DNA of 35,088 nt from Clostridia bacterium. GTDB taxonomy: Bacteria; Bacillota; Clostridia; Christensenellales; Aristaeellaceae. Of the stretch, positions 1 to 35,088 are shown one piece after another. Both the position numbers and the translations under genes were made by a program. The DNA lies in assembly GCA_017463245.1 (NCBI GenBank), contig JAFTPN010000011.1:1-35088 (forward strand). Reading direction: 5' to 3'. The notes beneath the pieces were generated by a model. It did no database searches, was not told the origin of the DNA, and saw only the letters and a program-made list of their open reading frames with translations. The number at the start of each line of letters is the position of its first letter. The stretch's first letter is position 1.

Positions 1-1
1 G

Positions 2-2029
2 CAGGTGGATTTCCGCATTCCCAGCCGCCATGGCGAGGGCTATGGCCTGAACTGCGATGCGGTGCGGGAGATCGCCAGGGAGCACAAGCTGCTGATCACC
101 GTGGACTGCGGCGTGACCAACCATGAGGAGGTCAAGCTGGCCCAGCTGCTGGGCATGACGGTGATCGTGACCGACCACCACCAGCTGGCGGATACGCCTT
201 CCCCCGCTGATGTGGTGCTGAACCCGCTGATCGGGGATTACCCCTTCCGCCGGCTGTGCGGCGCGGGCGTGGCGCTGAAGCTGACCCAGGCCTTGCAGGG
301 CATGGAGGGCGCGAAAAAGCGCATTGAGCTGGCGGCGCTGGCCACCGTGGCGGACATTGTGCCGCTGATCGACGAGAACCGCATCATTGTGCGGGAAGGT
401 TTGCAGGCCATGGCCAAGTCCGACAGGCCGGGCATCAAGGCGCTGCTGATGGTCTCCGGGGTCACGCCCCCGGTGAGCGCTGGGCAGGTGGGCTTCCGGC
501 TGGCGCCCCGCATCAATGCGGGCGGCCGCCTGGAGGACGCCTCCCAGGGCGTGACGCTGCTTACCACCCGGGACGACATGCTGGCCGAGCGCATTGCCTC
601 CCATCTGGAGGACGCCAATTCCCAGCGCCAGGCCATCGAGCAGGACATCACCCAAAAGGCCATGCAGGAGATCGCCGAGAAGATCGACTTCCGCAATGAC
701 CGGGTGATCATCGTGATGGGCGAGGACTGGAACCACGGCGTCATCGGCCTGGCAGCGGGGCGCATCTGCGAGAAGTACCACTTCCCGGCCATTGTGCTGA
801 GCAAGCAGGGGGATGTGGCGGTGGGCAGCTGCCGCTCCATTCCTGGTGTGAACATCCATGCCATGCTGATGCTGTGCAAGGATCTGTTCATCCGTTTCGG
901 CGGTCATGAGCAGGCGGCGGGCCTCACCATGCAGGCGGAGTTGGTGCCGGAGCTGCGCAGGCGGCTGAATCTGTGTATCAACGAAAATTGCGACCTGCGG
1001 TGCTATGTTCCCACCAAGGAATATGACCTGGCGCTGCCCCTTGCCCAGGTGAACCTGGAGCTGATCGACTCCCTGGCGCTGTTGCAGCCCACGGGCTATG
1101 GCAACCCGGCCCCGGTGTTCCTTAGCCGGGGGGCGCAGGTGCAGCTGATGCGCAAGGTGGGCAGGGATCAGCAGCATTTGAAGCTTTCGCTGCTGGACGG
1201 GAACTCTGTGCGGGACGGCATTGCCTTCTCCATGGGTCACATGGCGGATGAGGGCATGGAAACGGTGGATGTGCTGTTTTCCCCGGAGCGCAACGAGTTT
1301 ATGGGGCGGATCACCGCGCAGCTGCAGGTGCAGGCCATGCGCCCTGCCCAGGGCACCGCGCCGCTCCCGGGCGAGGACGTGCTTTTTCGAGGGGTTTTGC
1401 AGGAAATAACCCAGCTGGCCGCGAATATAAACAAGATTCCCCCGCTGGCATCCATCACCCCCGCTGCCGCCCGCAAGCTGATGCAGACCGGCCGCGGCGT
1501 GCTGCTGATCGCCCACGAGCGGGAAAAGGCTGCCTCCATGCTGGTGGACGGCGGTTTGGATGCCGCCATGATCCAGGTGAAGGACAGCCGCGCCTTTAAT
1601 ACCGTGCTGTGCGCACCGGACGTGACCAGGCTGAAGGACGTGTGGGAGCATATCATCCTGCTGGACGGCGACGTGCTGCCCGGCGAGGCAGCGGCCATTG
1701 CCGAAAAATGCCCCCGCGCCCAGCTCCACGCCATGAAGCCCAACCCGGCCTTTGTGGCGCTGCTGAACGCCCTTGCCCTGCCGGACGAACCCCTGCGCGA
1801 CCTTTACCGCGCATTGCGCTCCGGCGGCACCACCATGGCCTCCCAGCTGGCAGAAAGCTGCGGCCTGACCATCCCTCAAGTCCTGGTCGGGCTCACCGCC
1901 TTCAGCCAAGTCAAGCTGGCCGAGGTCTCCCTGGAACCCTACGCCGTGCGCCTTCTCCCCCCCGTGAAGTGCCGCATGGACGACAGCCCGGTAATCCACT
2001 ATCTACGAAACCTCGCGGCATCGACCTGA
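2..2029 (+). CDS. recJ: Single-stranded-DNA-specific exonuclease RecJ (5' end missing)
   Basis: RecJ degrades single-stranded DNA 5' to 3' in recombination and mismatch repair in the cytoplasm. The visible 675 codons carry DHH-family motifs: VTDHHQ near residue 58, CGAGVALK near 85, RINAGGRLEDA near 166, NHGVIGLAAGR near 243 and the DHHA1 glycine motif FGGHEQAAG near 298. A long C-terminal part follows, as in Firmicutes RecJ. The frame is already open at base 2 and runs directly into the family's conserved R-x-x-E-G-Y-G-L-N segment, so the GTG at base 5 is not the start. Roughly 80 to 110 N-terminal residues, including the first metal-binding aspartates, lie outside the window. The stop is TGA at 2027. 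It stands upstream of rel on the same strand, separated by a strong inverted repeat. Family assignment is secure. Confidence 0.95.
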   Translation, partial: QVDFRIPSRHGEGYGLNCDAVREIAREHKLLITVDCGVTNHEEVKLAQLLGMTVIVTDHHQLADTPSPADVVLNPLIGDYPFRRLCGAGVALKLTQALQGMEGAKKRIELAALATVADIVPLIDENRIIVREGLQAMAKSDRPGIKALLMVSGVTPPVSAGQVGFRLAPRINAGGRLEDASQGVTLLTTRDDMLAERIASHLEDANSQRQAIEQDITQKAMQEIAEKIDFRNDRVIIVMGEDWNHGVIGLAAGRICEKYHFPAIVLSKQGDVAVGSCRSIPGVNIHAMLMLCKDLFIRFGGHEQAAGLTMQAELVPELRRRLNLCINENCDLRCYVPTKEYDLALPLAQVNLELIDSLALLQPTGYGNPAPVFLSRGAQVQLMRKVGRDQQHLKLSLLDGNSVRDGIAFSMGHMADEGMETVDVLFSPERNEFMGRITAQLQVQAMRPAQGTAPLPGEDVLFRGVLQEITQLAANINKIPPLASITPAAARKLMQTGRGVLLIAHEREKAASMLVDGGLDAAMIQVKDSRAFNTVLCAPDVTRLKDVWEHIILLDGDVLPGEAAAIAEKCPRAQLHAMKPNPAFVALLNALALPDEPLRDLYRALRSGGTTMASQLAESCGLTIPQVLVGLTAFSQVKLAEVSLEPYAVRLLPPVKCRMDDSPVIHYLRNLAAST

Positions 2030-2041
2030 TGCTGCTTCGCG

Positions 2042-2119
2042 CCCCATAGCGGCTAAGTCGCCGCTGTTTCGGGGAGAGCGCGAGAGGGGGCTTTTTCTCA
2101 GAAAAAGCCGCCCTCTCGC
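2042..2119. repeat. Tandem stem-loops between recJ and rel
   Basis: Two hairpins follow the recJ stop. The first pairs AGCGGC (2048-2053) with GCCGCT (2060-2065). The second is long: 2080-2097 pairs with 2101-2119 over about 18 base pairs with one bulged G at 2110 and a TCA loop. No T-run follows, so a standard intrinsic terminator is doubtful. The second could act as a processing site or partial terminator, or be a copy of a dispersed palindromic repeat. The structure is seen directly; the role is inferred. Confidence 0.6.
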
Positions 2120-2157
2120 ACGCTACATGCCCCACAACGTTTGGAAGGAGGATGCGG

Positions 2158-4356
2158 ATGAGTTACACGGCTTACGAGGCGATGCCGCTTTATCAGATGA
2201 TCAGCAGGGTACAGAAGTATGTACCGGGTGATGGGTATGAGCTGGTGGAGAAGGCGTACAAGTTTGCTGAGCAGGCGCACGCCGGGCAGAAGCGAAAGAG
2301 CGGCGAGCCATATTTTATCCATCCCTGCTTTGTGGCCAGCATCCTGACCGAACTGATGATCGACCCGCCCACCATTGCGGCGGGCCTGCTCCACGACACG
2401 GTGGAGGACTGCGAGAACATCACGCTGGAGACCATCCGCCAGGAGTTTGGCGACGAGGTCGCCCAGATGGTGGACGGCGTGACCAAGCTGGATAAGCTGG
2501 ACTTTGCCGACAAGGAGGAAGCCCAGGCTGAATCCCTGCGCAAGATGATCCTGGCCATGAGCAAGGACATCCGCGTGGTGCTGATCAAGCTGGCCGACCG
2601 CCTGCACAACATGCGCACCCTGAAGCACCAGTCAGAGAACCGCCGCGTGGCCATTGCCCGGGAGACCCTGGACATTTATGCGCCCCTGGCGCACCGCCTG
2701 GGCGTGTATGCCATCAAGCAGGAACTGGAGGATCTCTCCCTGCGCTATATTGATCCGGCGGGCTACCAGAACCTGGTGGATAAGGTGGGTCAGAAGCGCT
2801 CCGAGCGGCAGGAGAACATCCGCACGGTGATCGACGAGCTTTCCGCCAAGCTGGACGAGCAGGGCATCCATTACGATATCGATGGCCGCCCCAAGCACTT
2901 CTACTCCATCTACCGCAAGATGGTGCTGCAGAACAAGCCCTTCGACCAGATCTACGACCTGATCGCCATCCGCGTGCTGGTGGACACCATCCCGGATTGC
3001 TATGCAGTGCTGGGCATTGTCCATACCCTGTGGAACCAGATCCCTGGTCGTTTTAAGGACTATATCTCCGTGCCCAAGGCCAATATGTACCAGTCCCTGC
3101 ACACCACGGTGGTGGGCGGCAGAAAAATGCCCATCCCCTTTGAGGTGCAGATTCGCACCTGGGAAATGCACCGGGTGGCGGAGTACGGCATCGCAGCCCA
3201 CTGGCGCTATAAAGAGGGCGGCAAGGAAGGCAGCCTGGACAGCAAGCTGACCTGGGTGCGGCAAATTCTTGACTGGCAGAACGAGACCCGCGACAGCAAG
3301 GAGTTTGTCGATACCCTCAAAACTGACCTGTTCTCCGAGGAAGTGTTCCTCTTTACCCCCAAGGGCGACGTGATCTCCATGCCCAAGGGCGCCACGCCCA
3401 TCGACTTTGCCTACCGCATCCATTCCGCTGTGGGCAACAAGTGCGTGGGCGCGAAGATCAATGGCAAGATCGTGCCGCTGGATACCCCCCTGTCCACCGG
3501 CGACCGGGTGGAGGTCATGACCTCCGCATCGTGCAAGGGCCCGTCTACCGACTGGCTGCGCATTTGCAAAACGCCCCAGGCCAAGGCCAAGATCCGCCAG
3601 TTCCTGAAGAAGGAAATGAAGGCCGAGAACATCGAGCTTGGCCGGAACATGGTGGAAAAGGAATGCAAGCGCCGGGGCGTGAACATGAGCGACCTGCTCA
3701 AGCCCGATTATTACGACGGTATGCTGCAAAAGTACGGCTTTACCGAGCTGGACGACATCTTTGGCTCGGTGGGCTATGGCGGCATGGCGGCGGTGTATGT
3801 GGTGTCCCGCCTGATGGAGGAGCAGAAGGCCAGGGAGCCTGCCCCCGCCGTGAAGATCGAAGACCTGCCGGAGCAGGTGGAAGAGCGGGTGAACCAGCGC
3901 CGCGCCAACCACGGCATCATCATGATCGGCAACGAGGATATGGACATCCCCGTGCGGTTTGCCAAGTGCTGCTCCCCGGTGCCCGGCGACGAGATCGTGG
4001 GCTACATCACCCGCGGCCGCGGCGTGACCATCCACAAGGCCGAGTGCGTCAACGCCATCAATGGCGAGGAAGAGCGCAAGGTGGAGGTGGACTGGGCGGA
4101 CAACAATGTGGGCTCCTTCTACGCCTCCATCAAGGTGGTGGCCTACGACCATGTGAGCCTGCTGGGCGAATTGGCCACCTACATTGGCGAAATGAACGTG
4201 CCCATCAAGGCGATCTCCGCCTCGGTGGATGAAAAGACCAAGACCTCGGCCATCCGGCTGACGCTGGAGGTTCGCTCCAGAGAGCAGATGGACAAGGTCA
4301 TCAAGCAGCTGCGGAAGAAGTCCGACGTGCTGGACGTTTACCGCGTACAGGGGTGA
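2158..4356 (+). CDS. rel: Bifunctional (p)ppGpp synthetase/hydrolase Rel
   Basis: Makes and degrades the stringent-response alarmone (p)ppGpp from GTP/GDP and ATP on and off the ribosome. The 732 residues show, in order: the HD hydrolase domain with His79-Asp80 (LLHDTVED), the synthetase domain with RFKD at 298-301, the TGS domain from about 388 ([19 protein letters not shown]), a central region with a CCSPVPGD motif, and a C-terminal ACT domain from about 655. In this family RXKD marks the Mn-dependent bifunctional enzyme, whereas RelA-type synthetases carry EXDD. An in-frame ATG at 2152 abuts the Shine-Dalgarno AGGAGG (2146-2151). The ATG at 2158 is spaced 6 bases from it and is the better start. 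The gene ends 4 bases before dtd, the usual rel-dtd pairing in Firmicutes. Confidence 0.96.
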
Positions 4357-4360
4357 TACC

Positions 4361-4810
4361 ATGCGCTGTGTGATCCAAAGAGTGACCCAGGCCTATGTGA
4401 CCTCCGAAGGGGAGGAGACCGGCCGCATCGACAAGGGCTTTATGGTGCTGATCGGCGTTTGCGCCGAGGACACCGACAAGGATCTGAAATACATGGCCGA
4501 AAAGGTGCCGAACCTGCGCATCTTTGAGGACGAGAACGGCAAGATGAATCTGTCGCTGAAGGACGTGGGCGGCGCCATTTTAGCGGTGAGCCAGTTCACC
4601 CTCTACGGCGACGCCCGGGGCAGCCGACGCCCCAGCTTCATCACCGCCGCCAGGCCGGAGAAGGCCAACGAGCTTTATGAAAAGCTGGTGGAAAGCTGGC
4701 GCGCCCAGGGCATCCGGGTGGAGACGGGGCGCTTCCGCACCGATATGCAGGTCACCCTGACCAACGATGGCCCCGTGACCCTGCTGATGGACTCCACCAA
4801 GCTGTTTTAA
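4361..4810 (+). CDS. dtd: D-aminoacyl-tRNA deacylase
   Basis: Hydrolyses D-amino acids (and glycine mischarged on tRNA-Ala) from tRNA, keeping translation homochiral; cytoplasmic homodimer. The 149 residues match the full family length. They carry both active-site signatures: SQFTLYGD near residues 77-84, and the cross-subunit [11 protein letters not shown] near 134-144, the family's N-x-GP-x-T motif. The start ATG lies 4 bases after the rel stop, so translation is probably coupled. The next gene's Shine-Dalgarno overlaps this gene's stop codon (TTTTAAGGAG). The sequence is ordinary for the family. Confidence 0.96.
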
Positions 4811-4822
4811 GGAGCGACACCC

Positions 4823-5389
4823 ATGCTGAACATCACTTGCCGCACGGTGGGTCTGTTGGGTACCTGCTGCTACATCCTCTGGCAGGATGGGCGGGAGGAC
4901 TGCGTGGTCATTGATCCCGGCGCGGACGCGGCCTCCATCCGCAAGGCCTGCGGCGGGCGGCGCATTGCGGCCATCCTGCTGACCCACGGCCACTTCGACC
5001 ACATGGCCGCGGTGAAGGACTTGCTGGAGGACGGCACCGCGCTGGTGATCCACCGCAAGGATGCTGCCATGCTGAACGATCCTGAAACCAACGTGAGCTG
5101 GATGATCGGCCAGCGCGTCACCTGCCCTGCGGCCACCCATCTGGTGGGCGAGGGCGACGTGGTGGACTATGCGGGCATTGCCTTCACCGTGCTGCACACC
5201 CCCGGCCACACCCCGGGCAGCGTGTGCTATGAGGTGGGGGAGCATCTCTTCACCGGCGATACGCTTTTCGACCACGGCTATGGCCGTATCGACCTGCCCG
5301 GCGGCGATGGCGCTGCCATGATGAACTCCCTGCGGCGGGTGATGCCCATGCAGGAGGATCACACCATTTACGCAGGTCATGGGAGTTGA
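4823..5389 (+). CDS. Metallo-beta-lactamase fold hydrolase (glyoxalase II-like)
   Basis: A 188-residue zinc hydrolase of the glyoxalase II / YqgX type, probably a thioester hydrolase; the substrate is unknown. All metal ligands are visible: His55, His57, Asp59 and His60 in THGHFDH, the His of HTPGHTPGS, the Asp of FTGDTLF, and the last His in the final four residues GHGS. The protein stops directly after that last ligand. Relatives usually continue about 15-20 residues with a conserved T-x-G-x-E tail. No trace of that tail appears in the other frames, so this looks like real shortening rather than a frameshift. The stop lies 2 bases before the hemZ start. AAGGAG overlaps the dtd stop and sets the ATG at 4823. 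Confidence 0.9.
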   Translation: MLNITCRTVGLLGTCCYILWQDGREDCVVIDPGADAASIRKACGGRRIAAILLTHGHFDHMAAVKDLLEDGTALVIHRKDAAMLNDPETNVSWMIGQRVTCPAATHLVGEGDVVDYAGIAFTVLHTPGHTPGSVCYEVGEHLFTGDTLFDHGYGRIDLPGGDGAAMMNSLRRVMPMQEDHTIYAGHGS

Positions 5390-5391
5390 AC

Positions 5392-6816
5392 ATGAATCAG
5401 TATCTCGACACCCTGCAGCCGGAGCTGATGAACGTCACCCGGCTGTTTCGCATTCCTGACGAATGCTGGGAGCAGCCCCGCTTCACCTGGGAGACCTGGG
5501 AGGCGGACGGGCAGTACCATTGCCGCATGACGGACGGCGACCAGTCTGCCGAAGGTGCGGCGGACATTCCCGACGACGCGGACGAGCGCCTGCGGGAGCT
5601 GCACCGCAAGCGTGCCGCCCGAAGGCTGTGCAAGCAAACCATGTATGACCTGTGCCGGAAGGTGACAGGGGAGCACCCTGCCTGGGGCAGCCTGACGGGC
5701 ATCCGTCCCACCCACCTGATGTATGAGGCGCTTGCCCAGGGTATGGACATGGACGAGGCTGCCGCACATCTCATCCGCACCTTTGATGTGACAGAGGAAA
5801 AGGCGCGGCTTCTGCAGGACATCGTGCGGGTGCAGAATCAGCTGCCGCCCCCGGACGACAAGTGGATGGACGTGTACATCGGCATTCCCTTCTGCACCAC
5901 ACGCTGCGCCTATTGCTCCTTTTCCAGCGGCGAATTGGGCAAGGGCAAGCTGGTGGAGCCGTACCTGGCCGCGCTGTTCCGGGAAATGGAAGCCGGGGCG
6001 CAGCTCCTGCACGATGCGGGCAAGCAGCTCCGCGCCGTGTATGTGGGCGGCGGCACGCCTACCTCGCTGAACGAGGATCAGCTCGCCCGATTGCTGGACA
6101 GAATGATGCAGCTTTACCCCGGCGCCATGGAATACACCGTGGAGGCGGGCCGCCCGGACACCATCACCCCCGGCAAGCTCTGCGCCATCCGGGATGCAGG
6201 GGTGGGGCGCATCAGCATCAACCCCCAGACCATGAACGATCACACCCTGCGCATCATCGGCCGCGGCCACACCGCCCGGCAGGTGGAGGAAGCCTATGCC
6301 ATGGCGCGGGAGGCGGGCATTCACCACATCAACATGGATGTGATCACCGGCCTGCCCGGCGAGACCCTGGCGGACTTTGCCCGCACCATGGAGGCCGCCC
6401 GCCGACTGAAGCCGGAGAGCCTCACCGTGCACACGCTGGCCATCAAGCGCTCCAGCCGCCTGCACCTGGAAAACGCCCCCCTGCCCGATGGCGACACTGC
6501 TGCCGTCATGGTGCGCATGGGGCTGGAAACCGCCTATGGCATGGGGCTGGAACCCTATTACCTCTACCGGCAGAAGCAGATGGCCGGCAACCAGGAGAAC
6601 GTGGGCTACGCCCTGCCCGGCCACGCCTGCCAGTACAATGTGGACATCATGGAGGAAACCACCCACATCCTGGCCCTGGGTGCCGGGGGCATCTCCAAGC
6701 GGGTGTACCCGGAGGAAGGCCACATCGGCCGTGCGCCCAATGTGAGCAACATCGAGCAGTACATTGCCCGGGTGGACGAGATGGCGCAGCGCAAGCGGGA
6801 ATTGTTTCTTGGGTGA
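5392..6816 (+). CDS. hemZ: Coproporphyrinogen dehydrogenase-type radical SAM protein HemZ
   Basis: Oxygen-independent coproporphyrinogen oxidase-like radical SAM protein, named HemZ in Bacillus and clostridia. About 160 N-terminal residues typical of HemZ precede the radical SAM core. The [4Fe-4S] motif is seen in PFCTTRCAYCSF (C-x3-C-x2-C, about residues 166-173). It is followed by VGGGTPTSL, the SINPQTMNDHTL strand, and a C-terminal part with YYLYRQKQMAGNQENVGY. GGAG at 5382-5385 favours the ATG at 5392 over the in-frame TTG at 5386. It is probably the last gene of the recJ-rel-dtd run. Whether the organism makes haem is not shown here, and the physiological reaction of HemZ is uncertain even where it was named. 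Confidence 0.93.
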   Translation: MNQYLDTLQPELMNVTRLFRIPDECWEQPRFTWETWEADGQYHCRMTDGDQSAEGAADIPDDADERLRELHRKRAARRLCKQTMYDLCRKVTGEHPAWGSLTGIRPTHLMYEALAQGMDMDEAAAHLIRTFDVTEEKARLLQDIVRVQNQLPPPDDKWMDVYIGIPFCTTRCAYCSFSSGELGKGKLVEPYLAALFREMEAGAQLLHDAGKQLRAVYVGGGTPTSLNEDQLARLLDRMMQLYPGAMEYTVEAGRPDTITPGKLCAIRDAGVGRISINPQTMNDHTLRIIGRGHTARQVEEAYAMAREAGIHHINMDVITGLPGETLADFARTMEAARRLKPESLTVHTLAIKRSSRLHLENAPLPDGDTAAVMVRMGLETAYGMGLEPYYLYRQKQMAGNQENVGYALPGHACQYNVDIMEETTHILALGAGGISKRVYPEEGHIGRAPNVSNIEQYIARVDEMAQRKRELFLG

Positions 6817-6841
6817 GAACATACAATAAACAGGGCAAAGC

Positions 6842-6870
6842 TTGCAAAGAACCCGCATTGCTGGTAAAAT
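6842..6870 (+). promoter_or_regulatory. Sigma-A type promoter for the cyclophilin gene
   Basis: TTGCAA at 6842-6847 and TAAAAT at 6865-6870, 17 bases apart, lie in an AT-rich stretch after hemZ. Transcription would begin near 6877 and give a leader of about 50 bases. The cyclophilin therefore has its own promoter. Confidence 0.65.
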
Positions 6871-6925
6871 AGCAGATAGCTACTATTGCACATGACTGCA
6901 CAGCAGTTTTGAAAGGAGACTTACC

Positions 6926-7441
6926 ATGGCTAATCCTACGTTTGTGATCACCATGGCCGATGGCCGTGAAATGAAGGGCGAACTGTATCCCGACATCGCA
7001 CCCCAGTCCGTGGGCAACTTCATTGCCCTGGCCAACAGCGGCTTCTATGACGGGCTGATCTTCCACCGGGTGATCCCCGGCTTCATGATCCAGGGCGGCG
7101 ACCCCAAGGGTACCGGCATGGGCGGCCCCGGCTACCGCATCAAGGGCGAGTTCGCCATGAACGGCGTGCCCAACCCCCTGAAGCACACCTATGGCGTGCT
7201 GAGCATGGCTCGCAGCATGATGCCCGACTCTGCTGGCAGCCAGTTCTTCATCATGACCAGCGACAGCCCCCACCTGGACGGCCAGTATGCCGCCTTCGGC
7301 AAGGTGCTGGAGGGCATGGACGTGGCCGACGCCATTGTGAGCGTGAAGCGCGACCGCATGGATAAGCCCCTGGAGCCCCAGCAGATGAAGTCCATCCGCG
7401 TGGAGACCAACGGCGAAACCTATCCCTTCGATCAGATGTAA
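6926..7441 (+). CDS. Cyclophilin-type peptidyl-prolyl cis-trans isomerase
   Basis: Catalyses cis-trans isomerisation of Xaa-Pro bonds and helps protein folding. The 171 residues form a single cyclophilin domain with [15 protein letters not shown] (catalytic Arg and the FMIQ segment, about residues 46-60), AGSQFFI and [12 protein letters not shown]. There is no signal peptide, so it should be cytoplasmic. GAAAGGAGA precedes the ATG. The gene is flanked by its own promoter and a weak terminator-like hairpin, and so is probably monocistronic. Confidence 0.95.
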
Positions 7442-7446
7442 TCTAC

Positions 7447-7493
7447 AGGCGCGGGCGAGCTGTGTTGCTTTCCTGCGCCTTCATTCATTTTTT
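7447..7493 (+). terminator. Possible weak terminator after the cyclophilin gene
   Basis: AGGCGC (7447-7452) can pair with GCGCCT (7475-7480), followed by a T-rich tail ending in six Ts. The loop is long (22 bases), so this is a weak call. Confidence 0.35.
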
Positions 7494-7510
7494 GCGGGAG
7501 GAAATTCCCC

Positions 7511-7762
7511 ATGGAAAAGCAAAAAACCACCGTCCGCGTGGCGGGCAGGGACTACACCCTGGTGTCCTCCGACGCGCCGGAATACATCGCCCGCGTGGCG
7601 GCCTATGTTGACCGCAAGATCACCGAAACCGCCCTGGCCACCCGCATGAACGTGGACAAGGCCGCGGTGCTGGTGTCGCTGAACATTGCGGATGAACTGA
7701 TGAAAGCGCATGACGAAAACAGCAGGCTGCGCCGGGAAATCGCAGCGCTGCGGGAGAAGTAA
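7511..7762 (+). CDS. zapA: Cell division protein ZapA
   Basis: ZapA binds FtsZ and promotes bundling of the Z-ring at midcell. The 83-residue protein has the family layout: an N-terminal beta hairpin (TTVRVAGRDYTLVSSDAPEY), a helix with VAAYVDRKI, the conserved AAVLVSLNIADEL helix, and a charged C-terminal coiled coil (LRREIAALREK). GGGAGG sits before the ATG. In clostridia zapA is often followed by a U32 peptidase gene and mutS2, as here. Confidence 0.9.
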   Translation: MEKQKTTVRVAGRDYTLVSSDAPEYIARVAAYVDRKITETALATRMNVDKAAVLVSLNIADELMKAHDENSRLRREIAALREK

Positions 7763-7765
7763 CCC

Positions 7766-7815
7766 AGGCTCCCTCCGGGAGGGAGCTGTCAGGCGCAAGC
7801 CTGACTGAGGGAGAA
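7766..7815 (+). repeat. Repeat family S (two small hairpins)
   Basis: Two adjacent perfect hairpins: CTCCCTC/GAGGGAG across CG-rich bases, and GTCAGGC/GCCTGAC with loop GCAA, then CTGAGGGAG. Fragments of the same unit occur at 16563-16582 and, reversed, at 35063-35088. It begins the 312-base gene-free stretch 7763-8074, in which I see only repeat modules. Confidence 0.6.
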
Positions 7816-7832
7816 TGCGGGTGCATTCCTGC

Positions 7833-7895
7833 GGCAGAAAACTCCTTCCGTCAGCCGCAAGCGGCTGCCACCTCCCTCGGAGAGGGAGGCTTAGT
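7833..7895 (-). repeat. Repeat family 1, copy A
   Basis: About 63 bases, nearly identical to 13015-13077, 17635-17698 and (same strand as here) 34993-35060. Read on the minus strand it has a CCTCCCTC/GAGGGAGG hairpin, then GCAGCCGC/GCGGCTG, then ACGGAAGGAG and a TTCTGCC end. Confidence 0.85.
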
Positions 7896-7900
7896 AACTG

Positions 7901-7944
7901 CTCCGCGTCGCGGCGCGACCGTATTCGCGCCGTGACCCCCACAC
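7901..7944 (-). repeat. Repeat family 6, copy A
   Basis: Reversed copy of a module also found at 12762-12819 and 17560-17614. It shares GGGGTCACG-CGC and GCGCCGCGACG cores flanking a variable loop, and can form a GGCGCG/CGCGCC stem. Confidence 0.65.
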
Positions 7945-7982
7945 GAAGATCACCCCGCTCCAATCCCCCAAAAAAGGGGATT

Positions 7983-8055
7983 CTTAAGGGTCGAAGACCC
8001 TTAAGCGGGTTGTCAGGGCAGCGCCCTGACCGGAGTCCAGAGGCAGAGCCTCTGG
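7983..8055 (+). repeat. Repeat family 5: array of three triloop hairpins
   Basis: Three perfect hairpins, each with a 3-base loop: CTTAAGGGTC-GAA-GACCCTTAAG (7983-8005), GTCAGGGC-AGC-GCCCTGAC (8012-8030) and CCAGAGGC-AGA-GCCTCTGG (8037-8055). The array ends 8 bases before the Shine-Dalgarno of the U32 gene, so it may be in the leader of that mRNA. Similar arrays follow mutS2 and the amino acid kinase gene. Confidence 0.8.
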
Positions 8056-8074
8056 CGTCCCCAAGGAGGTACTT

Positions 8075-10312
8075 ATGGAAAACCTTGCTCCGGCTGGAAC
8101 TTATGAGGCTCTTGACCGCGCGGTGGCTGCTGGCGCTGATGCGGTTTATTTGGGCTGCTCTGCGTTCAGCGCAAGGGCGGGGGCGGGGAACTTTGACGAG
8201 GAAGAACTGCGGCGGGCGGTGGCGTTTGCGCATTTGCATCATGTGCGGGTGCATGTGACGGTGAACACGCTGATCAAGGACGGCGAGATGGACGAGGTGA
8301 AGGCGCTGCTCCGCCTGCTGAACGAGGTGCGGGTGGATGCGGTGCTGGTGCAGGACCTGGGCGTGCTGCGCATGGCGCGGGCGTGCTTCCCCAATTTGCC
8401 CATCCACGCCAGCACCCAGATGGCCATCCACAACGCCACCGGCGCGGCCTGGTGCGCCCATATGGGCATGGCCCGCGCTGTGCTGGCGCGGGAGTGCAGC
8501 CTGAAGGAGATCGCCTTGGCAGCCAGGCAGCCCATCGAGATCGAGGTCTTTGGCCATGGCGCACAATGCGTGGGCGTCAGCGGGCAGTGCCTGTTTTCCT
8601 CCATGATCGGCTCCCGCAGCGGCAACCGCGGACGCTGCGCCCAGCCCTGCCGCCTGGATTACTCCTACCGCGGCAAACGGGGCGCGTGGCTCTCGCCTCG
8701 CGATGTGTGCCTGCGGGATTACCTGCCGGAATTGGAAAAGGCAGGCGCTTGCTCCATCAAGATCGAGGGCAGGCTGAAGCGCCCTGAATACGTGGCCGTG
8801 GTGGCGGGCAGCTACCGCCGGGGTCTGGATGGCCTGAAGGCCGATGCCAGGGAAAAGCAGGACTTGCTGCAGATTTTCCAGCGGGGCGGGTTCATGAAGG
8901 GCTATGCCATGGGCGCGGAGGACGCGGGGGTCATCGATCCCACCCGCGTGAACCACGGCGGCGTGGGCATTGGCAGCATTGAGGCCGTCAGCGGCAAGCT
9001 GGCACGGGTGCGGCTGACCATGGATCTCCATGACGGAGACGGCTTGCAGATTCGCCACGGACATGAGGATCATGAGATGATCTACGCGGGCAAGGACGCC
9101 TTGGCCGGGGAGGTGGCCGTGCTGCGGCTGCGCCCGGATATGCGCGTGCAGAGCGGCGACGCGGTGGTGCGCCTGACCTCCGCAAGGCAGCTGGAGGCAG
9201 CCCGGGCACTGACCATCCCGACCATTCCTTGCGATATGACCCTGGTGGCGCTGCCCGGCGAGCCGCTGACCCTGACCGTGACGGACGGGGAGAGCGTGGC
9301 CACGGCGACGGGGGAGGCGGTTTCTGCCGCCCAGAAGCGCGCCATGACCGAAGAGGACGCCCGCCGCAGCCTGGAAAAGACCGGCGACACGGCCTTTGCG
9401 CTGCGGGAACTGACTGTGTTTACCGAGAACGCCTTTGTGCCGGTATCGGCGCTGAACGCCCTGCGCCGGGATGCGCTGGACAAGCTGGCCGACCAGCGGG
9501 CAGAGGACTTTGCCCGCCCAATGGGTGACGAGCGCGAGGAAGCAGGGGTGCATCTGCCGCAAGGCGATGTGCCGCCCATGACGGTGTGCCGCACGCTGGA
9601 GCAGATGGCGGACGTGGCCGAGGGCGTGGCCTGCTGGTACCCGGAGGACTTCCGGGAGGAAGCGCTGCGGGCTGGCCTGGGTAAGCTGCCCCAGGGGGCG
9701 TGGCTCCACCTGCCTATGGCCTGCGAGGAAGCAACCTTGCAGATGCTGCACCGCATCGTGTCCGACCACGCCCACAAGCTGGGCGGCGTGGTGCTGGGCA
9801 GCGTGGGACAGCTGGGGATCAAGTGGCCTGTGCCGTTTGGCGCGGGCGGCGGCATCCCGGTGATGAACCGCCGCGCCGCTGCGCTGCTCTTTGAGCAGGG
9901 CTGCGCCTTTGTGACGGCCTCGGCGGAGCTATCCGGCGCAGAGACCGCCGTGCTGATGGCCGGGCAGCCGCCCATTCTGGTGCCTGCCTATGGCTATGCC
10001 CAGCTGATGCTTTTGCACCATTGCCCTGCCCGCACTTATCTGGGGCTGGACAAGGGTCATGCGGCCTGCAAGCTGTGCGATGTGCATTCCCCCGATGCCC
10101 TGCAAGGCACCACGCTGACCGACCGCAAGGGCGTGGCCTTCCCGCTTTTGCGTCAGCGCCTGCCGGAGGGCTGCCTGGTGCGGCTGATGAACGCCCTGCC
10201 CACGGACAACCTGGCAAAGGTCAAGGCGGCGGGGTATGCGCCATTGATTGAACTGACGCTGGAGGGCGGAGAAGGTTCCACCTCCGGCCATTGGAACCGA
10301 CCGGTTGAATAA
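8075..10312 (+). CDS. U32 family peptidase / RlhA-like protein with C-terminal DUF3656-type region
   Basis: U32 proteins were named as collagenase-like peptidases. E. coli RlhA (YdcP) of this family instead introduces 5-hydroxycytidine in 23S rRNA, so an RNA modification role is at least as likely. The 745-residue protein starts with LAPAGTYEALDRAVAAGADAVYLG. It carries the U32 signature EVFGHGAQCVGVSGQCLFSS near residues 155-174, then further conserved cysteines (NRGRCAQPCR) that fit an iron-sulphur site, and IKIEGRLKRPEYV near 225. The long C-terminal half fits the DUF3656 extension of large clostridial members. AAGGAGG precedes the ATG. It lies between zapA and mutS2. Confidence 0.92.
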   Translation: MENLAPAGTYEALDRAVAAGADAVYLGCSAFSARAGAGNFDEEELRRAVAFAHLHHVRVHVTVNTLIKDGEMDEVKALLRLLNEVRVDAVLVQDLGVLRMARACFPNLPIHASTQMAIHNATGAAWCAHMGMARAVLARECSLKEIALAARQPIEIEVFGHGAQCVGVSGQCLFSSMIGSRSGNRGRCAQPCRLDYSYRGKRGAWLSPRDVCLRDYLPELEKAGACSIKIEGRLKRPEYVAVVAGSYRRGLDGLKADAREKQDLLQIFQRGGFMKGYAMGAEDAGVIDPTRVNHGGVGIGSIEAVSGKLARVRLTMDLHDGDGLQIRHGHEDHEMIYAGKDALAGEVAVLRLRPDMRVQSGDAVVRLTSARQLEAARALTIPTIPCDMTLVALPGEPLTLTVTDGESVATATGEAVSAAQKRAMTEEDARRSLEKTGDTAFALRELTVFTENAFVPVSALNALRRDALDKLADQRAEDFARPMGDEREEAGVHLPQGDVPPMTVCRTLEQMADVAEGVACWYPEDFREEALRAGLGKLPQGAWLHLPMACEEATLQMLHRIVSDHAHKLGGVVLGSVGQLGIKWPVPFGAGGGIPVMNRRAAALLFEQGCAFVTASAELSGAETAVLMAGQPPILVPAYGYAQLMLLHHCPARTYLGLDKGHAACKLCDVHSPDALQGTTLTDRKGVAFPLLRQRLPEGCLVRLMNALPTDNLAKVKAAGYAPLIELTLEGGEGSTSGHWNRPVE

Positions 10313-10325
10313 TGGAGTTATTGTT

Positions 10326-12680
10326 ATGATGAGCGAACGAACACTCCGCGTATTGGAGTTTACCAAGATCCGCGACCAGCTGGCCGCCAAGGCCCTGACG
10401 CCCCTAGGCGCGGAACGCTGCCAGGCGCTGGTTCCCTCCTGCAATATGCAGGAGGTACAGGAATGGCAGCAGGAGACCGAGGAAGCCTCGGTGATCCTGA
10501 CCTACATTGGCAGCCATCCCATGGTTCCCTTTGCCGATGTGCGCCCCTCCCTGGCCCTGGCGGACAAGGGCGCTACCCTGTCCCCCAAGGCGCTGCTGAG
10601 CGTGGCCGAGCTGCTGCGTGCCTCCCGCGCCGCCCGCGATGCCCTGGTCACCGACAGGCAGAACACTCCCCGCCTCACCCAGAAGGCGCAGGGCTTGTGC
10701 GTTTTGCGCCACCTGGAGCAGGACATCACCGACGCCATCCTTTCTGAGGACGAGATCGCTGACCGCGCTTCCTCCGAGCTGATGAACATCCGCCGCCACC
10801 TGCGGGGCGCCACCGAGCGCATCAAGGACAAGCTGAACCAGATGATCCACAACCCGTCCTTTGCGAAATACCTGCAGGATCCCATCATCACCGTGCGCAG
10901 CGACCGCTATGTGCTGCCGGTGAAGGCCGAATACCGCAGCAATGTGCCCGGCCTGGTGCACGACCAGTCCACCTCCGGCGCGACCCTTTTCATCGAGCCC
11001 ATGGCCGCGGTGGAAATGGGCAACGAGCTGAAGCAATGGGAACTGAAGGAGCAGGCGGAGATCGAGCGCATTCTGGCCGCCCTCTCTGCCGAGGTAGCGC
11101 CCTATGCCGCCCAGCTGCGGGAGAACATCGACATTCTGGCGGAGCTGGACTTCATCTTTGCCAAGGGTCTTTTGAGCCGCGAAATGTTTGCGGTGACCCC
11201 CAAGCTGAACAAGGACGGCTACATCAACATCATCCGTGGCCGCCACCCGCTGATCCCCGCGGATAGGGTGGTGCCCTCCAACCTGTGGATGGGCAAGGAT
11301 TTCACCACGCTGATCATCACCGGCCCCAACACCGGCGGCAAAACGGTGACGCTGAAAACGGTGGGTCTGTTTACCCTGATGGCTCAGGCGGGCTTGCAGG
11401 TGCCTGCCGATCTGGGCACGGAGCTGGCGGTGTTTGGTCAGGTGTTTGCGGACATTGGCGACGAGCAGTCCATCGAGCAGAGCCTCTCCACCTTCTCCAG
11501 CCACATGACAAATATCGTGACCATCATGCGTGAGGTCACCCCCCACGACCTGGTGCTGTTTGACGAGCTGGGCGCAGGCACCGATCCCACCGAGGGCGCT
11601 GCCCTGGCGCAGAGCATTCTGACAAGGCTTTTGCACATCCGCGTGCGCACCCTGGCCACCACCCATTACAGCGAGCTGAAAGCCTTCGCGCTGTCTACCA
11701 AGGGCGTGGAGAACGCCTCTGTGGAGTTCAACGTGGAGACCCTGCGGCCTACCTACCGTCTGTCCATCGGCGTGCCGGGCAAGTCCAACGCCTTTGAGAT
11801 CAGCCGCAAGCTGGGTCTGCCGGAAAACCTCATCGACGCCGCCAAAACGCTGCTTACCAGCGAGTCCATCCGCTTTGAGGATGTGATCGCCAATGCGGAG
11901 TATCACCGCCAGGTGGCCGAAAAGGAGCGGGAGCTGGCCGTGGAAGCCTCCAAGGAGACCACCCGGCTCCGCGACGAGGCCGAGCGCCTCCGCAAGGAAA
12001 TGGAGGAAAAGCGGGAGACCGCCATGCGCAAGGCGCGGGAGGACGCTCGCCGGGTGCTGGAAAATGCCCGGCGCGAGGCTGAGAGCATCCTCACCGACCT
12101 GAAGAAGATGAAGAAGAACGCCACCCCGGACAATGATGCCGCTGCCCTGCGCCGCCAGCTGGAGAAGAGCATTGATAACCTCTCCGAAGGCCTGGTGCAG
12201 AAGGTGGATACCGTGACCGCCCCGCCCAAGACCGTCAAGCCCGGCGACCGGGTGGAGATCCTCACCCTGGGCAGCCAGGGCACGGTGCTGTCCGCCCCCA
12301 ATGCCAAGGGCGAGGTGGAGCTGCAGGCGGGCGTGATGAAGTTCAAAGCCCACATCAGCCAGCTGCGCCTGGTGAAGCAGAAGGAACCCCAGAAGAAGTC
12401 CTCCGTCAAAACCACCACCGGCGCCATGACCCGCACCGTGTCCATGGAGTGCGACGTGCGCGGCATGATGCTGGAGGAGGCCATCGCCGCCGTTGACCAG
12501 TACCTCAATGAGGCCATCATGGCCGGCCTGGGCGAAGTTCAAATTATCCATGGCAAAGGCACCGGCGTCCTCCGCTCCGGCATCCAGCAGCACCTCAAAC
12601 GCCACATGCTCGTCAAAGAATTCCGCCTCGGCGTCTACGGCGAAGGCGAAAGCGGCGTAACGGTAGTGACGCTCAAGTGA
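10326..12680 (+). CDS. mutS2: MutS2 family ATPase/endonuclease
   Basis: MutS2 limits homologous recombination and, in Bacillus, also acts on collided ribosomes. The 784 residues show the MutS core, Walker A GPNTGGKT at about 333-340, Walker B with VLFDELGAGTDPTEGAAL, and the ATTHYSELK switch. A long charged coiled coil follows (about 510-600), then a KOW-like segment and a C-terminal Smr nuclease domain with DVRG and HGKGTGVLR. The frame is open back to a TTG at 10305 that overlaps the U32 stop. ATG 10326, with GGAG 8 bases upstream, fits the family start (MSERTLRVLEFTKI). ATG 10329 is equally possible. Confidence 0.95.
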   Translation: MMSERTLRVLEFTKIRDQLAAKALTPLGAERCQALVPSCNMQEVQEWQQETEEASVILTYIGSHPMVPFADVRPSLALADKGATLSPKALLSVAELLRASRAARDALVTDRQNTPRLTQKAQGLCVLRHLEQDITDAILSEDEIADRASSELMNIRRHLRGATERIKDKLNQMIHNPSFAKYLQDPIITVRSDRYVLPVKAEYRSNVPGLVHDQSTSGATLFIEPMAAVEMGNELKQWELKEQAEIERILAALSAEVAPYAAQLRENIDILAELDFIFAKGLLSREMFAVTPKLNKDGYINIIRGRHPLIPADRVVPSNLWMGKDFTTLIITGPNTGGKTVTLKTVGLFTLMAQAGLQVPADLGTELAVFGQVFADIGDEQSIEQSLSTFSSHMTNIVTIMREVTPHDLVLFDELGAGTDPTEGAALAQSILTRLLHIRVRTLATTHYSELKAFALSTKGVENASVEFNVETLRPTYRLSIGVPGKSNAFEISRKLGLPENLIDAAKTLLTSESIRFEDVIANAEYHRQVAEKERELAVEASKETTRLRDEAERLRKEMEEKRETAMRKAREDARRVLENARREAESILTDLKKMKKNATPDNDAAALRRQLEKSIDNLSEGLVQKVDTVTAPPKTVKPGDRVEILTLGSQGTVLSAPNAKGEVELQAGVMKFKAHISQLRLVKQKEPQKKSSVKTTTGAMTRTVSMECDVRGMMLEEAIAAVDQYLNEAIMAGLGEVQIIHGKGTGVLRSGIQQHLKRHMLVKEFRLGVYGEGESGVTVVTLK

Positions 12681-12682
12681 CG

Positions 12683-12756
12683 CCAGAGAGGGCGCTGCCC
12701 TCTCTGGACTCTCCCGCCAAAGGGCCGTTCGGCCCTCTGGACTCCCATTCGGGGAG
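12683..12756 (+). repeat. Repeat family 5: hairpin array after mutS2
   Basis: Begins 3 bases after the mutS2 stop. CCAGAGAGGGC-GCT-GCCCTCTCTGG is a perfect 11-bp triloop hairpin (12683-12707). It is followed by AGGGCC/GGCCCT (12721-12736) and CTCCC/GGGGAG (12742-12756). No T-run follows. It could stabilise the mRNA 3' end. It opens the 397-base gene-free stretch 12681-13077, which is entirely repeat modules. Confidence 0.75.
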
Positions 12757-12761
12757 GGCGT

Positions 12762-12819
12762 GGGACGCGCATATAAGCAGGGGTCACGGCGCATAACGGA
12801 TGCGCCGCGACGCGGGGGA
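12762..12819 (+). repeat. Repeat family 6, copy B
   Basis: Contains ATAAGCAGGGGTCACGGCGC then GCGCCGCGACGCGGGGGA. The same module follows the hairpin array at 17560-17614 and occurs reversed at 7901-7944. Confidence 0.7.
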
Positions 12820-12827
12820 AGCGACGC

Positions 12828-12943
12828 TCCACCTCATCCGGCCTCACGGCCACCTTCCCCTCAAGGGGAAGGCAAGGAGCAGGCGCTGCAAGAGGCTTCC
12901 CCTTGAGGGGAAGCTGTCGCCGCAAGGCGACTGATGAGGTGGA
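12828..12943 (+). mobile_element. Repeat family 2, copy 1: MITE-like element with 11-bp terminal inverted repeats
   Basis: The 116-base unit is bounded by TCCACCTCATC and its exact complement GATGAGGTGGA. Inside are two short palindromes built on CTTCCCCT and AGGGGAAG, and a GTCGCC/GGCGAC hairpin near the right end. A second copy in the same orientation is at 31059-31185. No transposase is present and no target duplication was recognised. Mobility is inferred from structure only. Confidence 0.6.
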
Positions 12944-12979
12944 AAGCTGCACAAAAGTCCTGCCGCTTGGCTGCGCATT

Positions 12980-13008
12980 TGTAGGGGCGAACTGTGTTCG
13001 CCCGCCGT
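12980..13008 (+). repeat. Repeat family 3, copy A
   Basis: TGTAGGGGCGAA...TTCGCCCGCCGT, with a 7-bp GGGCGAA/TTCGCCC stem. Related copies are at 17729-17757 and, reversed, 34940-34968; those carry GATC in the stem. Confidence 0.75.
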
Positions 13009-13014
13009 ACACAA

Positions 13015-13077
13015 ACTAAGCCTCCCTCTTTGAGGGAGGTGGCAGCCGCTTGCGGCTGACGGAAGGAGGGTTCTGCC
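13015..13077 (+). repeat. Repeat family 1, copy B, supplying the RBS of the GNAT gene
   Basis: Same unit as copies A, C and D. Its conserved ACGGAAGGAG segment gives AAGGAGG at 13063-13069, 8 bases before the ATG at 13078. The TTCTGCCA end runs directly into that start codon. Confidence 0.85.
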
Positions 13078-13530
13078 ATGGCTACCATCACCGTCCGTGA
13101 AGCTACCCCTGCCGATGCACCCGCCCTGCACCGCCTGAATATCGCCTTTAACGGCGAAGGCCTGCCGGACGCGGAAAGCATCCGCGCTGCCCTTTCGCGC
13201 AACCCGCAGGAGTTCACCTGCATTGCTGAGAACGATGGCGTGGCCGTGGGCTTCCTGTGCGGGCAGGTGCTTTTCTCCTGGTGCTACGAAACGCCCACCG
13301 TGGAGATTGCCGAATTGTATGTGGATGCCTCCTGCCGCCGCCAGGGCGCAGCCCGGCAGCTGATGCAACTGGCTGAACAGATCGCCATGGAGCGCTTCGG
13401 TGCCGATGCAGCCACGCTCCTCACCGGCGGCAAGAACCTGCCTGCCCAAGCCTTTTACGAAGCGCAGGGCTACCGCCAGGACGGCGAAAAGCACTACACC
13501 AAACGCCTTTCCCCGTCAGAACACACTTAA
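13078..13530 (+). CDS. GNAT family N-acetyltransferase
   Basis: A 150-residue single-domain GNAT that would transfer acetyl from acetyl-CoA to an amine; the substrate is unknown. The N-terminal ITVREATPADAPALHRLN strand and helix, the VEIAELYVDASCRRQGAARQL acetyl-CoA loop region near residues 75-95, and the LPAQAFYEAQGYRQDGEKHY end are all typical. The ribosome binding site comes from a repeat family 1 copy, and the TAA stop (13528-13530) falls on the first bases of a family 4 repeat. The gene is thus bracketed by repeat modules and may have been carried in with them or invaded by them on both sides. Confidence 0.9.
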   Translation: MATITVREATPADAPALHRLNIAFNGEGLPDAESIRAALSRNPQEFTCIAENDGVAVGFLCGQVLFSWCYETPTVEIAELYVDASCRRQGAARQLMQLAEQIAMERFGADAATLLTGGKNLPAQAFYEAQGYRQDGEKHYTKRLSPSEHT

Positions 13531-13563
13531 TTCCGCATTCCGAATTCCTAATTCCGAATTACT
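13529..13563 (+). repeat. Repeat family 4, copy A (CCGAATT/CCGCATT units)
   Basis: An AT-rich run made of ATTCCG-type units, ending GAATTACTC. It begins within the GNAT stop codon and ends 17 bases before the response regulator start. Copies at 17768-17803 and, reversed, 34886-34930 have the same position and orientation relative to the following gene. Confidence 0.8.
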
Positions 13564-13580
13564 CGTCCGAGGTGACATTT

Positions 13581-14273
13581 ATGAAAGACAAGCCCTACAT
13601 CCTGCTTGTTGACGACGATCCCAACATTTCCCGCCTGGTGCAGCTCTACCTGGAAAAGGAGGGCTTTGAGGTCAAAACTGCCGACCGGGGCGACGACGCC
13701 CTGGCGCATTTCCGCAAGCTGCCCCCTGACCTGATGCTCCTGGACGTGATGCTCCCCGGCATGGACGGCTGGCAGGTGCTGAAGTCCGTGCGCAAGACCA
13801 GCAGCATTCCCATCATCATGCTCACCGCCAAGGACGAGACCTTCGACAAGGTGCTGGGCCTGGAGCTGGGCGCGGACGACTACATCACCAAGCCCTTTGA
13901 TACCAAGGAGCTGGTGGCTCGCGTGAAGGCGGTGCTGCGCCGCACCCAGGGCAGCGATGACGACAAGACCGACACCCTGGCCTTCCCCGGCCTCACGGTG
14001 AGCCTTGCCCAGTATGAGGTGAACTACCAGGGCGAGAAGGTGGAAATGCCCCCCAAGGAGCTGGAGGTGCTGTACTTCCTGGCCTCCCACCAGAACCAGG
14101 TGTTCACCCGCGAGCAGCTCCTGGAGCAGGTGTGGGGCTTTGATTTCTATGGCGACAGCCGCACGGTGGATGTTCACATCAAGCGCCTGCGGGAGAAGCT
14201 CCCCGAGTGCGAGAAGCACGGCTGGTGCATCCGCACGGTGTGGGGCGTGGGCTATAAGTTTGAAATGAAGTGA
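13581..14273 (+). CDS. OmpR/PhoB-type response regulator
   Basis: A 230-residue two-component regulator. The receiver domain (1-120) has the acidic pair DDD at 11-13, the phospho-acceptor Asp55 in LLDVMLPGMDGW, MLTAKDE and the conserved Lys in YITKPFD. The C-terminal winged helix (about 133-230) has PPKELEVLYFLASHQNQVF, YGDSRTVDVHIKRLREK and RTVWGVGYKF, typical of the PhoB/WalR group. The frame is open to a GTG at 13572. ATG 13581, with GAGGT upstream, gives the family-standard start. It is separated by 4 bases from the kinase gene, so the two form an operon. A family 4 repeat sits just upstream. Confidence 0.96.
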   Translation: MKDKPYILLVDDDPNISRLVQLYLEKEGFEVKTADRGDDALAHFRKLPPDLMLLDVMLPGMDGWQVLKSVRKTSSIPIIMLTAKDETFDKVLGLELGADDYITKPFDTKELVARVKAVLRRTQGSDDDKTDTLAFPGLTVSLAQYEVNYQGEKVEMPPKELEVLYFLASHQNQVFTREQLLEQVWGFDFYGDSRTVDVHIKRLREKLPECEKHGWCIRTVWGVGYKFEMK

Positions 14274-14277
14274 CGCT

Positions 14278-15738
14278 ATGATACGACAGGAACGGGACAT
14301 GTTTTCCCGCATCATGGGCATGGTCATGGCGGTGATCCTGCTGGTCACGGTGGGCATTTCCGGCATGAGCTACATCACCCTGCGCAATCAGCAGATATCC
14401 GCCCGGCTGGAAGCCCTGATGCAGGAGGCGCGGGAGATCGCCTATCTGGCGGCGCGGAACTCCGCCAGCTCGGTGGGCATTCTCTTCGGGCAGAATGATT
14501 CCACCATGGATTACATCCGCTGGAAATCCGAAGAGGTATACCAGGATTACGGCGCCTACATCCTGGTGGTGGACAGGCGCGGCCGCGTGATGGACAATAT
14601 GCGCACCGCCTATGCCGAGGATCCGGATTTTGTGGCCTCCCTGGACGGGCAGGAGATCAGCCTGGCGCTGACCATGGTGCTTTCCGGCCAGGAAGTAGCC
14701 CTGCGCCTGCCCATCGGCGGTGCTCCCGCCTTTATGGTGGGCGTCCCCTTTGTGCAGGACGAAAACGTGCTGGGCGCTGTGCTGATCCAGACCAAGGCGC
14801 AGATCATCGAGGGCGGTCTCATGGCCATGATCCCCCAGACCATCATGGTGGCCACCACGGCCATGTCCATTGCGGCGGCGCTGGTGTTCTTCTATGTGCG
14901 CTCGGTGATGCGTCCCCTGGGGGATGTGACCCGCGCAGCTCGCGCCATGGCAGACGGCAATTTCGGCGTTCGCGTCTCCACCGAGACCGGCAGCCCGGAG
15001 ATCACCGAGCTGTCCACCGCCTTCAACAGCATGGCGGGCAAGCTCTCGGAGGTGGAGAGCAGCCGCAGGGAATTTGTGGCCAATGTGAGCCACGAGCTGC
15101 GCAGCCCCATCACCTCCATCAGCGGCTTTGTGGAGGGCATGGAGGATGGCACCATCCCCGTCGAAGAGCATCCCAAATACCTGGCGCTGGTGGGCGACGA
15201 GACCCGCCGCCTCTCCAAGCTGATTGGCGACCTGCTGGCGCTCTCCCGCCTGGAGCGGGACGATGCGGCGCTGGAGTGGAGCGAATTTGACATCAACGAG
15301 ATGCTGCGCCGGGCCATCATCCGCCGGGTGAACGACCTGGAGAGCAAGCGCATGGAGGTCGAGTGCGACTTCCAGCAGGAGCCCTGCCTGGTGCGCGCCG
15401 ACAGCGACCGCATCGAGCAGGTGGTGGTGAACCTGCTGGACAACGCCATCAAGTTCACCCCGGAGGGCGGCAAGATCACCCTGACCACCGGGGCGGACAA
15501 AGACATTTGCACCGTGGTCGTTCAGGACAATGGCGTGGGTATTCCCCCGGAGGACAGGAGCCGGGTGTTCGACCGGTTCTTTACTGCCGACCGCGCCCAC
15601 ACCGCTGGCAAGGGCACCGGCCTGGGGCTGAGCATCTGCCAGCGCATTATGGAAATGCACGGACAATCCCTGCGGTTGAAGGATACGGAGGAAGGCACGG
15701 CCTTTGCCTTTACATTGGAAAAGGCGAAGGCGTTATAA
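14278..15738 (+). CDS. Membrane sensor histidine kinase
   Basis: The 486-residue partner kinase of the preceding regulator. Seen in order: TM1 about 15-37, an extracellular sensor domain of about 140 residues with a PAS/Cache-like look, TM2 about 183-206, a HAMP domain (MRPLGDVTRAARAMADGNF), HisKA with phospho-acceptor His272 in NVSHELRSP, N box VVNLLDNAIKF, G1 VQDNGVGIP, F box RFFTADRAHT and G2 GKGTGLGLSIC. The arrangement resembles PhoR/ResE/WalK kinases. The signal is unknown. The start at 14278 has only a weak ribosome binding site inside the regulator's end; ATG 14299 is an alternative. Confidence 0.95.
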   Translation: MIRQERDMFSRIMGMVMAVILLVTVGISGMSYITLRNQQISARLEALMQEAREIAYLAARNSASSVGILFGQNDSTMDYIRWKSEEVYQDYGAYILVVDRRGRVMDNMRTAYAEDPDFVASLDGQEISLALTMVLSGQEVALRLPIGGAPAFMVGVPFVQDENVLGAVLIQTKAQIIEGGLMAMIPQTIMVATTAMSIAAALVFFYVRSVMRPLGDVTRAARAMADGNFGVRVSTETGSPEITELSTAFNSMAGKLSEVESSRREFVANVSHELRSPITSISGFVEGMEDGTIPVEEHPKYLALVGDETRRLSKLIGDLLALSRLERDDAALEWSEFDINEMLRRAIIRRVNDLESKRMEVECDFQQEPCLVRADSDRIEQVVVNLLDNAIKFTPEGGKITLTTGADKDICTVVVQDNGVGIPPEDRSRVFDRFFTADRAHTAGKGTGLGLSICQRIMEMHGQSLRLKDTEEGTAFAFTLEKAKAL

Positions 15739-15753
15739 GGAGGTACGGAAGCT

Positions 15754-16041
15754 ATGAAGGAGCTGACGGAGGTTCGGCAGGAACTGGACGCGGTGGATCG
15801 CCAGATCGTGGCGCTGTTCGAGCAGCGCATGGTGCTGGCCCGGGATGTGGTGGCCTACAAGATCGCCCATGGAATGCAGGTGCTGGATCGTTCCCGCGAA
15901 GAGGCTGTGCTGGCGTCCCGCATGGGTATGCTGAAGGATGATCATTGGGCAGAAAGCGTCCGGGCGCTGTATGAGGAGATCATGCGGCTGAGCCGCGCCG
16001 AGCAGGAGCGCATCCTGAAGGAGGCGGAAAACCATGCTTGA
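15754..16041 (+). CDS. aroQ: Chorismate mutase, AroQ type
   Basis: Converts chorismate to prephenate for phenylalanine and tyrosine synthesis. The 95-residue all-helical protein fits the stand-alone AroQ length. Family residues are seen in ELTEVRQELDAVDRQIVALF, QRMVLARDVVAYK and DRSREEAVL, which contain the arginine, lysine and glutamate positions that hold the substrate. AAGGAGG overlaps the kinase stop, 9-10 bases before the ATG. The last 8 bases overlap the shikimate kinase gene, so the two are translationally coupled. Confidence 0.92.
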   Translation: MKELTEVRQELDAVDRQIVALFEQRMVLARDVVAYKIAHGMQVLDRSREEAVLASRMGMLKDDHWAESVRALYEEIMRLSRAEQERILKEAENHA

Positions 16042-16546
16042 GCGTCATGTGTTCCTCATTGGTATGCCGGGCTGCGGCAAAAGCAGCCTGGGCAAGCGTG
16101 TGGCCGGCAATATGCGCATCCCCTATGTGGACATGGATCAGCGCATTTCCGATGCGGTGGGCTGCTCGATCTCCGATATCTTTGAGCGCTATGGAGAGCA
16201 GGCCTTCCGCAATGCGGAGACCAACACCCTCATCCAGCTCACCCGGGAAACGCCCAGCCTGATCTCCACCGGCGGCGGCACCGTGCTGCGGGAAAACAAC
16301 CGCGCCATTATGCGCAATTCCGGCGTGATCGTGCTCATCGACCGCCCCCTGGAGGAGATCATGGGGGACATCAAGCTGGACAGGCGACCTCTCCTGGCGC
16401 AGAAGGGTCTGGGCGAGGTGGAGCGGCTCTACCACGAGCGCATTGATATCTACCGCTCCGTGGCGGACTTTGTGATGGACAACAGCAATGGCTATCACGC
16501 GGGACTGCGTGGGCTGGAACAGATCATGCGGCACATGGGCTGCTGA
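16034..16546 (+). CDS. aroK: Shikimate kinase
   Basis: Phosphorylates shikimate at O3 in the chorismate pathway. The 170 residues include the P-loop GMPGCGKSS (10-18), the DMDQ metal site, the shikimate-binding FRNAE and STGGGTVLREN, and the lid segment LDRRPLL. Full length for the family. It shares an 8-base overlap with aroQ, giving a two-gene aromatic block. The other aro genes are not in this window. Confidence 0.95.
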   Translation: MLERHVFLIGMPGCGKSSLGKRVAGNMRIPYVDMDQRISDAVGCSISDIFERYGEQAFRNAETNTLIQLTRETPSLISTGGGTVLRENNRAIMRNSGVIVLIDRPLEEIMGDIKLDRRPLLAQKGLGEVERLYHERIDIYRSVADFVMDNSNGYHAGLRGLEQIMRHMGC

Positions 16547-16562
16547 GAGGCAGTTTGAATGA

Positions 16563-16582
16563 TGCGGCTGACTGAGGGAGCC
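16563..16582 (+). repeat. Fragment of repeat family S
   Basis: The bases around GCGGCTGACTGAGGGAGCC match the right end of the unit at 7766-7815. It lies alone in the 86-base gap before the kinase gene. Confidence 0.4.
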
Positions 16583-16632
16583 CGCGGGACTGACATATGG
16601 GACGATAACCGGAAGATACAGGAGGCATACCA

Positions 16633-17460
16633 ATGGACTACCAATTCGACCTGGTTGGCAAGATCGGTTCCATGGCGCTGATCCGCAAAGAGGATCAGGA
16701 CATTGACTATAACATTTTCTCCCGCCTGGGCGCGGAGCTGAGGCCCGGCATGATCTGGGTCACCTCCGGCGCCACGGAGATCGGTCGCCTGGACTACATC
16801 AAGCGCACCGGCTGCGAGCTGTACGGCGACCCGGAGCAGGACAAGACCGACTACGCTGCCCAGGGTCAGAGCATCCTGATGCAGAACTACCGCCAGTTCA
16901 TCTCCCCGGAATACGGCGTGCGCCAGCTGCTGGTGGAGCATACCCATTTCAACGATGCGGAGAAGCGGGAGCACATCCGCAAGCTGCTCATCCGCGCCGC
17001 CATGCAGAAGACCATTCCCATCGTGAACTACAACGACCCCGTGTCCGACGAGGAAAACCGCAAGATGGAGCTGGCCGCCCGCCGTCAGCGGGGCGACGAA
17101 GTCCACGAATGCGTGGATAACGACGAGACCGCCGCGGTGATCGCAAACCTCGTCCGTGCCAAGACCCTGGTGCTGATGACCTCCACCGAGGGCATCTACC
17201 AGAACCCCGCCGACCCCACCACCCTTGTCCGCGATGTGACCGGCAAGACCGTGGAGGATGTGGAAGCCGCCGTGCGCAAGCTGCAAGCCAACTGTGTGGG
17301 CGCCAGCCGCGCCGGTGCCAACGGCGCCCGCGCCAAGCTGGAATACGCCCTCGAATCCGTCCGCAACGGCACCACCGTCATCATCGGCCACGCCCGCCAC
17401 CGCCTCTCCGACCTGGTGGACGGAAAGGTGGCGTGCACCAGAATTGGCGTGGACAAGTAA
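16633..17460 (+). CDS. Glutamate-5-kinase-like amino acid kinase
   Basis: A 275-residue member of the amino acid kinase fold, closest by motif to the catalytic domain of glutamate 5-kinase, without the PUA domain of E. coli ProB. Seen: LVGKIGSMAL (8-17), WVTSGATEIGRLDYI, AQGQSILMQNY, PIVNYNDPVS and VDNDETAAVIANLVRAKTLV. These align with the ATP, glutamate and aspartate-rich loops of ProB. No proA neighbour is present; it follows the shikimate kinase gene by 86 bases. The substrate could be glutamate or another carboxylate. CAGGAGG before the ATG supports the start. Confidence 0.8.
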   Translation: MDYQFDLVGKIGSMALIRKEDQDIDYNIFSRLGAELRPGMIWVTSGATEIGRLDYIKRTGCELYGDPEQDKTDYAAQGQSILMQNYRQFISPEYGVRQLLVEHTHFNDAEKREHIRKLLIRAAMQKTIPIVNYNDPVSDEENRKMELAARRQRGDEVHECVDNDETAAVIANLVRAKTLVLMTSTEGIYQNPADPTTLVRDVTGKTVEDVEAAVRKLQANCVGASRAGANGARAKLEYALESVRNGTTVIIGHARHRLSDLVDGKVACTRIGVDK

Positions 17461-17534
17461 CCAGAGGGCGCTGCCCTCTGGACTCCCGGCAGGGGCTTTG
17501 CCCCTGCACCCCACGAAGGGTCTTCGACCCTTTC
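17461..17534 (+). repeat. Repeat family 5: three triloop hairpins after the kinase gene
   Basis: Begins at the base after the TAA stop: CCAGAGGGC-GCT-GCCCTCTGG (17461-17481), CAGGGGC-TTT-GCCCCTG (17490-17506) and AAGGGTC-TTC-GACCCTT (17516-17532). It is the same three-part design as 7983-8055 but in the opposite order. It begins the 363-base gene-free stretch 17461-17823, which holds only repeat modules. Confidence 0.8.
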
Positions 17535-17559
17535 GAAACCCATGCGGGGGGACTGTTGC

Positions 17560-17614
17560 GGACGCACATAAGCAGGGGTCACGCCGCGCAACGGGCGCGC
17601 CGCGACGTGGGGAT
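17560..17614 (+). repeat. Repeat family 6, copy C
   Basis: GGACGCACATAAGCAGGGGT then GCGCGCCGCGACGTGGGGAT; aligns with 12762-12819 and directly follows a family 5 array in both places. Confidence 0.7.
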
Positions 17615-17634
17615 TGTAAGGCTGTGCACCGCCA

Positions 17635-17698
17635 AAAGCCTCCCTCCTTGAGGGAGGTGGCAGCCGCTTGCGGCTGACGGAAGGAGTGGTTCTGCCAC
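17635..17698 (+). repeat. Repeat family 1, copy C
   Basis: CCTCCCTCCTTGAGGGAGG hairpin, GCAGCCGC/GCGGCTG hairpin, then ACGGAAGGAGTGGTTCTGCC. Here the embedded Shine-Dalgarno-like AAGGAG is not followed by a start codon. Confidence 0.85.
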
Positions 17699-17728
17699 TT
17701 GCTCCAACGCCATACTTGGCTGCGCAAA

Positions 17729-17757
17729 TGTAGGGACGATCTGCGATCGCCCGCCGT
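17729..17757 (+). repeat. Repeat family 3, copy B
   Basis: TGTAGGGACGATCTGCGATC then GCCCGCCGT, with a GCGATCGC-like palindromic core. It follows family 1 by 30 bases and precedes family 4 by 10, the same order as at 35060-34886 on the minus strand. Confidence 0.75.
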
Positions 17758-17767
17758 GCCACACTCT

Positions 17768-17803
17768 CAATTCCGCATTCCGAATTCCGCATTCCGAATT
17801 ACT
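17768..17803 (+). repeat. Repeat family 4, copy B
   Basis: CAATTCCGCATTCCG units repeated twice, ending GAATTACT, 20 bases before the GTG start of the next gene. Confidence 0.85.
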
Positions 17804-17823
17804 TCACGCCTGGAGGTGGGACT

Positions 17824-19032
17824 GTGCTTGATGCCGCCATCGGCTATTTCACCGAGGAAAAGCATATCCTCTCCTGCCTCAGCGTCACCTGCGGCACGGC
17901 GACCAGCGAGCAGCACGCCCTGCGGGGTGTGGCTGACCGGGCGGGGACGCCCATCCATGAGGACAGCATCTACGACCTGGCCAGCCTGACCAAGCTCTTC
18001 ACAGGCCTGATGGTCATGCGCCTGCGGGAGGAAGGTCTGCTGGACTTGTCCCGCCCGGTGACGGACTATGCGCCCCAGTTTGCGCAGCTGCACGATATGA
18101 CTGTAGATCAGGTGCTGGGCTTTGAGGTGGCGCTGATCACCCCCCAGCGCATCGATACCCAGCCAGACCGGGAGGCCGGCCTCCGCCAGCTCTTTGCGGT
18201 GGAGCCGCGGCCTGTGGTGGGGCGGGCGTATTCCGATATGCACGCCATGGTGCTGAAATATGTCATCGAGGGTGCGGCGGGGGAAAGCTACATGGATGCG
18301 CTGCATCGGCGTATTCTTCGGCCGCTGGGCATGGCAAGCACCTTTGCCCATGTGCCGCAGAGCCGCTTGAAGGACTGCATTTGCTACGATGGGGAATGCC
18401 GCATCGAGGGCGAAAAGTGGATATGTCGCCAGGGCATTGCCCCCGGCACGCCCCACGACCCCAAAGCCCACCTGCTGATGCAGGAGGGCGATGTGTGCGG
18501 CCACGCGGGATTATTCGCCACCCGCGGGGATATGACCCGGCTGTGCCAGGGTGTTTTGCGCATGGATGTGGTGAGCCGGGACAGTCTGCGCTGCATGGCG
18601 CGGAACCGCACCGGCCGCCGCCTGCCGGACGGCAGCTGGACGCAGTTCCTGGGCTGCCAATGCTATGTGAAGCACCCCGACCAGTATTACTCCGAGATCC
18701 CCCTGTATATGTCCGACCAGGCCATTGGCCTCAGCGGCTTCACGGGGCATCACATCGGCATCGATCCGGAGGTGGGGGTGTTCACCCTGTTCCTGGGCAA
18801 CCGTGTGATGGACAGGCTCACCGTCCTCCTGCCGGAGAAGGGGCGCTGCCGTGCTGATTATGGCCTTGCGGCGGACGGCTCGGGGCAGGTGCGTTGGACA
18901 GACGGGTGCCTGCGATTCTCGTCAGTCGACTATGTTCATCAGAAGGATGAGAAACTGCACGCTCCCATTCGTGCGCTTCTCCGCCTGCTCCATTGGCGCC
19001 CGGAGGGCAATGAATGGCCATCATGTCCGTAA
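17824..19032 (+). CDS. Serine hydrolase of the class C beta-lactamase family
   Basis: A 402-residue penicillin-binding-protein-like hydrolase. The nucleophile motif S-x-x-K is Ser54-Leu-Thr-Lys57 (DLASLTKLF), the second motif is Tyr136-Ser-Asp138, and GHAGLFAT supplies the third motif region. Members act as D-Ala-D-Ala peptidases, esterases or beta-lactamases; the role here is unknown. There is no signal peptide at the chosen start, so a cytoplasmic or unusual location is possible. The GTG start is chosen because GGAGG (17812-17816) lies 7 bases upstream and no in-frame ATG is near. The 3' end overlaps a probable small gene on the other strand. Confidence 0.88.
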   Translation: MLDAAIGYFTEEKHILSCLSVTCGTATSEQHALRGVADRAGTPIHEDSIYDLASLTKLFTGLMVMRLREEGLLDLSRPVTDYAPQFAQLHDMTVDQVLGFEVALITPQRIDTQPDREAGLRQLFAVEPRPVVGRAYSDMHAMVLKYVIEGAAGESYMDALHRRILRPLGMASTFAHVPQSRLKDCICYDGECRIEGEKWICRQGIAPGTPHDPKAHLLMQEGDVCGHAGLFATRGDMTRLCQGVLRMDVVSRDSLRCMARNRTGRRLPDGSWTQFLGCQCYVKHPDQYYSEIPLYMSDQAIGLSGFTGHHIGIDPEVGVFTLFLGNRVMDRLTVLLPEKGRCRADYGLAADGSGQVRWTDGCLRFSSVDYVHQKDEKLHAPIRALLRLLHWRPEGNEWPSCP

Positions 19033-19144
19033 GCTCCTCCTGGCCGTCCATGGTGGGCGGCATGGCGGGCATCAGCCCGGTGCATTCCGTGGCCGAGGCC
19101 AGCTTTTCCACCGAATAAAACGAATGATCCCGTTTTTCGTCCAC
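18818..19144 (-). CDS. Probable small hypothetical protein, convergent with the serine hydrolase gene
   Basis: A 108-codon frame starting GTG at 19144, with a perfect AAGGAGG (minus strand, 19159-19153) 8 bases upstream. The N-terminal half (DEKRDHSFYSVEKLASATEC then TGLMPAMPPT and EELTDMMAIH) reads like a real protein of mixed composition. The second half is low in such features and overlaps conserved parts of the serine hydrolase on the other strand. I do not recognise a family or function. It lies downstream of the minus-strand metallo-hydrolase, behind an intrinsic terminator, so it needs its own promoter, which I could not place. The true protein may be shorter if the end has a sequencing or frameshift error. 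Confidence 0.55.
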   Translation of the reverse strand: MDEKRDHSFYSVEKLASATECTGLMPAMPPTMDGQEELTDMMAIHCPPGANGAGGEAHEWERAVSHPSDEHSRLTRIAGTRLSNAPAPSRPPQGHNQHGSAPSPAGGR

Positions 19145-19218
19145 AATGATAACCTCCTTTTCACAAGGCTATCATGCCCGCTTTTCCTGCGTGGGAAAGC
19201 GGCATTATTTTGCAAAAC

Positions 19219-19247
19219 AAAAGGTATGGCATAGTGCCATACCTTTT
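19219..19247 (-). terminator. Intrinsic terminator of the metallo-hydrolase gene
   Basis: Perfect 13-bp stem (19219-19231 with 19235-19247), loop of 3, and on the minus strand the tail TTTTGTTTTG. It lies 6 bases after the stop. Confidence 0.85.
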
Positions 19248-19253
19248 CGCTTA

Positions 19254-20015
19254 TCACAGCTTATCTTCCGTATACACAATGACCTCGCCGGGGGTATTGC
19301 TGATGGGGTGCTGCCAGCAAGTGCCGCCGAAGTACTCGTAGGGCTTATCGTTGTCCCGCTGGCCACAGAGCAGCTCGCCGCAGCCCTGGAGCAGTATATC
19401 CACCAGGTCGGCGCTGAGGAAATCCTTGGCGTGGCCGGTGAGGATGCGGTCGAACTCGCTGCCGTGCTGGGCTTTCAGGCTTTGGAGCATTTGCTGGAGC
19501 TCCTTCAGGGGCAGGCCTTCATCCAGCTGCATCCAGATGTGGGGGATCACCCCGTCGCCGGAGAAGAGGATGCGATCCTGCCTGTCCAGCAGGCCAATGG
19601 AGCCGGCGGTGTGACCCTTCAGGTCCACCACCTCCAGCGTCAGGCCGCCCAGGTCGAACACCTGGCCGATGGCGGCGTCCCGGAAGGGGCAGGCGGTGAG
19701 ACCCTGCTTGTCATATTCCTCCTGGAACATGGCGAAATGCTCGGCGGCCAGCGCCCGGTCGGCGGGGTGGAGCCAGGCTTCCTCAAAAAAGGCGTTGCCG
19801 TAGATGTGGTCGCAATGCCCATGGGTGTTCACCACCACCAGGGGCAGGTCGGTGAGGGTGCGGATGATGGCGTGGAGGTTCTCCATGCCGTTCACGGTAT
19901 CGATGACCATGGCCTTCTCCTGGCCGCAGATGAGGTAGCAGGTGCTTTCCCCTGCATCGTCGATGAGGTACAAATGGGGCAGGAGCTGCTTGATAATGGC
20001 GCGCTGTTCACTCAT
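19254..20015 (-). CDS. Metallo-beta-lactamase fold hydrolase
   Basis: A 253-residue MBL-fold protein with complete zinc sites: THGHCDH (about residues 64-70), GHTAGS, FSGDGVI and TGHA. It is different from the shorter MBL protein at 4823, with a longer helical C-terminal half. The substrate is unknown. TAAGGAGG lies before the ATG. It starts 12 bases after the stop of the upstream dehydrogenase gene, so they form a two-gene operon, possibly handling a 2-hydroxy acid or thioester, but this pairing is only suggestive. Confidence 0.9.
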   Translation of the reverse strand: MSEQRAIIKQLLPHLYLIDDAGESTCYLICGQEKAMVIDTVNGMENLHAIIRTLTDLPLVVVNTHGHCDHIYGNAFFEEAWLHPADRALAAEHFAMFQEEYDKQGLTACPFRDAAIGQVFDLGGLTLEVVDLKGHTAGSIGLLDRQDRILFSGDGVIPHIWMQLDEGLPLKELQQMLQSLKAQHGSEFDRILTGHAKDFLSADLVDILLQGCGELLCGQRDNDKPYEYFGGTCWQHPISNTPGEVIVYTEDKL

Positions 20016-20027
20016 GGTTCTTCCTCC

Positions 20028-20987
20028 TTAATAGCCGATGTTCCTGTCCACCACATGGCTCAGGGGCTGCCCCTGGATGAAGCGGTGCAGGTTATCGGCA
20101 AAGATCTCGTAGATGGACTGGCCGTTGATGGGATCCTCGTTCCGGCCGGAAATGTGGGGGGTGATGATCACGTTCTCCATGTGCCACAGGGGGCTTTCGG
20201 CGGGGAGGGGTTCCACCTCCATCACATCCAGCACCGCACCGGCCAGGCGCTTTTCCTGCAAGGCGGCGACGAGGGCGGCTTCGTCCAGGGTGGAGCCGCG
20301 ACCGCAGTTTACGATGATGGTGCGCTTGTCCATGCAGGCAAGGATGTCCGCATTCACCAGGTGCCGGGTTGCGGGGGTGCCGGGCAGCGCCATGATCACC
20401 GCATCCACATCCATCACGGCCTCGGCCAGACGGTCGGAGGTGTAAACTTTATCAAAATCGACGGGGATATCCCCCATGGTGCGGCGCACGCCGCGAACGG
20501 TGGCGCCCATGGCCTTGGCAAGGTGGGCAAACCGGCTGCCGATGTCCCCCATGCCCACCACAGTGATGGTGCTGCCGTAGATGCTGCGGCATTGGCCTGC
20601 CCGCTGCCAGGTTTTCTGCTGCTGGTTGGCGGCATAGTCGGGCATGAGGCGGAAGAGCATCATCAGTCCGGTGAGCATGTATTCCGCAATGGCGATGCCG
20701 AAGGCGCCGGAGCAGTTGGTCAGCACCACATCCTCATGGGCATAGAGGTCGCCGCAGAGGCGATCCACCCCCGCATTGGGGCTTTGCACCCAGCGGAGGG
20801 CGGGCAGCTGCTTCATCATCTCCGGGGGAAAGTTGCCCATCAGCGCCACGCAGTCCTGCAACTCGGCAGGGTCGGGGGCGGCGCTTTCAGCATACCACAG
20901 GGGTTCCAATCCGGCAGATTGTGCCAGGGCGGTGAGGCGTTCTTTTTGCTCCAAAGTAAAGTGGAGCTGGCGAAATGCGATCTTCAC
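20028..20987 (-). CDS. D-isomer-specific 2-hydroxyacid dehydrogenase (NAD-dependent)
   Basis: Reduces a 2-keto acid to the D-2-hydroxy acid or the reverse. The 319 residues carry the NAD fold VGMGDIGSRFAHLAKAMGAT and the catalytic triad: Arg in VNCGRGSTLDE, Glu in DVMEVEPLP and His in TPHISG. The overall form resembles the GhrA/phosphoglycerate dehydrogenase-like group. The frame extends to 21113, but the GTG at 20987 has AAGGAGA upstream and matches the family start (KIAFRQLHF). It reads from the promoter at 21016-21044 with a leader of about 20 bases. Confidence 0.9.
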   Translation of the reverse strand: MKIAFRQLHFTLEQKERLTALAQSAGLEPLWYAESAAPDPAELQDCVALMGNFPPEMMKQLPALRWVQSPNAGVDRLCGDLYAHEDVVLTNCSGAFGIAIAEYMLTGLMMLFRLMPDYAANQQQKTWQRAGQCRSIYGSTITVVGMGDIGSRFAHLAKAMGATVRGVRRTMGDIPVDFDKVYTSDRLAEAVMDVDAVIMALPGTPATRHLVNADILACMDKRTIIVNCGRGSTLDEAALVAALQEKRLAGAVLDVMEVEPLPAESPLWHMENVIITPHISGRNEDPINGQSIYEIFADNLHRFIQGQPLSHVVDRNIGY

Positions 20988-21015
20988 AATGGTTCTCCTT
21001 TGCGTTGCTGGTATC

Positions 21016-21044
21016 ATTATACAGGAAGTGGATTTTTGTTGCAA
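21016..21044 (-). promoter_or_regulatory. Sigma-A promoter of the dehydrogenase/hydrolase operon
   Basis: On the minus strand TTGCAA (21044-21039) and TATAAT (21021-21016) are exactly 17 bases apart. Confidence 0.8.
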
Positions 21045-21115
21045 GGAGAAAAGGGTTTGCGCCCTTTGTGCCGAATCAAACAACAGACGACGCCACAAAG
21101 GAGACACAAGCAAGA

Positions 21116-23044
21116 ATGCAGCTGCGGAATATCGGCATATTTGCCCATGTGGATGCGGGCAAAACCACCCTGACGGAGCATCTTTTGATGCACGCGGGGG
21201 CCATCCGCCAGGCGGGCAGCGTGGACAGCGGCACCACCCGCACCGATAACCTGCCCGTGGAGCGCAGGCGGGGCATATCGGTGAAGGCCAGCTGCGTGAG
21301 CCTGCATTGGCAGGGCGTGGGCATCAACCTGATCGATACCCCCGGCCACGTGGACTTTTCTGCCGAGGTGGAGCGCTCCCTGTGGGCGCTGGACGGCGCG
21401 GTGCTGGTGGTGTGCGCCAAGGAGGGCGTGCAGCCCCAGACGGAGGTGCTGTTTGAGGCGCTGGCGCGGCAGAAGGTGCCCACGGTGATGTTCATCAACA
21501 AGACCGACCTGGAGGGCGCGGATGTTGACCGCACCTTGCGGCAGATCCGGCGCAGGCTGGCACCCGCGGCGGTGCTGGCGGGGGATGCCGCCGCCATGAC
21601 GGAAACCGTGTGCGAAACGGATGATGCGCTGCTGGAAAGGTATCTTTCCGGCGAGGAAATAGAAGCTGAATTGATCGAAGAGAGGTTCGCTGCCCTTGCC
21701 CGCAGCGGCGAGGTGTACCCGGTGTTCAGCGGCTCCGCCCTGCGCAACGAGGGCGTGCTGGCCGTGCTGGAGGCTGTGGTGCGCTACCTGCCGCCGCCGG
21801 AAAGGGGCGAAAAGCTCTGCGGTGTGGCCTTTGCAGCGGAGCAGGATCGGGTGCTGGGCCGGGGCGTATGGATGCGCCTCTACGGCGGCCAGCTGGAGAA
21901 CCGCGCCGCCGTGACCCTGCCCGCGGGCGTGGATGCCATCACCGGCGAAATGCGCTGGGTGCAGCGCAAGGTGACCCAGATCAAGTCCGTTTCCGGGGGC
22001 GATGTGGGTGCGCTGCGTGCCGGGGAGATCGGCATTGTGTACGGGCTGGGGGATATACGCATCGGCCATGTGCTGGGGGATGAAAAGCTCCTGCCCCGCC
22101 GGGTGGAGCCCGGCCTTCTGCGCACGCCCCTGATGACGGTGCAGGTCATTCCCGACAAGCCAGAGGACATGCAAGCCCTCCGCGTGGCATGCGAGACCCT
22201 GGCGGGGGAAGACCCGCTTTTGCAGGCGCATTACGCCCGCAACCTGAACGAAATGCAGCTCCATGTGATGGGCGCCATCCAGCTGGAAATATTGCAGGAG
22301 CTGCTGGACACCCGCTTCGGCCTGGGGGTGACGTTCTCCCAGCCCACGGTGATCTATCGCGAAACGGTTGCGCAGACAACCAATGGCTTTGTGGCTTATA
22401 CCATGCCCAAGCCCTGCTGGGCGATCATGGATTTCACCATCGAGCCTGCGCCCCGGGGCAGCGGCGTAAGCTTTGCCTCCGTGGCACCGGTGAAGGACAT
22501 TGCCCTGCATTATCAGCATCAGGTGGAGCAGGCGCTGCCCCTGGCGCTGGCGCAGGGTCGCCTGGGCTGGCCGGTGACGGATGTGAAAATTACCCTCAAC
22601 GGCGGCAGCCACCACCAGTTCCACACCCATCCGCTGGACTTTATCGTGGCCACGCCCATGGGCATCCAGGACGGATTGCGCCGGGGCGGCAGCATGCTGC
22701 TGGAGCCTATCTTGGACGTGAAGTTCCTTCTCCCGCCGGAGTGCGTCGGCCGGGTGATGAGCGATGTGGCCACCATGCGGGGCGAGGTCACCGAAACGCT
22801 GACTGACGACGACCGGGTGATCCTCACCGCCACGCTGCCGGTGCAGACCAGCATGGACTATTCCTCCACGCTGGCTTCCATCACCAGCGGCCGCGGAGGC
22901 ATGAGCATCCGGCTCAAGGGCTACCGCGAATGCCCGCTGGAGCTGGGCGCCACCACACCCCGCCGGGGCGTGGATCCCCTGGACACAAGCAAGTATATCC
23001 TGGCCGCCAGAAGCGCGCTGGAAGGCGGCATATTCGATTATTAA
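21116..23044 (+). CDS. TetM/EF-G-like translation factor GTPase
   Basis: A 642-residue ribosomal GTPase of the Tet(M)/EF-G superfamily. GTPase motifs: AHVDAGKTT (10-18), RGISVKAS, DTPGHVDF and NKTD. The five-domain length is close to Tet(M). In domain IV the loop that in Tet(M) reads Y-S-P-V-S-T instead reads GGSHHQFHTHPLDF, which resembles the EF-G loop (G-S-Y-H...). Tetracycline protection is therefore not supported; a ribosome-rescue or housekeeping role is equally likely. The frame is open to 20975, but ATG 21116 begins the domain (MQLRNIGIFAHV), with AAGGAG 12 bases upstream. It leads a three-gene + strand run. Confidence 0.88.
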   Translation: MQLRNIGIFAHVDAGKTTLTEHLLMHAGAIRQAGSVDSGTTRTDNLPVERRRGISVKASCVSLHWQGVGINLIDTPGHVDFSAEVERSLWALDGAVLVVCAKEGVQPQTEVLFEALARQKVPTVMFINKTDLEGADVDRTLRQIRRRLAPAAVLAGDAAAMTETVCETDDALLERYLSGEEIEAELIEERFAALARSGEVYPVFSGSALRNEGVLAVLEAVVRYLPPPERGEKLCGVAFAAEQDRVLGRGVWMRLYGGQLENRAAVTLPAGVDAITGEMRWVQRKVTQIKSVSGGDVGALRAGEIGIVYGLGDIRIGHVLGDEKLLPRRVEPGLLRTPLMTVQVIPDKPEDMQALRVACETLAGEDPLLQAHYARNLNEMQLHVMGAIQLEILQELLDTRFGLGVTFSQPTVIYRETVAQTTNGFVAYTMPKPCWAIMDFTIEPAPRGSGVSFASVAPVKDIALHYQHQVEQALPLALAQGRLGWPVTDVKITLNGGSHHQFHTHPLDFIVATPMGIQDGLRRGGSMLLEPILDVKFLLPPECVGRVMSDVATMRGEVTETLTDDDRVILTATLPVQTSMDYSSTLASITSGRGGMSIRLKGYRECPLELGATTPRRGVDPLDTSKYILAARSALEGGIFDY

Positions 23045-23057
23045 GGAGGTATATCCC

Positions 23058-23951
23058 ATGGATCGCCGTTCCCTTACTTCCGACCACATCACCCGTGCGT
23101 ATATCGACAGCCTGCTGGTGGAGGTGCGCCACCTGGACGCGGTGCTGCCCGACACCACCCTGAACCTCTACGGCAAGACCTTCCGCACCCCCATCATGAC
23201 CGCCGCCCTCTCCCATATGCACAACACCTATCCCGATGGCATGACCGAGATGGCCCGCGGCGCTACCATGGCTGGGGCGGTGACCTTCAGCGGCATGGGC
23301 GCCAATGATGAACTGGTGCGCATGGTGGGTACCGGCGCGGATGTGATCAAGATCATCAAGCCCTACGCCGACCGCAAGAGCGTGCATGAGAAGATCCGCC
23401 TGGCGGAAGAGTTGGGCTGCCTGGCCGTGGGCATCGACATCGACCACGCCTTCAACCGCAACGGATATGACGAGATCGAGGGCATGTCCATGTACCCCGT
23501 GACCACCAAGGAGCTGGCGGAGCTGGTGAAGATGACCAAGCTGCCCTTTGTGATCAAAGGCGTGTTGAGCCTTCAGGACGCCCGCAAGTGCCTGGACGCC
23601 GGCGTGCAGGGCATGGTGGTTTCCCACCACAATGGCCGCATCGACTGCGCTGTGCCGCCGCTGATGATCCTGCCGGAAATTCTGGAAGAGACCCAGGGCA
23701 AGGTGCCGCTGTTTGTGGATTGCAGCATGCAGACCGGCCTGGACGCCTTCAAAGCGCTGGCGCTGGGCGCCACCGGCGTGTGCGTTGGCCGCCCGCTGAT
23801 GCCCAGACTGAAGGAAAAGGGAGCCGAGGGTGTGCAGGAGGTCATCGAGGCCATCACCAAGGAACTGAAGTACACCATGACCCAGACGGCCACCCCCGAC
23901 CTGAACCACTTCGACAAGACCGTGGTGCGCAACAGCATCCATCATTGGTAA
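23058..23951 (+). CDS. FMN-dependent alpha-hydroxyacid oxidising protein
   Basis: A TIM-barrel flavoprotein of the glycolate/lactate oxidase family, oxidising an L-2-hydroxy acid. The 297 residues are shorter than the usual 350-380 at the N-terminus. Family sites are seen: FRTPIMTAALSHM for FMN, KIIKPYAD, VIKGVLSLQDARKCLDAG with the flavin lysine, and VSHHNGRID in place of the common S-N-H-G-G-R, keeping the catalytic His and Arg. The end has VDCSMQTGLDAFKALALGAT and GVCVGRP for the phosphate. AAGGAGG precedes the ATG; the gene is 13 bases after the GTPase gene and 13 before the next. Confidence 0.87.
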   Translation: MDRRSLTSDHITRAYIDSLLVEVRHLDAVLPDTTLNLYGKTFRTPIMTAALSHMHNTYPDGMTEMARGATMAGAVTFSGMGANDELVRMVGTGADVIKIIKPYADRKSVHEKIRLAEELGCLAVGIDIDHAFNRNGYDEIEGMSMYPVTTKELAELVKMTKLPFVIKGVLSLQDARKCLDAGVQGMVVSHHNGRIDCAVPPLMILPEILEETQGKVPLFVDCSMQTGLDAFKALALGATGVCVGRPLMPRLKEKGAEGVQEVIEAITKELKYTMTQTATPDLNHFDKTVVRNSIHHW

Positions 23952-23964
23952 GGAGGACGAACCT

Positions 23965-24804
23965 ATGCGACTTGGCGGCTCTGTGATGAAGCCCTACAAC
24001 AGCCCCAGCGAGTGGCTGGCCCATGTGAAGGAATACGGCTACAGCGCGGTGATCTTCCCCGTGGACAGCTCCGCGCCCAGGCAGGTGTGGAAGGACTACC
24101 TGCAATGCGCAAAGGACAACGATCTGCTCATCGGCGAGGTGGGCATCTGGCGCAATGTGATGGCTCGTGACGAGAAGGAACGCCAGGCGGCGCTGGACTA
24201 CTCCTACCGCCAGATGGAGCTGGCCGAGGAAGTGGGCGCCAACTGCTGCGTGAATATCTCCGGATCCGTGGGTACGCTGTGGGATGGCTACCACCCCGGC
24301 AATGCCTCCCGCGAGGTGTACGACACCATTGTGGAGACCAGCCAGAAGATCATTGATGCGGTGAAGCCCACCCGCACCAGCTATTCCCTGGAGCCCATGC
24401 CCTGGATGTGTCCCGAATCCCCGGAGGAGTATCTGCAGCTCATCAAGGATGTGGATCGCCCCGGCTTCAAGGCGCACCTGGACTACTGCAACATGATCAA
24501 CGGGCTGGATCGCTACCGCAAGTCCGGCGAGTTCATCCAGCATTGCTTCGCGCTGCTGAAGGATCACATCGTGAGCATTCACGCCAAGGACGTGCTGCTG
24601 CGGGACGGCGCGCTGCCCATTGTGATCGAGGAGATACAGCCCGGCCAGGGCGGCATCGACCTGGCGCTGGTCTGTGCCGAGGCGGAGAAGATCGGCGCGG
24701 ATATCCCCGTGTATGTGGAGCATCTGCCCACCCACGAGACCTACATGGCGGCGGCGGCCACCATGCGGGAGGCAGCGAAGAAGGCGGGGGTTATCTGCAA
24801 GTAA
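23965..24804 (+). CDS. Sugar phosphate isomerase/epimerase-like TIM-barrel protein
   Basis: A 279-residue protein of the xylose-isomerase-like/AP endonuclease 2 fold. Likely metal ligands are Glu in SLEPMPW, Asp in AHLDYCN, His in SIHAKDV and Glu in VEHLPTHE, in the order of the family. The substrate is unknown; relatives work on inositols, hydroxypyruvate or tagatose-like sugars. AAGGAGG before the ATG at 23965. It ends the + strand run and is closed by a strong terminator. Its place next to an alpha-hydroxyacid oxidase suggests breakdown of a sugar-derived hydroxy acid, which is inference. Confidence 0.87.
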   Translation: MRLGGSVMKPYNSPSEWLAHVKEYGYSAVIFPVDSSAPRQVWKDYLQCAKDNDLLIGEVGIWRNVMARDEKERQAALDYSYRQMELAEEVGANCCVNISGSVGTLWDGYHPGNASREVYDTIVETSQKIIDAVKPTRTSYSLEPMPWMCPESPEEYLQLIKDVDRPGFKAHLDYCNMINGLDRYRKSGEFIQHCFALLKDHIVSIHAKDVLLRDGALPIVIEEIQPGQGGIDLALVCAEAEKIGADIPVYVEHLPTHETYMAAAATMREAAKKAGVICK

Positions 24805-24807
24805 AGC

Positions 24808-24840
24808 AAAAGGGACTGTCCAAAGTGGACAGTCCCTTTT
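24808..24840. terminator. Bidirectional intrinsic terminator
   Basis: Perfect 15-bp stem (24808-24822 with 24826-24840) around a 3-base loop, with A-run and T-run on the two sides. It serves both the + strand isomerase and the minus-strand deformylase-like gene. Confidence 0.92.
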
Positions 24841-24841
24841 C

Positions 24842-25252
24842 TTATATCAGTATCCCCTCGCAATGATCCACCTCATGCTGGATGATCTGCGCCGCATACC
24901 CGCTGAAATGCTGCTGCCGGGGCTTGAAGTCCATGTCCTGGAAGCTCACGTCGATCTCCTGATACCGGGTGGTTTTGCGCACCCCGGCCAGGGAGAGGCA
25001 GCCTTCCTCGGCCTCATAAGCGCCGGACTTTTTCGTAATGACGGGGTTCACCAGCACCATGGGCATGAAGCCCGCGTTGATCACAATAATGCGCTTGCGC
25101 ACGCCGATCATGTTGGCGGCCATGCCCACGCAATGCTCGGCATTGGCACGGAGGGTGTCCACCAGGTCGATGGCCACCTGCTTGTCGGCGGCGGTGGCAG
25201 GGGCGGAGGGCTGGGACAGGAACAGCGGGTCGTGCATGATGGGTCGGATCAT
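24842..25252 (-). CDS. Peptide deformylase-like protein
   Basis: A 136-residue protein of the polypeptide deformylase family, short compared with the usual 150-185. Motif 2 EEGCLSL (Cys85) and motif 3 QHEVDH (His126, Glu127, His130) are intact metal and catalytic sites. Motif 1, normally G-x-G-L-A-A-x-Q, reads CVGMAANMIG, so the oxyanion-stabilising Gln is Met48. This variant is common in short clostridial homologues as I recall them. It may have altered activity or substrate and may not be the essential deformylase. The ATG overlaps the stop of the upstream gene by 4 bases. Confidence 0.88.
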   Translation of the reverse strand: MIRPIMHDPLFLSQPSAPATAADKQVAIDLVDTLRANAEHCVGMAANMIGVRKRIIVINAGFMPMVLVNPVITKKSGAYEAEEGCLSLAGVRKTTRYQEIDVSFQDMDFKPRQQHFSGYAAQIIQHEVDHCEGILI

Positions 25253-25707
25253 GGTGTGTCTCCTTGCGTCAGTTGTGTCAGCAGGCGGGTGAAGGCGGCC
25301 GCGAAGCGCTCATCATCCTCGCGGGTACGCTTGCGGGGGCCTTTCAGGTGGTGCTTGCTGCTCTGGCGCGCCTTCTTGGCCAGGTGGCGCTCCATCAGCA
25401 GCTGGTCGATGTTCTCGTTGGTGTACAGCCGTCCGCTCTGGTGGATGGCATGTGCCCCCTTGCCCAGCGCCATGGCGGCCACGCCGTAGTCCTGGGTGAC
25501 CACCACATCCCCGGCATGGCAGAGGTTGAACAGGGCGAAGTCCACCGCATCGGCTCCGGCGCCAATGACGCGCACATCGCTGTAGTCCGAGTGCAGCACG
25601 TGGTTGGTGTCGCACAAAAGCGTTACCGGGCAGGCGAAGCGCCGGGCGATGTCCTCCACGATGCGCACCACCGGGCAGGCATCTGCATCCACAAGAATGT
25701 GCGGCAT
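25249..25707 (-). CDS. YaiI/YqxD family protein (DUF188)
   Basis: A 152-residue conserved protein with a PIN-like nuclease fold; function not established. The N-terminal HILVDADACPVVRIVEDIA holds the conserved D-x-D-x-C-P motif. DVVVTQDYGVAAMALGKGA and the C-terminal KGPRKRT with DDERF are family marks. It shares a 4-base ATGA overlap with the deformylase-like gene, so the two are translationally coupled. It lies 9 bases after the CotH-like gene in the same direction. Confidence 0.92.
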   Translation of the reverse strand: MPHILVDADACPVVRIVEDIARRFACPVTLLCDTNHVLHSDYSDVRVIGAGADAVDFALFNLCHAGDVVVTQDYGVAAMALGKGAHAIHQSGRLYTNENIDQLLMERHLAKKARQSSKHHLKGPRKRTREDDERFAAAFTRLLTQLTQGDTP

Positions 25708-25716
25708 GGTTCCTCC

Positions 25717-27687
25717 TTATTCCGGGCGGGCGTTGGTGACCTCCAGCAGGGCCTGCACCTCGCCGAAGTAGAGCTCCACTTCCTCATCGGTGAGCTTCAT
25801 GTACTTTTGCAGCATTTCCGCCACCTTGCGGGGGCGCACACGGGCGTAATACTTGATGGCGCCGATGTTCTTGTTCCAGTTGGAGCGCTTCATGTTCTTC
25901 CAGCGCTTGATGTGCCTGTCCAGAATAGGATCCAGCTGGGCGATCACTTCGTCGAACTGTGCCTCCACATCCGGCCATTGGAAGCATTCCTCCAATATTT
26001 CGGCCACCCGGTTCAGGAACCGTGCCTTGTATTCCGGCACCTGCAAAAGGGCGTTCAGCGGCTCGTGCCGGAAGCCCTGCACCTTGGCGCTGACCTTTTT
26101 GATGTAATACTCCGTGGGGGTGGGATCCAGGTTGCGCCAGCAGGCCTCCACGTCGAACAGGAGATACTTCCACTTGCCGCCGGGAACGCGGTACACGCGC
26201 ACATTGGTGTAGTCCACATTGCCCAGAATGATCTCAAAGGCGGCGTGGGTGAACATATTGTCCACGTCCAGGCGATCCAGCACGTATTGCAGGTTTTCCG
26301 GGTCGTTCAGGTCGTTGGTCTTGCAGAAGTCCGCCAGGGCTTCCCAGTCCTCATTGTCGCCGTTCTGGGTAAAGCGGTCGGTGCCGTTGCGGGCAAGGAT
26401 GTCGATGTTGTCGATGTCCTCTTCATCCGTCACGCCCTCATACTGGGCAATGAAATGCTTGTTGATCTTCTCCCGCAGGTTGTAGTGTCCCCAGTATTCG
26501 CCGTTGATGTACACCTGGATCACCACATGATCCTGATACAGCAGCCCCTGCCCTTCCGCCAGGGAGGAAGCCACGATGTCCCGGATGCGGGTGGCGTAGG
26601 TATCGGAATTGGCGGCGCGGAGCAGCAGGGACTTGTACTCGGTATAATCCCTGGTGGGGAAGGGGTTGAAGGCAAAGCTTTCCTTGCCGTATTCATTGCG
26701 GGCATACAGGGCGATGGACTTTTGGGCATTCACCCGTGCAGAGTGGCCGGAGCAGGTGAAGGTGCCCATCTGGTTGATCTGGCAATCGCCCTGCAGGGTG
26801 TAGTATTCGATGTTGATGGGGTACTCCAGCTCTTTGGAGTAGTTGGGGGTGCTGCCGCTGCCCTTCACCAGCGCGCCGGTTTTGCTGTTGAAGAGGTACT
26901 TTTCATCGGTGATCAGGGACACCACGGGGGTTTGCAGCGTATCGCCGATAAAGTAGCTGGCGCTGACCACCTCGGAGGACACGGCGTCCTCCCGGAAGGC
27001 CTTCACCCGCAGCACGGTGGTCTTTTTGACGGTCAGGCCATCGGCGGGGAATTCCTTGGACTTGGCGGTGGGGGTAGCGCCATTGGTCGTGTAGCGCAGG
27101 GTGGCGCCCTCCGGCGCGGCGGCGGTGATGGTGATGGCCTCGTCGTAGAAGCCGCCGGGGGTGGTGATGCTGGGTGCGTCGGTGCGGAAGGTGAAGGCCG
27201 CGGCGTCGTTCTTCTTGCCCCGGGTGTCGTTCTCAAAGAAGCCGTACTCCGTGCCGCCGGCGGGCAGGCCGTAGGTCACGCAGCCGTATTGCTGGGGAAC
27301 GTCCAGCATCTGCACCAGGTTGCCCTCGGCATCGGAAAGGTAGAGCTTCTCGCCGCCGGAGGAGATCTTGAAGGTGGAATAGAAGGTGGCGTCCTTGCCG
27401 GGGTCGATATCCTCCTCCCCGGTGCAGTACACGGTGAGGTAGGCGTTCTTCTTCAGCTTGGTGCCGCTGGGGAACGCCCACTTCTGCAAGTCCTTCTTGC
27501 TGTCGCTGAGGTACCAGCCGGTGAGGTTCACGGTCTTGCTGCCATTGTTGTGCAGCTCGATCCAGTCGTAGGCGTGTTCGTTTTTATAGGTGCCGTTCAG
27601 GGCGCAGACCTCGCTGATGATGATATCCGCCAGGGCTGACACGGGCAGGAGAAGGATGAGCAGGCACAGGCAAAGCTTTTTCAGCAT
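25717..27687 (-). CDS. Secreted CotH-type protein with lamin-tail and chitobiase-like domains
   Basis: A 656-residue exported protein. A signal peptide (LKKLCLCLLILLLPVSALA, residues 2-20) is followed by a lamin-tail domain (about 21-130, DIIISEVCALNG, YDWIELHNNG, GWYLSD). Then comes a chitobiase C-terminal-type beta domain (about 165-245, GATLRYTTNGATPTAKS) and a CotH domain (about 255-570: YWGHYNLREKINKHFI, DNIDIL, DVDNMFTHAAFEIILGN and WKYLLFDVEACW). CotH proteins include secreted protein kinases of the spore coat; kinase activity here is inference. The frame extends to 27711, but ATG 27687 has GGAGG 6-7 bases upstream and gives the signal peptide. It has its own strong promoter and a structured leader. 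Confidence 0.9.
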   Translation of the reverse strand: MLKKLCLCLLILLLPVSALADIIISEVCALNGTYKNEHAYDWIELHNNGSKTVNLTGWYLSDSKKDLQKWAFPSGTKLKKNAYLTVYCTGEEDIDPGKDATFYSTFKISSGGEKLYLSDAEGNLVQMLDVPQQYGCVTYGLPAGGTEYGFFENDTRGKKNDAAAFTFRTDAPSITTPGGFYDEAITITAAAPEGATLRYTTNGATPTAKSKEFPADGLTVKKTTVLRVKAFREDAVSSEVVSASYFIGDTLQTPVVSLITDEKYLFNSKTGALVKGSGSTPNYSKELEYPINIEYYTLQGDCQINQMGTFTCSGHSARVNAQKSIALYARNEYGKESFAFNPFPTRDYTEYKSLLLRAANSDTYATRIRDIVASSLAEGQGLLYQDHVVIQVYINGEYWGHYNLREKINKHFIAQYEGVTDEEDIDNIDILARNGTDRFTQNGDNEDWEALADFCKTNDLNDPENLQYVLDRLDVDNMFTHAAFEIILGNVDYTNVRVYRVPGGKWKYLLFDVEACWRNLDPTPTEYYIKKVSAKVQGFRHEPLNALLQVPEYKARFLNRVAEILEECFQWPDVEAQFDEVIAQLDPILDRHIKRWKNMKRSNWNKNIGAIKYYARVRPRKVAEMLQKYMKLTDEEVELYFGEVQALLEVTNARPE

Positions 27688-27709
27688 AAATAACCTCCAA
27701 ACAACGAAC

Positions 27710-27767
27710 AAAGCTCCACGGAAGCACCTCTCTGATGTGACGGAAGCTGACAGCAGAGGGGAGCTTT
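27710..27767 (-). promoter_or_regulatory. Structured 5' leader of the CotH-type gene
   Basis: AAAGCTCC (27710-27717) pairs with GGAGCTTT (27760-27767), enclosing a second stem CTCTG/CAGAG (27730-27734 with 27754-27758). Inside are two direct copies of ACGGAAGC (27718-27725, 27740-27747). It lies between promoter and ribosome binding site. It matches no riboswitch class I recognise; it could be an attenuator or protein-binding site. Confidence 0.45.
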
Positions 27768-27803
27768 TGCGGCACGCAAGATCCGGCGCGGTTCTGCGGC
27801 TTG

Positions 27804-27833
27804 ATTATAACATAGACGTTGTGGACGTGTAAA
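27804..27833 (-). promoter_or_regulatory. Sigma-A promoter of the CotH-type gene
   Basis: On the minus strand TTTACA (27833-27828) and TATAAT (27809-27804) are 18 bases apart. The predicted leader is about 110 bases. Confidence 0.8.
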
Positions 27834-27886
27834 GAATCAGATGGCCGACGAAAAACGCAGCGGCCTGGTACCCTTCGATTTGCATA

Positions 27887-27915
27887 TTCACGATCTTGAC
27901 TTTATGGTGTATACT
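27887..27915 (+). promoter_or_regulatory. Possible promoter of the Eis-like acetyltransferase gene
   Basis: TTCACG (27887-27892) and TATACT (27910-27915), 17 bases apart, on the + strand. The -35 box is weak. The 310-base gap 27688-27997 holds this, the CotH promoter and its leader; nothing else was seen. Confidence 0.5.
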
Positions 27916-27997
27916 TTTGGTGCACCGAAAAACGCCCTTTGCAGCCGCGTCCGCCGGGCTGGAGCTGCTGAATGCCTTTTGATGAAGGAGAATCACC

Positions 27998-29191
27998 ATG
28001 ACCGAGGTAAGAGGACTGAAAATGGAGGAATTGGCGGCGTACAACAAGCTGTCCTCCATCTGCTTCACCTACTGCGTAAAGACAGAAAACCTGACCCCAA
28101 ATGAAATGTCCTCGGAGAAGCTGCGCCAGTACCGCGGCTGCTTTGACGAGGATGGCACGCTGCTGGGCGGCATGATCCTGCTGGACATGAACTGCCGCTT
28201 TGAGGGGAACACCTGCCGTTTCTTCGGCGTGGGCGGCGTGGTGACCGACCCGGCAGAGCGCCGCAGGGGTGCTATCCGGCAGATTTTCGAAGCCGATCTG
28301 CCCCGTATGTACGAAGAGGGCTTTGTCCTCAGCGCGCTGTACCCCTTCAGCCATGAGTTCTACCGCAAGTTCGGCTACGAGCTGGGCATCCTGCGGCATA
28401 CGATGAAGTTCAGCCCCGGCAGCCTGCGCAAGGATCTGCACCGGGCGGCTGCCATCCGCCGCATTCTGTCTGATGAGCCCGACGGCGGCATGAAGCAGGT
28501 GTATGAACGCTACATGGCCGACAAAAACCTGGGCATTCTCCGCAGCGATGAGCAATGGAAGGAGCTCCGCGGCGGCACGCCCTGGGAAAACCAGAAGCAC
28601 AGCTATGTGCTCTACAACGAGGCGGATGAGCCCATTGCCTACTGGATCGGCACCATGTCCAAGGGTGGCGATGAGTCCCTGCTGTCCATTGACGACCTGG
28701 CTTATGTCAGCCGCGAGGGCATGGAGGCCATCTTCGCCATGCTGCGCAGCATGAACGAGGTGGGCACGGTGAAGCTGGTCGCGCCCCAGGACATGCCCAT
28801 CCGCTACCTGGTGGCCGACCCCTACCATGTGGACGAGGAGTGCATCTGCGGGGGCATGGTGCGCATCGTGAATGTGGAGCAGGTGCTGGGGATGCTTCCT
28901 GCGCCTGCACTGACGGGCAGCTGCACCGTGGAGGTCAGCGATGGTCAGATTGCCGCGAACAACGGACGGTTCACCATCTCCGGCGACGGAGAGACGCTGA
29001 CCGTCACCCGCACGGAAAATGCCCCTGATCTGCGCTGCACGATTGGTGGCCTGTCCGCGCTGGCGGTAAATGCCATGGACCTCCAGCAATGCCTGGACGC
29101 CCGGCTGGCGGAACTGGTTCAGCCGGATAACAGGCGCTTTATGGCGGAATTGTTCCGGGCAAGGAAGCAGCATTTGCATAACTATTTTTAA
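27998..29191 (+). CDS. Eis-like GNAT acetyltransferase with sterol-carrier-type C-terminal domain
   Basis: A 397-residue protein with the Eis layout: an N-terminal GNAT domain (1-140, acetyl-CoA loop VGGVVTDPAERRRGAIRQIF near 78-97, then YPFSHEFYRKFGYELG), a central second GNAT-like fold, and a C-terminal SCP2-like domain (about 295-397). It ends in an aromatic residue with a free carboxylate (NYF), which in Eis acts in catalysis. Mycobacterial Eis acetylates aminoglycosides and other amines at several sites; the substrate here is unknown. AAGGAGA precedes the ATG. The gene is monocistronic, closed by a terminator at 29211. Confidence 0.88.
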   Translation: MTEVRGLKMEELAAYNKLSSICFTYCVKTENLTPNEMSSEKLRQYRGCFDEDGTLLGGMILLDMNCRFEGNTCRFFGVGGVVTDPAERRRGAIRQIFEADLPRMYEEGFVLSALYPFSHEFYRKFGYELGILRHTMKFSPGSLRKDLHRAAAIRRILSDEPDGGMKQVYERYMADKNLGILRSDEQWKELRGGTPWENQKHSYVLYNEADEPIAYWIGTMSKGGDESLLSIDDLAYVSREGMEAIFAMLRSMNEVGTVKLVAPQDMPIRYLVADPYHVDEECICGGMVRIVNVEQVLGMLPAPALTGSCTVEVSDGQIAANNGRFTISGDGETLTVTRTENAPDLRCTIGGLSALAVNAMDLQQCLDARLAELVQPDNRRFMAELFRARKQHLHNYF

Positions 29192-29210
29192 TGCAGCCAT
29201 TGGATATCCC

Positions 29211-29234
29211 AGCCGCTCCATAGGGGCGGCTTTT
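29211..29234 (+). terminator. Terminator after the Eis-like gene
   Basis: AGCCGCTCC (29211-29219) pairs with GGGGCGGCT (29223-29231) with one G-T pair and a 3-base loop, then TTTTCCTGTTTT. Confidence 0.75.
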
Positions 29235-29281
29235 CCTGTTTTCCGATTAAAACGGGCACTAAAGTGTGTACTGCATAAAAG

Positions 29282-29317
29282 AAAAACCCCTCGAAACCTT
29301 TGTGTTTCAAGGGGTTT
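29282..29317 (-). terminator. Terminator of the tRNA pair
   Basis: On the minus strand AACCCCT-mismatch-GAAAC pairs with GTTTC-mismatch-AGGGGTT, then TTTTTCTTTT. It lies 6 bases after tRNA-Pro. Confidence 0.8.
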
Positions 29318-29323
29318 GCTATG

Positions 29324-29397
29324 TCGAAGTGGCGGGATTCGAACCCGCGGCCTTTTGGTCCCGAACCAAACGCGCTACCAAACTGCGCTACACCTCG
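29324..29397 (-). tRNA. tRNA-Pro (anticodon CGG)
   Basis: Full cloverleaf: acceptor CGAGGTG/CACTTCG with a C1-G72 pair typical of bacterial tRNA-Pro, D arm GCGC/GCGC, anticodon stem TTTGG/CCAAA with loop TTCGGGA (anticodon CGG, reads CCG), T arm GCGGG-TTCGAAT-CCCGC, discriminator A73. The CCA end is not encoded. Confidence 0.93.
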
Positions 29398-29471
29398 GTG
29401 ATCGTCGGGCAAGCCCGACTCATCTCCGGCCGACCCCGGCGCGAAGCAGCAGGATCGACTGAAAATGCTGG

Positions 29472-29544
<73 letters not shown>

Positions 29545-29561
29545 ACAAACCAGCACATGAT

Positions 29562-29590
29562 ATTATAGCAAAGGATGCGCGGTTTGTCCA
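29562..29590 (-). promoter_or_regulatory. Sigma-A promoter of the tRNA pair
   Basis: On the minus strand TGGACA (29590-29585) and TATAAT (29567-29562) are 17 bases apart, about 10 bases before the likely start of the precursor tRNA. Confidence 0.85.
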
Positions 29591-29680
29591 GCCCTCGGCG
29601 GCAAGTTTTTTCGGGGCGGGAAATCGGGCAAGAAATGATCACTTTTTCTGCAAAAAAGGATAGTCACGCCCGTGGGCAAA

Positions 29681-29689
29681 TGGTATAAT
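29681..29689 (+). promoter_or_regulatory. Extended -10 promoter of the GH10 gene
   Basis: TGGTATAAT is an extended -10 box (TATAAT at 29684-29689). The -35 region (TAGTCA, 17 bases upstream) is weak, as such promoters allow. Confidence 0.7.
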
Positions 29690-29736
29690 GACCATAACCT
29701 GTTGCACAGACAACCAAATATTTCGGAGGTGTTATG

Positions 29737-30957
29737 ATGGATAAGTTTGCTCATCGTAAAGCCCAAAGTGTTATTACCCTCAAGGATGCCCAGGGCAATG
29801 CCATGCCCGGCCGCAAGGTGCAGTTCGACCTCACCAAGCACGAGTTCCTGTTTGGCACCGGCGCGTTCTGGTCCGCCCCCCTGGCGGATCCTTCCACCCC
29901 GCCGGAGCAGAAGGCCTACCTGGAGAAGATCTGGGATAGCTGGCACAAGCTGTTCAATTATGGCACGCTGTCCTTCTATCAGGGACGGTACGAGCCCCGC
30001 GAGGGCGAGACCCTGGAAGTGCCCACCATGTACGGCGCCAAGTTCCTCAAGGAGCATGGCGTGACCACCAAGGGTCACCCCCTGTGCTGGCACACCGTGG
30101 CCGCCAAGTGGCTCATGGGTCGCACGCCCGAAGAGGTGCTGGAGAACCAGCTGTTCCGCATCCGCCGCGAGGTCAGCGCCTTCAAGGGCGTGACGGATAT
30201 CTGGGACGTGATCAACGAAGTGGTGATCATGCCCATCTTCACTGCCGAGGAAAACGCCATCACCCCCCTGTGCCAGAAGATGGGTCGCGTGGGTCTGGTG
30301 AAGGCCGTGTTTGACGAGGCGAAGAAGACCAACCCCGATGCCACCCTGCTGCTGAACGACTTCAACACCAGCGAGAAGTATCGCGAGCTGATCGCGGACT
30401 GCCTGGAAGCCGGCGTGCCGATCAGCGTCATTGGCATCCAGAGCCACCAGCACCAGGGCTTCTGGGGCATGGAAAAGCTGCATGAGGTGCTGGATCGCTT
30501 TGCCAGCTTCAATATGCCCATGCACTTCACCGAGAACACCTTCGTTTCCGGCGACCTGATGCCCCCGCACATCGTTGACCTGAACGACTGGCAGGTGCCC
30601 GAGTGGCCCACCACCCCCGAAGGCGAGGAGCGCCAGGCCAAGGACTGGCTGACCCTGGCGGACACCCTGTTTGAGCATCCGCTGGTGGAGGCCATGACCG
30701 GCTGGGATTACATCGACGGTGCATGGCTGGGTGCGCCCTCCGGCCTGGTGCGCAAGGACGGCAGCGTGAAGCCCTCTTGGGAGGCGCTGAACCAGCGCAT
30801 CAACCACGACTGGTCTACCCACGTCACCCTGATGACCGACGAAAACGGCCAGGTGACCCTGGACGGCTTCCGCGGCGAGTACACCCTGAAGGTGGACGGC
30901 CAGCAGGCCAAGCTGACCCTGAAGAAGGATCAGTCCGAAGTGACCGTGCAGCTGTAA
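29737..30957 (+). CDS. Glycoside hydrolase family 10 (endo-beta-1,4-xylanase-like), intracellular
   Basis: A 406-residue GH10 protein expected to cleave xylan or xylo-oligosaccharides with retention. Seen: an N-terminal beta segment (VITLKDAQGNAMPGRKVQF), GHPLCWH (113-119), the acid/base Glu161 in WDVINEVV, GIQSHQH, and the nucleophile Glu266 in MHFTENTF where most members have T-E-L-D. A small beta domain closes the protein. No signal peptide is present, so it probably acts in the cytoplasm on imported oligosaccharides; no transporter is adjacent. The second ATG (29737) is 7 bases from GGAGG and preferred over 29734. It stands alone between its own promoter and terminator. Confidence 0.9.
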   Translation: MDKFAHRKAQSVITLKDAQGNAMPGRKVQFDLTKHEFLFGTGAFWSAPLADPSTPPEQKAYLEKIWDSWHKLFNYGTLSFYQGRYEPREGETLEVPTMYGAKFLKEHGVTTKGHPLCWHTVAAKWLMGRTPEEVLENQLFRIRREVSAFKGVTDIWDVINEVVIMPIFTAEENAITPLCQKMGRVGLVKAVFDEAKKTNPDATLLLNDFNTSEKYRELIADCLEAGVPISVIGIQSHQHQGFWGMEKLHEVLDRFASFNMPMHFTENTFVSGDLMPPHIVDLNDWQVPEWPTTPEGEERQAKDWLTLADTLFEHPLVEAMTGWDYIDGAWLGAPSGLVRKDGSVKPSWEALNQRINHDWSTHVTLMTDENGQVTLDGFRGEYTLKVDGQQAKLTLKKDQSEVTVQL

Positions 30958-30969
30958 TGGAATAAAGAG

Positions 30970-31002
30970 CGCCCTCTGCATGATGAGTGCAGAGGGCGTT
31001 TT
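30970..31002 (+). terminator. Terminator of the GH10 gene
   Basis: CGCCCTCTGCA (30970-30980) pairs perfectly with TGCAGAGGGCG (30988-30998), then TTTT. Confidence 0.9.
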
Positions 31003-31058
31003 GGTGTGCTGATGAGGTTTGGCAGATGGGGATTAAGAGACAAAGCGATTCATGCAGC

Positions 31059-31185
31059 TTTCCACCTCATCCGTCACGGCTTACGCCATGCCACCTTCCC
31101 CTCAAGGGGAAGGCTTTGTGCTGGGCAGCTTCTTTGGCTCCCCCTTGAGGGGAAGCTGTCGCCGCAGCGACTGATGAGGTGGAAA
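31059..31185 (+). mobile_element. Repeat family 2, copy 2: MITE-like element with 13-bp terminal inverted repeats
   Basis: 127 bases bounded by TTTCCACCTCATC and GATGAGGTGGAAA. Internal CTTCCCCT/AGGGGAAG palindromes and the GTCGC-GCGAC hairpin match copy 1 (12828-12943). The left end TGCAGCTTTCCACCTCATC equals the complement of copy 1's right end. No transposase nearby. Confidence 0.65.
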
Positions 31186-31243
31186 CTTCATGATTCACCC
31201 AGTATGATAGATTCGAATTAACACATACACAACAAGTTGGAAT

Positions 31244-31861
31244 TTACGCAATCATATTCTCCTTCGTCATTTGATTGCACGGTGCCTTTATCAGCTTGAA
31301 AACAACAAAAATGAAGGAAAGAATAATGCCGTAAGCAAAGCCGAATATATGCGTTAAAACAGACGACCAATTATCATTGGCGATAATGAAATAGATGATC
31401 GTTATCAACACATCTACTCTATACCACTTGAACTTGAACTGTTCCGGGAAACGCAGATAGCACACCACAAGAGCAGCAATGAGTGCAAAGATTCCCCCAG
31501 AGGCGCCACCGCCGTAGCTGGGTTCGGCGCTCGAAACAATCCAGGAAAATGTGATTTCGGCAAATATATCGCTGACGGAGAAAAAGAACAGGGTTTTCCA
31601 TTTGCCGATAAAGGGGCTTATCAAAGAGCCAACGGCCAACAAGCCAATGATGTTGCCGAATAAATGGTATAGCCCATAATGAAGAAATGAACAGGTAAAC
31701 CACCTGTAATATTCTCCATTGATGAACCTCAGGCTACAAGACCCAAGCATGTCGTTGATTTCAGGCTTGATCTCTTTTGCGATATAGACGGCGATAAAGC
31801 AGACGGAAAGAACAATGGCAACCGCATTATGCTGAACCCATCTGAATAATTTCGTACGCAT
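31244..31861 (-). CDS. Rhomboid family intramembrane serine protease
   Basis: A 205-residue membrane protein, about six membrane segments, expected to cut other proteins within the bilayer. The catalytic dyad is Ser121 in GGGASGGIFAL and His171 in LTHIFGFAYG. The conserved FLHYGLYHLFGN helix (about 59-70) supplies the H-x4-H-x3-N motif. No extra domains. Base use is unlike the neighbours: 31321-31380 has 23 G or C in 60, while 32341-32400 has 36 in 60, suggesting acquisition from outside. It starts 21 bases after the deaminase stop with only a weak AGAGGG, so it is probably read from the histidine transcript. Confidence 0.9.
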   Translation of the reverse strand: MRTKLFRWVQHNAVAIVLSVCFIAVYIAKEIKPEINDMLGSCSLRFINGEYYRWFTCSFLHYGLYHLFGNIIGLLAVGSLISPFIGKWKTLFFFSVSDIFAEITFSWIVSSAEPSYGGGASGGIFALIAALVVCYLRFPEQFKFKWYRVDVLITIIYFIIANDNWSSVLTHIFGFAYGIILSFIFVVFKLIKAPCNQMTKENMIA

Positions 31862-31882
31862 TCTGTCCCTCTTTCTGTTCTC

Positions 31883-32317
31883 TTACCCTTCCCAATGCTC
31901 CAACTCCTCTGCCGGATACGCCTTCGTCCAATGGTAGGGCTGCAGCTCCCGCAGCTCAACAAAGGTCAGCTGGCTGTCCGGGGTGGTGACGGCCACTTGC
32001 ACGTCCTCGCCCCAGTAGCGCAGGCGCTCCTGGCAGATGCCGCAGGGGGACAGCACCTGGTAGGGGGAATGCTCATCCTCCCGGACGAGGCACATGCAAT
32101 GGGTGACCTTCTCGTTGTATTTGTGGGCTTCCAGCATGGCGCCGGTCTCAATGCACAATACGGCTGAGCCATTGGCCGTGTCGATGCACACGCTGGTGAA
32201 GTAGTTCCCGCTGGCAGTATGCACAACGCCAGCGCCGCCCCAGCCCGTGGGGTAGCGCTTTTCGATCAGCTCCACCGCTAAGCGGTACATTTCCTGTTCA
32301 ATATCGTGGTTTCGCAT
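31883..32317 (-). CDS. Cytidine deaminase-like zinc hydrolase
   Basis: A 144-residue protein of the cytidine/blasticidin-S deaminase fold. Zinc site: Cys55 and the proton-shuttling Glu57 in VLCIETGAM, and Cys92 and Cys95 in SPCGICQERL. Length fits a tetrameric cytidine deaminase, but the substrate could be cytidine or another aminated ring. The C-terminus (YHWTKAYPAEELEHWEG) has the aromatic residues usual in this group. GAAGGAGA before the ATG; 16 bases after the HisIE-fusion stop. Confidence 0.88.
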   Translation of the reverse strand: MRNHDIEQEMYRLAVELIEKRYPTGWGGAGVVHTASGNYFTSVCIDTANGSAVLCIETGAMLEAHKYNEKVTHCMCLVREDEHSPYQVLSPCGICQERLRYWGEDVQVAVTTPDSQLTFVELRELQPYHWTKAYPAEELEHWEG

Positions 32318-32333
32318 GGTGGTCTCCTTCTTA

Positions 32334-33560
32334 TTAGTGGCGGTTCTTCAGCACTTCCCACACATCCCGCATGGGTACGCCCTGCTGGTGCAAAAGCACC
32401 GCCAGGTGATACAGCAGGTCGGCGGCTTCGCCCGCCAGGCCGTCGGCGTCGTTCTTCATGGCGGCAATGATGGTCTCGCTGGCTTCTTCGCCCACCTTCT
32501 TGCAGATCTTCTCCGCGCCCTTGTTCAGCAGATAGTTGGTGTAGCTGCCCTCTTTGGGGTTGGCGGCGCGGTCGGCAATGGTCTTTTCCAGCGTGTCCAG
32601 AATGGCGGCGGTAGCGGGCATTTCGCCGTTGATCACGGGGTTGTGGAAGCAGCTCCGCTCTCCGGTGTGGCAGGCGGGGCCAACTTGATCCACCTGCATG
32701 AGGATGGAGTCCCCGTCGCAGTCGTAGCTCAGGCGAATGACCCGCTGCAAATGGCCGCTGGTGGCACCCTTGCGCCACAGCTCCTGGCGGCTGCGGCTGT
32801 AATAGGTGGCATAGCCGCTGTCCAGGGTGGCTTGCAGGGATTCGGCATTCATGTAAGCCTGCATCAGCACCTCGCCGGTGTAGGCGTCCTGGGCAATGGC
32901 AGGCACCAGGCCGCGGGCGTCGTAGCAGATGGCGCTGAGGTCAGCGGCGCTGGCCACGGGGGCGGTGTTCTGCTCCATGAGGGCATACAGCTCCGGGGTC
33001 ACGACGCCGCGCAGGGTCTCCATGGCCTGGGCGTACTGGTTCTCGTAGCCGTAGAAGGTGTCCTGGGGCTGGAGCTTGAAGCCCAGGGAAATGTACAGCG
33101 GAATGGCCTTCCAGCTCCACGGTTGGGTGTGGAGGTACACGGGTTTGGCGTTATCCTCCCGGCGGAAGAGGCGCAGCACGTTCTGGCACAGGGCGCGGCC
33201 AAGCCCCTTGCGGCGGTGGTCGGCACGCACCACCAGCCAATGCAGCGCACGGACGCCCACGCCCCGGGGGTCATCCTCCCAGGCGATGGCGCTGCCCACG
33301 ATTTCATCTTCCGGAGAGATCGCAAAGAACACCCGCTCCGGCGACCAGGCGGGGTTGCTCAGATAACGCCGGGCGAAGTCGGCCTTGGCGGCTTCAACGG
33401 TGTCGAAATCACCAATGCCGCATTCCAGCGCAGCCCAGGCGTCTTCGTCACCGCTCTGATAGGTGCGGATGGCATAGCCCGCGGGCAGCTTCACTTCCAT
33501 GGGCAGGATGCGGTCGCAGCGCATGATGGTATGATGAAAGGGAATGGTCTTGTCCAGCAT
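32334..33560 (-). CDS. hisIE: GNAT acetyltransferase-HisI-HisE fusion protein
   Basis: A 408-residue three-domain protein. Residues about 28-180 form a GNAT fold with the acetyl-CoA loop VVRADHRRKGLGRALCQNVL and the WSWKAIPLYISLGF helix-strand. Residues about 207-315 are HisI (phosphoribosyl-AMP cyclohydrolase): DCDGD (280-284) for Mg and Zn, and Cys297 and Cys304 completing the zinc site. Residues about 321-405 are HisE (phosphoribosyl-ATP pyrophosphatase): KICKKVGEEASETIIAA and GEAADLLYHLAVLL. HisIE fusions are normal; an N-terminal GNAT is not. AAGGAG, overlapping the hisA stop, sets the ATG at 33560, and the frame is unbroken. HisI and HisE carry out steps 3 and 2 of histidine synthesis; the GNAT role is unknown. 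Confidence 0.93.
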   Translation of the reverse strand: MLDKTIPFHHTIMRCDRILPMEVKLPAGYAIRTYQSGDEDAWAALECGIGDFDTVEAAKADFARRYLSNPAWSPERVFFAISPEDEIVGSAIAWEDDPRGVGVRALHWLVVRADHRRKGLGRALCQNVLRLFRREDNAKPVYLHTQPWSWKAIPLYISLGFKLQPQDTFYGYENQYAQAMETLRGVVTPELYALMEQNTAPVASAADLSAICYDARGLVPAIAQDAYTGEVLMQAYMNAESLQATLDSGYATYYSRSRQELWRKGATSGHLQRVIRLSYDCDGDSILMQVDQVGPACHTGERSCFHNPVINGEMPATAAILDTLEKTIADRAANPKEGSYTNYLLNKGAEKICKKVGEEASETIIAAMKNDADGLAGEAADLLYHLAVLLHQQGVPMRDVWEVLKNRH

Positions 33561-33563
33561 AGC

Positions 33564-34277
33564 TTACTCCTTGTTGGCGGCAAGTGCCTCTTCCAGCGTG
33601 AAGGCGTTCTCGTACAGGGCTTTGCCCAGAATGGCGCCCGCGCAGCCCGCGGCGCGGAAGTCGGCAAGGTCCTTCAGGCAGCTCACGCCGCCGGAGCCGA
33701 TGATCTCCATGCCGGTCTCTTCCACCAGCTTGCGGGTGGCGGCCACATTGGGGCCCTGCATCATGCCATCGCGGCTGATGTCGGTGTAGATGATGGTGGT
33801 CACGCCGTAGTTCTTCATTTGCAGAGCCAGCTCGGCGGCGGTCATGTCGGCGGTGGAGACCCAGCCACGCAGGGCGACCTTGCCGTTCTTGGCGTCGATG
33901 CCCACGGCAATGCGGCCGGGGTAGGCCGCGCAGGCCTCCCGCACCAGCTCCGGGTTCTCCGCTGCCGCCGTACCGATGATGCAGCGCTGCACGCCAGCTT
34001 CCATGCGCAGACGGATGTCCTCCATGGTGCGCAGGCCGCCGCCCAGCTCCACCGGGCCATCAAAGGCGGCCACGATGTTCCGCAAAAGGGGCAGGTGCTG
34101 GGTTTTGCCGTCGAAGGCAGCGCCCAGGTCCACCAGGTGCAGCCACTCGGCACCCTTGCTGCGCCACTTGCGAGCCAGCGCCACGGGATCGCCATAAACG
34201 GTGACATCCTCGCGCTTGCCCTGGCGCAGGCGCACGGCCTGGCCATCCAACAGATCAATAGCAGGATAAAGAATCAT
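33564..34277 (-). CDS. hisA: Phosphoribosylformimino-5-aminoimidazole carboxamide ribotide isomerase
   Basis: HisA isomerises ProFAR to PRFAR in histidine synthesis. The 237-residue TIM barrel has the catalytic Asp8 in PAIDLLDGQAVRL, the phosphate sites ELGGGLRTMED and IIGSGGVS, and the second catalytic Asp in YTDISRDGMM. It lies 9 bases after hisB and 3 bases before the fusion gene. hisH and hisF, which usually flank hisA, are missing from this run. Confidence 0.95.
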   Translation of the reverse strand: MILYPAIDLLDGQAVRLRQGKREDVTVYGDPVALARKWRSKGAEWLHLVDLGAAFDGKTQHLPLLRNIVAAFDGPVELGGGLRTMEDIRLRMEAGVQRCIIGTAAAENPELVREACAAYPGRIAVGIDAKNGKVALRGWVSTADMTAAELALQMKNYGVTTIIYTDISRDGMMQGPNVAATRKLVEETGMEIIGSGGVSCLKDLADFRAAGCAGAILGKALYENAFTLEEALAANKE

Positions 34278-34286
34278 ACGTCCTCC

Positions 34287-34874
34287 TTAATCCAGCGCAC
34301 CTTTAGTGGAAAGCACACCGGTGATCCGGGGATCCGCCGCCATGGCGTCCCGCAGAGCCAGACCGAAGGCCTTGAACATGGCCTCCAGCTTGTGGTGATC
34401 GTTGCGGCCAGCCACCACGTTCAGGTGAACGGTGAGCCCGGCGTTGACGACCACGGCGCGGAAGAATTCCTCCGCCATCTGCACACCCATGTCGCCGCAG
34501 CGCAGGGTGGCAAAATCGGCGGTGTAGGCCAGGTAAGGCCGGCCGCTGATGTCGATGGCGGCAAAGGCCAGCGCCTCGTCCATGGGCATGTAGGCGGAAC
34601 CCACCCGGCGGATGCCCGCCCGGTCGCCCAGGGCGTCGCGGATGGCCTTGCCCAGGCAAATGCCCACATCCTCGATGGTGTGGTGTTCATCCACATACAG
34701 GTCGCCCTTGCAGGTGACGTTCAGATCCACCAGCGCAAAGCGGCTGAAGGCGTCCAGCATATGGTCGAAGAAGCCCACGCCGGTAGCCAGCTGGGTCTTG
34801 CCGGAACCATCGAGATCGATGGTGAGGGAAATGGTGGTTTCCTTGGTTTCGCGGGTGATGGTGGCAGTACGCAT
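34287..34874 (-). CDS. hisB: Imidazoleglycerol-phosphate dehydratase
   Basis: Dehydrates imidazole glycerol phosphate. The 195 residues contain GVGFFDHML, EHHTIEDVGI and the second metal site NDHHKLEAMFK, all typical of the Mn-dependent monofunctional enzyme. The frame continues upstream through repeat DNA to 34997, but ATG 34874 has AGGAGG 5 bases before it and matches the family start. It is the first histidine gene visible; a family 4-3-1 repeat cassette lies directly upstream. Confidence 0.95.
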   Translation of the reverse strand: MRTATITRETKETTISLTIDLDGSGKTQLATGVGFFDHMLDAFSRFALVDLNVTCKGDLYVDEHHTIEDVGICLGKAIRDALGDRAGIRRVGSAYMPMDEALAFAAIDISGRPYLAYTADFATLRCGDMGVQMAEEFFRAVVVNAGLTVHLNVVAGRNDHHKLEAMFKAFGLALRDAMAADPRITGVLSTKGALD

Positions 34875-34885
34875 GGAGGCCTCCT

Positions 34886-34930
34886 GAGTAATGCGGAATT
34901 CGGAATTCGGAATTCGGAATGCGGAATTGA
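34886..34930 (-). repeat. Repeat family 4, copy C
   Basis: On the minus strand CAATTCCGCATTCCG, then three CCGAATT-type units, then CCGCATTACTC. It ends 13-15 bases before the hisB start, just ahead of the AGGAGG. Confidence 0.85.
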
Positions 34931-34939
34931 GATGGTGGA

Positions 34940-34968
34940 CGGGCGGGCGATCGCAGATCGCCCCTACA
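34940..34968 (-). repeat. Repeat family 3, copy C
   Basis: On the minus strand TGTAGGGGCGATCTGCGATC then GCCCGCCCGT; nearly identical to 17729-17757. Confidence 0.8.
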
Positions 34969-34992
34969 GGTGCGGAGAAAGTTTGGTGTGGA

Positions 34993-35060
34993 GGCAAGTG
35001 GCAGAACCACTCCTTCCGTCAGCCGCAAGCGGCTGCCACCTCCCTCGGGGAGGGAGGCTC
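34993..35060 (-). repeat. Repeat family 1, copy D
   Basis: On the minus strand GAGCCTCCCTC hairpin, GCAGCCGC/GCGGCTG, ACGGAAGGAGTGGTTCTGCC, then ACTTGC as in copy C. Confidence 0.85.
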
Positions 35061-35062
35061 AA

Positions 35063-35088
35063 CCCCTCAGTCCCTTCGGGACAGCTCC
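35063..35088 (-). repeat. Repeat family S, partial at window edge
   Basis: On the minus strand GGAGCTGTCCCGAAGGGACT then GAGGGG; resembles the second half of 7766-7815 and is cut by the window end. Confidence 0.5.

Follow-up and report, generated by a model that had tools for sequence, protein, structure and literature searches.

The window, by which we mean the whole stretch of DNA analyzed (35,088 nucleotides), is a complete contig of a 2.7-Mb genome (G000) rated 91% complete. On its minus strand, a single frame at positions 32334–33560 encodes a GNAT-HisI-HisE protein of 408 residues, with the ATG start at 33560 and the stop codon, included in the interval, at 32334. A Shine-Dalgarno sequence, AGGAG (33567–33571, minus strand), stands 6 nt before the ATG and overlaps the last codons of hisA (33564–34277, minus strand), which lies directly upstream with 3 bases between the two genes. 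Upstream of hisA is hisB (34287–34874, minus strand), whose frame is open to 34997 and matches its family from residue 41–42. The GNAT part comprises approximately residues 1–200 (32961–33560, minus strand), as delimited by end-to-end alignment with free GNATs of sister genera, and is followed by a linker of about four residues (approximately 201–204; 32949–32960, minus strand) and a complete HisIE part (approximately 205–408; 32337–32948, minus strand), the initiator Met of free HisIEs corresponding to residue ~205.

The acetyltransferase is recognized by Pfam as Acetyltransf_1 (PF00583; residues 70–161, 1e-14, 55.2 bits versus a cut-off of 20.7). The pyrophosphate loop through which GNATs bind acetyl-CoA has the motif Q/R-x-x-G-x-G/A, and is present as RRKGLG at residues 116–121 (33198–33215, minus strand). 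In the remainder of the chain, the HisI (PRA-CH) match spans residues 233–306 (32643–32864, minus strand; Pfam 1.8e-34) and the HisE (PRA-PH) domain residues 322–408 (32337–32597, minus strand; Pfam 1.7e-24); with PRA-CH preceding PRA-PH in one chain, the protein qualifies as a bifunctional HisIE by Pfam and NCBIfam, and the HisIE equivalog NF002747 covers residues 206–408 with 271.6 bits against a cut-off of 187. A sequence-only reading had described one unbroken frame with its own Shine-Dalgarno sequence, holding a complete GNAT domain with an acetyl-CoA loop at about 111–130, HisI with all metal ligands, and HisE. Our analysis confirms each of these points, and adds the minus-strand placement; the plus-strand frame that is open in this interval is not the gene.

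Elsewhere in the window, a cytidine deaminase-type gene (31883–32317, minus strand) comes directly after the fusion and, of the fusion loci compared, is present only in those of G000, G004 and G014. Two tRNA genes are located at 29324–29397 and 29472–29544 (minus strand), and the frames 29070–29462 and 29266–29568 on the opposite strand, which overlap these genes, are probably spurious. A further acetyltransferase gene (27998–29191, plus strand) is Eis-like by weak NCBIfam matches and has an SCP2-type C-terminal domain. Two families of 51-nt repeats are present in two copies each, 98% alike (7841–7891 and 35009–35059; 13018–13068 and 17636–17686); one of the copies, upstream of hisB and 29 bases short of the contig end, may explain why the contig stops there.

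We evaluated whether the fused frame is genuine. Of the 18 genomes of the genus, 14 carry the full-length fusion, free of internal stops, for a total of 15 copies (two in G008) at 65–91% identity to the window protein, and a purine-rich stretch precedes the ATG in all 14 other copies, although farther off in G016. A second contig of the window's own genome (C43, 3.6 kb) starts inside the fusion gene at residue 210, which could be taken to indicate a break; its identity across the 2,097 bases compared is 99.9%, and we take it for redundancy of assembly or strain rather than for a broken frame. Because 14 of the 18 genomes carry the frame intact, the fusion is no assembly slip, and a frame break or misassembly was rejected; specifically, the frame runs intact through all 15 copies from 14 assemblies, with no stop or frameshift near residues 190–205. 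We also scanned codons 171–235 of the 15 copies for ATG, GTG or TTG codons preceded by a Shine-Dalgarno core. Between codons 188 and 226 none of the copies contains such a start. AAGG precedes GTG187 in two copies, and GAGG precedes an ATG at approximately codon 233 in nine; the latter lies within HisI, and its GAGG results from the conserved GEVLM codons. A separate HisIE from an internal start was rejected, since the linker is devoid of a start with a Shine-Dalgarno core in all 15 copies. The probability that the fusion is an assembly artefact, or that the halves are made separately, is in our judgment negligible.

The remaining genomes of the genus either encode HisIE alone (G015 and G017) or yield no HisIE match (G001 and G013). 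Six of the genomes with the fusion correspond to MAG records (L042–L047), four of which name ruminant gut samples. No full-length fusion from outside the genus was found among the matches listed for 200 family genomes, a draw in which 11 genomes belong to the genus and 7 of these carry the fusion, nor among 396 order and 391 class genomes, where the sole match in both cases was the window's own genome. The order and class searches were run at an E-value of 1e-80, and a fusion involving a very different GNAT would therefore escape them. Long open frames preceding other HisIEs, inspected by eye at eight loci, were taken as chance frames in G+C-rich DNA. The gene is thus a real, conserved domain fusion at the level of one genus.

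Of the genomes without a HisIE match, both rated 94–96% complete, G013 contains hisH, hisF and hisC with no strong hisA match, and G001 gives only a weak HisA/HisF match. On contig G011:C169 (L020) there is another, distantly related set of hisA, hisF and hisIE, possibly a contaminant of the G011 genome; its hisIE match (46% identity) is interrupted by a stop codon.

The HisIE half retains its metal ligands. The metal ligands named in the available text on MtHISN2 of Medicago (PMC8102479) have counterparts in the fusion: Asp125/127/129, Cys126/142/149 and His143 of HisI correspond to D280/D282/D284, C281/C297/C304 and H298 (32649–32723, minus strand), and Glu214, Glu217, Glu234 and Asp237 of HisE to E359, E362, E378 and D381. 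None of these residues varies among the 15 fused copies. By our own reading of the alignment, MtHISN2 Glu220 corresponds to I365; the same text shows that its authors doubt the Glu220 metal site. Residues ~205–408 also match nearly the full length of the bifunctional HisIE in PDB entry 6j2l (4.4e-44). Unlike the fusion, the chains in 6j2l and in the MtHISN2 entries 7bgm and 7bgn have no N-terminal acetyltransferase. The full conservation of domains and ligands suggests that the HisIE half catalyzes the second and third steps of histidine synthesis.

The GNAT half is most informatively compared with six free GNATs from sister genera (L098–L103; 198–199 residues), which are separate genes, 48–53% identical to it and alignable from first to last residue. 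Across the 15 fused and 6 free sequences 37 columns are invariant, among them the loop glycines G119 and G121. Another 22 columns are invariant in the fused copies but not in the free GNATs, including R17, L19–M21, R32, R76, R133–R134 and D136–N137; they could mark a change of substrate or a surface that meets HisIE. The GNAT fold is recovered in the predicted structure (pLDDT 79.1, pTM 0.45, at which the arrangement of domains is unreliable). In the model, the nearest folds are the C-terminal domain of MshD (mycothiol synthase), VipF and GlmA, at 12–21% identity, and a common fold does not give the substrate. A sequence search of the PDB gave weak matches (best Naa10, 2e-6), from which no substrate was deduced.

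Both halves seem to be kept by selection. We computed dN/dS for the 20 pairs closest by HisIE, and five of these, selected for closeness in both halves (G004/G010, G006/G002, G000/G004, G000/G010 and G003/G011), gave values of 0.08–0.14 for the GNAT and 0.055–0.15 for HisIE. For codons 191–210 the values were 0.55–0.88 in four of the five pairs, and 0.05 in G003/G011. Hence, in close pairs, both domains are under constraint and the linker is mostly unconstrained. The pairs beyond the five had higher values (medians of 0.25 for the GNAT and 0.22 for HisIE), with synonymous sites partly saturated. These observations bear on whether the GNAT is simply a folded leader on which translation of hisIE depends, and whose acetyltransferase activity, if any, does not matter. 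Such a role is consistent with the patchy occurrence of free GNATs in the family (any match in 82 of 200 genomes, most of them weak), and with the variation between genomes of the passengers in a second his cluster, described below. More drift would be expected of a mere leader, and the linker for the most part shows it. In the five close pairs, the GNAT instead roughly equals HisIE in its low dN/dS, and it shares 37 invariant columns with the free GNATs, the two loop glycines among them. We consider the leader explanation quite unlikely.

The two halves do not always share a history. The G014 and G000 HisIEs are 96% identical and their GNATs only 59%, the G014 GNAT being nearest to those of G007 (71%) and G009 (68%); dN/dS for G000/G014 is 0.31 for the GNAT and 0.07 for HisIE, and more distant pairs also have higher values. 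In G012, the GNAT is nearest to G004 and G010 (84%), and the HisIE to G003, G009 and G011 (83%). The domain trees conflict with AU p values of 7e-5, 0.002 and 7e-5, for groups picked after the trees were seen. The fused copies of G014 and G012 show signs of domain-wise recombination, in which halves may have been swapped singly between species.

With respect to a role of the GNAT in histidine synthesis, the fusion gene is situated with hisB and hisA in the window, genes for a HisZ-like protein, HisG and HisD are found upstream in the congener L042, and hisH-hisF-hisC are on another contig (C10, L130) of the window's genome; the genome of the window itself, which is incomplete, gave no HisZ when searched. 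No histidine T-box or other Rfam leader reached the gathering score in the ~330–355 bases upstream of the HisZ-like gene in L042 and L046.

Histidinol and histidinol phosphate carry free amines. The GNAT might acetylate a histidine intermediate or lysine residues in His enzymes, HisIE included, and in this way tie flux to acetyl-CoA; modification of an intermediate, or of the enzyme itself with a link to acetyl-CoA, had been offered by the sequence-only reading. The stability of the fusion within a row of his genes, the constraint on the GNAT and the residues invariant only in fused copies speak for such coupling. Against it, G015 and G017 have hisB, hisA and plain hisIE and no GNAT relative, the trees of the halves conflict, and the fusion was not found beyond one genus among the genomes searched. 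Furthermore, none of 10 proteins scanned beside free GNATs (6 loci, ~1.5 kb on each side) is a his enzyme; two of the 10 have no family and one has a match below the cut-off, and the neighbors include flavin reductase, CobW-like, phosphorylase, methyltransferase, peptidoglycan-binding and other GNAT genes. Based on the tree conflict, the lack of his neighbors and the two his-positive congeners without a GNAT, a role of the GNAT in histidine synthesis is unlikely, and modification of an intermediate is disfavored. We consider the pathway-coupled enzyme as a whole quite unlikely. A related idea, in which the GNAT was re-purposed such that the fused-only residues confer specificity for an amine of the pathway or lysines of His enzymes, and acetyl-CoA feeds back on histidine synthesis, strikes us as distinctly improbable. 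We know of no description of the histidine pathway that includes acetyl-CoA feedback of this kind.

The second his cluster offers a parallel, in that it also takes up passengers. In 7 of 16 hisF loci, 350–700 bases holding different open frames separate hisF from hisC; at one further locus hisC was not found, and the gap in L125 contains no convincing gene. In the window's own genome, the gap is occupied by a different GNAT gene (L130:907–1398, minus strand), for which tblastn found no match in the other loci compared; the corresponding gaps of six further congeners contain different open frames. A cycle of acetylation and deacetylation with an amidohydrolase encoded beside hisH was rejected. 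The amidohydrolase gene occurs in 7 of the 16 hisF loci, three of which are from genomes without the fusion (G013, G015 and G017), and was not found in the other nine, all from genomes with the fusion (five of these loci end ~260–730 bases from hisH); it therefore does not follow the fusion.

How, then, might the fusion have arisen? The six free GNATs align with fused residues 1 to ~200, six of eight free family HisIEs begin with M..D(L/I/F)(S/N).(I/V) at the position of fused residue ~205, and codon 205 of the fused gene in G006 is still ATG. It follows from these end-to-end matches and free HisIE starts that the halves were joined at their natural ends via about four residues. The order hisA followed directly by free hisIE, seen in G015 and G017, is likely the older one. 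In a tree with 17 of the 23 free-GNAT loci L098–L120, the relatives compared being from this family, the fused GNATs form one group (support 89/94; 88% of 200 bootstrap trees), as do the fused HisIEs in a tree with 23 selected free HisIEs (support 88/89).

From the anatomy and the trees we propose that (i) an ancestor shared by most of the genus acquired, by insertion between hisA and hisIE, a free GNAT gene of ~199 codons, of a kind scattered in the family, and (ii) the inserted gene then lost its stop codon, resulting in read-through via the short linker into an intact HisIE. That insertion preceded stop loss is inferred; none of the genomes examined showed hisA and hisIE with a free-standing GNAT gene between them. 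None of the 14 genomes with the fusion has lost the GNAT half, the loss of which could also remove the hisIE start. Judging from its constraint and kept loop, the GNAT half would remain an acetyl-CoA-dependent acyltransferase acting on a small amine or peptide substrate of its own, riding on HisIE, which is a dimer among HisIE relatives. The fusion would fix the ratio of the two activities under the his operon, with no need for shared chemistry. Taken as a whole, the sequence evidence is best explained by a passenger acetyltransferase that was captured and fused and has kept a function of its own, and we regard this explanation as probable. The suggestion that the GNAT simply rides along was the best supported of the roles offered by the sequence-only reading, except that, as judged by dN/dS, the GNAT looks maintained by selection.

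That two proteins work together is widely predicted from the fusion of their genes. The locus presents a stable, constrained fusion amid biosynthetic genes that apparently originated by passenger capture, its halves later exchanged one at a time, and GNAT-HisIE thereby offers a natural case for asking to what extent a fusion signifies a joint function. The fusion is also a lead to the substrate of an uncharacterized GNAT group.

Among known systems, the in-frame fusions of his genes are the obvious comparison. The accessible portions of the relevant papers count five his fusions (PMC1963479), add the archaeal HisA/F-HisIE (PMC11237513) and list HisI/HisE (PMC4921024). Like the fusion gene, hisIE, hisNB, HIS4 (hisIED), HIS7 (hisHF) and the archaeal HisA/F-HisIE are in-frame his fusions (PMC1963479, PMC11237513); as far as the accessible text of these sources goes, they join his enzymes to each other and none has a GNAT partner (PMC1963479, PMC11237513, PMC4921024). 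No description of a GNAT-HisIE fusion was found in the open-licence literature searched, and the architecture is, as far as searched, new, in agreement with the earlier remark that an N-terminal GNAT on HisIE is unusual.

The nearest precedent, from the portion of the report accessible, is ArgH(A), an argininosuccinate lyase fused to a GNAT (PMC1382215). By analogy, the fused GNAT could be an N-acetylglutamate synthase that feeds arginine synthesis from a his gene, and this idea agrees with a faint resemblance to CG3035, a family of N-acetylglutamate synthases. Against it, the CG3035 score is 21.8 versus a cut-off of 280. Of the 18 genus genomes, 13 have argJ, among them G000, where an argC-like gene is adjacent, and G003, G005, G011 and G016 keep the fusion while lacking argJ and the stronger argC-like match; none of the 18 genomes has an argC match at the family cut-off, and the naming of argC is therefore unsure. 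We judge an arginine role to be very unlikely. The partner here is HisIE and not ArgH, although both fusions place a GNAT in frame with an amino-acid biosynthetic enzyme, in the operon of that enzyme, and are confined to one bacterial group. As the accessible text describes it, the GNAT of ArgH(A) is C-terminal and complements argA (PMC1382215), whereas the window fusion carries the putative acetyltransferase at the N-terminus of HisIE.
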